A stretch of DNA of 56,632 nucleotides, taken from a virus. The notes under the pieces were generated by a model, which was not told the origin of the DNA, did no database searches, and saw only the letters and a program-made list of their open reading frames with translations. The stretch is from IMG/VR virus record IMGVR_UViG_3300005613_003813, positions 1-56,632 of that record; one strand, written 5' to 3'. Every line of letters starts with the position of its first letter. Position 1 is the stretch's first letter. Position numbers and translations under genes: made by a program. Below, one piece after another: positions 1 to 56,632 of this stretch.

Positions 1-123
1 ATTTTCCATAACGCACGCTCCTCTGGCCAGGACGGTACTGGCCAAAACTTCTCCACCAACCAAGAAAAGGGATGCTTCATGCCGACTTCCTCGTTGTTTA
101 TCCAGTGCTTCGCCGCTCGGGAG
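1..123. repeat. Terminal direct repeat, left copy
   Basis: Bases 1-123 are identical to 56510-56632. A reading frame (glycosyltransferase, 875 downwards) continues without interruption across the joined ends, so the contig is circular or terminally redundant. The repeat lies wholly inside coding sequence, which fits an assembler overlap or a circularly permuted genome better than a specific packaging terminus. Confidence 0.95.
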
Positions 124-875
124 TGGCGCGCCCTTGTGCGTCGATTAAGTTTGTAACTTCTCGGGGCAGCGTCTTCCCTCTCGTAATAGTTGCTGTTCTT
201 AAACAGGTGGGCGTAGTAGGTCTTCTTGTTGACTTTTACCTCTCCGCCACCCAACCAATACTTTGATCCTACCTCCAGCGGCTCATCAAAGAAAGAGGTG
301 TATTCCTTGTCCTTCAAGAGACCAACGTGTTCCATAAAATACTTACGATTGGCAAAGTAGCAACTCCCCTGAAAAGTCATCGTGTCGTCAATGACATATT
401 TTGGGTCTTTGAGCCGTTCGTAAGTCCTCTGTGGCCACTCACTGGGGAAAGTGCCAAACCCGTGGATGTTTCTCTTAGGGAATGAAAGATAGTGGTAGTC
501 TTTGATGTACCCCTTCTTACTTATCCGCCACTCGTCTAGGTTCAATGGGTAGCGTCGGGGTATCATCAACCAGTTCTCTTGACAATCCTCCGCCATAATT
601 CGGTCGTATCCTTTTCCAAACAAGCAATGAGAGTCCGTCTTCATTATGAAGTCGCCTTTGGCAACTTTAAGACCCTCATTGATAGCCTTCCTCATCCCTA
701 CATTCTTTTTTAGGTAGATTGGTTTGAGCCGCGTGTCTTTTTTAATTGGTAGGTTGGGTTGGTAGCCATCTAAGACAGGAATAACCTCAATTTCCCCCCC
801 GGAATTGTCCAAAAGGGAGTCTATCGTCCTGTGAAGCACGGGGTCTTTGTAACTAGGAATAACTACACTAAGCAT
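1..875 (-). CDS. GT2-family glycosyltransferase, runs off the left end (completed at 56506-56632)
   Basis: This enzyme probably transfers a sugar from a nucleotide-sugar donor, using a GT-A fold. The protein starts MLSVVIPSYKDP, the typical first strand of family GT2, and later has the run KTDSHCLFGKGYDR, where the Asp-x-His plays the part of the metal-binding DxD. The ATG at 875 follows GGAGGT. The frame reads through base 1 and, on the circle, ends at TAA 56506-56508, for about 293 residues. It is a paralogue of the gene at 55131-55922, and its C-terminus (SWLVEKFWPVP) is shared with the gene at 51327-52304. It overlaps the start of the methyltransferase at 55919-56518. Donor and acceptor are unknown. 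Confidence 0.85.
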   Translation of the reverse strand, partial: MLSVVIPSYKDPVLHRTIDSLLDNSGGEIEVIPVLDGYQPNLPIKKDTRLKPIYLKKNVGMRKAINEGLKVAKGDFIMKTDSHCLFGKGYDRIMAEDCQENWLMIPRRYPLNLDEWRISKKGYIKDYHYLSFPKRNIHGFGTFPSEWPQRTYERLKDPKYVIDDTMTFQGSCYFANRKYFMEHVGLLKDKEYTSFFDEPLEVGSKYWLGGGEVKVNKKTYYAHLFKNSNYYEREDAAPRSYKLNRRTRARHSRAAKHWINNEEVGMKHPFSWLVEKFWPVPSWPEERALWK

Positions 876-881
876 TATGCG

Positions 882-1151
882 CTACCTCCAGGCCAGTATG
901 TAAAGGGTTCCACTGGTCGAATCCTGAATAGCCGAAACGCTGGTAAATTTAACTGGAAACATCAGCATCGTGTCCGCCTTCAAAAGGAAATCGCTCGCAT
1001 TCGCTGCCCTATCAAAAGCAATGTGGGCGTCCTCAGTACAATGGAGAACACAACCCAAACATTGGGTTTCAAAATCGGCCTTTTTTGAAGTCGTGCCAGT
1101 AGTTATACCTTCTTGTTCAGTTGCTAAATCCGCATTAGCGGGAACTGCCAT
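882..1151 (-). CDS. Small virion-associated protein
   Basis: This is an 89-residue protein starting at the ATG at 1151 behind GGGGGGTGGTAAGT; a longer frame to 1208 has no comparable ribosome-binding site. The C-terminal half has alternating small and hydrophobic residues (ISAIQ-like strand, GTLYILAW at the end), a pattern common in small beta-rich phage head or tail decoration proteins. It is followed after 6 bases by a glycosyltransferase, whose SD (GGAGGT) overlaps its stop. The virion role rests on composition and neighbours only. Confidence 0.6.
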   Translation of the reverse strand: MAVPANADLATEQEGITTGTTSKKADFETQCLGCVLHCTEDAHIAFDRAANASDFLLKADTMLMFPVKFTSVSAIQDSTSGTLYILAWR

Positions 1152-1222
1152 ACTTACCACCCCCCTCAAATTAAATACCCAGAGATAAGCACATCTAAAG
1201 GTGCTCACCTCCCGACATTCAA

Positions 1223-1588
1223 CTACTTCTCGACCGGCTCCCAGATAACGGTAACGTGGGCGTCGTCGGTGTGAATAGAACCACCGTTAAGTGGTAGACC
1301 GGGCTCACCAAAGTCGATTTCTCTAACCCAATCACAGCCCGCGGCGTGCGTTGCCTGGGTAAACTTGAAAGCTGCTTCGGTCACCGCTACGCTTCCCATA
1401 CCCGATGCGTGTCCTGGTTGCGACTGAGCATCGTGGAGAATAGTAACCGCCCCATCCGTCGGACCACCAAAGAGAATCTTCTTAACAAAAATATCCCTGT
1501 TTGCTCCGGCACCGGTGGCCTCGTCCCTACCCTCAAGATTAGTCGAGTCGGTAGCGCTATTATCTGCGTTTACATATGTAAATTTCAT
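1223..1588 (-). CDS. Beta-rich structural protein
   Basis: This is a 121-residue protein with a GGAGGTGGAAAAATT ribosome-binding region before ATG 1588. The sequence is rich in Thr, Val and Gly, has no charged coiled coil and ends in a strand-like HVTVIWEPVEK. This resembles small virion decoration or fibre-base proteins. Its ATG overlaps the stop of the upstream glycosyltransferase (ATGA), so the two are translationally coupled. No catalytic motif is visible, and I do not recognise a named family. Confidence 0.55.
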   Translation of the reverse strand: MKFTYVNADNSATDSTNLEGRDEATGAGANRDIFVKKILFGGPTDGAVTILHDAQSQPGHASGMGSVAVTEAAFKFTQATHAAGCDWVREIDFGEPGLPLNGGSIHTDDAHVTVIWEPVEK

Positions 1589-2262
1589 AATTTTTCCACC
1601 TCCCTTCGAGAATTCAAACCTTCCGTTTGGTAGTTATCAACACAACTATTTTCAACTACCTCATAAAAACCGATATTATCCTCCCTACGAATCTTATCCA
1701 TCGCCGGTATCCTTAAATGGGTACAGGTAACTCCTTCAAGAACGGCCTTACCAACACCGGCGTCACCACACTTGAGTCCAAACCAAATGTCGTGGCCCCC
1801 ATATTTGTACGGCGTGTCAATCACATTTAGGTCCAAATCTAGGCTCTTTTCCGTATAAAACCACGGTTTTTCTATCTTTTCAAAAACCCCGCGCGCTATT
1901 AAAGTACACCCCATCCCGCCCCAAAGGATTTGATCCCCGATCCTCTTAACACAGGACCAGTTCTCTTGCCCAACCGGATAGTCAACGTAAACTACTTCTT
2001 TTTTGAGCGCCAGAGCTTCCTTGAGCGCCTCATCGGGAACGACCACATCTTCTTCAACGAACCAGAGATGAGTAACCTTAGGGTCTTTAAGCCCCTCTTT
2101 GGCAAGGAAGTTGAATGCTTCTGGGATGCCTCGATTATGAGAGTAAAAGGTTTCATAATTAAATCCTTCCAAATTCCGCCCAACGGACTCCATCGTCCGC
2201 GAGTGAATTAATCCGCGAGACGGGATCAAAACCGCAATCTTAACCTTCTCTTTCAAGCCCAT
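1585..2262 (-). CDS. GT-A-type glycosyltransferase-like protein
   Basis: The product is 225 residues. The ATG at 2262 is chosen because AGGAGG lies 9 bases upstream; the longer frame to 2301 lacks one. The N-terminus KIAVLIPSRGLIHSRT matches the first strand of nucleotide-diphospho-sugar transferases, and HLWFVEEDVVVPDEAL contains an acidic cluster (EED) where the DxD motif is expected. A glycan role is supported by the many other transferases in the genome. It sits between the coat-protein region and small virion proteins, suggesting a virion acceptor. Confidence 0.65.
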   Translation of the reverse strand: MGLKEKVKIAVLIPSRGLIHSRTMESVGRNLEGFNYETFYSHNRGIPEAFNFLAKEGLKDPKVTHLWFVEEDVVVPDEALKEALALKKEVVYVDYPVGQENWSCVKRIGDQILWGGMGCTLIARGVFEKIEKPWFYTEKSLDLDLNVIDTPYKYGGHDIWFGLKCGDAGVGKAVLEGVTCTHLRIPAMDKIRREDNIGFYEVVENSCVDNYQTEGLNSRREVEKL

Positions 2263-2437
2263 ACTTTCTGGCCTCCTCCTGTCTCCGGCGACGCTGATCA
2301 AGAATCTTTACCCCCTGTCGCCCGGAAATGATTGTCCCATCGGGCATCCGTACCCGACTTTCGACCTCCCTCCGACGATCTCTTACTGACATATTCTTTC
2401 GCTTAATCATTTTCCTAGGAGGGGATGTTAGGGACAT
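2240..2437 (-). CDS. Small basic protein downstream of the coat gene
   Basis: This protein of about 65 residues is rich in Arg and Lys (SVRDRRREVESR, LDQRRRRQEEARK). The ATG at 2437 has GGGGTGGG upstream, like neighbouring genes. Alternative starts are 2410 and 2392. It overlaps the following glycosyltransferase start by 23 bases. The function is unknown. DNA or RNA contact within the head is possible given the charge. Confidence 0.5.
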   Translation of the reverse strand: MSLTSPPRKMIKRKNMSVRDRRREVESRVRMPDGTIISGRQGVKILDQRRRRQEEARKYGLEREG

Positions 2438-2490
2438 CCCCAAAAACCCACCCCGCTGAGTTATAGAGCCGGGGTCACACTCCGAAAACC

Positions 2491-3363
2491 TTACGAGCGC
2501 ATCTCGACCCCCCAAGTTGTCCGCATAGCGGCAACACCATAGAGGATGTCACTAACCGTCAACCAACCAAGGTATTCCAGCTTGTACTCGGCTTGAGTAC
2601 GAGGCTTCTGTTGCATCGCCAAAGCGAATGCTTCCTTGTGGAAGACTAGGTTGTGAACCTGAGTTGGTGTTCCAGCCGTTGTTGGAACCTGGTTAGTCCA
2701 GTAGACCGGAATACCATAGATGTCACCCCACAGACGCTGACTTGCCGGACCTGTTTGAGAAGGCATCTTCTTTTGAGCCTCACCCAAATAGTCTGCACGA
2801 ACGAACTTGTCGATCTTAGCAATCGCCGTCTTTTGAGAAGGAGCAATAATGATTGCTCGGTTCTCCATCGGTACGTCAACCTCATCTAACGTTTGGATAG
2901 CCGACAGGATAACGGCATCAGTGATGTCGCTACCGTAGGTACCAACATCAGTTGAAGTTAACGACGAATAGAGCGCCAAAACATCACTATCGACCTTCTG
3001 GGCAATCGCGTAACCGGCCTTTTCTGTATACTCGTGCATCAAGTCGTACTGAGATTGAGTTTTAACAATATCCTCAACCAAGAACGAGACTTCCTCGTGC
3101 GTATCAATGGAAATTGTTTGTTCGCCCTCAGTAACCGTTTGTAGAGTAACCGCAGTGCTGGCCGATTTAGAGTTGGTCGTCAAGTTGCTGATCTCCGGTA
3201 CGTGGATAGTGTCTCCCTTTTTGGAAACATCAGCATCGTAGCGCTTAACAAGATTAGCGGCAACGAGCTGGCTCTCCGCCTCACGGATAATCTCGCGCGA
3301 CCAAATCTCCGGAATAAAGACAGCACCGGTCGTAGTCGTCATATGATCTGTTCCTAGAGCCAT
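2491..3363 (-). CDS. Major capsid (coat) protein
   Basis: This 290-residue protein lies just downstream of the scaffold gene in the usual portal-scaffold-coat order. It starts behind a strong GGGGGGTG site. Features fitting phage coat proteins include an N-terminal helix with ATxxV-like surface residues, a long acidic E-loop-like stretch (TVTEGEQTISIDTHEEVSFLVEDI), the IIIAPSQKTAIAKIDKF segment, WGDIYGIPVYWTN and a compact C-terminal domain. It should form the icosahedral shell. The product has no cysteine cluster or protease domain. Confidence 0.88.
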   Translation of the reverse strand: MALGTDHMTTTTGAVFIPEIWSREIIREAESQLVAANLVKRYDADVSKKGDTIHVPEISNLTTNSKSASTAVTLQTVTEGEQTISIDTHEEVSFLVEDIVKTQSQYDLMHEYTEKAGYAIAQKVDSDVLALYSSLTSTDVGTYGSDITDAVILSAIQTLDEVDVPMENRAIIIAPSQKTAIAKIDKFVRADYLGEAQKKMPSQTGPASQRLWGDIYGIPVYWTNQVPTTAGTPTQVHNLVFHKEAFALAMQQKPRTQAEYKLEYLGWLTVSDILYGVAAMRTTWGVEMRS

Positions 3364-3417
3364 TTTTATACACCCCCCTTCGAGAGAAGTTCAAAACACC
3401 AAGACCGCAACCCTCTA

Positions 3418-4143
3418 TTAGAGAGCCTGCATCCTAAGTGCTTCCATAATCTCCGGACGGCGGCGCTCGTATTCTCGAGGAGACATCTTCTCAATATCTC
3501 CCTTAGACAACGGCGGTTTCCGCTCTCCAGGAGGCGCAGACTTCTCCGAATAAGGAGTTGCCGGTTTGGAGGTAAGGGCCTGTTTAACGTGCCATTCCCT
3601 CAATTCATCCTCAAAAAGGTCATTGTAGGCGGCGCGGGGATTAAAAATCCCTGCACGAACTGCATGGTCTTGAATAACCTTCCGATCAAATTTCGGACGG
3701 CCATCTTCACCATCAATTTCCCGCTCCAAGCGATCATACTCCACATTTAGACTTTGACGATCCTGTTGCTTAGCAAGCTCCTCTTTCGTAACAAAGCCCA
3801 AATTGCGAAGTTGCTCGGTAACTTGCCTTCCCTCTGGAGTGCTGTCAAGAGGCGGTGGAGGAGTTGCTGGCGAAGGTGTTTTCACCCCACCCCGCAACTT
3901 CTCAGCCTCCTTACGAGCTTCATCACGCTCACCAATAAGCTGACGAATCCGTTTGGAAGACCTAGTTTCCTTTTCAGGTGCTTGAGGTCCAGGTTGCCCT
4001 GCCTCCTTAGGTTCTCCAGCCCCAGCCTGTGACGTCGGCTCAGACGGTGTAATGGGCGCTGAATCCCCAGATTCAATTGTGGGAGTTGACGAATCTCCTC
4101 CGACGGAACCCGTCGGATTTACGTCAGTAGCTATTTCAGCCAT
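3418..4143 (-). CDS. Capsid scaffolding protein
   Basis: This protein of about 241 residues begins at ATG 4143, nine bases inside a GTG, because GGGGGGTGATAGGA directly precedes it. The first third is a disordered Ser/Thr/Pro/Gly stretch. The centre is a charged helix (RQLIGERDEARKEAEKLR) and the C-terminus is basic and helical (SPREYERRRPEIMEALRMQ), the part that typically binds coat protein. Position between portal and coat and this composition are the classical signs of an internal scaffold. Confidence 0.82.
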   Translation of the reverse strand: MAEIATDVNPTGSVGGDSSTPTIESGDSAPITPSEPTSQAGAGEPKEAGQPGPQAPEKETRSSKRIRQLIGERDEARKEAEKLRGGVKTPSPATPPPPLDSTPEGRQVTEQLRNLGFVTKEELAKQQDRQSLNVEYDRLEREIDGEDGRPKFDRKVIQDHAVRAGIFNPRAAYNDLFEDELREWHVKQALTSKPATPYSEKSAPPGERKPPLSKGDIEKMSPREYERRRPEIMEALRMQAL

Positions 4144-4202
4144 TCCTATCACCCCCCTTCTACGACCGTAACGTGGTTCGACACGGTAAAAGAAGGTAAC
4201 GA

Positions 4203-4266
4203 AAAGGCCCCCTTTAGGAGCCTTATCTGGCGGCGGGGAAAGAAGACGATCAAAACCCGCCGCCAG
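4203..4266 (-). terminator. Hairpin plus terminator-like stem upstream of scaffold/coat
   Basis: Reading the minus strand, an 11-bp perfect stem (CTGGCGGCGGG with CCCGCCGCCAG, plus-strand 4227-4266) is followed by a second stem (AAGGCTCC with GGGGGCCTT, 4203-4225) and TTTTCG. It separates the portal and basic-protein genes from the scaffold and coat genes. It could be a partial terminator or an RNA-processing or stabilising structure for the abundant coat message. Confidence 0.6.
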
Positions 4267-4310
4267 AGAAACCTCCTAGCAGTTGCTATCTTTTCATCTT
4301 TTTAATGTCC

Positions 4311-4514
4311 TTACCGGTACGACTTTTTCTTTTTGGTAACAACCTTTACCTTACGTCCCCCAATCCGATGTTTCCGACGTTGAAAGCAGCCCATTACAGC
4401 GGCGTAGAACCTGCTCCCCGTCTTACCCCACTTAGGATGAGACTTAGCTACCGATTTTCTGCACTCCGCCCACCGCTTCTCGTCTTTAGCGGTCTTAACT
4501 ACTGAAATAGGCAT
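4311..4514 (-). CDS. Small phage protein beside portal/scaffold
   Basis: This 67-residue protein starts behind AGGAGAAGGTGAGTT. The pattern DEKRWAECRKSV...FYAAVMGCFQRRKHR is typical of a small family often found next to portal or scaffold genes in phages (a short helical protein with a W near the start and a V-MG motif in the middle). The C-terminus is a Lys/Arg tail. The exact role in head assembly is unknown. Confidence 0.65.
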   Translation of the reverse strand: MPISVVKTAKDEKRWAECRKSVAKSHPKWGKTGSRFYAAVMGCFQRRKHRIGGRKVKVVTKKKKSYR

Positions 4515-4517
4515 AAC

Positions 4518-4628
4518 TCACCTTCTCCTCTTACCCCCTCTCTTTTTGGGAAAGCTCTTCAACGTTCCGTGCAACCGTTTGTGTCGCTTCCTCCTTTCCG
4601 CGTTACTCCGTGGTTTTCCCCTAGGCAT
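4518..4628 (-). CDS. 36-residue highly basic protein
   Basis: This short frame starts at ATG 4628 with GGGGGGTGATCT just upstream, as strong as the portal and scaffold sites. Nearly half the residues are Lys or Arg (MPRGKPRSNAERRKRHKR at the start, GGKRRR at the end). It fits tightly between portal (4641) and the 4514 gene, whose SD is inside its end. It may bind nucleic acid in the head. No family is recognised. Confidence 0.6.
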   Translation of the reverse strand: MPRGKPRSNAERRKRHKRLHGTLKSFPKKRGGKRRR

Positions 4629-4640
4629 AGATCACCCCCC

Positions 4641-6749
4641 CTACATTACAGGCATGGGTGCCCCCGAAGGGGCCCCTACCCCACCACCAGTCATCATCGC
4701 CTCGTGCTCAAGAATGTGTGATTGGGCCTGGGGAACCTGGCCAACAATCTCTTGGTGGATCGAAATATGTACTTGGTGGTCGTCCATCGGATCCACCTTG
4801 ACCAAATCCATCCGTCCGGTCATCATCGCCTCATTTTCGGCAGCAGCTAAAAGCTCTTGCTCCCCCATCGGACCCCCGGCTCCTGATCCCCCCATCGGTG
4901 CAGCCCCCGCCCCAGGTCCCACCTGTCCGCCAGGCATCGACGCCGGTGGCGGAGCTGGCGCTGGAGCCACTTGGGCCATTGGCCCCTGTTCCTTACCCGT
5001 CACACCAGCTGTAATTGGCCCGACCCCCAGCTTCTTTTCCTCGCGGGTCCGCTGAATAATACTGGCAATGTCTCCAAATTCAAGATGCTCCAAAAGTGTT
5101 TCTTGGTCAATGGCCCCCTTCTCATAAAGAGCCTCCAGGCGCTCCTGCTTAGCCCCCAAGGTCTGATTGAGCCAAGAACCGATTGTCACCCTAACCTCAT
5201 TATCCTTTCCAATAACAGCCACCTTCAACTTGCCACCACCCTGTTCCAAAAGCCTCTCCCCGTCTTCATTAACATCGGGCTTACTGGGAGCGTTTTCCCC
5301 CAAAGCCAAAAAGTATTCTGGGCTCCCCTCTCGACCAACAATCCTCACCAATCGCGAGGAGATATAGTTTTCGGCAATTAAATTGAGAACCCGCTCGCCA
5401 GCCCGAACCATAAAATCTTCGAGGTTATCAACTAAGTCAGCTTGATTAACGGCGTCGTTCTGCCGGAGCTGGGCAATTCCCACCCCCGAACGGACCCCGG
5501 TCGGAACCCGACCCAAACTGACATCGTGAGCTCCGCCCAAATCTTCGATATAACGGAGGAAGTTAGCAATCTGCGTAAACGGGGTTTGCGGCAGAGGTGA
5601 AATCGCCAACGAAGTTACCTCCGCCCCACGGTTCTTTTCGATAATTTGGCCGTGGACGTTGGCAACCATTCTCACCCCACTATTCTTATCAATAACGTAG
5701 CGGCCCTTAGCAAAAATATGGTTATACTCAAAAACGCTGCCCTCCAGAGCATTGACCACTCGGTTCAGAGCAATCACGTGGCGGGCCCATCCCTCGCCGT
5801 AAATCTCCAGGGGGTTAATATCGGCGGAGTAGATCAAGAAAGGAAACTCAGTAGTCTCGACCACCTCATCACGGATCAGGGCCAAAGAATCCTGAGTAAA
5901 GGCCACAACCCGCATCTTGACCCCGCCCTCATCGTCCCGCTCCTTCTTCCAAAGTTCGTAGAGAACGGTCATCTCGTCGCCACCCTCCGGGGCCCGTTCC
6001 CAACTCTTCAGGGCCTGCATCAAAAAGGCCTTGTACTCCGAAGCGGCCAATTCACTAGAGTGTCCCAACTCGTCAGTATTTTTGTAATTGGGGTTGGCCT
6101 TGATCTCGGATACCGGCCGACGGACAGCCTTAATCACATACTCGGCGTCCTCCAAGCTAGTAGCATTAGGATCGACAAAGAAGTCAAAGGGATCAATAAC
6201 ACTAATAAAAACCTCGCCCGGTACTTCGTCCTCTCCGTTAGAGGCTAGGTCATCCCAACCGATCTGCCAAATGCCGATGGAAAACTTCAAACCGTGAATG
6301 ACCACCTCCTTAATCTTCCGCCGCAACCCCAGCTTGCGGTAGAGATAGTCAAGTAACTTGCCACTACATTTAGCATTCCAAAGACTTTCCTTGTCGACCC
6401 GCCGCGGCAATACCTCCCACTTGGGTTGGAAACCAGTTACCTGATTCTTGACCGAACGCATTTGGGCTAAAGCTAGATTAATTGGAATTCGGACCTTAGT
6501 CCTCGAAGACAGAATAAAAGTATTGCTGGTTTGATTGTAGCGCGCAAACTGGTAGCCACGGAGAAATAAGTCCCTCGTCAGCCATTCCCAGTCATATTTC
6601 TTCCTTGCTAACTTAGCAGTTTGAAACAGCCGTTGGTAATAATCCAACGTCGCCGCCTCTTTAACTTTAAGCTGATTTACGGCGAACGACTGATCGATCT
6701 TTTCCTTTTTTCTTTTCTTTTTAACCTTTGTAACCTTGACCTTAGCCAT
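4641..6749 (-). CDS. Portal protein
   Basis: The 702-residue protein forms the dodecameric ring at the packaging vertex. It has a Lys-rich N-terminus, then the helical YDWEWLTRDLFLRGYQFARYN and ARTKVRIPINLALAQMRSVKNQ-type segment common to podovirus portals, a wing and stem region, and IAQLRQNDAVNQADLVDNLEDF. The C-terminal 120 residues are Pro/Gly/Ala/Met-rich and probably disordered. Gene order TerL, small genes, portal, scaffold, coat supports the call. It starts behind GGGGGGCACATA, and the stop of the preceding gene overlaps (TAATG). Confidence 0.9.
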   Translation of the reverse strand: MAKVKVTKVKKKRKKEKIDQSFAVNQLKVKEAATLDYYQRLFQTAKLARKKYDWEWLTRDLFLRGYQFARYNQTSNTFILSSRTKVRIPINLALAQMRSVKNQVTGFQPKWEVLPRRVDKESLWNAKCSGKLLDYLYRKLGLRRKIKEVVIHGLKFSIGIWQIGWDDLASNGEDEVPGEVFISVIDPFDFFVDPNATSLEDAEYVIKAVRRPVSEIKANPNYKNTDELGHSSELAASEYKAFLMQALKSWERAPEGGDEMTVLYELWKKERDDEGGVKMRVVAFTQDSLALIRDEVVETTEFPFLIYSADINPLEIYGEGWARHVIALNRVVNALEGSVFEYNHIFAKGRYVIDKNSGVRMVANVHGQIIEKNRGAEVTSLAISPLPQTPFTQIANFLRYIEDLGGAHDVSLGRVPTGVRSGVGIAQLRQNDAVNQADLVDNLEDFMVRAGERVLNLIAENYISSRLVRIVGREGSPEYFLALGENAPSKPDVNEDGERLLEQGGGKLKVAVIGKDNEVRVTIGSWLNQTLGAKQERLEALYEKGAIDQETLLEHLEFGDIASIIQRTREEKKLGVGPITAGVTGKEQGPMAQVAPAPAPPPASMPGGQVGPGAGAAPMGGSGAGGPMGEQELLAAAENEAMMTGRMDLVKVDPMDDHQVHISIHQEIVGQVPQAQSHILEHEAMMTGGGVGAPSGAPMPVM

Positions 6750-7063
6750 TATGTGCCCCCCTTCACCTCACCCTTTTCCGGAACCCCCTCCTCTACCGCA
6801 ATATTGTAATCCTTTGGAAGATCAAAATTGGACATATCCTGGAGATCGAGCTCATTGGGGTCCTCCTTAGCAATCTGGTTCATTATCTGAGGCTCGCCCA
6901 ACTCACTCACCTTCGGGGCCGCCGAAACAACTACCCCACCGCCGAAGATCTGGTTGATCTTACCAACCAACTTTTCCTGCCGCTCAAGAGAACGGCGCCA
7001 TTGGATATAGTCACGAACTAGAATAAACCCCAAAAACAGTAAGATGTACGCCTCGGTAGCCAT
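6749..7063 (-). CDS. Small membrane-anchored protein upstream of portal
   Basis: This 104-residue protein has one N-terminal membrane segment (EAYILLFLGFILVRDYIQW), a basic stretch and a long acidic C-terminus. The ATG at 7063 is preferred to an upstream GTG at 7135 because a terminator hairpin with its T tract (7067-7098) lies between them and would otherwise be coding. The SD is weak. The function is unknown. Its stop overlaps the portal start. Confidence 0.6.
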   Translation of the reverse strand: MATEAYILLFLGFILVRDYIQWRRSLERQEKLVGKINQIFGGGVVVSAAPKVSELGEPQIMNQIAKEDPNELDLQDMSNFDLPKDYNIAVEEGVPEKGEVKGGT

Positions 7064-7066
7064 AGC

Positions 7067-7114
7067 AACAAAAAAGGAACCGCTCTCGCGGTCCCTATGG
7101 TAGTCCTTCAGGAC
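7067..7114 (-). terminator. Palindrome plus rho-independent terminator, copy A
   Basis: On the minus strand the order is TCCTGAAGGA, then ACCATA, then GGGACCGC-GAGA-GCGGTTCC and a six-T tract. A near-identical 47-base copy lies at 47552-47598. Both copies sit a few bases before the first gene of a structural block. The stem and T tract support termination, and the conserved palindrome in front suggests regulated readthrough. Confidence 0.75.
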
Positions 7115-7141
7115 ACTCAAAAACCAGACTAGCACATAATT

Positions 7142-7351
7142 TTAAGCCTTGTCAAGGTGCTTTTTCCAAACGGTTCCACTACTGGTACTGGTGTCACTAG
7201 TCGTTTTAAAAAGGTGCTTCCACTTTCGCATCTGCATCGTCGCCCTAACCTCCCCGTGTCCAGTAGTATCCCGCACATCCGACCAAGCCTGCCAGAACTT
7301 GATTAGCAGCTCCTCCTCCTTTTCAGAAAGTTTACCTAACTCTTCAAACAT
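7142..7351 (-). CDS. Small protein after TerL
   Basis: This 69-residue protein has its ATG at 7351 behind GGAGATTTGG and overlaps the end of TerL by 8 bases (ATGTTTGA). It contains an acidic helix (EELGKLSEKEEELLIKFW) and a Lys-rich end. No family is recognised. Position between terminase and portal suggests a packaging or head role. The terminator at 7067-7114 follows. Confidence 0.55.
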   Translation of the reverse strand: MFEELGKLSEKEEELLIKFWQAWSDVRDTTGHGEVRATMQMRKWKHLFKTTSDTSTSSGTVWKKHLDKA

Positions 7352-9785
7352 CCAAATCTCCGAAAATAGGGTCGTTCGACTCCCCATATCCGCCCTCAAT
7401 AATCAAATTGGAATGCTTGCGCTCAAATTCAGAGATCATTGCGTCATCTACATCCCCACTCAAAAGCAGATCCGGCTGCTCCATCATCATATAGCGCATA
7501 ACGTCCATCGCGTGGTTATTCTTATCGATCGGCTCCTCCTTCAAGTCTAGCCCAGGCATCCCCCCCTTGGGCTGTTTCCATTCATATCTTTCAATTTCCC
7601 AAATCGTCTTTTCACAGCTCGAAAAAATCTTGAGCTTGTTCTTGGCTAGGTACTGGGCCACCCTGCTAATCCCCAGAGTGATATTAGTAGTACCCTTATA
7701 GCAAGAAATATCAAAATTGTTAAGCTCGTTAATCGTATCCGGACGGGAGGGGTCGCAAGGCCCAGCCTCTAGAACCTCGTTCTTAGAAAGCGTCTTAAAA
7801 TCGGCAATAACATCCATCAACCTCCGCTGGGTTCGGTAGTACTCCCGATAAATGTAGACCACCCCGTCCTCCGGATTAACCGCCCCCCACAGAATACAAA
7901 AAGGATCAATGTAGCCAGGGTCAAAGGCCGGCATCCGTTTCCAATTCTTAGGAATCTCAAACGGTGCAACAATATGGCTTGTCCGGTCAAATTCCTTGTA
8001 AATCAGACCGGAGAACCTTCGAAAGTCCGCCTCGTATTCCTGATAATAGACGTCAGCAAAAGAACCGTCGGGTTGCTTATAGAACTTCTGAATCTTCCGC
8101 ATCTCCGACCGCGGAAAAAAGGGATTTTCCCAGGTCGGCAACTTCCAAGACTTCCAATAAGAATCCCGCTTTGGTCCCGGTTGGCCCAAAAGATAGGAAT
8201 CATAGAAATGATTAAACCCCGCCGGCGTTCCCGTAAAAAGCGCCCTACCCTCAGTGATCCTCAAAGCGGGCTCAATAATCATTGGCCAAATGTGAGACTT
8301 CATATAGGCATACTCGTCCAGGACCGCCAAGTGGATATTAGGAATACCTCGTAAAGAGTCCTCGTCCTCCGTTCCTTTTAAGGAAATAAACGAGTCCTTA
8401 CGAGGATCGGAGTTCCGCCCCAGCCGCCTTTTAAGTTGAATGGTCAACTCAACCTCATTCTTCCTCCGAATTAACTCTGGAGGCAGAAACTGAACCAGCA
8501 TCTGCCACGCAATCATCTTCGCCTGTTTGTAGGTTGGGGCCAGATACCAAACCACTGCGTTATCTCTACTCAAGGCAGTGAAGATACACTCAATAACCGC
8601 CATTGTAGTATTGTGGGTAGCCACCAATCCCCTACCAGCAAGAAAAAGACGAGAGGGGCTATCAACCTCGATACATTTCACTGGAACACTATCAACAAGC
8701 TCAATCCTCTTAATCGACCGCCGATCGGTCTTCGTCCTACTTTTGTGGGCAACCCGCTTCCTTTTAATTCTGGCAACCTCTCTAGTAGCCGCAAAATGGA
8801 TTCTAAACCGCGCCCCACAATCCCTACCATATAGCCTGCTCCTAGACTCATTCATTGTCGGCCTAAAGCCCAACGACCTTATCAGTTCGAAAGCGCCCTC
8901 AGCTAGGGGTCGTTTGGTACTACAAAATTCAGCATAACCAAGTTCGTTAATATGCCCATCACTATCAATTAAACCCATTAGAAGTTCCATCCTCTGGGAA
9001 ACATCCGCAGTAAGGTACATACTAGGAATATGCTTATTGTTCAAGACATTAATATCTCTTAATTCCTTCTGTAGGGAGAACTCATCAGAGTTGCCACCAC
9101 TGCCCCCGCCCCTAGTTATTGAAAAACGGGGCGCTCTGTCATCTTGCTCAGTCTTAGTAACCTGCAAACCTAACCTCTCCGCGTACTTATGGATATAACC
9201 AACAACCTCTCTATCTACAGCAGTAACGCCCACATCACCAGAGTTCCCATCCCCCAACCAAATACCCAGAAAGTACGGCTCGACCGGCAAATCCTTCGAT
9301 GGAAACTCTAGTGGTGGCGCGCAAGGGATAGAGTAGTTTCGTTCAAATCGGCCATCAGACCTTTTAATCAGATAGCTCGTGAACATTTCCCTTGTAGTCA
9401 ATGTTTGTGGCCTAACCTTTGTATTGGGATTCCTGGCAATGTTCTTACGATAGGACTTAGTTTCCACAACCCAATCGTGGTCTGCGTCAGCAACAATCTG
9501 CTCCCCATCCGAAAATGTAATCCGGTAGCACTCTCGATCATAATAGGTTGGACTGACATAAGTAACCTTTGTTTGTTTGCCAAGATCATCAAAAACGACA
9601 TCGCCAACACTAATCCCGTCCAACCAGCGATTTCCCCCTAAGGGCTTAAACCCAGTATTGGTTAGAATAGGCGTATCAATACTCAAGGCTTTACCAAACT
9701 TCCTTCCACAAACGAGGACACGAAAACGGCTAGGATCGTTATGTATTTCCTCTTGAAGAGGATGAGGATGATAATCAATAACCAT
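7344..9785 (-). CDS. terL: Terminase large subunit (ATPase/nuclease) with in-frame intein
   Basis: The 813-residue precursor packages DNA into the prohead. The ATPase begins with HPLQEEIHND and a P-loop CGRKFGK/TTMAV, which is split after GK by a 360-residue intein (residues 33-392). After splicing a 453-residue enzyme remains. Walker B is IHLAVLDEYAYM, a coupling motif lies near ALFTGTPAG, and the RNase H-like nuclease starts with MPAFDPGYIDP and has later acidic residues (NNHAMDVMRYMM). Without splicing the P-loop is broken, so packaging depends on the intein. The SD before ATG 9785 is poor. Confidence 0.93.
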   Translation of the reverse strand: MVIDYHPHPLQEEIHNDPSRFRVLVCGRKFGKALSIDTPILTNTGFKPLGGNRWLDGISVGDVVFDDLGKQTKVTYVSPTYYDRECYRITFSDGEQIVADADHDWVVETKSYRKNIARNPNTKVRPQTLTTREMFTSYLIKRSDGRFERNYSIPCAPPLEFPSKDLPVEPYFLGIWLGDGNSGDVGVTAVDREVVGYIHKYAERLGLQVTKTEQDDRAPRFSITRGGGSGGNSDEFSLQKELRDINVLNNKHIPSMYLTADVSQRMELLMGLIDSDGHINELGYAEFCSTKRPLAEGAFELIRSLGFRPTMNESRSRLYGRDCGARFRIHFAATREVARIKRKRVAHKSRTKTDRRSIKRIELVDSVPVKCIEVDSPSRLFLAGRGLVATHNTTMAVIECIFTALSRDNAVVWYLAPTYKQAKMIAWQMLVQFLPPELIRRKNEVELTIQLKRRLGRNSDPRKDSFISLKGTEDEDSLRGIPNIHLAVLDEYAYMKSHIWPMIIEPALRITEGRALFTGTPAGFNHFYDSYLLGQPGPKRDSYWKSWKLPTWENPFFPRSEMRKIQKFYKQPDGSFADVYYQEYEADFRRFSGLIYKEFDRTSHIVAPFEIPKNWKRMPAFDPGYIDPFCILWGAVNPEDGVVYIYREYYRTQRRLMDVIADFKTLSKNEVLEAGPCDPSRPDTINELNNFDISCYKGTTNITLGISRVAQYLAKNKLKIFSSCEKTIWEIERYEWKQPKGGMPGLDLKEEPIDKNNHAMDVMRYMMMEQPDLLLSGDVDDAMISEFERKHSNLIIEGGYGESNDPIFGDLDV
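8610..9689 (-). mobile_element. Class 3-like intein with LAGLIDADG endonuclease, inside TerL Walker A
   Basis: The intein has 360 residues, from Ala (ALSIDTPILTNTG) to ATHN, followed by Thr of the C-extein. An N-terminal Ala instead of Cys or Ser, a Trp in block B (DADHDW), a Cys in block F (VPVKCIEVDSP) and Thr before the terminal His-Asn form the WCT set of class 3 inteins, which start splicing from the block F Cys. Two dodecapeptide motifs (FLGIWLGDG and LLMGLIDSDG) show an intact homing endonuclease. Insertion at the catalytic P-loop is a favoured site. Confidence 0.9.
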
Positions 9786-9806
9786 CTCAATACGGGGCTC
9801 TATCTT

Positions 9807-9902
9807 TTAGCCACTAAGCAAAAAGCTAACTAGAAACCAGCCCCAGCTCCATTCCACCGACTCCGAGACTAAAGCCAGTAAAATATAAAACAGTATTGCC
9901 AT
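9807..9902 (-). CDS. 31-residue membrane peptide
   Basis: A short frame between the 9904 gene and TerL encodes MAILFYILLALVSES, a Trp-rich turn (VEWSWGW) and FLVSFLLSG, that is, two hydrophobic segments. ATG 9902 follows the stop of the upstream gene by one base, so translation could be coupled. The SD is weak. No family is recognised. Confidence 0.4.
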   Translation of the reverse strand: MAILFYILLALVSESVEWSWGWFLVSFLLSG

Positions 9903-9903
9903 C

Positions 9904-10101
9904 TCAAAACCCGTTAGGGAAACCCCGTCTCCTAGAACCAAGATACTTCTCAAGCATCATCCCGGCAAGAAAAAACTTGGCACTGAGGAGCCTATCCTTA
10001 GCGCCCTTTGGCCAATTTTCTCTTTCGGCGCCCTTGTTACCAACCTGGGGATCAATCATTCTACAAACTTCCCTTACTAGATTACGGTATTCAGTTACCA
10101 C
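9904..10101 (-). CDS. Small protein upstream of TerL
   Basis: This 65-residue protein starts with GTG at 10101, chosen because GGAGGTGAT lies just before it; a TTG at 10116 would overlap that site. It is helical and basic (VTEYRNLVREVCRMID, AKDRLLSAKFFLAGMMLEKYL). It lies in the terminase operon. The function is unknown, and a small packaging accessory is possible. Confidence 0.55.
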   Translation of the reverse strand: MVTEYRNLVREVCRMIDPQVGNKGAERENWPKGAKDRLLSAKFFLAGMMLEKYLGSRRRGFPNGF

Positions 10102-10121
10102 CCAAATCACCTCCAATCAAG

Positions 10122-10346
10122 TTATTTTTCGCCCCCTCCGCTGGGGGAACTTTTGTCCTTTTCGCCTGTGGGGAGGACTACTCCCCTTTCTGCTAAGAAG
10201 ACCTTAGCTCGTTTCTCGTAGGCAGCCCGTTCGGAACCGCCAAGTCGCCTGTAATTCTTCTTCAGACGCTCGTAGAATATCTCTACCCCACCAGGAGCGG
10301 CGGCCTTAGCCACTGCTCTCAACATCTTAGCCCTTTTTTGATTCAC
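10122..10346 (-). CDS. Small basic helical protein of the terminase operon
   Basis: The product is 74 residues, with a GTG start at 10346 behind AGGAGGATAAAGC. The pattern KRAKMLRAVAKAAAPGG...FYERLKKNYRRL followed by a flexible charged tail recurs in small proteins encoded near phage terminases. It overlaps the preceding zinc-ribbon gene by 20 bases. The role is not established. Confidence 0.6.
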   Translation of the reverse strand: MNQKRAKMLRAVAKAAAPGGVEIFYERLKKNYRRLGGSERAAYEKRAKVFLAERGVVLPTGEKDKSSPSGGGEK

Positions 10347-10524
10347 GGCGCTTTATCCTCCTAGCAGTCTTTCTCCTATTCCTCATTATCTCTTGCTGAT
10401 TCCTTCTACGGACCCGACGGGACTCACTAGGAAACTGGCAGGTAAGATGGACATACCCACCCCCCGATCTAACAAGCGTGCCGCCAGGTTTTTTACATCT
10501 TTGACAAACGAAAATCTTAGTCAT
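10327..10524 (-). CDS. Small zinc-ribbon basic protein
   Basis: This 65-residue protein has CQRCKKPGG and a later single Cys with a nearby His (HLTCQF), an incomplete zinc-ribbon pattern. The C-terminal half is very basic (RRVRRRNQQEIMRNRRK). It probably binds nucleic acid. It starts at ATG 10524, where the SD is weak (GGTAG). It is the first clear gene of the terminase block downstream of TerS. Confidence 0.6.
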   Translation of the reverse strand: MTKIFVCQRCKKPGGTLVRSGGGYVHLTCQFPSESRRVRRRNQQEIMRNRRKTARRIKRRESKKG

Positions 10525-10529
10525 CAGAG

Positions 10530-10670
10530 TTATTTTCTACCTACGGGGTCTGACATAAAACGACATTGGGTCGACCACGATAGAGTAGAAAGCACTATAC
10601 CCGCCTGGGAGACCAAAAACACAATCGGTGCCCCCCCCCATGTCAATGCTGGTGATACGTCGTAAATCAT
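10530..10670 (-). CDS. Possible small hydrophobic protein between TerS and the terminase block
   Basis: A frame of 46 codons (MIYDVSPALTWGG..., ending DPVGRK) fills part of the 285-base gap. It has a central hydrophobic stretch but no Shine-Dalgarno site. An overlapping frame (MGGGTDCVFGLPGG..., ending FYVRPRR) is equally open, and neither can be preferred. The rest of the gap holds the imperfect palindrome GATAAGATTTTGATATTATC and TATACT, a possible promoter. Confidence 0.25.
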   Translation of the reverse strand: MIYDVSPALTWGGAPIVFLVSQAGIVLSTLSWSTQCRFMSDPVGRK

Positions 10671-10810
10671 ACCATTTACGCCGTCTACATCAGTATACTA
10701 CAAGATAATATCAAAATCTTATCCCACCCGTGAGCGGCCCGCACTTTGTGCTGTAGCTATCACATCGCATAATTCCGGTATTTTGTGATATAGGACAAGA
10801 AACTGCCATT

Positions 10811-11311
10811 TTATTTATGTTTTGTATGACTATCAGATGAACCCACAGGAATTACCGGCGGTTGCCAATTCTTAAATTCTATCTTCACTTCTTTTTCTGC
10901 CTGCTGTTTGACTGCCACCCGGGCCACCGGTTTGCCCGTCACTCTGTCTAGTATCGCCTCTGCGGTCTTCCGCTTTGTATCCGTCTTGCTATCCTTTAGA
11001 TCCTTCAGGAGAGTGTAGAGCGCTTGGGCGGCCTCTGGCGCGGCAATGGACAGGATAGTCAGACTACGCCGTTGGAGCTTGGGGTAGATCTTTTGGAGGA
11101 GTGGCTTCAGTCTCTTCTTCGTGCGCTTGGCCCGCTGTTGAGTAAACCCCACAACCTTTCCCGCTTCGGTGATGTTCTTGGTAGTCAATAGCGCCATTAC
11201 AAAATCAGTCTCTTCAGTGGATAGTTTGGCCTCAGTCAAGTCTCCAATTATCTCATCAACAACAACATCCGGAGAAGAAAGAGCGGCGGGGCCATGGTTA
11301 TTTTTGCTCAT
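10811..11311 (-). CDS. terS: Terminase small subunit-like DNA-binding protein
   Basis: The product is about 166 residues. An HTH is visible in the middle (LTTKNITEAGKVVGFTQQRAKRTKKRL), and the C-terminal RKTAEAILDRVTGKPVARVAV is characteristic of small terminase subunits of the helix-turn-helix type. It would recognise phage DNA and pass it to TerL. ATG 11311 is used; a TTG at 11323 is possible, and neither has a strong SD. It is separated from the TerL block by small genes and is divergent from the plus-strand operon promoter. Confidence 0.75.
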   Translation of the reverse strand: MSKNNHGPAALSSPDVVVDEIIGDLTEAKLSTEETDFVMALLTTKNITEAGKVVGFTQQRAKRTKKRLKPLLQKIYPKLQRRSLTILSIAAPEAAQALYTLLKDLKDSKTDTKRKTAEAILDRVTGKPVARVAVKQQAEKEVKIEFKNWQPPVIPVGSSDSHTKHK

Positions 11312-11558
11312 CTCGACAATCAATGCGTAGTCAAACGCAATCCTCCAATCATTTTGGACCTACCTTTCACCCCAAGAATACCAAAAGAACTCGACAGACG
11401 CAAGCCCAGAGACGCTAGGAAACACCAGCTTCGAACCCACCAAGAGCCGCGGCGGTTACTCTTTTAACCCCAACGCCCACATTGCCGTCGTTCAAGCAAT
11501 CCCGAAACCCAAACCCTTTACCTACAACATCGCAAAAAAACTCGTCTCTTTTGACCCC
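11312..11558. other. Intergenic region between divergent operons
   Basis: These 247 bases separate TerS (minus) from the plus-strand promoter. The plus strand is C-rich and open in one frame (about 90 codons running into the leader) but has no usable start codon. I see no clear terminator. Any regulatory site for TerS would lie here. Confidence 0.5.
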
Positions 11559-11587
11559 TTGACAACTTGTCCGTTCCGTGGTATATT
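11559..11587 (+). promoter_or_regulatory. Sigma70-type promoter for the plus-strand operon
   Basis: TTGACA (11559-11564), exactly 17 bases, then TATATT (11582-11587). It is the only near-consensus promoter facing the plus-strand genes. The -35 region (TTGACAACTTGTC) resembles a shortened form of the palindromic operator TTGACAACTGTTTGTCAA at 30285 and 31367, so the same protein may control both. Confidence 0.8.
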
Positions 11588-11635
11588 CTCGTCAAACACT
11601 ACAGCAACAAGCAATGCGAGGAGGTGAACAAAAAA

Positions 11636-12034
11636 GTGACAATTCGGGAACTTAAAAAAGCGACTATCAAAACTTACAAAGACGGAGACCGCTCGCTTGG
11701 GGATTTATGGAGCGGTGAAGTCAGCGATTGCTTTGATAACATTCTTAACTACCGAGACACCACAGAAGTGGACAAGGACATTCTAGAGGAGATAAGAAGG
11801 GCAGAGGACACGCTTGGAGACATCGCCGACGGAATGGTCGACGTTTACTCGAGCTCCCTCCTTAAATGGTATAACGAAAATATAGCCCTTTCTTCCTATG
11901 CCGACGACGCTATCAAACTTCCTAGAGCTTGGAGCAGATACGCTCTTGAAAATCCTTTCCGGCGGGCAATATCGTTACTTCAACGAGGCACTTCATATAA
12001 CACTGGACGCAATCAAGGAAACAGTCGAAAATGA
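11636..12034 (+). CDS. First gene of the plus-strand operon, probably frameshifted near 11915
   Basis: It starts with GTG 11636 behind GAGGAGGTGAACAAAAAA. It reads VTIRELKKATIKTYKDGD..., a soluble acidic helical protein, until ADDAIK. After that the zero frame turns into unlikely sequence (LPRAWSRYALENPFRRA), while the +1 frame continues as a good helical protein (FLELGADTLLKILSGG...) to 12113. The likely intact product is about 159 residues. A one-base insertion, a sequencing error or +1 frameshifting could each explain it. No known family is recognised. Confidence 0.6.
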   Translation: MTIRELKKATIKTYKDGDRSLGDLWSGEVSDCFDNILNYRDTTEVDKDILEEIRRAEDTLGDIADGMVDVYSSSLLKWYNENIALSSYADDAIKLPRAWSRYALENPFRRAISLLQRGTSYNTGRNQGNSRK

Positions 12035-12113
12035 GGAACTGGCCGAGAAAGCAGAAGCACAAGAAGACGCGGAAATCAAAGAAGCTATGGACAAAGTAAA
12101 GAAAGGAAAATAG
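11898..12113 (+). CDS. Second half of the frameshifted first operon gene
   Basis: This frame encodes FLELGADTLLKILSGGQY and a Glu/Lys-rich helical tail ending in EAMDKVKKGK. Its own ATG at 11898 has no Shine-Dalgarno site, which argues against independent translation. Joined to 11636-11914 by a +1 shift it forms one continuous helical protein. The stop is TAG. Confidence 0.5.
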   Translation: MPTTLSNFLELGADTLLKILSGGQYRYFNEALHITLDAIKETVENEELAEKAEAQEDAEIKEAMDKVKKGK

Positions 12114-12208
12114 TGGCGCTTGACCATGCTCCCTAAGTTGGGCAGGGCTTAGGGGGCAGGGCCAGACACCAAAAGGGGGAACTAAGCAATAAAGGGGGTG
12201 ATAAAAGA

Positions 12209-12358
12209 ATGAACAACAAACAAGAACATAAGAAACAGACCTATGAGGAACAAGTTGAGGAACTTGTCAAACAAAACCCAGATGTTCCGACGGAAATTTA
12301 CGATATCGAAGCAAGTCAAGAAGTAGTCGAGCAGTATCACGAAATGTTTGGATACTAA
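12209..12358 (+). CDS. 49-residue acidic protein
   Basis: ATG 12209 follows AAAGGGGGTGATAAAAGA, a strong site. The product is charged and helical (KKQTYEEQVEELVKQNPDV, ending HEMFGY). No family is recognised. The intergenic spaces on both sides contain stem-loops (CCCTAAG with CTTAGGG at 12131-12155), and the motif GGAACTAAGCAAT occurs before this gene and again before the next. Confidence 0.65.
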   Translation: MNNKQEHKKQTYEEQVEELVKQNPDVPTEIYDIEASQEVVEQYHEMFGY

Positions 12359-12426
12359 CCCTCATTGGCTCCTGACTGGGCGGGTTTGTGTGGGAGCGCA
12401 AGCCCTCCCAGATGAGGAACTAAGCA

Positions 12427-12561
12427 ATGACTATCAAACAACGCAACCTATTAAGATTATACCGGAAACATCGGCGCGACGCTCTCGAGTGGCTTCTGGC
12501 GCTGGTGCTTGCTGGCCTAGTTGAGTGCTATTTTATCGACGGGGTGCTGGCGAGACTGTAA
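12427..12561 (+). CDS. 44-residue membrane protein
   Basis: ATG 12427 lies directly after GGAACTAAGCA. A basic N-terminus (TIKQRNLLRLYRKHRRD) precedes one hydrophobic helix (ALEWLLALVLAGLVECYF), so the orientation is probably N-in. The SD (GAGGAACT) is moderate. The stop overlaps the SD of the next gene. Function unknown. Confidence 0.55.
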   Translation: MTIKQRNLLRLYRKHRRDALEWLLALVLAGLVECYFIDGVLARL

Positions 12562-12575
12562 AGGAGGTGAACAAA

Positions 12576-12758
12576 ATGGACAAACCCAGGGAACACACAA
12601 AAGAGGATTATTTACGAGTTTACATAGAAGGAGAGGTGGGGCAGGTGCTGGAGAATTTAGAAGAACAACTTCGGAACCTCTACCCACCACACCACCACAA
12701 GCACATCGAGGTTTGGGGAAAGTATTGGGGGCTCTTTGAAAGTATAATAGAGGACTAG
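12576..12758 (+). CDS. 60-residue protein with His-rich C-terminal half
   Basis: It starts at ATG 12576 behind AAAGGAGGTGAACAAA, one of the best ribosome-binding sites in the window. It contains an acidic helix (EGEVGQVLENLEEQL), PPHHHKHIEVWGKYWG and an acidic end. The His cluster could bind metal. The stop is TAG. No family is recognised. Confidence 0.7.
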   Translation: MDKPREHTKEDYLRVYIEGEVGQVLENLEEQLRNLYPPHHHKHIEVWGKYWGLFESIIED

Positions 12759-12765
12759 GCGCTTT

Positions 12766-12806
12766 ACCTTGCCGCTTTAGATAAGCGCATAAGGCGGCAA
12801 GGTAAG
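12766..12806 (+). terminator. Inter-gene stem-loop in plus-strand operon
   Basis: TTACCTTGCCGC pairs perfectly with GCGGCAAGGTAA (12 bp) around an 18-base loop. No T tract follows, so it is more likely an RNA-stability or processing element than a terminator. Similar stem-loops stand between other genes of this operon. Confidence 0.6.
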
Positions 12807-12849
12807 ATACTTAGCAAACTACACGGACAAACAAACGAAAGGGGGTGAA

Positions 12850-12957
12850 ATGACACAAACAAACTTTCTACACTACGGAGCAGGATACACGGAAATGGAA
12901 ACGCTTAACCAAAAACTTGAACGGGCGCAGGCCCAATGGGAAACCAAGGGGGACTAA
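12850..12957 (+). CDS. 35-residue protein
   Basis: ATG 12850 has AAAGGGGGTGAA directly upstream. It encodes MTQTNFLHYGAGYTEMETL followed by an amphipathic helix. It ends inside the next frame. Function unknown. The strong SD is the main support. Confidence 0.5.
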   Translation: MTQTNFLHYGAGYTEMETLNQKLERAQAQWETKGD

Positions 12958-13109
12958 AGCTCGCTGATGTGAGGGACGACCAGTGGGAAGATATTGCCCA
13001 CTATACCCAAAGAGGACTAGAGGGATTTATGGACGGCTGGGATATTATTATCACCAGCGCCGTTGAGCTGGCACTGGGACACACCCCCGCTAGCGGTAGA
13101 CTAGATTGA
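12936..13109 (+). CDS. 57-residue acidic protein overlapping the previous gene
   Basis: ATG 12936 lies within the preceding frame, and the overlap of 22 bases suggests coupled translation because its own SD is weak. The product has many Asp, Glu and Trp residues (LADVRDDQWEDIAHYTQ, FMDGWDIIITSAVEL). No family is recognised. Confidence 0.45.
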   Translation: MGNQGGLKLADVRDDQWEDIAHYTQRGLEGFMDGWDIIITSAVELALGHTPASGRLD

Positions 13110-13140
13110 AGGGCTTATGCCCAAAAGGAGGTGAATAGAA

Positions 13141-13332
13141 ATGGACTATATGATTACAGGAGAATACCCACGAGACGAGCAATACAACGAGTTTCGCGAT
13201 GATGTTAAGGTGCTAAAGTTTTGCTCCTCACTAGAGGAGGCAAAGAAAGCATTTAGAAACTTCGATGAACAGAAATTTGAGCTACTTAAAATTCGCAGTT
13301 TTGAGGACGTGTATTTTCAACGGGTCGGTTGA
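13141..13332 (+). CDS. 63-residue protein
   Basis: ATG 13141 lies behind AAAAGGAGGTGAATAGAA, an excellent site. The product MDYMITGEYPRDEQYNEF... has a compact alpha/beta look with SSLEEAKKAFRNFDEQKFELLKI-type helices and ends with FQRVG. No catalytic motif. Probably a small early regulator or host-takeover protein by position. Confidence 0.7.
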   Translation: MDYMITGEYPRDEQYNEFRDDVKVLKFCSSLEEAKKAFRNFDEQKFELLKIRSFEDVYFQRVG

Positions 13333-13351
13333 GGATGTGAATATCCACTAG

Positions 13352-13392
13352 CGCCTGTTAGGGCCGTCGAGATTTTTCCACTTGCTCGACGG
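13352..13392 (+). terminator. Inter-gene stem-loop
   Basis: CCGTCGAG pairs with CTCGACGG around a T-rich loop. Another member of the series of stem-loops between plus-strand genes. No T tract follows the stem. Confidence 0.5.
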
Positions 13393-13451
13393 TCTTAAAC
13401 AGCTACTAGCAAGCCGTTTTCATATACGCACAAACCGAAGGGGGGGCAGAA

Positions 13452-13727
13452 ATGGATACTGAACAAGAAAGAGACAAATTCACTTTCGGGATTAAAAGGA
13501 TACCGTTCAACGCCGAGATGAGGAAAGCAAGAGAACGAAAGAGGTTGACACAAGGGGACTTAGCAAACCTAATTGGAATTCCTGAACAATATATTAGCCT
13601 AATCGAAAGGGTAAGACGGTGGCCCGGCGAAACCACCGCACACCAGAGAATAAGGCAAATTGAGACGAGGGCATTACGAAAATTAAGACACCCATCAAGG
13701 GCTAAGAAGTTGGAACCGTTTCTATAG
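13452..13727 (+). CDS. XRE-type HTH fused to sigma70 region 4.2-like C-terminus
   Basis: This 91-residue regulator starts at ATG 13452 behind GGGGGGGCAGAA. Residues of about 23-57 form an XRE-like HTH (MRKARERKRLTQGDLANLIG, then PEQYISLIER). The remainder, RIRQIETRALRKLRHPSR followed by AKKLEPFL, is nearly the consensus end of sigma70 region 4.2, including the -35 recognition helix and the tail. No other sigma domain is present. It may bind -35-like operators or the core polymerase flap. It is the last gene of the operon, and a terminator-like stem follows. Confidence 0.8.
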   Translation: MDTEQERDKFTFGIKRIPFNAEMRKARERKRLTQGDLANLIGIPEQYISLIERVRRWPGETTAHQRIRQIETRALRKLRHPSRAKKLEPFL

Positions 13728-13744
13728 GAGGAGGGCGCTTCTTA

Positions 13745-13800
13745 GGGCTACCCTTTGACAGACGCACAAGGGTAGCCCCAAAGAGGTGCTATTTTGTTTC
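13745..13800 (+). terminator. Terminator of the plus-strand operon
   Basis: A perfect 11-bp stem, GGGCTACCCTT with AAGGGTAGCCC (13745-13778), is followed a little later by ATTTTGTTT. It separates the plus-strand operon from the convergent minus-strand gene at 13832-14206. Confidence 0.65.
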
Positions 13801-13831
13801 CCCAGTTACGACACACACAAACTTCACAAAC

Positions 13832-14206
13832 TCACTTTTTCTTTTTCTTCTTAGACTTGGCCGGCGCTGGCTCCTTTTCCTCTTTCTTCTCCGGTTCCTC
13901 TACTTTCTCCGGTGCCACGGGCTTCTTCGCAGGAATACCGGTACCGACTACCTCTACCCCCTCCGGAGACTTCCGCGCCATGGCCGTCGGAACCTCAACG
14001 TCTGAGACCTCAAGCACCCGACGATCGAAGTCAATTCGGGTTATCTCGCGGTTCATCGGAACTTTGTTGACCACAAAGAGCTGGTTACAGTAGAACCGGT
14101 AGCTAAGGTTGGCGTCTTCCCAGTCACGCTTCTTAACATCCACCCGGCCCAGCTTCATCGCTAGCTCATGGGCCTCCTCGTTACTTAACTTAATAATTGT
14201 TGGCAT
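13832..14206 (-). CDS. Protein with Lys-rich tail, first of a three-gene set
   Basis: The 124-residue product starts behind AGGGGGTGATTTAA. The N-terminal 60 residues look folded (SNEEAHELAMKLGRVDVKKRDWED, YRFYCNQLFVVNKVPM). The C-terminus is a Pro/Glu/Lys linker ending in repeated Lys. No family is recognised. It is convergent with the plus-strand operon. Confidence 0.6.
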   Translation of the reverse strand: MPTIIKLSNEEAHELAMKLGRVDVKKRDWEDANLSYRFYCNQLFVVNKVPMNREITRIDFDRRVLEVSDVEVPTAMARKSPEGVEVVGTGIPAKKPVAPEKVEEPEKKEEKEPAPAKSKKKKKK

Positions 14207-14221
14207 TTAAATCACCCCCTC

Positions 14222-14443
14222 TTACCTCCCCGCCATCTTTTCCTTTAGAACTACTGCCGATGTCGCCCCAGCCTGTATCTTGGCTACACTATCTTGGGCA
14301 TCCTCGAAACATCTTTGACTGCAGTAGAACCCCCCCACTGGTGGGTCGCCGGCCTCGAGTTTCTTGATAAAGAAACCTTGTCGGGTCGCTCGATTACAAA
14401 CACAACACCGACGTTGGGTACCATCATTGCCAATACGATACAT
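14222..14443 (-). CDS. Small zinc-finger protein
   Basis: The 73-residue product has two Cys pairs, CCVCNRATRQG and FYCSQRCFEDAQ, the arrangement of treble-clef or MYM-type zinc fingers. It starts behind AGGGAGGTGTTAGTTT. It could bind DNA, RNA or protein. No closer assignment is possible. Confidence 0.65.
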   Translation of the reverse strand: MYRIGNDGTQRRCCVCNRATRQGFFIKKLEAGDPPVGGFYCSQRCFEDAQDSVAKIQAGATSAVVLKEKMAGR

Positions 14444-14457
14444 AAACTAACACCTCC

Positions 14458-14682
14458 CTACTCATTCTCCTCATCAAACCGCTCCGCCCCCTCACGGATA
14501 ACTTCGGCAAGAAACAATTTACCAAACTTCATTCCCTCCTTATTCGCCATAAAACTCTTCGCCAACTTTTCCGGAGTCAGTCCGGCGGCGCGGGCCGTCG
14601 CCATCAACAAAGCGAGGAGCATATCCGGATGCAACGCTAACTCCGGAGTGCCTATACCCATCGAAGAAATACCTGCTTTCAT
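14458..14682 (-). CDS. Small helical protein
   Basis: The 74-residue product starts behind AGGAGGTGATAGAGA. It is alpha-helical (LHPDMLLALLMATARAAGLTPEKLAKSF) with an acidic end. It shares its strong SD type with the two preceding genes. Function unknown. Confidence 0.6.
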   Translation of the reverse strand: MKAGISSMGIGTPELALHPDMLLALLMATARAAGLTPEKLAKSFMANKEGMKFGKLFLAEVIREGAERFDEENE

Positions 14683-14699
14683 TCTCTATCACCTCCTCT

Positions 14700-15755
14700 T
14701 TATGTCAACCTTTCCAAAAACGCCTCAATCTCCTTCTGCTCTTTATCAAAGTTTACCACACTCCTGAACCTATCATAGGCATTCCGGCACACCTCTCTAT
14801 GAAGCTCCGGCTCAGCAAACCTTCTAATTCGCTTGATATTTTCCTTCAAACTTCGCCCGTCCATATCAATACAGGTCTTCCCATCTTCCATTAACTGACC
14901 GGCTAATTTGTCCCGATATTGACTAGACCGGATTATTGGCGGGCGACCAACGGCAAACCAGTTATGGATAATGTGACCAAACCCATCGCCCCCCGCCTTC
15001 AAATGAAAACCGAAGGCACTTTTCTGCATCTTCTTAGCCACATTCTCCCACCCATTAACCGGACCATCGTCGCACGCCGTCCCGAAACTCTTGAACTCAA
15101 ACTCCGGCAGGGCTTTCTTCAACTTTTTGTATATCTCATAATCCTCGGGGCGCTTCGAAAGCAGGTGAACAAAGCTATAAACCCCCTTACCATCCACAGA
15201 GGGCACATATTTAAAAGTGTCAAGGTCGAACTCTTGGTGGTAGAACACCACATTGACCCCTTTTGGCACCTCAACGGGCAAAGTGCTAGACATAATGTTT
15301 TTGGCTAATTTAAAATCAATTGGACCAAAGTCGTTCCCAATCTGGTAGATCAGTTTAGCAGTTGGTTGATACTCCTTGATAAGCCTGGTGTACGGCTCGA
15401 GGTGCTGGGGAATTGAGGCGATGATAATGTCAAACTTTGTACTCTTAAACTGCTCTAGGGTTACGGCTTTCTGATCTTTCCCAGGAGCTTTGATCGACCA
15501 GTAACCATCCTTGACGGCCTTTACCTCATTCAGTGGGGGGCTACCATCCTCCGGCATATACGTCTCACCCCGTATCCCTAGAAACTGGGTGACCGTCCCC
15601 GGATAATTTCCATAGGGCTCCGCGACCTTCCAATAGCCCCGGTCGAACCACTCTTCTCCAATCGGGCGGTACAGCTCCCACCCCAACCGCTTCTCAAACA
15701 GAAGCTGGAGCGAGTAGTACAGGGCGTTGTGGTGCAGATCGCTAAAGATCTTCAC
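14700..15755 (-). CDS. GT-B-type glycosyltransferase-like protein
   Basis: The product is 351 residues with a GTG start at 15755 whose GTGA overlaps the stop of the epimerase. The N-terminus KIFSDLHHNALYYSLQLL is typical of a phage and bacterial GT-B group. The C-terminal half holds FGFHLKAGGDGFGHIIHNWFAVGRPPII, the likely donor-binding region with its acidic residue and Gly-rich loop. It is the last enzyme of the 14.7-23.4 kb glycan operon. Donor unknown. Confidence 0.7.
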   Translation of the reverse strand: MKIFSDLHHNALYYSLQLLFEKRLGWELYRPIGEEWFDRGYWKVAEPYGNYPGTVTQFLGIRGETYMPEDGSPPLNEVKAVKDGYWSIKAPGKDQKAVTLEQFKSTKFDIIIASIPQHLEPYTRLIKEYQPTAKLIYQIGNDFGPIDFKLAKNIMSSTLPVEVPKGVNVVFYHQEFDLDTFKYVPSVDGKGVYSFVHLLSKRPEDYEIYKKLKKALPEFEFKSFGTACDDGPVNGWENVAKKMQKSAFGFHLKAGGDGFGHIIHNWFAVGRPPIIRSSQYRDKLAGQLMEDGKTCIDMDGRSLKENIKRIRRFAEPELHREVCRNAYDRFRSVVNFDKEQKEIEAFLERLT

Positions 15756-16528
15756 AGCACCGACTTCCCCACATACCCAATCAGCCGTTGGGCCTTCTTA
15801 ACCGAAAACAACGGTTCCGTTGAAGACTCCAGGCGCACTTCCGCATCCGGATGCACCTTTTTTAACCAAGCAATCGTATCCGGACAATACTTATTCGTTG
15901 TTGGGTCGCCAATGTTAAACACATCTGAGGGACCCTCGTACTCCGCCAACTTCTGCATAAACTCAATGAAGTTCTCCCTCGATACATGGGCAAAGAAGTG
16001 GGTCGGATCCAGCGGGGCCCCCGTCTCGAGCGCAATCGGGCCCTCCAGTCGGAAACAATATGCCTTAATGTCCTTCTGCCCCAGCAGATAGTCCTCGCAG
16101 GCCAACTTCGTCTTGCCGTAGACGGTAAGAAACTTATCAGGCGAACGGGGATAGTCCTCATCTATTGGGTAATACCCAAGATTAAAGGGCCTCCCCCCAA
16201 GTTCGATTCCGTAGGCCGCCCCCGAAGAAGAGAAAAGTATCTTCTTCACTCCAGCCAACCGCATACAACCAACAACGTGTACCAGCCCCCCAAGATTTAA
16301 CCTCATAAAATCTACATCAGATACGCCCTCAATTGGTCGCGGGTAAGCGGCAAGGTGGACAACCACATCCTTGCCCCGCATCCTTTCGACCAGCCGCGCG
16401 GTATCCCAAATGTCATCCTCGGTTGGCGCAAAAAAGTCATCAACCACATCGTAGGCATCAGACTCAAATGCTGGTCGGATTATTTTTCCCATCGCCCCAG
16501 CTCCGCCGGTAATTAGTGCTTTAACCAT
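15752..16528 (-). CDS. NAD-dependent sugar epimerase/dehydratase (extended SDR)
   Basis: The product is 258 residues. The nucleotide-binding Rossmann motif is LITGGAGAMGK. DVVVHLAAYP and ILFSSSGAAYG give the active-site Ser/Thr region, and YGKTKLACE has the catalytic Tyr-x3-Lys. This is the UDP-glucose 4-epimerase type and is a little shorter than typical (about 310-340). It may act on a UDP-pentose or hexose. It overlaps both neighbours, so it is co-translated with the UDP-arabinopyranose mutase-like gene. Confidence 0.85.
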   Translation of the reverse strand: MVKALITGGAGAMGKIIRPAFESDAYDVVDDFFAPTEDDIWDTARLVERMRGKDVVVHLAAYPRPIEGVSDVDFMRLNLGGLVHVVGCMRLAGVKKILFSSSGAAYGIELGGRPFNLGYYPIDEDYPRSPDKFLTVYGKTKLACEDYLLGQKDIKAYCFRLEGPIALETGAPLDPTHFFAHVSRENFIEFMQKLAEYEGPSDVFNIGDPTTNKYCPDTIAWLKKVHPDAEVRLESSTEPLFSVKKAQRLIGYVGKSVL

Positions 16529-18423
16529 TTCTTAATTAACACCTCCCATCGCTCCCTCTGTTTCTTGTACAACTCAAAGTAGGGATCATCCTCTTCCCCT
16601 TTCCAAAAGCCCTCGTTGAGACCGATCCCCCTGGCCTCCTTGACCAAGTTTTTATAGACATTGCTAGCACGCTCGTGCTTAACCGAAGCATAGCCGGTAA
16701 CGACCGCCCATCCTTTTTGGTCGATAATTCGTTTACTGACTATCCCCAACCAAATATCGGCGAACCTGTCCAGCCCTACTTTCTTTCCCATTGGCGCCCA
16801 ATACATATAAGGTAGCATCTTCCGCTTGAACGCCACGTTCATTCCGCAGTTGTGCACAACGAATCCCTCTGCCAAATAGGTACTATCAGTATCCACAGTT
16901 AAATCGTAAACATCTCCGGTATACTCGATCTTCTCAACACTACCCACCCCCACCTCCACGAAATCGGGGACACTTTTGTAAATGTGACTAGTTTTCTTCT
17001 TTTGTTGCTCCCACTCCATTTTACTATCCAAAATCTCCTTAGCAAAACTGGCGGCGTTCTCTCCATACAAAGTAACCTTGTACTGGGGATATTTTCTATT
17101 CCGCGCAGAATACTCTGTCAACCCACAATAAAAACCCAAACCAGTTACTAACAGTCGCACCTGTTCTGCCAACCCCTTACTAATCGTATGATAGCTTACA
17201 ATAGGGCGGCCCCTATTACTGCCAATATACCCATCCCCATCAAAAAGCCCCTGTAAAAGTTTTTGGATATTTCTACTACGCAAAACCTCCTCGGGAATAG
17301 TTTTCCCCCAAGCGTACTCTCCAACAAGTTCGTAAAAATACTTTGCTATCTCAACTCCGTATATTTCGTACCTAACACTATTTCCTACTACATACTTCGC
17401 AGGAACCTTGTTGTACTTTCCTCTGAAATAATCCTCTACTCTCCTACCAAATGTATCTTGCTCATTTGCCGCCAAACTGAAAGTAACACCATTTACCTTA
17501 TGAGAATTGGCCATATTTTTGTTTTTAGAGAAGCTCCCCTCCGCTATAAATAAACCAAGAATGTACATATCCTCATTTGATAAAGGCGACTGCCCACTAA
17601 ATGCAAGTTTGGGCAAGCGCAGACGGTCATCAGGAGATAAATCCCCACAACGCTTCCAACCAGCCGCAGTCAAAAACTCGTGGTCGGGGGTAGAGAACAA
17701 ATCAACCCCGCTACGCAAACTAACTCTCAAATGCTTGCCCTCAGAACTTCTTTTTATTTTCCTAAGCACCCTCCTCGTTTCCCCATTACCCGAGGTAACT
17801 AAATCTCCAACCACAATATCCTCTATCTTCCTCATCTCCCCGTTACCCATAACGACCTCGGTACCTGGAAGAAAACACATCGGGTAGTAGGTCCCCCTAG
17901 GAACGGGACCTCTGTAGAACTCAACATCAGGGTTGCCCTTAACAAGTTGGGTCGGAGCGTCGTAATCAGGAACCCCATACCAAACCCCGTGGGAAAGCAC
18001 CACCTCCGCCTCTTCCCGTATCTCATAGGGAAATCCCCGCATATACTCGTCGGCCGTTGACAACCACCTAATCGGCACATGCTGACGGAGTGCCTTAATG
18101 TGCTGGTCAATCGTATCGAACTTCGGAATGAGATCGTCGTCAAGAGTGATAATATACTCCACATCTGGTAGGTTTTTGGCAACATAAGCAAATCCCAAAT
18201 TCCTCACCCCGTCGTTGAAGTTGTAGATAAGATCGCTATCCATCCCCATTATATCCTCAACCGAGTTGTCAACACCGTTGTAAGTCAGCACAGGTTCTTC
18301 GCCATCCTCAACTACCACGAACGCCACCTCGTGAAGATTAAACAACCTCTGCCATGCCGGAATAAACTTTTCCTCTAGAAGATCGGGTCTAATCGTCGGA
18401 ACCACTACTGCGATGTTCGTCAC
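16513..18423 (-). CDS. GT75/RGP-like UDP-arabinopyranose mutase with in-frame intein
   Basis: The 636-residue precursor starts with GTG 18423 (GGAGGAGAAGAA upstream, stop of previous gene overlapping). Extein residues 1-182 and 526-636 match reversibly glycosylated polypeptides: VVVPTIRPDLL, a DDD metal motif (95-97), FPYEIREEAEVVLSHGVWYG, PDYDAPTQLVKG, PRGTYYPM/CGMNVAF and SNVYKNLVKEARGI. The plant family interconverts UDP-arabinopyranose and UDP-arabinofuranose. The intein lies exactly at the conserved PM/CGMN. The spliced protein would be 293 residues, slightly short for the family. Confidence 0.85.
   Translation of the reverse strand: MTNIAVVVPTIRPDLLEEKFIPAWQRLFNLHEVAFVVVEDGEEPVLTYNGVDNSVEDIMGMDSDLIYNFNDGVRNLGFAYVAKNLPDVEYIITLDDDLIPKFDTIDQHIKALRQHVPIRWLSTADEYMRGFPYEIREEAEVVLSHGVWYGVPDYDAPTQLVKGNPDVEFYRGPVPRGTYYPMCFLPGTEVVMGNGEMRKIEDIVVGDLVTSGNGETRRVLRKIKRSSEGKHLRVSLRSGVDLFSTPDHEFLTAAGWKRCGDLSPDDRLRLPKLAFSGQSPLSNEDMYILGLFIAEGSFSKNKNMANSHKVNGVTFSLAANEQDTFGRRVEDYFRGKYNKVPAKYVVGNSVRYEIYGVEIAKYFYELVGEYAWGKTIPEEVLRSRNIQKLLQGLFDGDGYIGSNRGRPIVSYHTISKGLAEQVRLLVTGLGFYCGLTEYSARNRKYPQYKVTLYGENAASFAKEILDSKMEWEQQKKKTSHIYKSVPDFVEVGVGSVEKIEYTGDVYDLTVDTDSTYLAEGFVVHNCGMNVAFKRKMLPYMYWAPMGKKVGLDRFADIWLGIVSKRIIDQKGWAVVTGYASVKHERASNVYKNLVKEARGIGLNEGFWKGEEDDPYFELYKKQRERWEVLIKKWLKH
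16849..17877 (-). mobile_element. Class 1 intein with LAGLIDADG endonuclease in the RGP-like gene
   Basis: The intein is 343 residues, from Cys1 (CFLPGTEVVMGNG) to GFVVHN, followed by Cys+1. Block B is STPDHEF, and block F/G is YDLTVDTDSTYLAEGFVVHN. Two dodecapeptides, YILGLFIAEGS and LLQGLFDGDG, mark an intact homing endonuclease. All standard splicing residues are present, so canonical splicing is expected. Confidence 0.92.
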
Positions 18424-19175
18424 TTCTTCTCCTCCAATGGAGTAATTTTGTCCTCCTCCCGTTCCCACCACTTCATATCTATTGCCGGATCGCCGAAGGG
18501 CATAAGAAACTTCTCTTGTGTGTGTACCCCACCCCACTTCCTCCGGTAGTAGTCGTCGATGTGGGCCACATTATTTTGATAGTGCCGCATCAGCCGGGGG
18601 TCCTTAGTTACCCCGCCCGCCGTCGGGTGTGAGTGCCGGTTAAGTTCAATCCGTCTCCGCTCTAGTCCCAACAGTCCCATCCGGTAGCCGTGGTCGCAGT
18701 CTTCGTAAGAGTAAGGAACAATGTTTTCATCAAAAAGCCCCATCCTTTCTACACACCGGCGCATTACCGCAAAACAGTGCATATCCGTCTGGTGCTCAAT
18801 ACTCGGTGCCCAGTAGTAGTACCCCGGCTCCTCAGCCTCTGTGTTCTCGACCGCTTTAACCATTTCCTCAACCGACTCGTTGAAGATACAAGAGGGACTA
18901 AGGATTACCACATAATCAAGACCCTCTCGCATAGGTGAATCCCACTTATGATCGCGTCCCGCAAGCGCTATGTTAAAGTAGGCGGCGGCTCCTGGATTGG
19001 TCGGGTCGTGAATATACTCCGCGCCCTCCTTTTCTAATTCCTTAGCAAAAGCATCAACTTCAGGATTATCGAACCCGTTAAAAACAATCAGTTTGGATTT
19101 ATCGGGGATCTGGGCGGCCAACTGCTTGAATTCCTCAACCTGCGCCAAGACCCCTATTGCTATTTTGTAGTTCAT
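18420..19175 (-). CDS. GT2-like glycosyltransferase
   Basis: The product is 251 residues and starts behind GAGGAGGTGGCAAA. The fold cues are IAIGVLAQVEEFKQL at the start, NPGAAAYFNIALAGRDHKWD and YVVILSPSCIFNESV in the donor region. The later MGLFDENIVPYSYEDCDHGYRM resembles the acceptor/ED motif of rhamnosyltransferase-like GT2 enzymes. It is coupled to the RGP-like gene. Donor unknown. Confidence 0.75.
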   Translation of the reverse strand: MNYKIAIGVLAQVEEFKQLAAQIPDKSKLIVFNGFDNPEVDAFAKELEKEGAEYIHDPTNPGAAAYFNIALAGRDHKWDSPMREGLDYVVILSPSCIFNESVEEMVKAVENTEAEEPGYYYWAPSIEHQTDMHCFAVMRRCVERMGLFDENIVPYSYEDCDHGYRMGLLGLERRRIELNRHSHPTAGGVTKDPRLMRHYQNNVAHIDDYYRRKWGGVHTQEKFLMPFGDPAIDMKWWEREEDKITPLEEKK

Positions 19176-19822
19176 TTTGCCACCTCCTCAGTTTTAATCT
19201 TATGTACCCAAATAGTCGTGGCAACCCCAGGCACGCTTAGTGTTGTAAAGTCATTTCCACAAAGCCGATCCACCGCGCAAGTCACATCCGAACGGGCCAA
19301 CTCTCCCTCTGGCCCCTCTCGATTACCGTGATCGTGACCAGAGATGGTTCCCCCCGGCTTAATCTTTTTTGCGTAGTAGTAAATGTCATCGTCAATCACC
19401 GGATAGTTGTGGTTGCCGTCAATAAAACAAAAATCAAACGCCCCATCCGGCAGATACTTACGGATTTCCTGCGAGTTCCCCCTCAAAACAGCTACCGGTA
19501 AACCCCGCACATTTTCCCAGCAAATCTTAAAAAAGTCGGAATCGGAGACTGCCTCAGAGTAATTGTTTGTGTTGTTCGGTTTGTTCTTATACGAGTCTGG
19601 ATCCTCTACCCCCGCAAAGGTATCAATCGTGTAGAGAACCGCCCCCTTTTCTTTACAAACCGTGCCCAAAACATAAGTTGAGCGCCCTTTCCAAGCGCCG
19701 ATCTCAATTGCCCGCCCACCAGAAGGGATACTCTCCCAAGCCAAATCCCAAAGGCAATCCAAGTCGGCCCTAGTCATAAACCCCTGAATCTTTAATGCCT
19801 GTTCAATCGTCTTTTCCTTCAT
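19172..19822 (-). CDS. Class I SAM-dependent methyltransferase
   Basis: The 216-residue product has motif I AIEIGAWKGRST, motif II YTIDTFAG and a D-rich acidic motif FCFIDGNHNYPVIDDD followed by KPGGTISGHDHG. This is the Methyltransf_24 type, often O-methyltransferases acting on sugars. The HDHG may bind metal. It overlaps both neighbours in the operon. Confidence 0.82.
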   Translation of the reverse strand: MKEKTIEQALKIQGFMTRADLDCLWDLAWESIPSGGRAIEIGAWKGRSTYVLGTVCKEKGAVLYTIDTFAGVEDPDSYKNKPNNTNNYSEAVSDSDFFKICWENVRGLPVAVLRGNSQEIRKYLPDGAFDFCFIDGNHNYPVIDDDIYYYAKKIKPGGTISGHDHGNREGPEGELARSDVTCAVDRLCGNDFTTLSVPGVATTIWVHKIKTEEVAK

Positions 19823-20441
19823 AGAACTTAAAATCCTCCTTCCGCGGTCGGTAAAAGCAAGTCAAACCCCGCGGCGTCGCAAAATGGAACGGCCGCAACC
19901 TGTCCTCTTTGACTAACTTGATGATTTCCTTTGGCAGTTTTCCGAACGGCCAACCAAACCCCAACTCCTTGTTCTCTACCTGGCACATCCCCCCACCTAA
20001 ATCGTGAATCATTACTATTCCCCCGTCTTTTAGATTCTTTTCAAACTTTAGAAGCTCCTCAAATCTAATCTGCGGTTCGGTATCTAAAAGGATAATGTCA
20101 TACAGGTGCTGCGCGGCAAACTCCAATGAGTTCTCAATGTAGAACGTAATAAACTTCTCCAACCCCAACTCTGCCCACCTTTCCCTAGCTGTGTTCAAGT
20201 GCTGACCTTCCCACTCAATTGTATCCAAATGCCCAAAATCGTTTTCTTTCAAAGCCGCCGCCATATAGGAAGATGCTATCCCTTGGTGTGTGCCTGTTTC
20301 ACATATCCTTTCTGGTTTCATCATTCTAACCAACCCGTAAAGGAACTCACCCACCTCCAATTCCACACCCCCCGTGTTATTGCACACATATCTAGCGTCC
20401 GTTGGTTCCTGAATCTTACTCAACTTATCTGTAACCCACAT
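19803..20441 (-). CDS. Class I SAM-dependent methyltransferase
   Basis: The 212-residue product has motif I ICETGTHQGIASS, followed by HLDTIEWEGQHLNTA and IILLDTEPQIRFEELL, then GGIVMIHDLGGG. It is related to, but distinct from, the neighbouring methyltransferases. It is likely to decorate a glycan made by this operon. It overlaps the start of the next gene by 20 bases. Confidence 0.8.
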   Translation of the reverse strand: MWVTDKLSKIQEPTDARYVCNNTGGVELEVGEFLYGLVRMMKPERICETGTHQGIASSYMAAALKENDFGHLDTIEWEGQHLNTARERWAELGLEKFITFYIENSLEFAAQHLYDIILLDTEPQIRFEELLKFEKNLKDGGIVMIHDLGGGMCQVENKELGFGWPFGKLPKEIIKLVKEDRLRPFHFATPRGLTCFYRPRKEDFKFYEGKDD

Positions 20442-20444
20442 TAT

Positions 20445-21038
20445 TTATTTCCTCACCCACAACGACTGCTGCCCGTCGTATAAAAGATGCCAACCCTTCT
20501 TGAAAAGAAACTCCTTTGCCAGCCTGGTCTTTCCCCCACCGGGAAGATCGTTATCATCCAAAAGAACCACCGCCTTGGGGGCTAGATTTGGATACGCCAG
20601 CTTCAACTCCCTCAACTGGTGTTCCTGACAAGGCCCGACCGGCCCCTCCTCTGGTGTCAACGGGTAGTCCATCGTGTCCAGGTAAAGAAGATCAATCCTC
20701 TCGTCGAGCCCCTTTAGAAACTCCAGCGAGTCCATTTCAATGTGAGTAATACTACCCGCCCACGACTCCGTAATTATTTTACAGGCCTCAATGTGCGGCG
20801 GGTAGTTGTCAACAGTATAAATCTTACCCCCGTATTTGCCAACTACCTCAGCAAAGAGAAGGGTTCCCATCCCCGCTCCCCAATCATCCGGAGCCTTGGT
20901 CGTCCCCAGCTCAACGATCGTGTGCCCATGTCGCTGAAGAAACAGATTCAAGGCCAGCTTAAAGGTTACATACCGCCCGCCGGACTTCTCCTTATACTTT
21001 TCCTCAAACCAACCCCCGACCTGTAAGAAATCTTTCAT
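20445..21038 (-). CDS. Class I SAM-dependent methyltransferase
   Basis: The 197-residue product has TIVELGTTKAPDDWGAGMG as motif I, then KIYTVDNYPPHIEACK, LDLLYLDTMDYPLTPEEG-like catalytic region and KAVVLLDDNDLPGGGK. The last stretch resembles metal-dependent O-methyltransferases. It is third of three consecutive methyltransferases. Confidence 0.8.
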   Translation of the reverse strand: MKDFLQVGGWFEEKYKEKSGGRYVTFKLALNLFLQRHGHTIVELGTTKAPDDWGAGMGTLLFAEVVGKYGGKIYTVDNYPPHIEACKIITESWAGSITHIEMDSLEFLKGLDERIDLLYLDTMDYPLTPEEGPVGPCQEHQLRELKLAYPNLAPKAVVLLDDNDLPGGGKTRLAKEFLFKKGWHLLYDGQQSLWVRK

Positions 21039-21042
21039 AACT

Positions 21043-22032
21043 TTACAAACCTTCTAAGAATTCAGCCCACTGTTTTTTAATCCCCGCCTTCCCAAAAACC
21101 TCAATCGCTTTTTCCCGACCGGCGTCGCCGATCTTCCTGGCCAGCGCGCCGTCCTCTAAGAGCACCCCGACATACTTCTGTAACTCCTCAATCGTCTCCC
21201 CAACAAACCCCGTCACCCCGTTCTCAATCAACTCCGGCACCTCATAGGTATCTTGGTCAGGAAACTCCCGATAGAAACTCTTACCCAACGCTACTATAGG
21301 TATCCCTGTCATCCACGCCTCCATAAAATTCAAAACGTACGAGGCGGGTTGCGTGCCCGTAAAAAAGTATACCCGACTAGCCCTCAGCTCCTTTTTCAAG
21401 TCCTCAAAGCTCAGCTGTCCCCCAATAAGCCCACTTGCCTCGTTCCCTGGACCAAACAGCCGCCGCTCAAAAGGTCTGGTTGCTTCCTCAAAAGCCCCGA
21501 AGTTCAGGGATGTTCCCCGCTGTTTCATTGACTGCGCTATCGTTATCACCCGCTTCTCTATCCCGTTCCAGTCTTTGAACTCATTGGGGTCTTTATAAAA
21601 TCTAATTATTGCGTCGCCACCTACATACCCCGGAATAGTCTCCTCTTTAGGAGAGTAGCGAACAATCTTCAAACCGTCGTCACGGAAATTCTGCAAAGCC
21701 ACCTCCGTCGTCTCGTTTGACTGCCCTATGCTCCGCCAAACAACCGGTTTCTTTTTCAACCTTTCCCAATTGTTACCGGTCAGCCCGCCCGAAGTTGCCG
21801 GGGTTGCCCCTAGCCAGGGTTGGGGGTGGTCAATTACTTGAACCCTAGAATTGTGCATCATTACAACTATGTCTGCCCAATCCACCAACTGCGGGTGGAT
21901 ATTTTCTTTGGAACACTGGAGATAGATGGCGTGTAAATCGGGATGAACCCTTGCCCCCTTAATTGCCGGCCTGGTTATCCCCGCGTGGGCCGGGTTGCTG
22001 TACGCGCCCATAGAGTAAACGTCGTACCCCAT
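21043..22032 (-). CDS. GT4-family glycosyltransferase, N-terminus separated by an amber codon
   Basis: The product is 329 residues from ATG 22032, with a poor SD. GT-B features include a C-terminal domain with YFFTGTQPASYVLNFMEAWMTGIPIVALG and ENGVTGFVGETIEEL, the usual nucleotide-sugar site. Upstream in the same frame, GTG 22107 lies behind a near-perfect GAAGGAGGTGGTGAGCAC and encodes RKILYLSCH-stop-HEILEHDEVSLFAE, the expected first strand and helix. A single TAG at 22075-22077 interrupts it. The gene is therefore truncated, read through or affected by an error. Confidence 0.75.
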   Translation of the reverse strand: MGYDVYSMGAYSNPAHAGITRPAIKGARVHPDLHAIYLQCSKENIHPQLVDWADIVVMMHNSRVQVIDHPQPWLGATPATSGGLTGNNWERLKKKPVVWRSIGQSNETTEVALQNFRDDGLKIVRYSPKEETIPGYVGGDAIIRFYKDPNEFKDWNGIEKRVITIAQSMKQRGTSLNFGAFEEATRPFERRLFGPGNEASGLIGGQLSFEDLKKELRASRVYFFTGTQPASYVLNFMEAWMTGIPIVALGKSFYREFPDQDTYEVPELIENGVTGFVGETIEELQKYVGVLLEDGALARKIGDAGREKAIEVFGKAGIKKQWAEFLEGL

Positions 22033-22103
22033 CTCTGCAAAGAGAGAGACCTCGTCGTGCTCCAGAATTTCGTGCTAATGGCACGAGAGGTAAAGTATTT
22101 TCC

Positions 22104-22246
22104 TCACGTGCTCACCACCTCCTTCGTAGTCTTACGACTAGCCTCCTCAGAGGACTTTACAAACCTAGTAAGAAACTTGTTCCAACCTTTCCATCCATAA
22201 CTATCTGTTCCTCGATGACATACTTTACAATAGGAAATGTTTTCAT
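22104..22246 (-). pseudogene. Possible frameshifted small zinc-ribbon gene
   Basis: Between the two GT4 genes one frame reads NISYCKVCHRGTDSYGWKGW and continues to KTTKEVVST at 22104. It lacks a start codon, but one extra A in the AAAA run after ATG 22244-22246 would give MKNISYCKVCHRG in frame. It has one CxxC pair. The evidence is composition only. Confidence 0.3.
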
Positions 22247-23406
22247 TTCGGCCACTTCAGTCCTTTCTTCCGTTCAATATTAATCTGTTTCTGAATATCC
22301 CGCAACCGGTCCTTCATGTACCGCCCCACCTGCTCAAAAGAAAAGTTTTGGTGAACAAAACTACAGCCCCGCGCCCCGATCTCCTTTGCCTCCTTCTGAT
22401 TCTCGAAAACCCAACGCATCTTCTTCCTCAACTCCCCAACCGACGGATTCGCCCACATCTGCTCAGTCCCGTACCACGGCGCAAACTCCATCCCGAAAAC
22501 ATTAACCAGGTCCGGAGTCAGGGGAAGGTAGCACTCCTTAGTAAACCAATCGTGGACGCCACCATAATTAGTAGCAATCACGGGCTTACCAAAACCCGAG
22601 GCCTCTACCATCGGAATACCCCAACCCTCACCACGGTGCGGCAACACAAAACAATCCCCCGTCTGGTGAATTCGGAAAACATCCTTCTTATCTAGCAACC
22701 CCACGTGGACAAAAATATCCGCGGGGTTCTTATTAGCCGCGCTGTTCTTCCACTCCCAAATCTTAGCCACAATATCCTGCATCTCCCCCGATGTAAAGTG
22801 CTCCCGGTAGGTTTTAAGCAAAAGCCCCACATTCTCATCAGACGAAAACTCCTCTAAGAACGCTTTAACCAGCGCTTCGGGGTTCTTCCTTTGGATCCAT
22901 TGAAAGATAGAATAAAAAAGGTAGCCGTTAAAGCCACCACGGAGCTTGAAGTTGTTATATCTTTTATTAAACATTTCGGTATCAATTGGTTCGGGGAAGA
23001 TATAGATCGGTCTGGTCACGCCCGATTTCAAAAAGGCCTGTTTGTTGTGCTCGCTCCCTGTCCAAATCTCATCCATTAGGTTACAGTTCCAAACCCAGAG
23101 CGGAGACATCCTATCCGTTTCCCAAAACAGGTGGCCGATGTGGTACTTACAGGGCTCCATATACTTCATGTAACCATCACAGGGAACGTGAACAATTCTA
23201 ATATCGTAGGGAATATCTCGCCCCTCAAGCTCCCTAACGAGCTTGTAAGCGTCACCAAAGTAGTTAGTATCATTATTACTGTAGGAGACAATCTCGGTTA
23301 CTACATCGACCCCTGCCGCGTTCAGGGCGCAAACAAAGTTACGGTTGGCTTCCCCATACCCACTAGGATCTACAAGGGGACCAACATATTTACAAGCCGC
23401 CCTCAT
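22243..23406 (-). CDS. GT4-family glycosyltransferase
   Basis: The 387-residue product has the full GT-B layout: CKYVGPLVDPSGYGEANRNF acceptor-side start, HLFWETDRMSPLWVWNCNLMDEIWTGSEHN, then FNGYLFYSIFQWIQRKNPEALVKAF. The donor site is FVLPHRGEGWGIPMVEASGFGKPVIATNYGG with the conserved EGWGIPxxEA. It starts by ATGA overlap with the preceding gene. This is a mannosyltransferase-like GT4; the donor is not certain. Confidence 0.88.
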   Translation of the reverse strand: MRAACKYVGPLVDPSGYGEANRNFVCALNAAGVDVVTEIVSYSNNDTNYFGDAYKLVRELEGRDIPYDIRIVHVPCDGYMKYMEPCKYHIGHLFWETDRMSPLWVWNCNLMDEIWTGSEHNKQAFLKSGVTRPIYIFPEPIDTEMFNKRYNNFKLRGGFNGYLFYSIFQWIQRKNPEALVKAFLEEFSSDENVGLLLKTYREHFTSGEMQDIVAKIWEWKNSAANKNPADIFVHVGLLDKKDVFRIHQTGDCFVLPHRGEGWGIPMVEASGFGKPVIATNYGGVHDWFTKECYLPLTPDLVNVFGMEFAPWYGTEQMWANPSVGELRKKMRWVFENQKEAKEIGARGCSFVHQNFSFEQVGRYMKDRLRDIQKQINIERKKGLKWPK

Positions 23407-23621
23407 ACCCGAACGACCTCCAAAATATCCTTCTCGCCCACGGGAACCTCCTTTAGTTTTTTCGCTATGCGCGGAACCCGCGCCCGGCGATCAAAGATCG
23501 GATTGTAATCTCCAGTCATCCCCTCAGGCTTCCGCACCCACCCCTTTTTCAAAAATGTCTGTACGTTTTCGTCAGCAATTGGTCGCGCGCGACCGTCAAA
23601 ACCAATCATATGAACTGTCAT
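23403..23621 (-). CDS. Small protein upstream of a GT4 gene
   Basis: The 72-residue product MTVHMIGFDGRARPIADENV... is basic with a short aromatic patch. It overlaps both neighbours (ATGA type). Function unknown. The FLKKGWVRKPEGMTGDYNPIF region may be a virion protein motif, but I do not recognise it. Confidence 0.5.
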   Translation of the reverse strand: MTVHMIGFDGRARPIADENVQTFLKKGWVRKPEGMTGDYNPIFDRRARVPRIAKKLKEVPVGEKDILEVVRV

Positions 23622-23920
23622 TTGTGCAACCTCCTAACAATCAACCAAGGATAGGACCGCCCATCCTTTTTTGAAACTCGTTTAACCATTAAAGTATCTG
23701 CGCCCTTTTCCTCCAGCCACTTGTAAAGGCATTTAGGTATAGATGCCCGGTACTTGACTTCCCAGCGCTCCCCGCTAACCCAATCTTCCCTACTAACCCC
23801 CAGGTCTGGGCTCTTTGGGTCCTCCGCTTGCCAAGTTACCTCATATCCCAGGTTCTCCAAGAGTTTCCGTGCCTTGTATTCACCAATATAGCCCTTCTGT
23901 CTTGACTTCCTACCGCTCAT
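23618..23920 (-). CDS. PD-(D/E)XK nuclease, Holliday-junction resolvase/VSR-like
   Basis: The product is about 100 residues. It starts at ATG 23920 behind GGAGGAAAA, rather than at 23941. GYIGEYKARKLLENLGYEV supplies the helical Glu, SPDLGV the catalytic Asp and RWEVKYRAS the ExK. The spacing fits small archaeal-type Hjc and related resolvases. It probably cuts branched DNA before packaging or in recombination. Confidence 0.7.
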   Translation of the reverse strand: MSGRKSRQKGYIGEYKARKLLENLGYEVTWQAEDPKSPDLGVSREDWVSGERWEVKYRASIPKCLYKWLEEKGADTLMVKRVSKKDGRSYPWLIVRRLHK

Positions 23921-24104
23921 TTTTCCTCCACCACTTCCCATACTTCTTTTTCCTTCGTTCGTATTGTGCCTTTTGTCTACAGGTCCCCGAGCAGTATTTC
24001 ATATTGTCCCACTGTCTCTGAGTCCTCATGCCATAGTCCCCCCGTGTAAACCGCTTTAAGCAGTTTGGGCAAATCTTACTTGGGTCAGTTTCGCCATTAC
24101 TCAT
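23910..24104 (-). CDS. Small zinc-binding protein
   Basis: The 64-residue product has CPNCLKRF and YCSGTCRQKAQ, two CxxC/CxxxC pairs of a zinc ribbon, followed by a Lys/Arg-rich C-terminus (ERRKKKYGKWWRKNER). It overlaps the resolvase start. Nucleic-acid binding is likely. Confidence 0.6.
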   Translation of the reverse strand: MSNGETDPSKICPNCLKRFTRGDYGMRTQRQWDNMKYCSGTCRQKAQYERRKKKYGKWWRKNER

Positions 24105-24208
24105 CCCGCTACTCCATTTCTACCTACCGAAATTAAACCAAGGATACCAACCGCCCCTATAAGAACGATAGTTAAACAAATAACTACAAACGCTTGAATT
24201 AGGTTCAT
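24101..24208 (-). CDS. 35-residue membrane peptide
   Basis: The frame encodes MNLIQAFVVICLTIVLIGAV followed by GILGLISVG, a single membrane helix. The ATGA at its end overlaps the next gene, suggesting coupling. The SD (AGGTATTAG) is weak. It lies directly downstream of the RlpA-like gene, so a lysis role is possible. Confidence 0.45.
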   Translation of the reverse strand: MNLIQAFVVICLTIVLIGAVGILGLISVGRNGVAG

Positions 24209-24251
24209 CTAATACCTATCAACAAACTCACAAATTATTACAAACACATTG

Positions 24252-24806
24252 TCATTGTTTTTCCTCAACCCTAACCTCTATTACCCCCCTACTTGTTGGT
24301 GCCAACTCTTCAAACGCCCCCCGCGATAAATCGATCACTCTTCCTAGTTTTTCGAACGCCCCCGTATCCGTCACCACAATATCCACACACCTTCCCGTGT
24401 CCACAGCGCAAACGCGAAGCCGATCCCCACAGCCGTGGCGAAGAGAAGCAGCAGTAAACTCATCAGGATTAAAAACATCCCCACACGCAGTAGTCCGTCC
24501 AGCAAACGCCTCCCCGTACCAGCTTGCCGCCCCTGTATATGATGTTTCGCTATATAATCCAGCTGCATCAGGTCGTAATGGTTTAAATTGTTCGGCTTTG
24601 ATTTTGAAAATAGTGATTGTATTCGCATAGTTTACTCCTCGAGAAGTGTTAGCAGTAGCAACACAAAGATTACCCCAAGTGGTACAAGTATTACTAACGT
24701 AAGAATGTCCATAACCAATTACCGCCCTTCTCCGTAGGACTACAACTGCCAAAAATATCAAGCCCAACGCCCAGATGATTAAGGTCAACCGCCTCGAGCC
24801 AAGCAT
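24252..24806 (-). CDS. RlpA-like double-psi beta-barrel protein with membrane anchor
   Basis: The product is 184 residues. A basic N-terminus and a membrane helix (LTLIIWALGLIFLAVVVL) place the rest outside the membrane. From about residue 92, AASWYGEAFAGRTTACGDVF, then FTAASLRHGCGDRLRVCAVD, CVDIVVTDTGAF and GRVIDLSRGAFEEL match the RlpA barrel, including the acidic residue expected in catalysis. Known members cut naked glycan strands of peptidoglycan. Several Cys pairs are unusual. A structured RNA precedes the ATG, and an overlapping membrane frame lies inside the gene. Confidence 0.82.
   Translation of the reverse strand: MLGSRRLTLIIWALGLIFLAVVVLRRRAVIGYGHSYVSNTCTTWGNLCVATANTSRGVNYANTITIFKIKAEQFKPLRPDAAGLYSETSYTGAASWYGEAFAGRTTACGDVFNPDEFTAASLRHGCGDRLRVCAVDTGRCVDIVVTDTGAFEKLGRVIDLSRGAFEELAPTSRGVIEVRVEEKQ
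24371..24628 (-). CDS. Overlapping membrane protein inside the RlpA-like gene, holin-like candidate
   Basis: The frame is 85 residues, read in a different frame from the RlpA gene. Its ATG 24628 follows GAGGAG at a spacing of 6 bases, an ideal site. Residues of about 49-76 (VGMFLILMSLLLLLFATAVG...) form one strong membrane helix preceded by basic residues. Phage holin and spanin genes are often nested this way. It could still be a shadow frame. The SD is the best argument for translation. Confidence 0.5.
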   Translation of the reverse strand: MRIQSLFSKSKPNNLNHYDLMQLDYIAKHHIQGRQAGTGRRLLDGLLRVGMFLILMSLLLLLFATAVGIGFAFALWTREGVWILW

Positions 24807-24809
24807 AAA

Positions 24810-24922
24810 CTCTGCAAAGCGTGCAGATTAGGTAGGGTAAGTCAAAAAGTGACTTAGAGGTACCAGAAAGGAGGTGAACCCCAAAGGGTACCTACCCTAC
24901 CAAACCTACGCGCTTTGCAGAG
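24810..24922 (-). ncRNA. Structured leader RNA candidate before the RlpA-like gene
   Basis: Nested perfect stems: CTCTGCAAAGCG/CGCTTTGCAGAG (24810-24821 with 24911-24922), GGTAGGGTA/TACCCTACC (24831-24839 with 24893-24901), and inside them two hairpins, AAGTCA/TGACTT and GGTACC/GGTACC. The loop of the last carries, on the minus strand, TCACCTCCTTTCT, equal to the 3-prime end of 16S rRNA (plus strand AGAAAGGAGGTGA). The outer stem ends 3 bases before ATG 24806 and buries its weak SD. Confidence 0.65.
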
Positions 24923-24925
24923 GAT

Positions 24926-24974
24926 GCTAGAGGAGGCATTGACCACACTGCCCCCGTGGTCAACTTCCTCTAGC
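24926..24974 (-). terminator. Long hairpin after the E1-like gene
   Basis: GCTAGAGGA pairs with TCCTCTAGC and, inside, TTGACCAC with GTGGTCAA around a 9-base loop, 17 bp in all with a small asymmetric bulge. There is no T tract. It lies between the end of the ubiquitin-like operon and the structured leader of the RlpA-like gene, possibly as an RNA-processing or pausing site. Confidence 0.55.
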
Positions 24975-24982
24975 AACCCCTA

Positions 24983-25627
24983 CTAATCGGTATGTATTAT
25001 TAAATTGTAAAGGTCCGCCGTAATCACCGGATAAAGTTTATCACCTTTGGCAAACTTCTTCACCTGGTTAGCGATCAGCCCCCCAATGACTGCCGTATTG
25101 TAGACCACGCTCCGTTCGGTACAAGGACCGTTTTCCACATCCGCCGGAGGGACCAACGTCGTAAGAAACTGACTCGGACTTTTTACCGTATAAATCTCGA
25201 TCTGTTCTCCCCCCATCCGACCGTCAATCAGAAGTTTCCAAAATCCTCCAGATAACCCCGCCTTCCCCAATTCCCATCGTACGGCCATCGAATCTACTGC
25301 CAAAATCACAATTCCTCCCAGTGGCTCCGATGAGTAGTGCCGCGGCACCGCAATAATATCCACCCCAGCAAATTTCTTAATGTGCCCGGCCAACGCCTCG
25401 GCCTTATTCCTCCCTACGTCTTCTTCCGCGTAGAATTGGGAGGGTAGATTGTGCCCCTCAACTTTGTCCCCGTCAAAGACGGTAATGGCTCGGCAGCCGA
25501 TTTTACTAAGGTATAAGGCGGCCCAAGATCCGATTCCTCCAACTCCAATGATGGTGATTGGTTCGAGGAGCGCTTCGGGTAGGACGATGCTTTCTTGTCT
25601 TTTGAACTTTTCTTCTTCTTTCCCCAT
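24983..25627 (-). CDS. E1-like activating enzyme (ThiF/MoeB/HesA family)
   Basis: The 214-residue product would adenylate the C-terminal Gly of the small modifier. It has ITIIGVGGIGSW (ATP-binding loop, residues 25-35), AITVFDGDKVEGHNL with the acidic and Asn residues that hold ATP and Mg, GRNKAEAL, ILAVDSM, and GPCTERSVVY with Cys169 as candidate thiol. ATG 25627 has a GGAGGTGA site 13 bases away, rather far. The first 71 codons overlap the JAB frame, and G_GGA_AAG at 25618-25624 offers -1 frameshifting into a JAB-E1 fusion. Confidence 0.85.
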   Translation of the reverse strand: MGKEEEKFKRQESIVLPEALLEPITIIGVGGIGSWAALYLSKIGCRAITVFDGDKVEGHNLPSQFYAEEDVGRNKAEALAGHIKKFAGVDIIAVPRHYSSEPLGGIVILAVDSMAVRWELGKAGLSGGFWKLLIDGRMGGEQIEIYTVKSPSQFLTTLVPPADVENGPCTERSVVYNTAVIGGLIANQVKKFAKGDKLYPVITADLYNLIIHTD

Positions 25628-26136
25628 CCGAATCGGAACTTCACCTCCTTTACCTTCTCTTTCATCTCAGCATCACACCACTCCAAAATTGCGTCGTTCT
25701 CCGATGAGTAAAGCCAAGGTAACTTATCAAAGGTCAACCGAGAGGGCTCAAAAACATCTACACGACAGAGCAGGTCTATCTCGTCACCGCCCTTAGAAGC
25801 TACAATAGAAAGAACCCACGGCATATTCATCTCTTCAATAGTTGTATCGTCGGTCAGACTCCAAAAAGCGTTCATATTCCCGTGAGAGTGCCACCAAATG
25901 TTCCAATCGGCTGGGTTCTCGCCCTTCTCAATTAAGTCTTGAAGAAAGTCGCTAACCGCATCTTCCTCAATGATCGTCGAAGCCGACGAAACCCGCTGCT
26001 CAAGGACAATAATATCCTTCACGAAAATACTCTCGCCGGTGACTTCTGTCCGACCAAAGCCGCTAACCTCTCCCGTCGCCAGGCTTACAAAGTATTTAAT
26101 TTTTAAGAACGCCTCGTTTGTAAAATGAATTTTCAT
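25414..26136 (-). CDS. JAB/MPN (JAMM) metalloprotease
   Basis: The product is 240 residues from ATG 26136. The JAMM motif is complete: Glu23 (GEVSGFGRT), His83-x-His85 (WWHSHGNM), seven residues, Ser93 and Asp96 (WSLTDD). Such enzymes remove or trim ubiquitin-like modifiers; here the modifier ends in GGR, so trimming the Arg is a natural task. The domain ends near residue 170. The last 67 residues overlap the E1 gene in another frame and look like non-selected sequence. Confidence 0.88.
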   Translation of the reverse strand: MKIHFTNEAFLKIKYFVSLATGEVSGFGRTEVTGESIFVKDIIVLEQRVSSASTIIEEDAVSDFLQDLIEKGENPADWNIWWHSHGNMNAFWSLTDDTTIEEMNMPWVLSIVASKGGDEIDLLCRVDVFEPSRLTFDKLPWLYSSENDAILEWCDAEMKEKVKEVKFRFGWGKKKKSSKDKKASSYPKRSSNQSPSLELEESDLGPPYTLVKSAAEPLPSLTGTKLRGTIYPPNSTRKKT

Positions 26137-26138
26137 TA

Positions 26139-26774
26139 TTACCCAGTCATCATATTTGCATTTGCCCCTTCGGTCCACGTGGTCCCCACCGTTTGCCAAT
26201 TTTGCGCATAAGAGAGCCCCTCTGGGGAACGCCCCGGCCCCGTTCTAGCACTAGGAACCGTAAGAATCTCCCCGTCACCTATCCAAAACCCAGACAGTTC
26301 GAGAGACTCCGAAACCTCTGGAACCTCATCAGCCCCCCTCAGAGCTCTCTTTTTCCGACCTGTAATCAGATCCTCCCTCTCATCTCCAGAGAGTGGGTCC
26401 GTGTGCGCTTCCCACTTATAGGGGTGTATCCGGGGGTCCTCCTCACTCCAAGTCTCCAAGTACTCAAAGGCTGTATCGACCAAAAGGGAAAGATTACCCT
26501 CCCGGTACAATCTCTCAATGACTCTCCCAAAGTCCCCCCAACAAGCCTGACCATGTTCCTGCGTAACACAGGGGTGGCTGTAACCGCCGCGGCGACCGTG
26601 CGCCACCTGGGTAAGGTTAAAAAACCTAATCTCTTGGCAACTGGAATTCGGGATCTCTACCAAAAAGCGACCCAAGGTAATCCGACTTCTCCCGTCGGCC
26701 ATCTCTAATTCTTTTGTAAAAAGTGCTAATGTGTTACCCCAGACCTCAACTTTCTCAAGCGGATACTCCTTCAA
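26139..26774 (-). CDS. E2-like conjugating enzyme candidate
   Basis: The frame has 211 codons from a TTG at 26774, which has no proper SD. The core HPCVTQEHGQACWG (residues 67-80) has the E2 arrangement HPxV...GxxC, with Cys78 as candidate catalytic residue. RRGGYSHP before it and LSLLVDTAFEYLETW after it fit the E2 beta-flap and helix order. Just upstream, an A14 run joins this frame to the coiled-coil frame by a -1 shift, so the natural protein may be a fusion of about 310 residues. It sits between Ubl and JAB genes. Confidence 0.7.
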   Translation of the reverse strand: MKEYPLEKVEVWGNTLALFTKELEMADGRSRITLGRFLVEIPNSSCQEIRFFNLTQVAHGRRGGYSHPCVTQEHGQACWGDFGRVIERLYREGNLSLLVDTAFEYLETWSEEDPRIHPYKWEAHTDPLSGDEREDLITGRKKRALRGADEVPEVSESLELSGFWIGDGEILTVPSARTGPGRSPEGLSYAQNWQTVGTTWTEGANANMMTG

Positions 26775-27073
26775 CTCCTGAACAAACTCCTTAACCCTTG
26801 CCTCGACGTACTTTTTTTTTTTTTTCTCTGCTCCTTCAATTCGGCGACGCCCTTATCTATCTCCTCCAAACGCTTCTTTTCCGCTTTTAACTTATCTTCG
26901 TAGACCTTTACCTGCCGCCTCGAGGACTCCACGTAAGACTTTGCCGATTCCAAGTCCTTCTCAGCCACATCTACACGATGCGCCTGTTTGTTCTTTTTTC
27001 CTTCGGCCACTGCTAACTCCTTGTTAAGGAATTTCCGGTAGTAGCCTACTAATTTCTCAAAAGTTATTTTCAT
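26771..27073 (-). CDS. Coiled-coil protein, probably N-terminal part of the E2-like protein
   Basis: The 100-residue frame begins at ATG 27073 behind AGGGGGGAG (13-base spacing). Residues of about 15-85 form a strongly charged coiled coil (VAEKDLESAKSYVESSRRQV, KLKAEKKRLEEIDKG). The frame then enters a run of 14 A (plus-strand T run 26812-26825) and ends 14 codons after it. AAGGAG lies 5 bases before the run. A -1 slip leads into the E2-like frame with KYVEARVKEFVQELKEYP, an uninterrupted helix. Confidence 0.7.
   Translation of the reverse strand: MKITFEKLVGYYRKFLNKELAVAEGKKNKQAHRVDVAEKDLESAKSYVESSRRQVKVYEDKLKAEKKRLEEIDKGVAELKEQRKKKKSTSRQGLRSLFRS
26812..26825 (-). promoter_or_regulatory. A14 slippery run with upstream SD, frameshift or slippage site
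   Basis: Fourteen consecutive A on the coding (minus) strand, followed by G, give the dnaX-type heptamer A_AAA_AAG. AAGGAGCAGAG directly precedes it, like the stimulatory internal SD of dnaX. A -1 ribosomal shift or addition of one A by polymerase slippage fuses the coiled-coil and E2-like frames. Confidence 0.6.
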
Positions 27074-27113
27074 CGGTATAGTAGTCTCCCCCCTTTAGTG
27101 TTCCCCTCCTTTT

Positions 27114-27332
27114 CTAGCGTCCACCCTCCTTGCGTCCGGTAACAGTAATCAAATCCCCATCTTTAAGATCTACATCCTCAAAATCTCTGCGAACCTTTTT
27201 CCTGTTCACCCGAACGACATCGCTTCGCGTGGAACTCATCCCCGCTAAATCCAATGCGTCCTCCAAGGAGAACTCGTCATCGACCGTGTACTCTTTGGTT
27301 TGGGCACCCAACCTACCAATCTTTATCTGCAC
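27114..27332 (-). CDS. Ubiquitin-like beta-grasp modifier ending in GGR
   Basis: This is a 72-residue protein, the size of ubiquitin. GTG 27332 is chosen because GAAGGGGGTGAAAAAG precedes it. It starts with a strand (QIKIGRLGAQTKEYTV), then FSLEDALDLAGM helix, DVVRVNRKKV strand and DLKDGDLITVTG, the beta-grasp pattern of ThiS, MoaD and bacterial ubiquitin-like proteins. It ends KEGGR, so a JAB protease could expose the di-glycine. It is the first gene of the E2-JAB-E1 operon. Confidence 0.85.
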   Translation of the reverse strand: MQIKIGRLGAQTKEYTVDDEFSLEDALDLAGMSSTRSDVVRVNRKKVRRDFEDVDLKDGDLITVTGRKEGGR

Positions 27333-27361
27333 CTTTTTCACCCCCTTCCACGGGTCTAAAA

Positions 27362-27991
27362 TCAAAAAAACTGGAGTCTCTCTTTCCAGTCACCGTTGTT
27401 ATTCCTCTCTTCGAGAACCACCTCCTTCAGACGCCTGCACTCTTCCTTGGTCTCCGCCAACTTCGCTGTTAGTTCTGCGTTCTGCTCAAGAAGCTCCTGG
27501 TACCGTTTCTCAACGAACGCCACCGCCGCACTCTGGACCCCCTTAAAAGCGGTATCCAGCTCCTCAAAAGCATCATCAGGGGCATCCTCTTTCTTGGTGG
27601 CGGACAAACGCGGTTTGTAGATTTTCTTACCCCACTCATTCCTCCCTTTAAGGTAATGGGTCACGTAACGCTTGGCCGTCGTACCTGCCACACCAAGCCT
27701 TTCCCCAAGCTCCTTCCACGTAAGTCCTTCCTCTTTCCGCAACCGTGCCATTTCATCCGCGGCCTCACGACTGACCTTCATAAAGGGCTTCCTACCCGTA
27801 CCCTGTGCCCTCATCTTGGACGTCGAACCAGGCGAGTAAACGCCGGCTACCGTACAATTGCTAGAGATAGTCCCAACAGGAACATTAAACATCCTTGAAA
27901 TTTCGGTCAGGGACGTTCCCTTGCGACGCTCCTCAAACCACATCTCTTTCTCTTGAGCGTCGTATTTAAATCTTTTATCTTTATCTGCCAT
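27362..27991 (-). CDS. DNA-binding protein with two HTH segments
   Basis: The product is about 209 residues from ATG 27991 (AGGGGGGGTGATAAAAAG). The first HTH is RRKGTSLTEISRMFNVPVGTISSNC, the second EEGLTWKELGERLGVAGTTAKRYVTHYL. It ends with a coiled coil (RYQELLEQNAELTAKLAETK). This resembles phage regulators or replication-initiation adaptors. It lies directly before the ubiquitin-like gene and after the ssDNA-binding candidate. Confidence 0.65.
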   Translation of the reverse strand: MADKDKRFKYDAQEKEMWFEERRKGTSLTEISRMFNVPVGTISSNCTVAGVYSPGSTSKMRAQGTGRKPFMKVSREAADEMARLRKEEGLTWKELGERLGVAGTTAKRYVTHYLKGRNEWGKKIYKPRLSATKKEDAPDDAFEELDTAFKGVQSAAVAFVEKRYQELLEQNAELTAKLAETKEECRRLKEVVLEERNNNGDWKERLQFF

Positions 27992-28007
27992 CTTTTTATC
28001 ACCCCCC

Positions 28008-28601
28008 CTATGCCGGAACTTTAACTTCTTCCGGTTCAACATCCTCACCACCCGACGGTACACTCTTGTCCTCCGGCTCTGGGGCCTTTGGAGCCGCCGG
28101 CGGGTTAACCTTTTCTCGCTCCAGCCGGCGCTCTTCTATTCCTTCGATAAGGTCCTTGGCAAACTGCTTCTCGCCGTCGTCTAACTTCTTGGCATCGGCG
28201 CCCGCGTCCTTAACCTTAACAATGTTGGCCCAAATCCTACCCTTAGAATCAGTCTTGTGGGAAACCTTACCCTTGAAGAACCCCCCAACCAAGTCATTGA
28301 TATTAAAGGGCTCAACGTCCTCAAGAATCTCCTTGGTGACGGCACAAGCAAGATCGTACAAATGGGACGAGCTCCCACCCTCAAACCCTGCGGTGTAGGC
28401 GCGACTAATCCGACGAGTAATAAGTTTTCCCCGTTGGGCATCGTCAAGAACGATACAGTAAACACGAAGGAAATCCCTTACCCCATACGCGGTCTCCACG
28501 TCGATCAATTCGTCAATATCAACAATCTCGAAGTTATAGAGGCCCTCTGGCAACGCCTCTGGCGGTTCGTTTTTTATCGAAGCTCTATCATCAGTCAGCA
28601 A
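28008..28601 (-). CDS. Probable single-stranded DNA-binding protein
   Basis: The product is about 197 residues. A TTG start at 28601 is inferred because GGGGGTGAAGAAA precedes it. The N-terminal 130 residues (LPEGLYNFEIVDIDELIDVE, GVRDFLRVYCIVLDDAQRGKL, VGGFFKGKVSHKTDSKGRIW) look like the OB-fold proteins that serve as phage SSB or gp2.5 analogues. The C-terminus is Pro/Glu-rich and acidic, as in SSBs. It is one of the very few replication-type genes here. Confidence 0.55.
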   Translation of the reverse strand: MLTDDRASIKNEPPEALPEGLYNFEIVDIDELIDVETAYGVRDFLRVYCIVLDDAQRGKLITRRISRAYTAGFEGGSSSHLYDLACAVTKEILEDVEPFNINDLVGGFFKGKVSHKTDSKGRIWANIVKVKDAGADAKKLDDGEKQFAKDLIEGIEERRLEREKVNPPAAPKAPEPEDKSVPSGGEDVEPEEVKVPA

Positions 28602-29244
28602 TTTCTTCACCCCCTTCCCGTAAAATATCTCTATAATTAGTAGTTGCCGCACGTTTTCCGGAATTACAACTACGGCACAACGGCTGTATATTATCAATAT
28701 AATCCGAACCACCCATACTCAAAGGAACGATATGGTCCTCTGTTAACCTAATTTCCGGTTCAAACCTTTTACAACAGAGACACATATACCCAAAACTCTC
28801 TTTCAGATCTTCCCACTCTTCAAAAGTGTGGCTACCAACAGCCCCCCTTTTACTTGCTCTATACCTCTGATTTCTAAACAACTTCTTTTCTCTTTGCGAT
28901 ATCCCCTTAGGATAACTACGAACCCTCTGCCCCCGCTTCTCCACACCTAGCTTTGATGCCCCAACTCTTTGCTCCCGACCCTCCGAGGAATTAGCCCACC
29001 TACGCAACTTTTCTTTAGTTTCCTCGGAATGTTTATTACCAATGTGCGCAATACTTAAATTTCTTTTGTGCTCGTCGCTAAACTTACTCCCCACCAAAAC
29101 AACACTCATAGCCAAACCTATGTTCCGTTTATGCTCATCCGAAAACTCTTTTCCCGACCAATAACATACCGGGTTTCTCAGGCGGGCACGCCGCATCTTA
29201 ACTTTAGTTTCCTCTGTATGTTTATAACCTGCTCTTCTTCCCAT
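28591..29244 (-). CDS. HNH homing endonuclease with NUMOD3 repeats
   Basis: The product is 217 residues. The N-terminus repeats the NUMOD3 pattern (GYKHTEETKVKMRRA, EFSDEHKRNIGLAMS, KFSDEHKRNLSIAHIG, KHSEETKEKLRRW), which binds the DNA target. The C-terminus is an HNH nuclease with CLCCKRF, TEDHIVPLSMGGSD, NIQPLCRSCNSGK. It overlaps the start of the SSB-like gene and is a selfish insertion. Confidence 0.88.
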   Translation of the reverse strand: MGRRAGYKHTEETKVKMRRARLRNPVCYWSGKEFSDEHKRNIGLAMSVVLVGSKFSDEHKRNLSIAHIGNKHSEETKEKLRRWANSSEGREQRVGASKLGVEKRGQRVRSYPKGISQREKKLFRNQRYRASKRGAVGSHTFEEWEDLKESFGYMCLCCKRFEPEIRLTEDHIVPLSMGGSDYIDNIQPLCRSCNSGKRAATTNYRDILREGGEEIAD

Positions 29245-29275
29245 ACTTACCTACTTTCAAATTACAAATCTATAC

Positions 29276-29539
29276 CTAGATCACTCTCCAGTCCTCACTA
29301 AGAAGATCCCCATCACCAACAATCCAGGGATGAAACTTACCATCACCTTTAACACCACCCTTGATCATCAACCTCTCATTTTTGAGAACCCCATAAATCT
29401 CCGGATCTTCCCACTCGTCTCTGGTGATCTTCGCTCCGTCGGTAACTTTATCGACCGCCTCACCAAAGGTCATCCCCTTTTTTTGCCCCAACTTCTTAAC
29501 CACAGGACTCGTTGCCGGACTTGTTGTATGTTCTGCCAT
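29276..29539 (-). CDS. Tad2-like (DUF2829) protein, candidate Thoeris inhibitor
   Basis: The 87-residue product begins behind AGTAGGTGATAAAAG. After a 20-residue linker, MTFGEAVDKVTDGAKITRDEW and the end FHPWIVGDGDLLSEDWRVI match the small DUF2829/Tad2 domain, whose typical signature is tFgeAl...G..v.R..W and PW..s..DLlaeDW. Characterised Tad2 proteins bind cyclic ADP-ribose-type signals and block Thoeris immunity. Ligand residues were not verified. Confidence 0.75.
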   Translation of the reverse strand: MAEHTTSPATSPVVKKLGQKKGMTFGEAVDKVTDGAKITRDEWEDPEIYGVLKNERLMIKGGVKGDGKFHPWIVGDGDLLSEDWRVI

Positions 29540-29555
29540 CTTTTATCACCTACTT

Positions 29556-29762
29556 TCAAAACGGTAAATCCTTAACACCCCGCATCTCCTCTAAAAGATC
29601 TTCTTCCATCTCCTTATTCTTAGCCAGCCCCTTCTCAATCTTTTTAACCTCGGCAAAGAAATCCTTTTCTAGCTTTGACTTCCTTATGTGGAGTATCTTA
29701 CGCTGGCTCCTAAATCCTCTTATCGCTATCCGGTACTTCTTCTGATCCTCCTCAGTAATCAT
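29556..29762 (-). CDS. Small coiled-coil protein
   Basis: The 68-residue product is basic and helical (RKILHIRKSKLEKDFFAEVK, ENGLAKNKEMEEDLLEEM-like end). It overlaps the previous gene by 11 bases. No SD of note, so it is probably coupled. Function unknown. Confidence 0.5.
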   Translation of the reverse strand: MITEEDQKKYRIAIRGFRSQRKILHIRKSKLEKDFFAEVKKIEKGLAKNKEMEEDLLEEMRGVKDLPF

Positions 29763-29943
29763 TGCTGATCAGCGCCTTGTTAAACCGATTACGCGCTTGT
29801 AACAACTGCTTCGTTAAATTCGGAATGTCCATATCCTTTACCGCATCCCTAGTAAACGTTGTCTCGTGAACAACCGCATCTATCAATTCCCCCGTTGTCA
29901 GCCGGAGAACATTATTGAGATTAAAGAACCTCGCTTTCGTCAT
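29752..29943 (-). CDS. Small helical protein
   Basis: The 63-residue product MTKARFFNLNNVLRLTTGEL... is alpha-helical with mixed charge. It overlaps both neighbours in an early operon of four short genes. No family is recognised. Confidence 0.5.
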   Translation of the reverse strand: MTKARFFNLNNVLRLTTGELIDAVVHETTFTRDAVKDMDIPNLTKQLLQARNRFNKALISNDY

Positions 29944-30109
29944 CCTTCTTAGCCCCCTTAATTATCTCTACATAACGCCGAGCCGTCCGCTCGCAAACCC
30001 CTATCTCAGCCGCAATCTTAGTTGACGACATGCCCATCTCGACCATTTCCCCAGCGCGCTCAATATTCTTCAGGGCACCCTTTTGAATCCAGCTTCTTCT
30101 TCTTTTCAT
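29921..30109 (-). CDS. Small HTH protein
   Basis: The 62-residue product contains a clear HTH: MVEMGMSSTKIAAEIGVCER followed by TARRYVEIIKGAKK. This is the resolvase/transposase-type or sigma4-like HTH. The basic N-terminus (KRRRSWIQKG) would add DNA contacts. It could act on the nearby duplicated operator. Confidence 0.6.
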   Translation of the reverse strand: MKRRRSWIQKGALKNIERAGEMVEMGMSSTKIAAEIGVCERTARRYVEIIKGAKKDDESEVL

Positions 30110-30113
30110 AGCA

Positions 30114-30266
30114 CTAACCCAACTCCTGTAACAACCTATCCTTCTCTTTCCGAAGTATCCTCTTCATAGGATTGTCCCCCACCTCCGTCTTGACGAAGGG
30201 AACCCCCCTTGTAAGGAGCGCCGCACCTAGGAAGAGATCCTTGGTTTTGTAGTAGGTATCACTCAT
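30114..30266 (-). CDS. 50-residue protein, first gene after an early promoter
   Basis: ATG 30266 (SDTYYKTKDLFLGAALLTRG...) lies only 7 bases after the -10 of the promoter at 30274-30302, so its message would be leaderless or nearly so. The C-terminus is basic (MKRILRKEKDRLLQELG). No family is recognised. Confidence 0.5.
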   Translation of the reverse strand: MSDTYYKTKDLFLGAALLTRGVPFVKTEVGDNPMKRILRKEKDRLLQELG

Positions 30267-30273
30267 TTTTCTC

Positions 30274-30302
30274 ACTTTAACATATTGACAACTGTTTGTC
30301 AA
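30274..30302 (-). promoter_or_regulatory. Early leftward promoter overlapping operator
   Basis: On the minus strand TTGACA (30302-30297), 17 bases, TAAAGT (30279-30274). The -35 lies within the palindromic operator 30285-30302, so a bound repressor would block it. It would drive the minus-strand early genes from 30266 down. Confidence 0.7.
30285..30302. promoter_or_regulatory. Palindromic operator, copy 1
   Basis: TTGACAACTGTTTGTCAA has 7-base arms (TTGACAA/TTGTCAA) and a 4-base centre. The identical 18-mer recurs at 31367-31384. TTTATAATTTACAGCT follows 11 bases later (30314-30329), and its inverse directly adjoins copy 2. Confidence 0.75.
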
Positions 30303-30366
30303 CAATGCGTCCGTTTATAATTTACAGCTTCTACCAGCGCTTGTCAAGGACCAATTCGTTTGACGG

Positions 30367-30561
30367 TTACGGCGTTTTACTAAAAACGGACCTCGCCACC
30401 TCGGAAATCTCCGGCCAGCACTCTCCTGCCGTCTTTTTGCTGAGCTTGTAATAGTATTTCAAAACGTCGCCCAATCTTTTGGCGTCGACCAATTTACCCC
30501 AGTTCGTTTTAATAAACACCTTCAGCTCCTTCGGATCGGTGATAGACTCCCAATTGACCAT
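30367..30561 (-). CDS. Small protein in the control region
   Basis: The 64-residue product MVNWESITDPKELKVFIKTN... starts at ATG 30561, 5 bases after the preceding membrane gene. It is a Lys-rich alpha/beta sequence (LGDVLKYYYKLSKKTAGECW). The SD is weak, so coupled translation is likely. Function unknown. Confidence 0.5.
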   Translation of the reverse strand: MVNWESITDPKELKVFIKTNWGKLVDAKRLGDVLKYYYKLSKKTAGECWPEISEVARSVFSKTP

Positions 30562-30566
30562 AAAGT

Positions 30567-30707
30567 TTAACTGCTTTTTCTGCAATCTTTGAAACCCTGG
30601 ATCCAACCATCAGACTTTCCCAAATCATACCCTAAATAAATCCCAAGTAGAAGGGGGGACCCCATTACAATTAGAAATCTGATTGTATCGTAAATCCCAG
30701 TACTCAT
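30567..30707 (-). CDS. 46-residue membrane protein
   Basis: ATG 30707 lies behind AAGGAAAAGAA. The product has one hydrophobic helix (FLIVMGSPLLLGIYLGYDLG) and a polar C-terminus (SDGWIQGFKDCRKSS). It is coupled to the gene at 30367-30561. Function unknown. Confidence 0.55.
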   Translation of the reverse strand: MSTGIYDTIRFLIVMGSPLLLGIYLGYDLGKSDGWIQGFKDCRKSS

Positions 30708-30766
30708 TTCTTTTCCTTAAATGCTCGCGCTAATACCCCCCTGTAGGCAAGGTATTTAAGAGTATC

Positions 30767-30973
30767 TTATGGTCGGAGACTGGTAGAAAACGGCGCCACT
30801 TTTTCGAGATTTCTCGACGCTTGATTCACGTATGCTCGCGTATTTTGAGCAGAACCCTTCGAGGACTTTATTTTCTCTTGTAACCTCGAGGGAAAATCGG
30901 CTTCCTTACGGAGTCTGGTTACTCCACCTTGTTGGAGAGGTTCGGCACTCGTAGCCGACCCATCGCCAGACAA
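30767..30973 (-). CDS. Doubtful small frame within the hairpin-rich region
   Basis: The 68-codon frame starts with TTG (30973) directly after GGGGGG. The product is polar (ADFPSRLQEKIKSSKGSAQN, YVNQASRNLEKV). The surrounding DNA is full of stem-loops, so the frame may be accidental. Confidence 0.3.
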   Translation of the reverse strand: MSGDGSATSAEPLQQGGVTRLRKEADFPSRLQEKIKSSKGSAQNTRAYVNQASRNLEKVAPFSTSLRP

Positions 30974-31093
30974 ACCCCCCGCGAACTTACCTCCGGTCGC
31001 GGCCGAGTGGGTTGGATTACTCCTTATTTTGGCTGTGACCTCCGGATAGAGGCTGCTATCCCTACCATCCTCTACTAGTGTATCCTGTACAGT

Positions 31094-31137
31094 AGAGGTA
31101 ACTTCTTTTAGGGAACCTAGGAAGTTGCCTCTTTTTT
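31094..31137 (+). terminator. Rho-independent terminator on the plus strand
   Basis: AGAGGTAACTTC pairs with GAAGTTGCCTCT, followed by a six-T tract. CCTCTACT (31069-31076) can instead pair with AGTAGAGG (31091-31098), which uses the left arm of the terminator, so an antiterminator/terminator switch is possible. Confidence 0.75.
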
Positions 31138-31141
31138 GTTA

Positions 31142-31191
31142 AAAAACAAAGGGCCCGCTTCGACGACTTGCGCCCTCAAAGCGGGTCCTTT
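31142..31191 (-). terminator. Terminator for leftward transcription
   Basis: AAAGGACCCGCTT pairs with AAGCGGGCCCTTT on the minus strand, followed by GTTTTTT. It would stop transcripts coming from 31732 leftwards. Confidence 0.7.
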
Positions 31192-31199
31192 GCTAACAA

Positions 31200-31228
31200 A
31201 AAATCCGCACCTTCCGCGTGCGGTTTTG
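31200..31228. terminator. Bidirectional terminator
   Basis: CCGCAC and GTGCGG form a 6-bp stem (31205-31223). TTTTGCT follows on the plus strand and ATTTTTTG on the minus strand, so it can act both ways. Confidence 0.65.
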
Positions 31229-31280
31229 CTCGACTTGATTTAGTTTTAAGATCTTGGTAAACTACTCTCATAAGATCTCC

Positions 31281-31312
31281 ACCCCGATTGTAAAACAGTC
31301 GGGGTTTCTTTG
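31281..31312 (+). terminator. Terminator-like stem, plus strand
   Basis: ACCCCGA pairs with TCGGGGT (7 bp) followed by TTCTTTG. AAGATCT/AGATCTT pairing lies just before it (about 31247-31277). No plus-strand gene is seen upstream within 500 bases, so the transcript would be non-coding. Confidence 0.55.
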
Positions 31313-31366
31313 TCAAGACCTAAATTATCCTTTACCTACGGGAAACTGTTAGCTGTAAATTATAAA

Positions 31367-31384
31367 TTGACAACTGTTTGTCAA
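31367..31384. promoter_or_regulatory. Palindromic operator, copy 2
   Basis: The same 18-mer as at 30285-30302. On the minus strand it is directly followed by TTTATAATTTACAGCT, which supplies TATAAT 14 bases after TTGACA, short for a promoter. Binding by a dimeric HTH protein is the likely role. Confidence 0.7.
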
Positions 31385-31394
31385 CATAGGAAGT

Positions 31395-31438
31395 GCCGAG
31401 CTCAACTCAAGCCGCATAAAGCGGTTGTTGAGCTCGGC
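31395..31438. repeat. Perfect 12-bp inverted repeat with inner stem
   Basis: GCCGAGCTCAAC pairs with GTTGAGCTCGGC, and AAGCCGC with GCGGTT inside. It has no T tract in either direction. It could be an RNA hairpin at the end of the 31469 gene or a site used in replication. Confidence 0.6.
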
Positions 31439-31468
31439 GCTCTCCCCCTCCCCAGTTCGCACAAGAAC

Positions 31469-31732
31469 CTACTTCTTTCTTTTCTTCTTCTTCTTCGGAA
31501 ACGGTCGTCCGCCCTTGGCGCGGAACTTCTGGGTATTACGCCGCGCAGTACGAGAGAATTGCCAATCGGCGGTCGTATCCCAGTAGGGTTCCCCCTCTTT
31601 GGAACATAGGCGGTGCCCCTCTACCATCTGATCAAAGGCATCGGTGTTACCAAGCGCGTACTGGCGACGGGCCTCCTTCATATCGGGATGCACCACAAAG
31701 TCTTTGGTGAGTTTCTTCTCTTTCTTTGACAT
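31469..31732 (-). CDS. Small basic protein
   Basis: The 87-residue product starts behind GGAGGTGAGAA. It has a folded-looking core (VHPDMKEARRQYALGNTDAF, PYWDTTADWQFSRTARRN) and a Lys/Arg-rich tail. No family is recognised. The leftward terminators at 31142-31228 follow. Confidence 0.6.
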   Translation of the reverse strand: MSKKEKKLTKDFVVHPDMKEARRQYALGNTDAFDQMVEGHRLCSKEGEPYWDTTADWQFSRTARRNTQKFRAKGGRPFPKKKKKRKK

Positions 31733-31735
31733 TTC

Positions 31736-31810
31736 TCACCTCCGCCCCTTGCGCTTCTTGCCCGTGTGCAATCTGTTGCTTATTAACCACTTTCGTGGCG
31801 AGTAGGTCAT
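31736..31810 (-). CDS. Possible 24-residue basic peptide
   Basis: The frame MTYSPRKWLISNRLHTGKKR and KGRR ends inside the SD of the 31469 gene. The SD (GGCAGAA) is moderate. It resembles other tiny Arg/Lys-rich proteins in this genome. Low support. Confidence 0.35.
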   Translation of the reverse strand: MTYSPRKWLISNRLHTGKKRKGRR

Positions 31811-31854
31811 TTCTGCCTACTTCTCATAGTCGCCTATGAGCTCGGACTTTCCCT

Positions 31855-32421
31855 TCACTTAAACCTCCCAACGCGATCTCTTTCCCTATCCCTGTCGTGA
31901 ATTGCGGCATGTTCTGATGGAGAAATAATCCTCAGGTTCTCAACAGAGTTGTTTTGCCTATCCCCGTCTATGTGGTGGATATGCTCATCCTCTCTTAAAA
32001 TCCTGCCCGAATGTTTCTCCATAACTGCCCTGTGCTCATAGATATAATGGCCAGCAACAGGACGAGGATGCCCTGGGTCTAATACCAAAACATATCCTCT
32101 TTCATTAACATACCTTCCTTCCCCCGTCGGTTTTCCGGCTCGGAACTCGGATTGACACTTGCGAGAACAGAAATTATTTTTCCTGCCCCGCAGCTTGTTC
32201 CACTTAACCACCGAAGGATAGACCTTGTATGTCTTCCCGCAATTATCACAAGTTAAAGTGCGCTTTCCCTTGCGTTGGGATTTTGACTTGCAATCAACCG
32301 AACAATACTTGGCGTCCTTATGGTATGCCCGGAACTCTTTGCCACATATAGGGCACACATATTTAATCTTATCGCCAAGCCATCTCGGATGGTTTTCGCC
32401 AGTTAGATATTCTCTGCTCAT
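31855..32421 (-). CDS. HNH homing endonuclease with zinc ribbons
   Basis: The product is 188 residues. Two zinc-ribbon units (CPICGKEF...YCSVDCK and CDNCGKTY...FCSRKCQSEF) are followed by a nuclease of the HHxDGDRxNNxxENL type (EHIHHIDGDRQNNSVENLRI, HAAIHDRDRE). It has its own promoter at 32430-32458 with ATG only 8 bases after the -10. Free-standing selfish element. Confidence 0.88.
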   Translation of the reverse strand: MSREYLTGENHPRWLGDKIKYVCPICGKEFRAYHKDAKYCSVDCKSKSQRKGKRTLTCDNCGKTYKVYPSVVKWNKLRGRKNNFCSRKCQSEFRAGKPTGEGRYVNERGYVLVLDPGHPRPVAGHYIYEHRAVMEKHSGRILREDEHIHHIDGDRQNNSVENLRIISPSEHAAIHDRDRERDRVGRFK

Positions 32422-32429
32422 ACAATCTA

Positions 32430-32458
32430 ATTATACTATGCAGGGAATATGATTGCAA
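32430..32458 (-). promoter_or_regulatory. Promoter of the HNH gene
   Basis: TTGCAA (32458-32453), 17 bases, TATAAT (32435-32430) on the minus strand. ATG 32421 begins 8 bases after the -10, so the transcript should be leaderless or have a very short leader. Confidence 0.75.
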
Positions 32459-32561
32459 GGGTCTAAGTGCTACCCGTCAAGTCTCTACACTTTTTACAGC
32501 TTTCGCTGATTTTAGCTCGGGATTGTCTCTTTTCAGAGATGTTCCCCGAATTTGGGTAGTT

Positions 32562-32795
32562 TTACAAGCACCAATTACAATGCTTACCACAGAGAGTTAT
32601 CAAGTTCCCTGGTCTATTAGGGTCGGTGCTCTTGACGTTCTCTTTGGCAAACCTTTCGGGAAGAATATGGTGCACCTCTAGGTCTTCCGCGCTTTCGCAC
32701 CGATACCACCTACCGTCGTCGCCCTTGTAGCAGAGTTGGCACTTCCCTCCGTCCCGCGCCTTTACCCACTCCTTCTGCTCCCTAGTTAGAGGCAT
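32562..32795 (-). CDS. Small HNH endonuclease
   Basis: The 77-residue product has CQLCYKG, VHHILPERF, and NLITLCGKHCNWC: the His-Asn-His active site and two zinc Cys pairs in a minimal fold. It begins behind AGGAAGG. HNH proteins of this size act in packaging in some phages or as free-standing nucleases. Its position near the lysis genes does not decide this. Confidence 0.8.
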   Translation of the reverse strand: MPLTREQKEWVKARDGGKCQLCYKGDDGRWYRCESAEDLEVHHILPERFAKENVKSTDPNRPGNLITLCGKHCNWCL

Positions 32796-32907
32796 TGGGG
32801 GCCTTCCTAGGCTTGCGGTCTTTGCGTTGCGGCTTCTTCTTAGTCTTAGCAGGATGCCGCCGCTTCGGTCTTTTACCGCGGTTTACGGCTAGTTCCACCT
32901 TTTCCAT
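32782..32907 (-). CDS. 41-residue highly basic protein
   Basis: ATG 32907 follows GGGAGGAAGACG. About half of the residues are Lys or Arg (KRPKRRHPAKTKKKPQRKDR). It overlaps the HNH start by 14 bases and ends in TAG. Nucleic-acid binding or host-interaction peptide; no family. Confidence 0.6.
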   Translation of the reverse strand: MEKVELAVNRGKRPKRRHPAKTKKKPQRKDRKPRKAPNASN

Positions 32908-33145
32908 CGTCTTCCTCCCTTCTCTATTCGGTTGTCCTTGTGCGTTTAACTGGCTAATCCAAATCTGCTAATTGACAGAGCGGGCGGTGCGAGACTCCAA
33001 CTCGCATTCCATCCGTCTTTTCCTCCAGCTTCAGATTAGACCAGCCCGCAACTGCGTGCCGTGTTGGATGGGTGTTTTGCCCTGTCTGGACACTAACCGC
33101 CCCCGCTATCAACTAACTGTGGGGTCTCTCCCCTTCCCCTTCTTA
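32908..33145. other. Intergenic region with a tRNA-like fold
   Basis: There is no credible gene. GCGGGC (32980-32985) can pair with GCCCGC (33044-33049), and TGCGAG/CTCGCA lies inside with a 7-base loop. This resembles an acceptor and T arm on the minus strand, but the arms do not join correctly and no anticodon arm is evident. Possibly a degenerate tRNA or an RNA structure after the holin gene. Confidence 0.4.
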
Positions 33146-33379
33146 TCACTTACTTAGTACTGCCTTCCCACCTGAATAAAGCCCGCTCGCGCTGAGCCCG
33201 AAGGCTCCCCCTACTAAGAGGGCCTGTGTAGGATCAGAATAGGTAAAGAACCCCAGGATAAGCCCTAAGGCTACAGAAAGCACCGGAGCAAATTTGGAAG
33301 GAAGACCGAGCCGCTTAACGACCTCGACTAAACCAACCACTAATGGAACTAAACCAATCCCATAAAATTCCGTGTTCAT
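33146..33379 (-). CDS. Holin
   Basis: The 77-residue product has two membrane helices (GIGLVPLVVGLVEVVKRLG and FAPVLSVALGLILGFFTY) and a third weak one (ALLVGGAFGLSASGLYSGG). The pattern of VGLVEVVKRLGLPSKFAP...GLSASGLYSGGK is typical of a widespread phage holin family. It starts behind GAGGGGGTGAGGAAGA and overlaps the end of the lysin gene. It would time membrane opening. Confidence 0.85.
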   Translation of the reverse strand: MNTEFYGIGLVPLVVGLVEVVKRLGLPSKFAPVLSVALGLILGFFTYSDPTQALLVGGAFGLSASGLYSGGKAVLSK

Positions 33380-34406
33380 TCTTCCTCACCCCCTCTCCAC
33401 CAACCGTTTTGTCGCTACTGGCACTGGGGGCCGGATTTTCAAGAAGTTTTGGTAGTTTTTTCTCTATTTCCGCTAATCTTTCCCCCAGGTTCCCCAGTTG
33501 GCCTGTAAGAGTAGTGACCCCCTCTTGAAGCTCTTTCACCGTCTCCCCCATTGTATCCACCTTAGAAGAGGTTTCAGAGGCAACTTTTCTGTCTGCTTCC
33601 AATTCAGAACGTAATTGACTATTGTCTACTGCCAAATTGTCAATTTTAGTATTGAGGGTTGTAGTTAGTTTGTTCACTGCCCGTTCGGTGTCCGAAGCAT
33701 GGGTGGTGAGTGCGGAAAGTTTGTTTTCCAACTCCAACGAAGCGAAAAGCTCAGCGACGGTTACAGATGTGTTCTTTTGGCTCGCATCCCACCTATCCAA
33801 TTCTTGCTTGGTTGGGTCCCTATGGTAAAGGGCTCGATAGATACTAACAATTGTGTCTCTTCTGTTCATTTCTATCTCCTCACCCCCCTCCAACGATCCA
33901 GTAGGAATCAAAACTTGACAGTTTTTATTTCCGTGCTCCTGGTTCGTTGATTGCCACATCTTCCTCCAGGGCTCGTTTTTAATTGTGACGGTATCCCCAT
34001 AGACCTTTCCTCGTAACCGGTTAGGGTCGTGACAAATAATTGTATTCGCCGTTTGGCCAAAGGCGACTACAAAATGCGGACCGTTGTACTTATCTTGTTT
34101 TTTAGGAAAGTGTCTATAGTTGACTAAGGCGACCGCAGGAAAACCCTCTTTGATTTTCTGCTTCAAGGTATCGAGACTGAAAATGTGGTGCTCGACATTT
34201 AGTCCGTACTTTCTTGAGGCAATACCCAATTTGTCAAAGGTAATGAGAGAATTAGGGGAGGCACCGGTTGCGCGGAACACTTCGTCAACAGACTTATCAA
34301 TTCCGTAGGCTGCCAACAACATTGAGACACAGGCCGGACCACAATCGTCTCGGCTTTCATTAGCGCCAACACCCCATTGGGACTTGTAGGGAACTTTAAG
34401 TTTCAC
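33315..34406 (-). CDS. C39-like cysteine peptidase lysin with DUF4214-like and coiled-coil parts
   Basis: The product is 363 residues with GTG 34406 behind AGAGGAGCTAAAA. The catalytic Cys is in DDCGPACVSMLL, the His in GPHFVVAFG and the Asp in ICHDPNR (peptidase_C39_2 type). A DUF4214-like segment (IVSIYRALYHRDPTKQELDRW) and a coiled coil (VDNSQLRSELEADRK...) follow, then an amphipathic end (WDWFSSISGWFSRGR). It may cleave peptide cross-links in the wall. It lies directly before the holin. Confidence 0.75.
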   Translation of the reverse strand: MKLKVPYKSQWGVGANESRDDCGPACVSMLLAAYGIDKSVDEVFRATGASPNSLITFDKLGIASRKYGLNVEHHIFSLDTLKQKIKEGFPAVALVNYRHFPKKQDKYNGPHFVVAFGQTANTIICHDPNRLRGKVYGDTVTIKNEPWRKMWQSTNQEHGNKNCQVLIPTGSLEGGEEIEMNRRDTIVSIYRALYHRDPTKQELDRWDASQKNTSVTVAELFASLELENKLSALTTHASDTERAVNKLTTTLNTKIDNLAVDNSQLRSELEADRKVASETSSKVDTMGETVKELQEGVTTLTGQLGNLGERLAEIEKKLPKLLENPAPSASSDKTVGGEGVRKNEHGILWDWFSSISGWFSRGR

Positions 34407-34518
34407 TTTTAGCTCCTCTCGTCATTTTAGCAAGAAATTCAACAAGAAACCAATAGCACTTCAGTGCTCTTCGTAATCGCCTATCCCTCCGGCCTTTTTT
34501 GGTACGTTTTTTTTTCAC
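34396..34518 (-). CDS. 40-residue basic protein
   Basis: GTG 34518 overlaps the stop of the upstream gene (GTGA) and has no own SD. The product starts MKKKRTKKGRRDRRLRRALK and has a short hydrophobic part (CYWFLVEFLAKM). It may be membrane-associated. It ends 11 bases inside the lysin start. Confidence 0.4.
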   Translation of the reverse strand: MKKKRTKKGRRDRRLRRALKCYWFLVEFLAKMTRGAKSET

Positions 34519-34766
34519 TGACGAAACAACCAACCCACTAAAGCACTAGCAAGCAAGGAGGCTATGGCCGCCCCAATAGTAACCTTGACCGTCAACGCTG
34601 TTATCTGGTTAGAAATGTGCGGTAGGTGGTTGGTAAGAATTTCTTTAACATCACTTTTAACTTCCGCAATATCCCGTTCTACAACAGTTACTCGTGCCGC
34701 TATCCCAACAACACTCCGAGTATTATTCGAAATTTTCTCCCATAGTTTACTGTCGTCCGAGGTCAT
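34515..34766 (-). CDS. XhlA-like coiled-coil membrane protein of the lysis block
   Basis: The product is about 83 residues from ATG 34766 (GGGAGGCATTGGA). An N-terminal coiled coil (VVERDIAEVKSDVKEILTN) is followed by one C-terminal membrane helix (KVTIGAAIASLLASALVGWLF), the layout of haemolysin XhlA-type proteins next to phage lysins. It probably assists holin action. Confidence 0.7.
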   Translation of the reverse strand: MTSDDSKLWEKISNNTRSVVGIAARVTVVERDIAEVKSDVKEILTNHLPHISNQITALTVKVTIGAAIASLLASALVGWLFRQ

Positions 34767-35551
34767 TCCAATGCCTCCCACCACTCAGCGAAAGTCGGCC
34801 AATACCCCCCACCTTCCAAATTATAGTGGGGCGCTATCATCTTTTTAATCGTTTCCAAATCAAGCACCGTCCCCCTAGGAATTTTGTAATACCCCCCCGG
34901 TTTAGTGAATTCCTTAGCTAGCGCCTCGGTCGCCCCAGGGATAGACTCATACGACAGCGGGACCCGCCTTCCCCCTTTTGCATAGGTAAGCCCGTAGGGG
35001 TTAGAGGTTCCTTGTAGCATATTGTGTCCCCCACTTGATTCAAGTTGAGAAATGAGCGCCGCCACCTTCGCAAAGCCCGGAAGGTCGTATTCCTTTTCGG
35101 TTTCAATTAACGCGGGGATGTGCTCTTGCATAGGGAACCCGCCCCGCCGTTTAACCACCCCACCCCAGAACTTGCCCAATTGTTCTGGTGTTGTTGCTTG
35201 CGTGGTTGGGGAGGAGGTGGTGCGGATAGGAATAGGGGCGGGGGTAGAAGAAGGAGTAGCGGTAGGGGTGGGGGCAGGAACATTGCTAACCATGGGCTCC
35301 TTCATCTTTGCTACAGTCGCCTCTTGCTCTGGAGACCACCCCATTCCCGGAAAGGTGATAGTTTTTGGAGTAACTGCTGACTTTCCTAATTGGAGAACTT
35401 TTTGAATAAGCCCACCAAGCCCGCCCGTTGAAGCGGGTTGGTTAGCTGGTGGGCTGACTGGGGTCGGGACCCGTGGCTTATCCGCCAAAGGACTAAGTAT
35501 TTCTTGCGGCCCCTGTAAAGCCCGTAAAATTTTCTCAAGCCACGATGCCAT
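34763..35551 (-). CDS. Muralytic enzyme (glucosaminidase/transglycosylase-like) with disordered linker
   Basis: The product is 262 residues. After a Pro/Ser/Thr-rich linker (residues about 85-125), the C-terminal domain has FAKVAALISQLESSGGHNML and NPYGLTYAKGG, the Glu-Ser-Ser and NP-G-L pattern of glucosaminidase and lysozyme-like folds. It probably opens peptidoglycan during entry as a virion component, or acts in lysis with its neighbours. Confidence 0.65.
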   Translation of the reverse strand: MASWLEKILRALQGPQEILSPLADKPRVPTPVSPPANQPASTGGLGGLIQKVLQLGKSAVTPKTITFPGMGWSPEQEATVAKMKEPMVSNVPAPTPTATPSSTPAPIPIRTTSSPTTQATTPEQLGKFWGGVVKRRGGFPMQEHIPALIETEKEYDLPGFAKVAALISQLESSGGHNMLQGTSNPYGLTYAKGGRRVPLSYESIPGATEALAKEFTKPGGYYKIPRGTVLDLETIKKMIAPHYNLEGGGYWPTFAEWWEALE

Positions 35552-35553
35552 AA

Positions 35554-38500
35554 CTACCTCCTCAACCCCGGAAACATTTTGTAAACGCCCTCCAATACTC
35601 CGGTTGATTGTGTCGGGGCAGTCTGCTGCCCCTGTGAGAGCTTCTGTAAAAGCGCGGGGCGGGTGCTAACGGGCGCCGATTCGTAGATACCCTTTAACTC
35701 TTGCTCTGGGCCCATACGTACCTCATCCACAGTTACATCGACCCCAAATCGCTCACTAAGTTCTCGCGCCTCGTCCTCTTGGCCCATTCTAATCAATTCA
35801 ATTATACGCTGTTTAACAGCACCCCGCACCTCTTTGACACTAACATCGATCCCGCTTTTTTCCGATACTGCCCTTGCTGTACTTTCATCTCCCTCAATAA
35901 TTAGACTAAGTATCTCCTCCCGGCTCGCTAAGAGTTCCCGCGTGGCTCCGTAGGCCTCGGTGGTCCCCCCCCACTCCGGACCAGCCTCTCTTCCCGTTAA
36001 CTGTAATATCTCATTACGGTTGCGGTCTAACGCCTCGTACAGCTTCTTGTACTCTTTCTCCTTTGCTGATACAGACATTCCCTTGTGTCGAGCAACCAAT
36101 CCTATCTGTGCTTTAATATCGTTAGTCTGACTCTCCAATCGGTTGAATTTCTTTTCGTACTCTTGTTCCCCACCCGCCTGGATTTTAACTCCGACGAGGG
36201 TATCTAGTAAAACTGTGGAGAGATCCCGAACGCGGCCGTAGTAATCTCCCTCTCCCCTACCGGCGGCCTTTATCTTTTCCCAACCGTAACCTCCTGGCAC
36301 CAACGAGGGAACAAGCCCGCGAGTGGCGAACTCTGTCTGTTTCTGTAGCCGCTCCTGTGGGGTCTCCCACTCCTTTGCCAACGGCTCTCCCCAGTAAGGG
36401 TCGTAGTTAGAAACAAATGCGTTGTAAAGAATTGTCAACGGGTTGCCCGGCTCAAGGGCTTGCGGTAGGAAATCCCCGACCCGCTGTGTCCAGGATCCCC
36501 AAGGAGACACATAAGAAAAGTCAAGATATTGTAGGTTTCCCGTATTATCTTTCCATGGCAACAAGATAGTGGTTGCCCCCTGTTTTTGTAACCAGCGCGG
36601 CTTTTGCTCCTCCTCCTCCTCTTGGGAAATCCCAAGCTCGTTTCTCGATAGGGCATTGGCTCCAGTAATAGCCGCGGCAAGGAGGACGAACTTCTCCGGT
36701 TTTCTGACAACAGTTTCTACCAAACGAGGAAACATCTTGGCCGACCAGGTGATAAACGGCATAAAACCTTTCCGGCCCGCCTCAGCCGCCTTAGAGGTCC
36801 TCGAGTAATCAAAGAGCCACTTGTCGGCGTAGCCAATTGCCTGCTCTGTACTAGCGCCCCTACCTAGCGTGTGGCGTGCCATTACCGTCTTTGATATATC
36901 TTCAAAGGCACCGTAGATCTTGGCCGGTGTGTTATACATCTTAGCCAACTTGTTTACTAGGGTAGCGACTCCCCCATCTTCTACTGCTAAAGCCATCTGT
37001 TTTAGCTCATTTTTAGTATATGAACCACCATATAACCCCCTATCCCTCAGAGATTTATAAACATCATCCCTGGTCATAAAGGACTCAATACCTCTTTTCC
37101 ACACCATTGGGTTGTAGACGGGAACATCTCCCATCCACATAGCGATGATATTAGACTGAATGTTCCTTGAAACTGTAGCTGGGTTGAAGACAACCTTCCA
37201 CATTTTCCATTGCTGGTTGAGTTTTGCCAATACCCCATCAAGACCTTCGGGGGCGCGCGTAACCGCCATCAGCTCTTCATAGAGATCTTTGTTGACATAT
37301 TTACCACTCAGGTTACCTAGTTGTTTGGTTTTCGGCAGTTGCTGCCACCCCTCAATTAGAGTCTTAGAGGTAATCCCTGGGGTATTGTCAATCATATTGA
37401 ACGCCTTGACAGAGTAGACCGATTGGATGAGTTGGTCTAGCCGGCGCTTGAGCGGATAGGCTGCCGTCTTAATTAGCTTCATTTCCTCCCGACCGGTGCG
37501 ACCAAGTCTCTTCAGCTCATCCGACCCCATCGCGTCAATCTTTTCTTTGGTTGACGGCCAGGTTCCTAGTTTAGCTTCCATTATTCGACGGCCCATCTCC
37601 TCGTCGGTTAACCGCCTCTTGTAACCAGAGAGATCTGCCCTTAACTTCTTCCAGTCGGTAAACCCGAGGTTCTTTTTATTGCTTTCAAACTCCTTGGTTT
37701 CGTAGAAGTACGGGAAGTATTGACCGACCCGATTCCAAAACGCCTCATCATTAAGAATACCCAGCTTCCGGGCCTCGTTGCCCCACAACGCCAACTCACT
37801 ACGAGCTTCTTCGGCAAGTGGAATATCTGATTTCTCGAACTTTTGGAGAACTTCCGCAACCCGCCGGCTCTCCTCTTTGGTCATTTTGGCAATAGGATCG
37901 ACGATCTCTTGGTCAATACGCATCTGTTGACCGGAAACGAGCTTGGCCCGTGATCTCAAAATACGATCAACCGTTGGAGGAAGACCCCTTGTTTCTGTGA
38001 GGTACCCCCCAACTTTGGTTTTTCCAACCTTTTCGGTTACGTCAGAGATAGTATTCCAAATCTTATCCCCGACGTTCCGGCGCCAGAACTTCTGTAGAAC
38101 ATTGCCAGGCTCGTCATACTCAGGCATATCTCCGGTAATTTCGGGAATCTCTCGCACAGCGTCAACAAACTCAAGTACCGGCGCGAAACTATCTCTCCAT
38201 TGCTTGAGCTTATCGACCGCGAACTTAACCTCTGGTTCCTCATTGTAGGATTGTTCAAAAATCTTGGTAAAGACCGGGGCGTGTTCTCTCGCCATCTCAG
38301 GATCTTTATCATAAGCAGAAACGAATTCGGCAATAAGCTCCCTGCTTTGTCGGCGTGTTTTTACATAACTAGGAGGACCTTCAATGGGTCCAGAAAGTTC
38401 CTCGGTTAAAGCAAGTAGCTCACCTCGGAGCGCCTTATTGTAACTAAGCACCCCCCTATTAGCCTTAGTACCCGAATAGGCCCGTCCCATTGCGTAGTCT

Positions 38501-40503
38501 AGGTAGTGCCCCGTCTCGTGGGAAAGCGTCTGCAGATCCCCCAAAGACTTTATCTTAATCTTGATAGGTTCTCCCTCGGCAGTGGCATAAAACCTTCCTA
38601 GGGAGCTTCTGAACAAATTACTCTGCTCCAGTGGGATTCCAAACTCCTTTTCGTAAGTTTTAGTTACTTGACGACCCCCCTCTTCCACCCACGGCTCTTG
38701 TTTGCCAAACTCTACTCGCCCTTCGGTAGCGGTCTCTGGTGGAAGTCCGGGGAAGCGGTATCCTGTTCCTTTTCCTTCTAACGCCCGCCCCACAGGACCC
38801 TCTAGCACCTCTGGTACCTTCGGCACGGTCTTCAATTTCGGCTTCCGTCGTGTCTTTCCTCTAGGGGCATCCCCGCCAACAGAGCCCGCCACCTTAATAA
38901 CCTTTTCCATAAGCTCGTTTTCTGAAATGCCCATTCTGGATGAAATTTCGTCAGAGCCGATCCCAAATACAGATCTTGGGATATGCTCTCTGAACAACAG
39001 CCCCGTCTCCTTGGATCTCTTCTCGCCGGCAATCCTCAAAAGCCTAGCCATCCTTTTTACAACCGGCTCTAAATCACCAAACTCTCCCGATTGGGCCTCG
39101 ATCCGCGCCTCTGCCTCAACAGACCGCAGATATTCTTCCTCTGATTCGACCTCCTCACGGGTAAGAGGACGACCAAAAGCGTCTTCGGGCTCTTCGGTTG
39201 GTTTAGCCTCTGGAACCTTAGAACGAAGCTCTGCCTCCTCCATTGGTGTTGGGGTCTTTCTTTTAATCTCCGTTTCTAGCGGCGAAACTTCCCCCGGTTT
39301 TGGTGCCCGCTTTTCTCTAAGTTTTGCTTCTTCCTCTGAAATTCTCCTTTGAGCCAGTCGGGCCCGATCTTCTGGAGCCAACTCCCCCTCTCCAGTTTTT
39401 CCAAGCATAGACTCTTGCTCTGGTGTTAGTTTGCCCTTAACCTCCTCACCGAAAAGAGTCTTACCAGGAATCTTAGCAAAGCCCTCTTCGCCTAGTTTAT
39501 AGTTTTTGACCGTTTGTTGGACTGAGTTTCTGACAATAGGCAAAAGTGTCTTAGTATCCAGAACCGTGTCTACCCCCGCAAATCCAACGTTCATCACGAG
39601 ATTGCTTACCGCCTGCTCCGCAATACTGTCCATTAATTTTTGTCCTTCTGCCTTATCTTTAATCCCGTAGGCAAACGCCTCGACAGGGGTTTCTAAAAGC
39701 ACCGCCCTTGCCATTCTTAACAAACCTGCGGTACCCACACCTTTAAATGCCGTCGGTAGTGCCTGTCCCACTTTCGGTGCGGCCGCCTGTATGCCCCCCT
39801 GGGTCAGCGACTTTAATCCGGGGATCTTTCCAGCCAGAGACTCTACCCCAGTTACAGTTAGTCTTTGGGTTGGAGCAGTCTCCGCGGCCATCATTGCCCC
39901 ACCTTTTACACCTTGCAGAACCTCCTTTCTGGCGTCCTCCCTACCTAAGTTCTTCACCATCTCCAATACCCCGCCCGCCTCTTTGGTCTGTCTGTACATT
40001 GTTCCTAAACCACCAATAATTCCACCGGTGGCAAGTACCCGCGGAATAGCTGTGGCCGGCAGTCCTGTTGCCACCGCCCCAACGAGACCCCCAGCAGACC
40101 GATAAGGTTGGTACTTTTCGCGTTCTGGTAGGTTGGCACCGAGAGCAAGTTGTTCAATAGGTAAGGGGGTAACGCCGGCGGCAAAGTGCGCCATCGGCAA
40201 AGCTGTTTCCGGTTTGGCCTTGGCAACCGTTGAGGCCATTGAGGGAATTGGGCCAAAGGCACCCATTTCCGCAAGCGCCCCAATGGCGGCACGGGGCGCG
40301 CCCAACTCCTGACGTTCCTGATAAGCGGATACAAGCGGGGGTGGTTTTCGGGCTTCCGCGGCGACCCGTTCCCCGACAGGCCGGAGTTTTTCCACTAGGG
40401 CAAGTAGGGCCTGGCGTCGCTTTTCTTCTTCTTCGGCGCGACGTTGTCGGCCCGCATCATAAACACTTCTAAGCCGCTGAAGAATATCTGCGAGACCCGT
40501 CAT
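35554..40503 (-). CDS. Giant internal virion protein with HExxH metalloprotease motif
   Basis: The product is 1649 residues. An Ala/Gly-rich, membrane-seeking N-terminal third is followed by a Glu/Arg-rich linker. Near residue 650 DLQTLSHETGHYLDYAMG carries HETGH, a zinc metalloprotease signature (His662, at 38506-38520). The C-terminal half (WRKVFNPATVSRN-like segment, FITWSAKMFPRL) resembles large polyvalent virion proteins that are ejected with DNA. A role in entry or core formation is likely. It is the largest virion gene. Confidence 0.65.
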   Translation of the reverse strand: MTGLADILQRLRSVYDAGRQRRAEEEEKRRQALLALVEKLRPVGERVAAEARKPPPLVSAYQERQELGAPRAAIGALAEMGAFGPIPSMASTVAKAKPETALPMAHFAAGVTPLPIEQLALGANLPEREKYQPYRSAGGLVGAVATGLPATAIPRVLATGGIIGGLGTMYRQTKEAGGVLEMVKNLGREDARKEVLQGVKGGAMMAAETAPTQRLTVTGVESLAGKIPGLKSLTQGGIQAAAPKVGQALPTAFKGVGTAGLLRMARAVLLETPVEAFAYGIKDKAEGQKLMDSIAEQAVSNLVMNVGFAGVDTVLDTKTLLPIVRNSVQQTVKNYKLGEEGFAKIPGKTLFGEEVKGKLTPEQESMLGKTGEGELAPEDRARLAQRRISEEEAKLREKRAPKPGEVSPLETEIKRKTPTPMEEAELRSKVPEAKPTEEPEDAFGRPLTREEVESEEEYLRSVEAEARIEAQSGEFGDLEPVVKRMARLLRIAGEKRSKETGLLFREHIPRSVFGIGSDEISSRMGISENELMEKVIKVAGSVGGDAPRGKTRRKPKLKTVPKVPEVLEGPVGRALEGKGTGYRFPGLPPETATEGRVEFGKQEPWVEEGGRQVTKTYEKEFGIPLEQSNLFRSSLGRFYATAEGEPIKIKIKSLGDLQTLSHETGHYLDYAMGRAYSGTKANRGVLSYNKALRGELLALTEELSGPIEGPPSYVKTRRQSRELIAEFVSAYDKDPEMAREHAPVFTKIFEQSYNEEPEVKFAVDKLKQWRDSFAPVLEFVDAVREIPEITGDMPEYDEPGNVLQKFWRRNVGDKIWNTISDVTEKVGKTKVGGYLTETRGLPPTVDRILRSRAKLVSGQQMRIDQEIVDPIAKMTKEESRRVAEVLQKFEKSDIPLAEEARSELALWGNEARKLGILNDEAFWNRVGQYFPYFYETKEFESNKKNLGFTDWKKLRADLSGYKRRLTDEEMGRRIMEAKLGTWPSTKEKIDAMGSDELKRLGRTGREEMKLIKTAAYPLKRRLDQLIQSVYSVKAFNMIDNTPGITSKTLIEGWQQLPKTKQLGNLSGKYVNKDLYEELMAVTRAPEGLDGVLAKLNQQWKMWKVVFNPATVSRNIQSNIIAMWMGDVPVYNPMVWKRGIESFMTRDDVYKSLRDRGLYGGSYTKNELKQMALAVEDGGVATLVNKLAKMYNTPAKIYGAFEDISKTVMARHTLGRGASTEQAIGYADKWLFDYSRTSKAAEAGRKGFMPFITWSAKMFPRLVETVVRKPEKFVLLAAAITGANALSRNELGISQEEEEEQKPRWLQKQGATTILLPWKDNTGNLQYLDFSYVSPWGSWTQRVGDFLPQALEPGNPLTILYNAFVSNYDPYWGEPLAKEWETPQERLQKQTEFATRGLVPSLVPGGYGWEKIKAAGRGEGDYYGRVRDLSTVLLDTLVGVKIQAGGEQEYEKKFNRLESQTNDIKAQIGLVARHKGMSVSAKEKEYKKLYEALDRNRNEILQLTGREAGPEWGGTTEAYGATRELLASREEILSLIIEGDESTARAVSEKSGIDVSVKEVRGAVKQRIIELIRMGQEDEARELSERFGVDVTVDEVRMGPEQELKGIYESAPVSTRPALLQKLSQGQQTAPTQSTGVLEGVYKMFPGLRR

Positions 40504-40515
40504 TATATTTGCTCA

Positions 40516-41553
40516 CTACCTATTGAAATAACTCTGATCCCCCGTATTTGGTCGATAGGTGGCAACGTACGCATCAAAATCCCCCAACAAACTTGGGTAT
40601 GATTTTGCCAAAGTTTGTCGTAGTTTGGCGGCGTACGTTTCATAGGTAACGGGCTGACCACCAATGGTCATTCCTTGTAGTGCGTCGAGACTTGCCGCCT
40701 GTGCCAATTTTGCGGCGTAATCCGCCAGCACATCCGCCCCCCCACTGGCTAATACATTTTTTTCTGTTTCCCATTGAGTTGGGCGCGGTGCCGAGGGCCC
40801 CGCTTCCGGTCTTAACGCCTGTACTGTTAGTGCCTCTTTATACGCGCGTTCTGTCGGCCACTGGGCTTCTTGGAACCTGGCCGCCGCCTCCTCCATTGCC
40901 CTCTGATACTCATCCTGCTGTTTTTGGTAACTAAATTGCTGACCCCATTCAGTTCGGCGTTGGGCCTCTTGTGCTTCTTGCCATTCTCTAGCAAGTTGGT
41001 CAGCGGTTTCTTGATACCCCTGTTGGTACGCTTTAGTAACCAGCCCGGTTTCGGCCGCGAGCCCTTGTTGGGCGTGACCTAGCATAGACTCCCGACCGGC
41101 TACCTCTACTTTAGCCCGCTCGGTCCCCGCCTGGTAAGCCGCAATAATACTATTGATCGCTTCCTGACGAGTTCCCATTCGGGTCTGCATAATATCTTGC
41201 AGCCCGGTAATCTCGGCCCGTCGGCCTTCCTCAGCTGCGGAAATCAGGGACTCCACCCGGTAGGGGTTTACATAGCCCGCCTCTCCTGGTTGTAGGGTAT
41301 ACTGTGCCCGCATCTGTGGTCTAACTTCGGCCAAAGCAGTTTCCCGTCCCCTCTGGGCTTCCTTGAACCCCGCCATTTGAACATCACGTTTCCGAAGCGC
41401 TTCCTGAGCCTTCCCCGCAATAGTCACGTCGCCACCCACACGAGGGGTGTACTGCCCCAAAGCCTCCTCTAACTTTCGTTTCTGCTCGGTCACCTCCTCC
41501 TGGTAGGGATGAAGGGCGCTTTTGTATTGTTTCAAAACATCTAAATAAGCCAT
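40516..41553 (-). CDS. Internal virion protein, helical
   Basis: The 345-residue product is rich in Ala, Gln, Glu and Arg and almost wholly helical (EVTEQKRKLEEALGQYTP, REWQEAQEAQRRTEWGQQF). It resembles T7 gp14/gp15-type internal core proteins in composition. It starts behind GGAGGTGGAAAA. It lies between two other large core candidates. Confidence 0.55.
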   Translation of the reverse strand: MAYLDVLKQYKSALHPYQEEVTEQKRKLEEALGQYTPRVGGDVTIAGKAQEALRKRDVQMAGFKEAQRGRETALAEVRPQMRAQYTLQPGEAGYVNPYRVESLISAAEEGRRAEITGLQDIMQTRMGTRQEAINSIIAAYQAGTERAKVEVAGRESMLGHAQQGLAAETGLVTKAYQQGYQETADQLAREWQEAQEAQRRTEWGQQFSYQKQQDEYQRAMEEAAARFQEAQWPTERAYKEALTVQALRPEAGPSAPRPTQWETEKNVLASGGADVLADYAAKLAQAASLDALQGMTIGGQPVTYETYAAKLRQTLAKSYPSLLGDFDAYVATYRPNTGDQSYFNR

Positions 41554-41567
41554 TTTTCCACCTCCAA

Positions 41568-43946
41568 TCAGTATTTACTAGCCGTCTGCTGCCGCGCAAT
41601 CTCTGCTAGGTATTTCTGGTACCCGCGCTTTTGGGCTTCTTCAGCAGCCAACTTACTCGCCTCCCAACGCTTTTCCTGCAACTCCCTTTGTTTGGCCTCC
41701 TCGGTGTGCTGTAAATCTTCGGTAGCACGCCCGTATTCCAATTCCCTGGCCGCCGTCGCTCGTTCTGTAGCAAGCAGGTACGGCTCACGTGCAGTTCTCT
41801 CTCGTTCGGCAATGTCCTCCATACCCCTTGTGTATGTCTGCCCCTGGGCTAGCTGGGCCCGGCGCTCTGCTTCTAGGTAGTCTCTGGAACTTTGAGCCTT
41901 CGCCGTTGCTATATCCTCGGTGGTACGACCATACTCCCTAGCCAAAGTACCTTCTGCTCCATATGTTCGCTCCCACGGAGTCATAAACTTCTCTTCTGCT
42001 AAACGCCTTTCGGTTGTAATATCCTCTACCGATCGCCCTGTGGTTCTAAGTAGGTCCTCCATTCGGCGATTGTAGCTATCCATATAATCCCGCTCTTCTT
42101 TGGTTTTAGTTTCGGCAATATCGGTCAAAGCCCGTGTATAAGAGGTTTCGGCACCCTCTGCCTCCCGTCCGTACTCCTTTTCGTACTTTGCTTCCGCCTC
42201 GCTGGCCTCTTGAAGAATATCCTCACGGGACCGCCCCGTCTCGCGCATCAGGGTTTCGATGTCCCGCTCGGACATAATTTCGTATTCCTCCCCCTTGCGA
42301 CCATATTCTCTTGTAATGTCCTCAAGCCCCCGACGGCGGGCCTGGGCCGCGTCTTCCAGCTCGCGGCGCTGTTCTACCTCTTGCTTTCTTAAAAGGAATC
42401 CTCTTTCCGTTTCTAAATCCTTTAATTCTCTATCCTTCAAACCACTCCAGTAGGTTCCTTGAAGGTTGTGTTTCTCTCTGGCGCCCTCGACGGCCTTTTC
42501 GTAGGTATACTTTTCTTCCTCCTTGAAGATCCGATCTTCTTCTGCCAAACGACCAGTAGTAACCGCGTAGTCCTCATTGATCCGACCACTAAGTAGGCGC
42601 TCGTCCTCAGCAATCTGGCCTAGATAACGAACTTGATCCGCCCGCTTTTCTGATAGGGCCCTGTCGTAATCAGTTGTGAGTCTGGAGATAAGGAGGTCCC
42701 TGTCCCCAGCCAACTCAGTCAGAAAGTCCGTCCGGTCTTGGTCTCGCTCGCTCTTGGCTGTATCGTAATCTTCAACCAGACGGGTCGTGGCCTTATCTGC
42801 GCTCTCTGCCAAATCAGAAAGGAACTTCGCTTTGTCCGCCTCACCGCGCTCGATGGCGCTGTCCTTATCCTCGTTTAACCTCGCCAACGCCAGCTCAGTT
42901 CTTTCCCCTAACTCAGCTAGGAAACTGGCCTTGTCTTGATTCCCTTCTGCGACTGCCTTTTCAAAATCTGTCCTTAGCCGACCCAGCTTGGTTAAAGCAG
43001 TTTCCTCTAAATCAGTAAAGAAGGTTTCGTGGTCAATTCTGCCCTGTTCCTGGAAAGTGGCGTAATCCTCTTCTAAGCGGGCGGTGTCCTTAGTAATTAC
43101 GGTATCAAGGTCTCTAAGGAACCGCTCCTTATCTTCTTCGTCCTCCCTAATTGCCGTATTCAAGTCTTCGGTCAGTCGGGACTTGGCGCGGTTGTAGTCC
43201 CCCTCGCTATCCTCTAAGAGGGAGTCGTAATACTCCTCGTACCTCTGGGCCTCCAGACGGGCCTCTTCTTCGGCTTCGGCGGCATAGGGCGTCTCCTCAT
43301 AGGTGGGATACATATACTCCTTGGCCTCCGCCGCGATTTCTTCCTCTTCCTCTGTTAGCGACTCGCCAGCAATTATCTTCTCTTGAATTTTGTAGTATTC
43401 TTCGGCCAGCTCTTTGGGGGGCAGCCTCATTGCCTTAGCCTGTACCTCAATCAAACCCACTTTTTCAGCAGCGGCAGCCGGCGTCGCCCCACTCAAGACC
43501 TCCTCACTTAGGGAGTTAACAATAGATTCCGAAACCTCCCCTGTTTTAGATCTGTAGGTGCCAATCGACTCATACAACTTACCAAAGGCGGCCCCGTATT
43601 CTTCGGCGCTAAGAGTTCTTCCGGTCTCCGCTATCTGTGCGGTTACCGCCCTTCTTGCAAGAATGTTATCAGCTAGGGTATTCTCATCCTGGTTCACTGC
43701 CCAGTTAAGGTGGCCAAGAAAGTCCCAGGGGCTGTCTATATTTTCCTCTAAATTTTCGCTTTCATAAGCATACCGGTGGGCCTCAATGCTTGCTTCAACT
43801 GACTCAGGACTGTTTTCAATCGCGAAATTGTAATAGTCGCCCCAGTTCTTTCCTGTTCGCGGCCAAACAGTGCCCCCCCTGGTAGCCATATGGTAAGCCT
43901 CGTCTGCGAAGTCTCTTGCTGCTTTATCTGGATATTGTTCAGCCAT
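41568..43946 (-). CDS. Long coiled-coil virion protein with 33-residue repeats
   Basis: The product is 792 residues, with GGGGAGGTG upstream. Residues of about 255-480 carry six to seven repeats of 33 residues, beginning RLxEDYxxA and containing DKxxFLxxL (three hendecads each), which suggests a long right-handed coiled coil. The rest has further Arg/Glu coils with shorter repeats (YGRxxEDIxxxxxxA). It could be an internal core rod or ejection-tube component. Confidence 0.6.
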   Translation of the reverse strand: MAEQYPDKAARDFADEAYHMATRGGTVWPRTGKNWGDYYNFAIENSPESVEASIEAHRYAYESENLEENIDSPWDFLGHLNWAVNQDENTLADNILARRAVTAQIAETGRTLSAEEYGAAFGKLYESIGTYRSKTGEVSESIVNSLSEEVLSGATPAAAAEKVGLIEVQAKAMRLPPKELAEEYYKIQEKIIAGESLTEEEEEIAAEAKEYMYPTYEETPYAAEAEEEARLEAQRYEEYYDSLLEDSEGDYNRAKSRLTEDLNTAIREDEEDKERFLRDLDTVITKDTARLEEDYATFQEQGRIDHETFFTDLEETALTKLGRLRTDFEKAVAEGNQDKASFLAELGERTELALARLNEDKDSAIERGEADKAKFLSDLAESADKATTRLVEDYDTAKSERDQDRTDFLTELAGDRDLLISRLTTDYDRALSEKRADQVRYLGQIAEDERLLSGRINEDYAVTTGRLAEEDRIFKEEEKYTYEKAVEGAREKHNLQGTYWSGLKDRELKDLETERGFLLRKQEVEQRRELEDAAQARRRGLEDITREYGRKGEEYEIMSERDIETLMRETGRSREDILQEASEAEAKYEKEYGREAEGAETSYTRALTDIAETKTKEERDYMDSYNRRMEDLLRTTGRSVEDITTERRLAEEKFMTPWERTYGAEGTLAREYGRTTEDIATAKAQSSRDYLEAERRAQLAQGQTYTRGMEDIAERERTAREPYLLATERATAARELEYGRATEDLQHTEEAKQRELQEKRWEASKLAAEEAQKRGYQKYLAEIARQQTASKY

Positions 43947-43949
43947 AAT

Positions 43950-44165
43950 CTATAGCACCTCCCCTGGTGTAAACACAGCATCTCCTTTTTTAACCTTCCT
44001 AACTGGTGCCTTCTTTTTAACAACGCCCGCCTTTATCTTTTCGTACTCCTTCTCAGAAACCTCACTGAATTTTCCAACCATACTCTTGTCCAACTTAGAA
44101 TCAAAATCCGTTCTGATAACTGCCCTTGCTTTGCCAATATTGTCTTTTTCAACGTAAAATTTCAT
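43950..44165 (-). CDS. Small basic protein
   Basis: The 71-residue product MKFYVEKDNIGKARAVIRTD... has a Lys-rich second half (KKKAPVRKVKKGDAVFTPGEVL). SD GAGGTCATAAG. It lies between virion genes. Function unknown. Confidence 0.55.
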   Translation of the reverse strand: MKFYVEKDNIGKARAVIRTDFDSKLDKSMVGKFSEVSEKEYEKIKAGVVKKKAPVRKVKKGDAVFTPGEVL

Positions 44166-44166
44166 C

Positions 44167-45420
44167 TTATGACCTCAAAAATAACGCATAAACACTCACT
44201 TCCAAATTATCACCAGGTTGACCATCGTAGAAGAAAACCGTGTTTCTCTCGATCTGTATTTTTGGAAGTTTGGCACGTTTCCAATAGCCCAATAACTGAA
44301 AATAGGTATCGGCGTAGTCCTCCGAATAAATTTCCAAGATTCGATCAGAATCTAGTGCTACTGTAGCTGTGTAGCCACTTCTACCATCAGCACCTGGGCT
44401 ACTAACATCGAAATAGCGATTAGCACTTGACCCGTTTGCTCTGATTCCGCACACCCGCGCCGCTCCGGTATCCGCGTTTTCAATGTAGAATTCGGCCGCC
44501 TCTGCCCCCGCTGGAACTACCGAAGAAATGTTCAAATCCTGCCACGTTGCGTTTGCCGAATTTTGACCTACGCCGCTGGCCTCGGTATATATTTCTCTTG
44601 TATCACAGGAGTTAATATTGGGGTCAGCAATCCTAACACCTATAATGCTAAGAAACTCGTGCCCGTCAAAAACTGGGAAAGTTGCTGTCGCGTAACCACC
44701 GCTGCTCAGATTACCAGAGTAACTTAGGGCGGCCTGAACCTGGTAGAGGTTCGTTCCGCCCAACATCGAGCCCACCTCAAAACCGTCAAAATGAAAATTG
44801 GTACCAGTCGCCGATGGGTTCTTATCTGATCGGAGAGCTACTTTTATTGTATGTTCCACATTCGGATTGAGACCTGTTTTGGTATAGACCGAGAACTTCG
44901 TCAAAAGAACCGCACTATACAAGTCAACAGTCTCATCTAAAACACCATCAATATAGACATCAATTTTGCCCATCAACTTATCCTTGGCGGCGAAGATACC
45001 AATCCTAGACATACCACGGAATGTATATTCAAGATATGGGTCTGTTAACGGATCCATTGCTAAATGGTACGACCGATTAAAGTATTGTATGTTATTCGTC
45101 GTTGAGTACCATCCCCCTGAGTAGGTAATACTAGAATCTTGATCGTCAACAATTGTTACTATCTTTTCGGATCCGACAGATCCACTATAGAGGGACGCCC
45201 CATCTATGGTAGTAAGGTCCTCCTGGCGTCTAATGTCGCCAGCTTGGGCTATATCAGGAATCCGCGCAGCGAAATCGGCACCCATTTCCTGTAACGGCTT
45301 TCGGTGTTCTAACCCATAATACTCGGCACCTTGAACTGGTCCGGAAAGAAGCCCCACGCCCTCCTGTTCGAGAAAGTTATTAAATCCTAACGATAGGTAT
45401 GTTACTCGTTCTTTTGCCAT
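44167..45420 (-). CDS. Beta-rich tail or fibre protein
   Basis: The product is about 417 residues from ATG 45420, which overlaps the previous stop (TGATG). It shows repeated strand patterns: VTIVDDQDSSITYSGGWYST, YLEYTFRGMSRIGIFAAKD, KIDVYIDGVLDETVDLYS, as in jelly-roll carbohydrate-binding modules. No catalytic residues are evident. A receptor-binding or glycan-binding tail part is likely. Confidence 0.6.
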   Translation of the reverse strand: MAKERVTYLSLGFNNFLEQEGVGLLSGPVQGAEYYGLEHRKPLQEMGADFAARIPDIAQAGDIRRQEDLTTIDGASLYSGSVGSEKIVTIVDDQDSSITYSGGWYSTTNNIQYFNRSYHLAMDPLTDPYLEYTFRGMSRIGIFAAKDKLMGKIDVYIDGVLDETVDLYSAVLLTKFSVYTKTGLNPNVEHTIKVALRSDKNPSATGTNFHFDGFEVGSMLGGTNLYQVQAALSYSGNLSSGGYATATFPVFDGHEFLSIIGVRIADPNINSCDTREIYTEASGVGQNSANATWQDLNISSVVPAGAEAAEFYIENADTGAARVCGIRANGSSANRYFDVSSPGADGRSGYTATVALDSDRILEIYSEDYADTYFQLLGYWKRAKLPKIQIERNTVFFYDGQPGDNLEVSVYALFLRS

Positions 45421-46850
45421 CAATCCCAATCCTCGTGCAAGTCGTAATAAACTACAAAGCCGTAGATTTCAAATGGTTGGTCCTTAGCATTGTTAGAAAA
45501 TTCCCAACTGATGTGTTTGGCGGTTATATCCTCTGGAGAGAACTTTTTAACAATTAGGGCATCTTCTCCAAGATCGACCGTTCCGTAGGCGACATAGCTC
45601 CCGAGATCCTTTGAGACCTTGACTGTTAGAGTCGTCCCCGTTTGTTTTTTAGCAATCAGGTAAAGGGCCTTGATCGTCTTCCGGTACTCTGGGCGGTCCA
45701 TGGAGTAGTCGTTAGTTCTAAACCACCCGTTAATTGCCCCCTCGTTAAAGTTGTCGTCCTCAAAAAGTTCATAGACATTTCCGTCGTCGGCCCCCATATA
45801 GAGTTTCTGTGCCCCCGAGACAATGAACGGGGCTACAACCTTCGGAGTTACCCCATACCCCAACGGGACCCAAGTATTCCCCACAATATCGTAATCGAAG
45901 CCCGCCTGGTTGATACTTTTGGTAGATAGGTCATCAACGAACCAGTAGGCGTGTGTCCCTAAAGGAGCCCCGCAAACATTGGCCAGCTTTGTCTGATCAA
46001 TGTCTTGGGTATAGTCCTCAATCTTGTTAGAGATCCTTGTTGAAACCACCCCGTCGTAGACATAAAAACCGGTTCGGTTGAAGTAAAAGGTGAAACGATC
46101 AACGGTAAATACCTGTTTTGGGGAGTGGGTCCCCGGAGCCCCGTGCACCCTTTCCAAACCAACTCCTTTGGCGGAGCATCGCCACAAAGAACTATCAGTG
46201 AAAATTAACAACTGATCTCCACTTACTGCACAAGCAGTTAAAGGCTCAGAAGAAGGAATATGGAAATAGTTGTTAGCATTATCCCAACTGATACTATCAT
46301 CTGAGGCCGGAAGGTCCGAATAATAGACGGTTGCCCTATTAGTTGAACGACCAACGATATAAAGTTGATTTTTAAAGAGCTCAATATCCTTTCCTTTGGG
46401 GGCGCTGGTTACATTGGTAGTAGTTGAGTAAGTCAGTCCTTGTAGGGAAGCAGTTGCATCGTCGTCATTTACCATAAAAACATAATCAACCATTGCGAAG
46501 TAGGCAAACTCCATTTGCGAGCTGGCTGTTAAGGCATCAGCTCCGGAGATACTCGTCCAGGTGCCCGCGTTGTTATATTCCAGCCCCGAGGCCGTATCTC
46601 CAGAATTATTAACTACCGCCAGCTGTCTGGTTGTACCCCCAACTTGCTGGTAATCGAACAGCCCCAAAATGTCCTTGTCCGCCTGTAGGGTATCTCCAAC
46701 CTTGGTGTATCCTTTGGCCTTTTTAACCGTGCCAATTTCCGAAAGGTCAATGTTTTGGGCCGCCTTCAATTCCTCAGCGGGCTTCAAAAAGTTTGAGACC
46801 TTAGAGTTGACCCCTTGAAAATTCATTACCGCAAAACGCTTTTGAGCCAT
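45420..46850 (-). CDS. P22 gp10-like tail stabilisation protein
   Basis: The 476-residue product is built of repeated beta strands with aromatic turns, starting MNFQGVNSKVSNFLKPAEEL AQNIDLSEIGTVKKAKG (split here). That first segment is typical of podovirus packaged-DNA stabilisation or tail hub proteins. Several YIVGRSTNRATVYYSDLP- and LYMGADDGNVYELF-like strands suggest a beta-propeller. It follows the adaptor gene, as in P22-like phages. Confidence 0.75.
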   Translation of the reverse strand: MAQKRFAVMNFQGVNSKVSNFLKPAEELKAAQNIDLSEIGTVKKAKGYTKVGDTLQADKDILGLFDYQQVGGTTRQLAVVNNSGDTASGLEYNNAGTWTSISGADALTASSQMEFAYFAMVDYVFMVNDDDATASLQGLTYSTTTNVTSAPKGKDIELFKNQLYIVGRSTNRATVYYSDLPASDDSISWDNANNYFHIPSSEPLTACAVSGDQLLIFTDSSLWRCSAKGVGLERVHGAPGTHSPKQVFTVDRFTFYFNRTGFYVYDGVVSTRISNKIEDYTQDIDQTKLANVCGAPLGTHAYWFVDDLSTKSINQAGFDYDIVGNTWVPLGYGVTPKVVAPFIVSGAQKLYMGADDGNVYELFEDDNFNEGAINGWFRTNDYSMDRPEYRKTIKALYLIAKKQTGTTLTVKVSKDLGSYVAYGTVDLGEDALIVKKFSPEDITAKHISWEFSNNAKDQPFEIYGFVVYYDLHEDWD

Positions 46851-46852
46851 AA

Positions 46853-47542
46853 TTACCTCCTCGGACCGAAGTCCAAACCCTGCCCCGAAAGATCAGTTGT
46901 CAATCTGACTCCCTCAGCAACCCGGTCCTCCAACTCTGACTGCATCCTCTCTCGCTCCTCTTGATACATCCGCTCAAACATCGCCGAACCCTGTAAATCC
47001 CGTTTCCCCTTCATCAAAGCATCGGCACAGGTTCCAATAGAAATTAATCGGTGGTACTGGGCCGGGATTGCCGGCTCGTCGTCGTCATCCGAAAGGTCAT
47101 CCTGTTCGGCGATGTACCAAATCTTCAATGCCGCAGTCCCGTCTTTGTCTGGGATAGGTAAAAAGCCAAGAATATCTCCCTGAATATAATAAGAAGGAAG
47201 GGCCGCAACCCCAAGATCGTCGTTTTCAAGCCTTGTTTGGACATCATCAAGACTGATAGAAGTCGCCTTTTTGAAATTATCGGCGTTGCTGGTTATATCA
47301 TAGTTGAGCTCAACCCGACGCATCCTCTTAAAATCGGAGGGTAGGGTGTATTCCTGCTGGTCCTCATTCATATCAGCAGTCGCTTCGGTTATAAAGTAGT
47401 TTTCGAATACCGTTTCGATCGCCGTTACCAAATCTTGGTAACGGTGATTCATCCAGACCAATAGCTGAGCATCCGTCCAAAAGGCGGCGGTTGTCTCGTT
47501 TAGTCTGGCCCTAATATCAGTAATTATGGTCGCTTTGGTCAT
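46853..47542 (-). CDS. Head-tail adaptor protein (gp4-like)
   Basis: The 229-residue product is acidic and helical, with ITDIRARLNETTAAFWTDAQ at the start, which is a common N-terminus of phage adaptors that bind the portal. LPSDFKRMRRVELNYDI and IPAQYHRLISIGTCADAL match podovirus gp4-type proteins. It begins behind AGGGGGAAA, just after terminator module B. Confidence 0.75.
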   Translation of the reverse strand: MTKATIITDIRARLNETTAAFWTDAQLLVWMNHRYQDLVTAIETVFENYFITEATADMNEDQQEYTLPSDFKRMRRVELNYDITSNADNFKKATSISLDDVQTRLENDDLGVAALPSYYIQGDILGFLPIPDKDGTAALKIWYIAEQDDLSDDDDEPAIPAQYHRLISIGTCADALMKGKRDLQGSAMFERMYQEERERMQSELEDRVAEGVRLTTDLSGQGLDFGPRR

Positions 47543-47551
47543 TTTCCCCCT

Positions 47552-47598
47552 AACAAAAAAGGCCCGCTTTCGCGGCCCTTATGGTGATCCTTCAGGAC
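47552..47598 (-). terminator. Palindrome plus rho-independent terminator, copy B
   Basis: On the minus strand TCCTGAAGGA, ACCATA, then GGGCCGC-GAAA-GCGGGCC and a six-T tract. About 40 of 47 positions match copy A at 7067-7114. It lies after the fibre gene and before the adaptor gene. Confidence 0.8.
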
Positions 47599-47635
47599 TA
47601 CGGTTACAATACCACCAATTTCAAAATAATGCAAA

Positions 47636-50600
47636 TTAATAACTCAACCCGCTTGTCACCTTTGTCCAGGTTGTAGCATCGTTGGTTTGCTTTGTCCAAT
47701 TCGTGGGGGACGGGGAGGGCGAAATTGACGGACTGATTGACGGGCTGATAGACGGACTAAGCGACGGAGATATAGATGGCGATAAGGATGGCGATAAGGA
47801 CGGACTCAAAGATACCGATGGCGAAACACTAGGACTAATACTTGGGCTTAAAGACGGCGAAAGGGACGGGCTAATCGAAGGACTAAGCGACGGACTTATG
47901 GACGGCGACAAGGACGGACTGAGCGAAGGTGAAATTGACGGGCTTAGACTCGGTGAAATTGATGGACTCAACGACGGTGACAATGACGGACTTAAACTAG
48001 GCGATAAACTTGGAGACAACGACGGTGATAGCGACGGGCTAATAGACGGCGATAAAGACACACTCGGACTAACACTAGGACTGATGGAGGGGCTTAGAGA
48101 CGGGCTTATACTAGGTGAAATTGATGGACTAAGCGACGGAGAAATTGACGGACTTATGCTTGGTGAAATACTGGGCGATATGGACGGGCTAATTGACGAT
48201 GAGATACTAGGTGAGGGGGACGGACTAAGTGACGGCGAAAGCGATGGGCTTAATGACGGTGAAAGGGACGGGCTGATAGAGACCGATGGGCTAACGCTTG
48301 GCGAAATCGAGGGACTGATTGATGGCGAAATAGACGGCGATAAGCTCGGTGAAATAGACGGGCTTAGGGATGGCGATAAACTTGGAGATAAACTAACGCT
48401 AGGGCTGACCGACGGACTGATACTTGGGCTTAGAGATGGGCTGATAGACGGGCTAATCGAGGGCGAAAGTGATGGACTTAAACTTGGTGAAAGTGATGGA
48501 CTTAAACTTGGTGAAAGTGATGGACTTAACGACGGTGATAATGATGGGCTAATACTCGGCGACAGCGACGCCGAGGGTGAAACACTAGGTGAAATTGACG
48601 GACTGATTGACGGACTAACACTGGGTGAGAGCGAGGGGGATAGAGATACGCTCGGGCTTACACTCGGACTGATTGACGGCGACAAAGACGGCGATAATGA
48701 CAGACTCAACGATGGCGATAATGACGCACTCGGTGAGACTGAAGGCGAAATACTCGGTGAGATTGACGGGCTCAAACTAGGCGACAGTGACGGCGAGAGC
48801 GATGGGGATATACTAGGGCTAATAGATGGGCTTAGAGACGGGCTTAGTGATGGTGATAGTGAGCCGCTCGGCGAAACACTGGGGCTAATAGACGGCGAGA
48901 TTGACGGGCTGAGTGATACTGAGGGGCTCACCGACGGACTAATACTAGGTGATAAGGACGGGCTCAAACTAGGCGATAACGAGGGGCTTATGCTCGGCGA
49001 TAGACTTGCTGATGGAGAGACCGACGGCGATATACTAAGAGAAATACTCGGACTGATACTGGGACTTATCGAAGGTGACAAAGACGGCGACAAGGAAGGA
49101 CTCAAACTCGGACTGATACTAGGCGAAATGGATGGACTCAGACTGACGCTAGGTGATACCGATGGACTAATCGAGGGGCTAATACTGGGTGAAATACTAG
49201 ACGACAGACTGGGCGAAATACTAGGACTTAAAGACACGCTCGGACTCACCGACGGTGAAATACTTGGGCTAATACTTGGACTCAAAGATGGCGATAGCGA
49301 AGGGGAGAGCGATACTGAGGGACTGACAGATGGCGATGTACTTGGACTTATTGATGGGCTCAATGATGGTGAAATAGACGGGCTGATACTAGGACTTAGC
49401 GATGGTGACAGACTCGGAGACAGACTAGGTGAAATACTCGGCGATAGCGAAACACTCGGCGATACCGACGGGCTAATACTTGGCGAGATTGATGGCGACA
49501 AGGATGGGCTGATAGATGGGCTTAGAGAAACCGATGGACTCACCGAGGGAGAGATGGATGGCGAAATTGATGGGCTCAAAGACGGAGAGATACTCGGTGA
49601 AATACTTGGTGAAAGAGACGGGCTAATCGACGGGCTTATTGACGGCGATACCGATGGAGAGATAGAAGGTGAGATGCTAGGCGATAGGGAGGGGCTTAAC
49701 GACGCCGACGGAGATACACTCGGGCTAATTGACGGACTGATGCTCGGACTTAGGGAAGGAGAGATACTAGGGCTAATACTTGGGCTTATACTAGGACTAG
49801 CCGACACTACTTCATAAGTTACTGCAAGATATGGGTCTTTAGAGGTATCGACCTTTTCAGACGTGAACGGTATAACACGTGAGCGTTTATCGGTTTCTCC
49901 AGGGTCGCCAGGGAAATTATCCTCAATATCGTGTCCCTCTCTTAACCCCAACATTGTTGTTCCTGTTAAAGAAATCCAACCCCTACCAGTTGCATTTAGG
50001 GTAAAATCTTCATAGGCTACAGTGCCTAAACCACTCAGGTCTATATCTGCTGACCCCTTAACTGCCAAATATTTAGCTCTCCCTCCTTCCTCATTTCCAC
50101 TATCGTAACCGCAATCCTCATAATCTGCGTTGGCTAACGCAGAAGTAGATGCTTGAAATGTTTTAACTACTGCTACATAGTCATAACCGTCACCATTGTA
50201 ACCATCACTTACGGAACCAGGATATAATTTAAGAATAGCTGCCGAGATAACGGCGGCGTCATCTAGTCCAGAAGTATCTATTGGAAAGAATCCTCGGTAT
50301 ATCTGAGTCTTATTAGCTGACCCCAAAAGGCTAGAACTAATCGCTGTGTCGACATAATCTAAAGCAGTATCATCCCCCTCGCTAGCATCGTGGACGGTGT
50401 CCCAAGTTGCCTGAGAGGGCTGACCTGACGCGTCCATTCTAACTCGCCCGTCCCCCGCCCCTGCATAGTAGTTTGTAGTGGTGTCTGTCCTCACTGGATA
50501 AACAGCGTTTTCTAAGAACCTTTTGTCTAAGATTTTAGTCAGAATTGTCTTGCCGTCTATTTCTTCTAGTCGGACTTTGATTATTCCTTGATTACCTTCG

Positions 50601-51343
50601 GCATCGGTGAGGTTAAACTTTCTAAACCAAGTCTTTCTAAGTTTCTTGAGGATTATACTGTCTGAAGTGGTTAGTTTGTCTTGCTTATTCCAAGTATCCC
50701 TCTCTAAATCATCCTCCCACCTTTCCTCCTCTTTGCGTCTTGTTTTGTCGTTCTTGAATTTCTTGAGTGCTTTTATCTTTTTGGCACGCAGATTTCTAAA
50801 ATTCTCTTTCTTTGGTTTGACTTCAAATCCGTCTAAAGCGACTTCAAAACTAAACTCCAAATCCTTGCTCAAATCAGCGGGTTTTTCGTTAATAACAATC
50901 TCTTTGACAAATCCCGTGTTCCGAGCCATTACCTCAAGGTCAATACCCGCACCATAGGCGTTCTTATAAAGAACTATTCCCTTACCTTTCCACTCTGGTT
51001 TGGAGATTAGCTTCCCCGTAGCGGGTAAAACATTTAGGGGCTTGATAGAGACTTCTTCGTCTGGTTTGTCCCAATCTTCTCCAGTTCGGGGGTCAACTTG
51101 AACAGTGTTGATAAACTTGAACCAATCGTTTGCTAGTTTGGGGATTTCTAGTTCGTAGTTGTTCTTCCGCATCTCCCAACCGTAATCGGTGGGAAGGAAC
51201 ATACAATCTACATTCTCGAACTTTCTGGTTTTTTTGTCTTTGTAGTGGATATGACCAACGTGACCCTCAAAGGTCATTGACCCGTCTTTATTATCAAAGG
51301 TCTTTGAGTTTAGAGTTCGTAAATCCCTAGCTTCGTTTCTCAT
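47636..51343 (-). CDS. Tail-fibre-like protein with long Ser-Pro repeat stalk
   Basis: The product is 1235 residues. The N-terminal ~510 residues are folded: FEGHVGHIHYKDKKTRKFEN, a Lys-rich segment, and a beta domain ending DPYLAVTYE, as in DNRLRE-type modules. About 700 residues follow of SPS[I/L/V] tetrapeptides with occasional A, G or T. The C-terminus is short (TNWTKQTNDATTWTKVTSGL). The stalk should be extended and is rich in Ser for O-glycosylation. SD GAGGAGGAGGAAA; its start overlaps the preceding GT2 gene. Confidence 0.75.
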   Translation of the reverse strand: MRNEARDLRTLNSKTFDNKDGSMTFEGHVGHIHYKDKKTRKFENVDCMFLPTDYGWEMRKNNYELEIPKLANDWFKFINTVQVDPRTGEDWDKPDEEVSIKPLNVLPATGKLISKPEWKGKGIVLYKNAYGAGIDLEVMARNTGFVKEIVINEKPADLSKDLEFSFEVALDGFEVKPKKENFRNLRAKKIKALKKFKNDKTRRKEEERWEDDLERDTWNKQDKLTTSDSIILKKLRKTWFRKFNLTDAEGNQGIIKVRLEEIDGKTILTKILDKRFLENAVYPVRTDTTTNYYAGAGDGRVRMDASGQPSQATWDTVHDASEGDDTALDYVDTAISSSLLGSANKTQIYRGFFPIDTSGLDDAAVISAAILKLYPGSVSDGYNGDGYDYVAVVKTFQASTSALANADYEDCGYDSGNEEGGRAKYLAVKGSADIDLSGLGTVAYEDFTLNATGRGWISLTGTTMLGLREGHDIEDNFPGDPGETDKRSRVIPFTSEKVDTSKDPYLAVTYEVVSASPSISPSISPSISPSLSPSISPSISPSVSPSASLSPSLSPSISPSISPSVSPSISPSISPSLSPSISPSISPSLSPSISPSISPSVSPSVSLSPSISPSLSPSISPSISPSVSPSVSLSPSISPSLSPSLSPSLSPSISPSISPSLSPSISPSTSPSVSPSVSLSPSLSPSLSPSISPSISPSVSPSVSLSPSISPSLSSSISPSISPSISPSVSPSVSLSPSISPSISPSLSPSLSPSLSPSISPSISPSISLSISPSVSPSASLSPSISPSLSPSLSPSLSPSISPSVSPSVSLSPSISPSISPSVSPSGSLSPSLSPSLSPSISPSISPSLSPSLSPSLSPSISPSISPSVSPSASLSPSLSLSLSPSLSPSISPSVSPSVSLSPSLSPSVSPSISPSISPSVSPSASLSPSISPSLSPSLSPSLSPSLSPSLSPSLSPSLSPSISPSISPSLSPSISPSVSPSVSLSPSLSPSLSPSISPSLSPSISPSISPSISPSVSPSVSISPSLSPSLSPSLSPSLSPSPSPSISSSISPSISPSISPSISPSISPSLSPSISPSISPSLSPSISPSVSPSVSLSPSISPSLSPSLSPSLSPSLSPSLSPSLSPSISPSLSPSISPSLSPSLSPSISPSLSPSISPSLSPSLSPSISPSVSPSVSLSPSLSPSLSPSISPSLSPSISPSISPSISPSPSPTNWTKQTNDATTWTKVTSGLSY
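47705..49806 (-). repeat. About 2.1 kb of 12-base tandem repeats encoding SPS[ILV]
   Basis: The DNA repeats the codons for Ser-Pro-Ser-hydrophobic about 170 times with many synonymous changes. A longer-order pattern (SPSVSLSPSxSPSLSPS) recurs, suggesting growth by unequal exchange. The opposite strand stays open for 711 codons because the repeat period is a multiple of three. Confidence 0.9.
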
Positions 51344-52304
51344 TTTCCTCCTCCTCCAACTTCTTCAAATCCTCATCTGACCAACCTGGAACTGGCCAGA
51401 ACTTCTCTACCAGCCAAGAGACTGGGTATTTCTGCTTCGGCCATTTCATACCCCACAACAAATCTCTGACGTTTTTCTTAGTTCTCAACTGATCTCTACC
51501 GGAATTGGGCCAAGGGAATTTGAGATTTGCGTTGGTTCTAAACATATGCGCGTACCAAGTATTATGATTAACTAACACCCTCCCCCCGGAGAGCCAAGTC
51601 TTACAAGCAACCTCTATCCCCTGATTACCCCACGACCCCATACTCTCATCACACAAGTTGAGCTCGTTGTATTTCTTCCTAGTAACCATAAAGAAACTTC
51701 CTTGTAAACTCATCGTCTCCGTTAAACCTTCTTTCTTACCTTCAATGTATTGTGGTCGTTTTGTGTATTCCCTGAAATACTTAAATTGTGGGGTAGCGTT
51801 GAAACAGTAAGACGTACTCCGAACGTGGGGCCGAGGCCCCCACACCACCTTCCTCCTCATATACCTCGAATCGCCGCACTGAGGACACCTTCCGCCCTCT
51901 TTCCAATTGGCCTGATAAACCCTGAAACCGCACCGGTGGCATTTCCAATCAAATACATGTAGATTGCGCATTACCGGAACCATAACTACGTCGCCCCCTA
52001 CCTTCTCAAACATTTCAATCATCTTGCGGTCGAACCCCTGGTCAAAAGCACAATGAGCGTCTACTTTTGCCACATACTTACCCTTAGCAATTTTACAAGC
52101 AAGGTTAGTAGCGGCTCTTTGTCCAATGCTTTCGGGGACGTAGATGACATTCACTCGCGGGTGCTGGGGTATCGGGGGATCGGCCCATTCTCCGTCAAGA
52201 ACAGCAATCACTTCGGTATCCGCCTCGATGTGTTCGAGGATGTCTTGAATGGTTCGCGCGAGCCACATTTCGTTTCTTGCGGGAATTAAAATACTCAGAT
52301 CCAT
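51327..52304 (-). CDS. GT2 glycosyltransferase with inserted zinc ribbon
   Basis: The product is 325 residues. It begins LSILIPARNEMWLARTI, followed by VIAVLDGEWADP and AKVDAHCAFDQGFD, the GT-A core with the Asp-x-His at the metal site. Residues of about 123-142 hold CHRCGF...CPQCGD, a zinc ribbon absent from ordinary GT2 enzymes. The C-terminal SWLVEKFWPVPGW is shared with the gene at 1-875. It directly precedes and overlaps the Ser-Pro fibre gene, so the fibre is its likely target. Confidence 0.85.
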   Translation of the reverse strand: MDLSILIPARNEMWLARTIQDILEHIEADTEVIAVLDGEWADPPIPQHPRVNVIYVPESIGQRAATNLACKIAKGKYVAKVDAHCAFDQGFDRKMIEMFEKVGGDVVMVPVMRNLHVFDWKCHRCGFRVYQANWKEGGRCPQCGDSRYMRRKVVWGPRPHVRSTSYCFNATPQFKYFREYTKRPQYIEGKKEGLTETMSLQGSFFMVTRKKYNELNLCDESMGSWGNQGIEVACKTWLSGGRVLVNHNTWYAHMFRTNANLKFPWPNSGRDQLRTKKNVRDLLWGMKWPKQKYPVSWLVEKFWPVPGWSDEDLKKLEEEENEKRS

Positions 52305-53050
52305 TTCTTGTTCCTCTCTAACATTGCTTTAGTAATTTCCGGTTCGTATCCTACAGACTCTGCCCACGCACGCCACCCATAAACATCTTTGGGGATACAT
52401 TTTGAGTTGAACCCCCGGCTACTAGGAAATACGAACGTCCACCAGAGGTTAAACCGCGGATCGTCGCCGTAAACAACGTCCCTAATGGTGTAGTAGTCGA
52501 CTCCTGCCCTTTCGCAAACATCGTAGAGCTCCTGGCACTGCGCCACTTTAAAAGCTATTGCCCTATTCTCGCTGAGTTTTATCACTTCGGCCTCCAATCT
52601 GCTAACCTGTCGGATGCTTATGTTGGCGTTGTATGTAGTGGTGTATAAATCTATCAACCTCCGCCGATCTTCTGGCTCGCCACCGATTACCAGGAACTTT
52701 CTTTGCTTTGGGTCAAATAGTGGGTGCTCCACCGTTTCACCAAGATACTCCGGCTGTACTACAATTCTCTTCCCATACTTTTTGGCTAAATAGTCTCCAG
52801 TCCCGGGGCTGATCGCTGACCTTATCACAATCAGCGGACACCCGCACCAGGAAACGCACTCTTCAACAATAGACATATCCAAAGACCCGTCCTCCAAATT
52901 AGGGGTAGGGACGCAAACGAAGGCAACATCCCGCTTATTGACCTCCTCCTTGGTTGTTTCTGAGTAAGCTATATCGTAAATGTAGGCGTCAGGAAACAGT
53001 TTCTCTACCGCCTTCCCAACCCAACCGTGACCAATTATCGCTACTGTCAT
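52295..53050 (-). CDS. UDP-glucose/GDP-mannose dehydrogenase-like, short form
   Basis: The product is 251 residues. VAIIGHGWVGKAV is the NAD-binding loop, then VCVPTPNLEDGSLD, RSAISPGTGDYL, QPEYLGE, EAEVIKLSENR and FNSKCIPKDVYG with the catalytic Cys. Full-length UGDs have about 400 residues. The C-terminal UDP-binding domain is missing, as in several phage and bacterial short forms. It may make a UDP-uronate, or have an altered substrate. Confidence 0.82.
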   Translation of the reverse strand: MTVAIIGHGWVGKAVEKLFPDAYIYDIAYSETTKEEVNKRDVAFVCVPTPNLEDGSLDMSIVEECVSWCGCPLIVIRSAISPGTGDYLAKKYGKRIVVQPEYLGETVEHPLFDPKQRKFLVIGGEPEDRRRLIDLYTTTYNANISIRQVSRLEAEVIKLSENRAIAFKVAQCQELYDVCERAGVDYYTIRDVVYGDDPRFNLWWTFVFPSSRGFNSKCIPKDVYGWRAWAESVGYEPEITKAMLERNKKWI

Positions 53051-53778
53051 AGGTTCTCCTCAGGTACTTTCAAACCAAATAACCCCCGCAAATCCCAACC
53101 TGGGATATTCTCTATCGGTATTTCCCGCCAATACTCTGGTTTGTGTTTGAAGCTGTCCAAAGTTATCTTCGGCTTGGAGAAAGTTCTGTCGTGGCGAATA
53201 TCAACCACAGGGTATTCAGAATACCAGACACCAAAGTTATCATCCGAAAAGCCCCCCCGCCTCTTCTTTTTAGTCCCAGGTTCGTAACCCCACAATCTAG
53301 CCCAGCGAGGTTCTCTACTTCTAAACTTGTTCAGCCCAACCTTCTCTATATGCTCCTCCCTTAGTTTGTAGTGCTCCAAAGCAAACTCTCGATTGACAGA
53401 CAAACAAGAAAGAGGAAGCATCCTTTTGTGAGTAATAGCGGTATCCCCCCCGAAGTACCACCGCCAGACATTAGAGTTGTAATAGAAGATATTATCTTCG
53501 GGCGGGGTAAATTCAAAGTGCGATTCTGGGTACAGGCAGTCGTGCTCGCAGAAAAACACGTAATCGGCAGTGCTGTTCTCCAGAGCCGTTTTTATCTGCT
53601 TAATATAGGTAGGGTAACTCCGTTCGCCTTGAACAACGATATTCTTTCCAAAGTCCAGCGGCTTCTTGAGGGACACACTAACAATCGGCAAACCCGACTT
53701 CTTTATGTGCCCCTGAACAACAGGGAAGATTGGTTTACCCAACCTCATGTCCGTGTAGAAAATTACGCCCTTGCTCAT
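53047..53778 (-). CDS. Glycosyltransferase-like protein, paralogue of 54439-55134
   Basis: The product is 243 residues. It shares with the 54439 gene the order PLDFG-KNI, VFFCEHDCLYP, HFEFTPPEDN, YYNSNVWRW. The acidic EHDCLYP fits a GT-A metal site. The fold is likely related to GT2, though no standard family is clear. It overlaps the UGD gene (ATGA). Confidence 0.65.
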   Translation of the reverse strand: MSKGVIFYTDMRLGKPIFPVVQGHIKKSGLPIVSVSLKKPLDFGKNIVVQGERSYPTYIKQIKTALENSTADYVFFCEHDCLYPESHFEFTPPEDNIFYYNSNVWRWYFGGDTAITHKRMLPLSCLSVNREFALEHYKLREEHIEKVGLNKFRSREPRWARLWGYEPGTKKKRRGGFSDDNFGVWYSEYPVVDIRHDRTFSKPKITLDSFKHKPEYWREIPIENIPGWDLRGLFGLKVPEENL

Positions 53779-54452
53779 TCTTTAACCCACATCCACGAGC
53801 GCCACTTGTCTCGCTTTTCCTCAATACCATTGTGTGCTATCACGCCAGGACGAACCCTCTCACCAGGAGGATTTTTCCTACCAAGAACATACCAATTCGT
53901 TATCCCGAACGCTTTAACATAGGCATGGAGGACATACTTAACGTGGAGAACGTTCGGGTCTCGGGCGCCCTTCTTGTTCAGGGCGTAGTCGTGTCCCGCA
54001 ATAATGCCGCCCTTCTTGACCTTGAGAGGCCACTCGTAAAGGTCTTCGGCGACATAGCGAAACCCGTGATGTCCGTCGATGTAGACGAAGTCCAAACTCT
54101 CATCCTCGAAGTCTTTGACGGCATCCATCGAGGTCTTACGCACTATCACCGCTAGGTCCCCATAGGGTTCAAATACCCGCTTAGTGTGTTCGTAGAGAAA
54201 GTCCTGCCGCTTTTGAAACCCACCAGGGTAGTTCCTATCATTGTAGTTGCCGTATGCCTTCCAGGGGTCAACCGCATACATCTTAAGACCTTCTTTCAAG
54301 AACTCCTCAGTGTATTCTCCCTTGTAGGTTCCAATCTCCGCACCAACCTTGAAGCCCATCTCTTTGAACGCTTTTGGTAAATCGTTCCTCCCGCAGTCGG
54401 GAATTTCAAAGGGTTGCCCACGATGATTTTTGATTGCTTCAGTTATTTTCAT
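53775..54452 (-). CDS. Class I SAM-dependent methyltransferase
   Basis: The product is 225 residues. AEIGTYKGEYTEEFL is motif I, MYAVDPWKAYGNYND motif II, DFVYIDGHHGFRYVAEDLYEW the catalytic/metal region and KGGIIAGHDY the last motif. Same Methyltransf_24 type as 19172-19822. It is placed inside the glycan cassette. Confidence 0.82.
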   Translation of the reverse strand: MKITEAIKNHRGQPFEIPDCGRNDLPKAFKEMGFKVGAEIGTYKGEYTEEFLKEGLKMYAVDPWKAYGNYNDRNYPGGFQKRQDFLYEHTKRVFEPYGDLAVIVRKTSMDAVKDFEDESLDFVYIDGHHGFRYVAEDLYEWPLKVKKGGIIAGHDYALNKKGARDPNVLHVKYVLHAYVKAFGITNWYVLGRKNPPGERVRPGVIAHNGIEEKRDKWRSWMWVKE

Positions 54453-55134
54453 CTATATTCTGATACACCTCTTTCACTCCCTCCATATACTTTTCCCTAG
54501 TTTCTTTACCGTCGCCCCAATAGGGCAAGGTGTGAATTGGTTTACGCTCGCTGTCGGTATAATATCTCATTGAGCGGTGGGTTTTAATTTGAAAGACGGG
54601 GTTCTCCGTCTCAAACATTTCTATCTGGTTTGGCCAGAATACATCCGACCTGCGGTGCCTCTCTTTAGGAAAATTCTTTTCCTCGGCACTCCACTGCGGG
54701 GCGCCCTCAAATAATTTCTCTAGAGTATTGAGATAAAACACCCTCCCAATCACCTGTGAGTGGGTCGCCCCCCCTGGTTTGTGAAACCAGTAACTGCGGT
54801 GGTCGGGCATCACGTAAAGATTGGAGTTGCGGTAGCAGCGGTCGTCTCTCGACGGGGTGTATTCAAAGTAGTCGGGCGGGTAGAGGCAGTCGGCCTCGGC
54901 GGAGACCACAAACTTTGTTTTAGCGTGCTCGCAAGCAATCTGAGTTTGGCGAAAGAAGTTAAACCCCGAAACCCCGACATCGTCTCCAACGCAAATGTTA
55001 GTCCCAAAGTCAATCGGTTTTTGGGTAACACTAATGATTGGCAAACCTCCACAGTTCTTGAGGATATTGTCTCTTATCCGCTGTTCAAACTTCGGGTCCT
55101 CCATATTGCTACTGCAGTAAATTATAGTTTTCAT
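54439..55134 (-). CDS. Glycosyltransferase-like protein
   Basis: The product is about 231 residues from ATG 55134 (GAGGTGGAAGAT), overlapping the previous stop. KTIIYCSSNMEDPKFEQRI at the start, FVVSAEADCLYPPDYFEYTP with the acidic metal site, and HRSYWFHKPGG. Paralogue of 53047-53778. Both may belong to an undescribed GT-A group limited to phage glycan islands. Confidence 0.65.
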   Translation of the reverse strand: MKTIIYCSSNMEDPKFEQRIRDNILKNCGGLPIISVTQKPIDFGTNICVGDDVGVSGFNFFRQTQIACEHAKTKFVVSAEADCLYPPDYFEYTPSRDDRCYRNSNLYVMPDHRSYWFHKPGGATHSQVIGRVFYLNTLEKLFEGAPQWSAEEKNFPKERHRRSDVFWPNQIEMFETENPVFQIKTHRSMRYYTDSERKPIHTLPYWGDGKETREKYMEGVKEVYQNIDENN

Positions 55135-55922
55135 ATCTTCCACCTCGGTCGAATATCATTCTCGTAGTAATCCCCCCAAACCTTCAAGGCGTAGAGCCCG
55201 CTCTCGTTCCTAATAGACGGGTTCTCCTTTGTACCTTCGTGACGACCCTTAACAAAAGAGCGGTGCTTGTGAGCAAACCAAGTATCCTTATCAACAATCA
55301 ACCGACCCCCCGCTTTCCAGGTCTTGAAGACAATTTCGTGGCTGTCTTGGTACATTTGTCCATACCCCTTGGTCTGGAGTTCTCCAATTACATCCTCCCA
55401 CCACTTCTTGGGCATTAGCCACATCGAACCCTGCATCGCCATCGACTCAACCAGGTTTCTGTCTTTGTATTTTTCGTCCCTCTCTTTCCACCTCATCCCT
55501 GCAAATTTCCTCCCGCCTTGAATAACCAACTTCTCGGTTATCACGGGTTCTAAGTCCATCCTCTCCCACTTTTCGGGGTCAAGGAAATATCTGGTAGCCG
55601 TCATTATCCAGTTCGGTTTACAGTCTCTGGTTAGCACTCTGTCGTATCCCTTGCCAAACATACAGTGTTGGTCGGAGCGGAGGATGAATTCTCCCCCTGC
55701 TAATTGGACACCTGCGTTTATAGCCCCCCTCATACCCCTATTTGCCCCGAGGTGGGCGTAGATGACTCTTGGATCGTCTGGTAGTTCGAAATCGGGCCAG
55801 AAACCATCGAGGACAACAATTATTTCCATCTGGTCTCCCAATTCTGAGTTTTCCAACAAGGAGTTAATCGTTGGAACTACATAGGGATCTTTGTAGGCAG
55901 GGATTACACAACTCAATTTCAT
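55131..55922 (-). CDS. GT2-family glycosyltransferase
   Basis: The product is 263 residues: LSCVIPAYKDPYVVPTIN, IIVVLDGFWPDFELPDDP, FILRSDQHCMFGKGYD (metal site), MQGSMWLMPKKWWEDV and GGRLIVDKDTWFAHKHRS. It is a close paralogue of the gene at 1-875 in layout and motifs. It starts three bases before the stop of the adjacent methyltransferase. Confidence 0.85.
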   Translation of the reverse strand: MKLSCVIPAYKDPYVVPTINSLLENSELGDQMEIIVVLDGFWPDFELPDDPRVIYAHLGANRGMRGAINAGVQLAGGEFILRSDQHCMFGKGYDRVLTRDCKPNWIMTATRYFLDPEKWERMDLEPVITEKLVIQGGRKFAGMRWKERDEKYKDRNLVESMAMQGSMWLMPKKWWEDVIGELQTKGYGQMYQDSHEIVFKTWKAGGRLIVDKDTWFAHKHRSFVKGRHEGTKENPSIRNESGLYALKVWGDYYENDIRPRWKI

Positions 55923-56518
55923 TTTCTAACCACCACTAATTTATTGTTACGGAACTTCTTCGGAGTAAACCCAACCACCTCAACTTTATAATCACTCAAA
56001 GCCCGTGAGATTTTTCTTGTCCACTCGGTATCTTCAATTATATAGGTAACGCCGTCATCCAACAATGGGAGGAGTGTTTGAGCGAGAAAAATCTGGTGGG
56101 GGGACCTATGGGAGCCGTCATCAACAAACAGATCAATATCCGAGCCCGCCTGCTCTACCAACCGTTCAATATCTTCTTTTTTAGTTTCGTCGCAGAGGAA
56201 GGTTTTAATCCGCTCGTCCTCAAACAGCGTATCTGGGCGGATGTCCGCCCCATAGATTTGGGCATTGGGGAAGAAGTCCCGCCACATTTTTAAACTAGCG
56301 CCGCGTTTGTATTTCCTTTTTAATTGGTTGTCCCAGACCTCACTAACGTGCTTCATACAACCGTAGTAACCAATACCCATCTCTAAGACCTTTTTGACTT
56401 CGCTTCGTTTGTCTTTGAAGAGTTTGTAGTAATAGGGGGTATAGGAGTGCTTAATCTGAGGGCATTTGTCGGTGCCGTATTTGTACGCAATTTCACAAAG
56501 TTCGGTTAGATTTTCCAT
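55919..56518 (-). CDS. Class I SAM-dependent methyltransferase
   Basis: The product is 199 residues. ATG 56518 is used; the longer frame to 56572 belongs to the terminal repeat and to the neighbouring GT reading frame. YKYGTDKCPQIKHSYTPYYY is a marker of a sugar-modifying methyltransferase group, VLEMGIGYYG is motif I, IYGADIRPDTLF motif II, and DLFVDDGSHRSPHQIF the catalytic region. Likely O-methylation of a glycan. Confidence 0.82.
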   Translation of the reverse strand: MENLTELCEIAYKYGTDKCPQIKHSYTPYYYKLFKDKRSEVKKVLEMGIGYYGCMKHVSEVWDNQLKRKYKRGASLKMWRDFFPNAQIYGADIRPDTLFEDERIKTFLCDETKKEDIERLVEQAGSDIDLFVDDGSHRSPHQIFLAQTLLPLLDDGVTYIIEDTEWTRKISRALSDYKVEVVGFTPKKFRNNKLVVVRK

Positions 56519-56632
56519 AACGCACGCTCCTCTGGCCAGGACGGTACTGGCCAAAACTTCTCCACCAACCAAGAAAAGGGATGCTTCATGCCGACTTCCT
56601 CGTTGTTTATCCAGTGCTTCGCCGCTCGGGAG
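56506..56632 (-). CDS. C-terminal end of the glycosyltransferase at 1-875
   Basis: The frame continues from base 1 across the circle: SWLVEKFWPVPSW, then ERALWKI and TAA at 56506-56508. It overlaps the first codons of the methyltransferase at 55919-56518 by 13 bases. Bases 56510-56632 duplicate 1-123. Confidence 0.85.
   Translation of the reverse strand, partial: SRAAKHWINNEEVGMKHPFSWLVEKFWPVPSWPEERALWKI
56510..56632. repeat. Terminal direct repeat, right copy
   Basis: This is the second copy of the 123-base repeat at 1-123. It holds the last 41 codons of the glycosyltransferase whose body is at 1-875, except the final codon and stop, which lie just before the repeat. Confidence 0.95.

Follow-up and report, generated by a model that had tools for sequence, protein, structure and literature searches.

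A predicted ubiquitin-like conjugation cassette in a phage genome, with relatives in other phages and in CPR bacteria

Conjugation of ubiquitin-like (Ubl) proteins is known as a weapon of bacteria against phages. In the Bil operon (BilABCD), as in the gene set described here, a Ubl, an E2, a JAB/JAMM protease and an E1 are encoded by four neighboring genes, and the C-terminus of the Ubl is processed by a protease, as we propose also for the phage set (PMC11354881). The Bil E2, BilB, carries the CEHH motif, i.e. Cys followed by Glu at +6, His at +8 and His at +13 (PMC11354881). In the bacterial operon described as type 6d by Iyer et al. (2006), a Ubl, a JAB protein, an E1 and an E2 are combined with an α-helical protein (PMC1779556). 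The PRTRC plasmid cassette (ParB-related, ThiF-related) resembles the present set in bringing together a ThiF-type E1, a JAB protein and a small Ubl on a mobile element. Among phages, a Ubl-like domain likewise accompanies a JAB domain in the lambdoid TAPI/TAPK proteins (PMC1779556).

The window analyzed here, a virus record of 56,632 bases taken as a whole, contains terminase, portal and major capsid genes, and its capsid protein is closest to those of podovirus-type cyanophages (~30% identity). On the minus strand at 24983–27332, between genes of the same orientation, lies a cassette with the order Ubl, coiled coil, E2-like protein, JAB, E1; the five adjacent minus-strand frames reported in an earlier note on this DNA were all found where that note had placed them. 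Its features are:

27114–27332, minus strand: pro-form of a putative Ubl modifier, 72 aa ending in KEGGR; GTG start
26771–27073, minus strand: N-terminal, coiled-coil segment of the E2 protein, 100 aa; frame A, with a Lys-rich end at the A-run
26812–26825, minus strand: homopolymer of 14 A (plus strand: T14) that breaks the frame of the E2 gene
26139–26774, minus strand: E2-like (UBC) domain; frame B, HPCVTQEHGQACWG, candidate Cys78; TTG start assumed
25414–26136, minus strand: JAB/JAMM metalloprotease, 240 aa; ATG at 26136, last 70 aa overlapping the E1
24983–25627, minus strand: minimal E1 (ThiF-type adenylyltransferase), 214 aa; GVGGIGS, candidate Cys169
24917–24983, minus strand: strong hairpin immediately 3' of the E1 stop; -43.8 kcal/mol, z = -6.9

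The hairpin, whose stability was equalled in 0 of 200 shuffles, is likely to mark the end of the operon transcript. The JAB and E1 frames share ~210 nt (25414–25627, minus strand), where the Rossmann start of the E1 overlies, in the other frame, the low-complexity tail of the JAB protein. The cassette lies away from the terminase, portal and capsid genes of the window, and an HTH protein and HNH nucleases are encoded in its neighborhood. Two HNH endonucleases (28591–29244 and 31855–32421, minus strand), one of them with a NUMOD3 motif, are possible homing elements. Directly past the cassette (24252–24806, minus strand) we found an RlpA/DPBB-type lytic transglycosylase-like protein (DPBB_1, 1.3e-15). 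A cluster of genes for sugar and DNA modification (14700–23406, minus strand), with an epimerase, several glycosyltransferases and two methyltransferases, possibly serves glycosylation of the DNA or the capsid; at 16513–18537 on the same strand a gene similar to those for reversibly glycosylated polypeptides/UDP-arabinomutases is split by an intein that contains a LAGLIDADG endonuclease (Pfam matches: RGP 3.7e-31, Intein_splicing 7.6e-14, LAGLIDADG_3 2e-14).

Compared with Bil, the cassette is phage-borne and its proteins have different architectures. BilA consists of two tandem Ubl domains, whereas the phage Ubl is a single domain of 72 aa, with tandem forms only in related loci such as L002 and L027; the BilD E1 joins an inactive and an active adenylation domain to a helical Cys domain of ~80 aa, whereas the phage E1 is a single domain of 214 aa; and the phage E2 exhibits R84, I86 and R91 at the CEHH spacings after C78 and, unlike BilB, His-Pro ahead of the Cys. 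Membership in Bil was rejected, as neither the tandem BilA, nor the two-domain E1 with its Cys domain, nor CEHH is present in the cassette. Membership in PRTRC was also rejected, as the scores fall far below the curated cut-offs (PRTRC_ThiF: 39.5 bits vs 144.75, PRTRC_A: 17.3 vs 101.8) and the partner genes are missing: no further PRTRC model matched any of the four cassette proteins, and a scan of these proteins and their neighbors, covering the small genes in part, gave no ParB match of note. The PRTRC E2 also differs from that of the phage. The earlier note's statement that Bil and PRTRC use the same set thus holds for the kinds of parts, but not for family membership, the defining features tested being absent.

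The stand-alone Ubl, JAB, E1 and E2 are shared by the phage set and type 6d (PMC1779556). However, the 6d E2 lacks the His before the Cys and has a downstream His (PMC1779556), while in the phage E2 HP is followed by C; moreover, the additional α-helical enzyme of 6d was not seen in the phage set, and the phage E2 carries a coiled coil. TAPI and TAPK are tail assembly genes without E1 or E2 (PMC1779556), unlike the set in the window, which is removed from the structural genes. A tail-assembly Ubl of the lambda type was considered and rejected. Two archaeal systems provide the nearest solved relatives of individual components: sampylation (SAMP2, UbaA, JAMM1), with SAMP2 for the phage Ubl and JAMM1 close to the JAB protein, and the Caldiarchaeum Ub-E1-E2-Rpn11 system, with Rpn11 for the phage JAB. 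The Caldiarchaeum system has an E2 and an E3 of the eukaryotic kind, and to our knowledge neither archaeal system is phage-borne. SAMP conjugation, unlike the phage set, operates without an E2 (PMC11354881). We class the phage cassette as a phage-carried variant of the Ubl conjugation operons of bacteria.

Judged by its sequence, the E1 is beyond doubt a ThiF protein (ThiF, E=2.9e-21, above cut-off), with a single ThiF domain at residues 24–196; ThiF proteins are also its best models, and no rhodanese domain was found on it. It exhibits the features typical of ThiF/E1 enzymes, i.e. the GxGGxGS motif, the Arg finger, the Asp/Lys/Asp residues for adenylation and the acceptor Cys. R10, G28, G30, S34, D52, D54, N60, K75, D112, R117 and C169 are 100% conserved in 76 aligned rows, so that both the GxGxxGS pattern of GVGGIGS and Cys169, named in the earlier note for the E1-like enzyme, recur throughout the relatives. 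In a quick E1 tree the window groups with the viral cassettes L008 and L010–L013 (support 86, branch not starred), and the sequences from CPR bacteria fall inside the wider viral spread.

The Ubl of the window alone gave no significant single-sequence match, and Pfam, PHROGs and PADLOC assigned it to no family above cut-off. The profile of its family (26 sequences), on the other hand, places it nearest to archaeal SAMP2, a protein modifier (5lda_B, E=1.2e-10), followed by PF1061 (E=2.9e-10), with TtuB, ThiS and MoaD also among the matches. Fold prediction for 27114–27332, which had been named beforehand as a test of the proposal, yielded a beta-grasp: the AlphaFold2 model (pLDDT 85.7) has the order β-β-α-β-β-β, and Foldseek searches with it retrieved ubiquitin, SUMO, ThiS and SAMP1 (TM 0.54–0.77 by query length). 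The protein thus combines both hallmarks of the SAMP/ThiS/ubiquitin group, the beta-grasp fold and the C-terminal GG, and the beta-grasp modifier of 72 residues ending in GGR proposed from the sequence is borne out by profile, model and structure search alike. In many relatives the C-terminus consists of GG followed by one or two residues (R, K, L, EK), which fits the expectation for a precursor processed by a protease. Tandem Ubl units occur in two distinct relatives; L002 encodes a precursor of 136 aa (L002:8882–9292) with units ending in GGG and GGR, which resembles poly-ubiquitin or an ISG15-type modifier.

The JAB protein alone matched Prok-JAB with E=4.9e-4, under the family cut-off. In comparisons of the family profile its nearest relative is Rpn11 of Caldiarchaeum (6.5e-9), followed by human PSMD14 (1e-7) and JAMM1 (3e-4), which places it close to deubiquitinases. 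It carries the signature Glu ... HxH(x10)D with Ser that marks the JAB/JAMM deubiquitinase superfamily; these positions (Glu, both His of HxH, Ser, Asp) show 100% conservation in the distinct relatives, and the numbering proposed earlier (Glu23, His83, His85, Ser93, Asp96) is correct given the ATG start at 26136.

The identity of the E2-like protein as an E2 is probable. The motif HPCVTQEHGQACWG exhibits HP and then G-x-C, the order seen in eukaryotic E2s, in agreement with the feature of the E2/UBC superfamily, HP(x) ahead of the catalytic Cys. Neither Cys78 nor Gly80 varies among 21 aligned viral sequences (the window and 20 relatives), and Pro68 is nearly invariant, most relatives having HPH[VI]...C[WLF]G. 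The profile of the viral relatives retrieved almost solely E2 enzymes from the PDB (best E=0.018); with the homologs from CPR bacteria added, the top nine hits were UBE2L3 or apparent variants of it (E=0.0046), the alignment spanning the E2 domain and the phage HP...C falling on the catalytic HPN...C. These hits were weakened by a smaller alignment and improved by the CPR sequences. The similarity to known E2s is weak: Pfam, including its E2 models, PHROGs and PADLOC revealed no family, and hhalign comparisons with Prok-E2_A and Prok-E2_B aligned the Cys, but the probability of these profile-profile matches was only 5–23%. For the downstream frame, the predicted structure includes a core of sheet, Cys and helices (residues 1–113) that is well predicted, and it lacks the first helix. 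Foldseek with this partial model, which includes 98 low-confidence C-terminal residues, found no E2 at E <= 0.001, and because the structure search gave no confirmation we grade the assignment only as probable.

A tblastn-confirmed scan of IMG/VR with the E2 gave no matches, as the E2s are just ~20–25% identical, and the E1 served as bait for relatives in its place. E1 relatives were found in 83 annotated phage records out of 50,697, including those of cultured Flavobacterium phages such as FpV4 and of the crAss-like phage cr128_1. In both FpV4 and cr128_1 the JAB gene precedes the E1 gene, a protein of ~420–435 aa with HSH...C[IL]G is encoded upstream, and genes for uracil-DNA glycosylase, a resolvase-like nuclease, exonuclease or primase lie near the block. 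In IMG/VR the E1 matched at least 415 stretches, of which 80 were kept. With E2 and Ubl called by HMM, JAB is present in 69 of 75 distinct viral loci (one of them that of the window), Ubl in 27 and E2 in 22; the four parts occur together in 16 of the 75, often arranged as in the window (Ubl-E2-JAB-E1), so the same gene set, sought in other phages as the earlier note had advised, is indeed there. Where JAB is accompanied by no HMM-detected E2, 22 of the 42 listed upstream proteins have HSH...C[LIF]G. The conserved catalytic residues and the gene linkage repeated across viral loci led us to reject the possibility that the frames are open by chance. In literature searches no description of an E1-E2-JAB-Ubl set encoded by a phage came to light, which is not proof of absence, and single members of the set may already be known to specialists.

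A single-protein E1 scan of GTDB genomes returned no matches; a search with the E1 alignment found a cassette in Collierbacteria, and a survey of its phylum then added four. Altogether, strong E1 matches (E 1e-43 to 1e-66) occur in 5 of 380 CPR/Patescibacteria-type genomes; E2 and Ubl genes adjoin the E1 gene in all five, and JAB in four. The cassettes L126, L128 and L129, with the composition Ubl-E1-E2(-JAB), look chromosomal, and the surroundings are plainly so for at least two: L126 is flanked by genes whose sequences we read as EF-Ts and phosphoglycerate kinase/enolase, and L129 adjoins what are presumably GroEL/GroES, TrpRS and TsaD-like genes. The Collierbacteria cassette encodes a second E2-like protein (L085:4124–5143), with Tyr replacing the Cys (HPHPFADQKGNVYLGP), possibly an inactive, UEV-like partner of the active E2. 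A literature search for a ubiquitin-like system in CPR bacteria found none. The capsid protein of the window has matches in 4 of the 380 genomes, at an identity (23–34%) hardly above that to phages of other hosts.

The proximity of the four families, each with its catalytic residues preserved, argues for a conjugation pathway, and the combination of invariant residues, homology, conserved linkage and the beta-grasp model makes a phage Ubl conjugation cassette well supported; we consider it quite probable that the cassette encodes a pathway for both conjugation and deconjugation of a Ubl. We infer the following scheme. The JAB protease would trim the last residue of the pro-modifier, converting GGR to GG; the E1 would adenylate the terminal Gly of the Ubl and then carry the Ubl on Cys169; the Ubl would be handed to Cys78 of the E2, which would join it to lysines of the target, and the JAB protease could reverse the tagging by removing the Ubl. 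The coiled coil of the E2 is probably a dimerization or target-binding arm that may substitute for an E3. In the window as well as in the crAss-like and Flavobacterium phages the cassette is situated among genes of the early/replication type, which favors an intracellular target over the virion; the target would most likely be a protein of the host or of the phage that acts within the cell at an early stage of infection.

The same setting, together with the recurrence in crAss-like phages and the lack of the features that define Bil, makes it unlikely that the cassette is a phage-borne defense, which would tag the proteins of superinfecting phages as Bil does and shield the infected cell or lysogen from competitors, even though the Bil operon comprises the same four functions (PMC11354881) and chromosomal copies of the cassette exist in CPR genomes. 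We regard as rather more doubtful a role in counter-defense, with the phage Ubl, E2 or JAB protein acting as a decoy or deconjugase against Bil, Bub or the CBASS Cap2 of the host: Ubl-based defenses do target phages and the JAB protein is close to deubiquitinases, but a decoy would not require a complete set of conjugation components in which every catalytic residue is retained.

The note that drew attention to the locus called the set apparently intact, which is not established, because the frame change at A14 interrupts the E2 domain and divides it between two frames. In every relative with a recognized E2 the coiled coil and the E2 form a single ORF of ~260–650 aa, and in the relatives' proteins that were read the coiled coil comes first; in the window A14 separates the two halves, which have different reading frames, and +1 or -2 nt would join them. 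Of the coiled coil joined to an E2-like protein, as it had been described, the invariant Cys78 and the single gene in relatives therefore stand, while in the window itself the frames are out of register. Helix 1 of the E2 (YVEARVKEFVQELKEYPLEKV), which aligns with the relatives, is encoded in part by the segment that leads from the A-run to the assumed TTG at 26774, so the downstream ORF alone is not the whole E2. Simulating the window 200 times with a Markov model never produced a run of 14 (longest simulated run: 13), no run above 8 occurs in the E2 genes of the relatives, and no near-identical contig was found for comparison of the run. Possible origins of A14 are an error in the assembled length, transcriptional slippage or a real lesion. 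With the last, the cassette of this phage would be decaying, its E2 inactivated and only the Ubl, JAB and E1 left, a reading that we judge quite improbable: it would agree with the frames being out of register where relatives have one ORF, and with helix 1 lying partly outside the downstream ORF, but both frames are open over the homologous length, the Cys and its motif are kept, the other parts are intact, and a metagenome-assembly length error in the run or transcriptional slippage explains the break equally. On our preferred reading of a functional pathway, the full E2 would be made despite A14, by slippage or because the assembled run length is wrong.

A sulfur-carrier module, in which the ThiS/SAMP2-like protein would be thiocarboxylated via the ThiF-like E1 and donate sulfur for tRNA thiolation or cofactor synthesis with no tagging, would suit a minimal E1 of ThiF size with ThiF proteins as best models and a Ubl profile that also matches TtuB, ThiS and MoaD, but it is very improbable in view of the linked E2 with its invariant Cys (an E2 is not needed for sulfur transfer), the Rpn11-type JAB, the residues beyond GG that suggest a protease-processed modifier, and the lack of a rhodanese domain on the E1 and of a sulfurtransferase among the window genes scanned.

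The proposed conjugation pathway may have a wider reach. We give even odds to the reading that a complete Ubl pathway (a processed modifier, a minimal E1, an HP-Cys E2 with its own coiled coil and an Rpn11-like protease) is encoded by many tailed phages, gut crAss-like phages among them, and tags host or phage proteins during infection, with the related cassettes in CPR chromosomes suggesting exchange between phage and host and an E2 lineage distinct from those of Bil and CBASS. As the set recurs in many phages and a few CPR bacteria, viruses of bacteria seem to run protein tagging of their own; the presence of a complete phage-borne set in several kinds of phages, cultured ones among them, would mean, if the reading is true, that tagging of proteins is practiced by these viruses too. 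With four genes, and with relatives in cultured Flavobacterium phages and in crAss-like phages, the system is small and testable, and may serve for finding the tagged proteins. The origin of eukaryote-like ubiquitin cascades is a further question on which the minimal E1, and an E2 that has HP ahead of its Cys, may bear.
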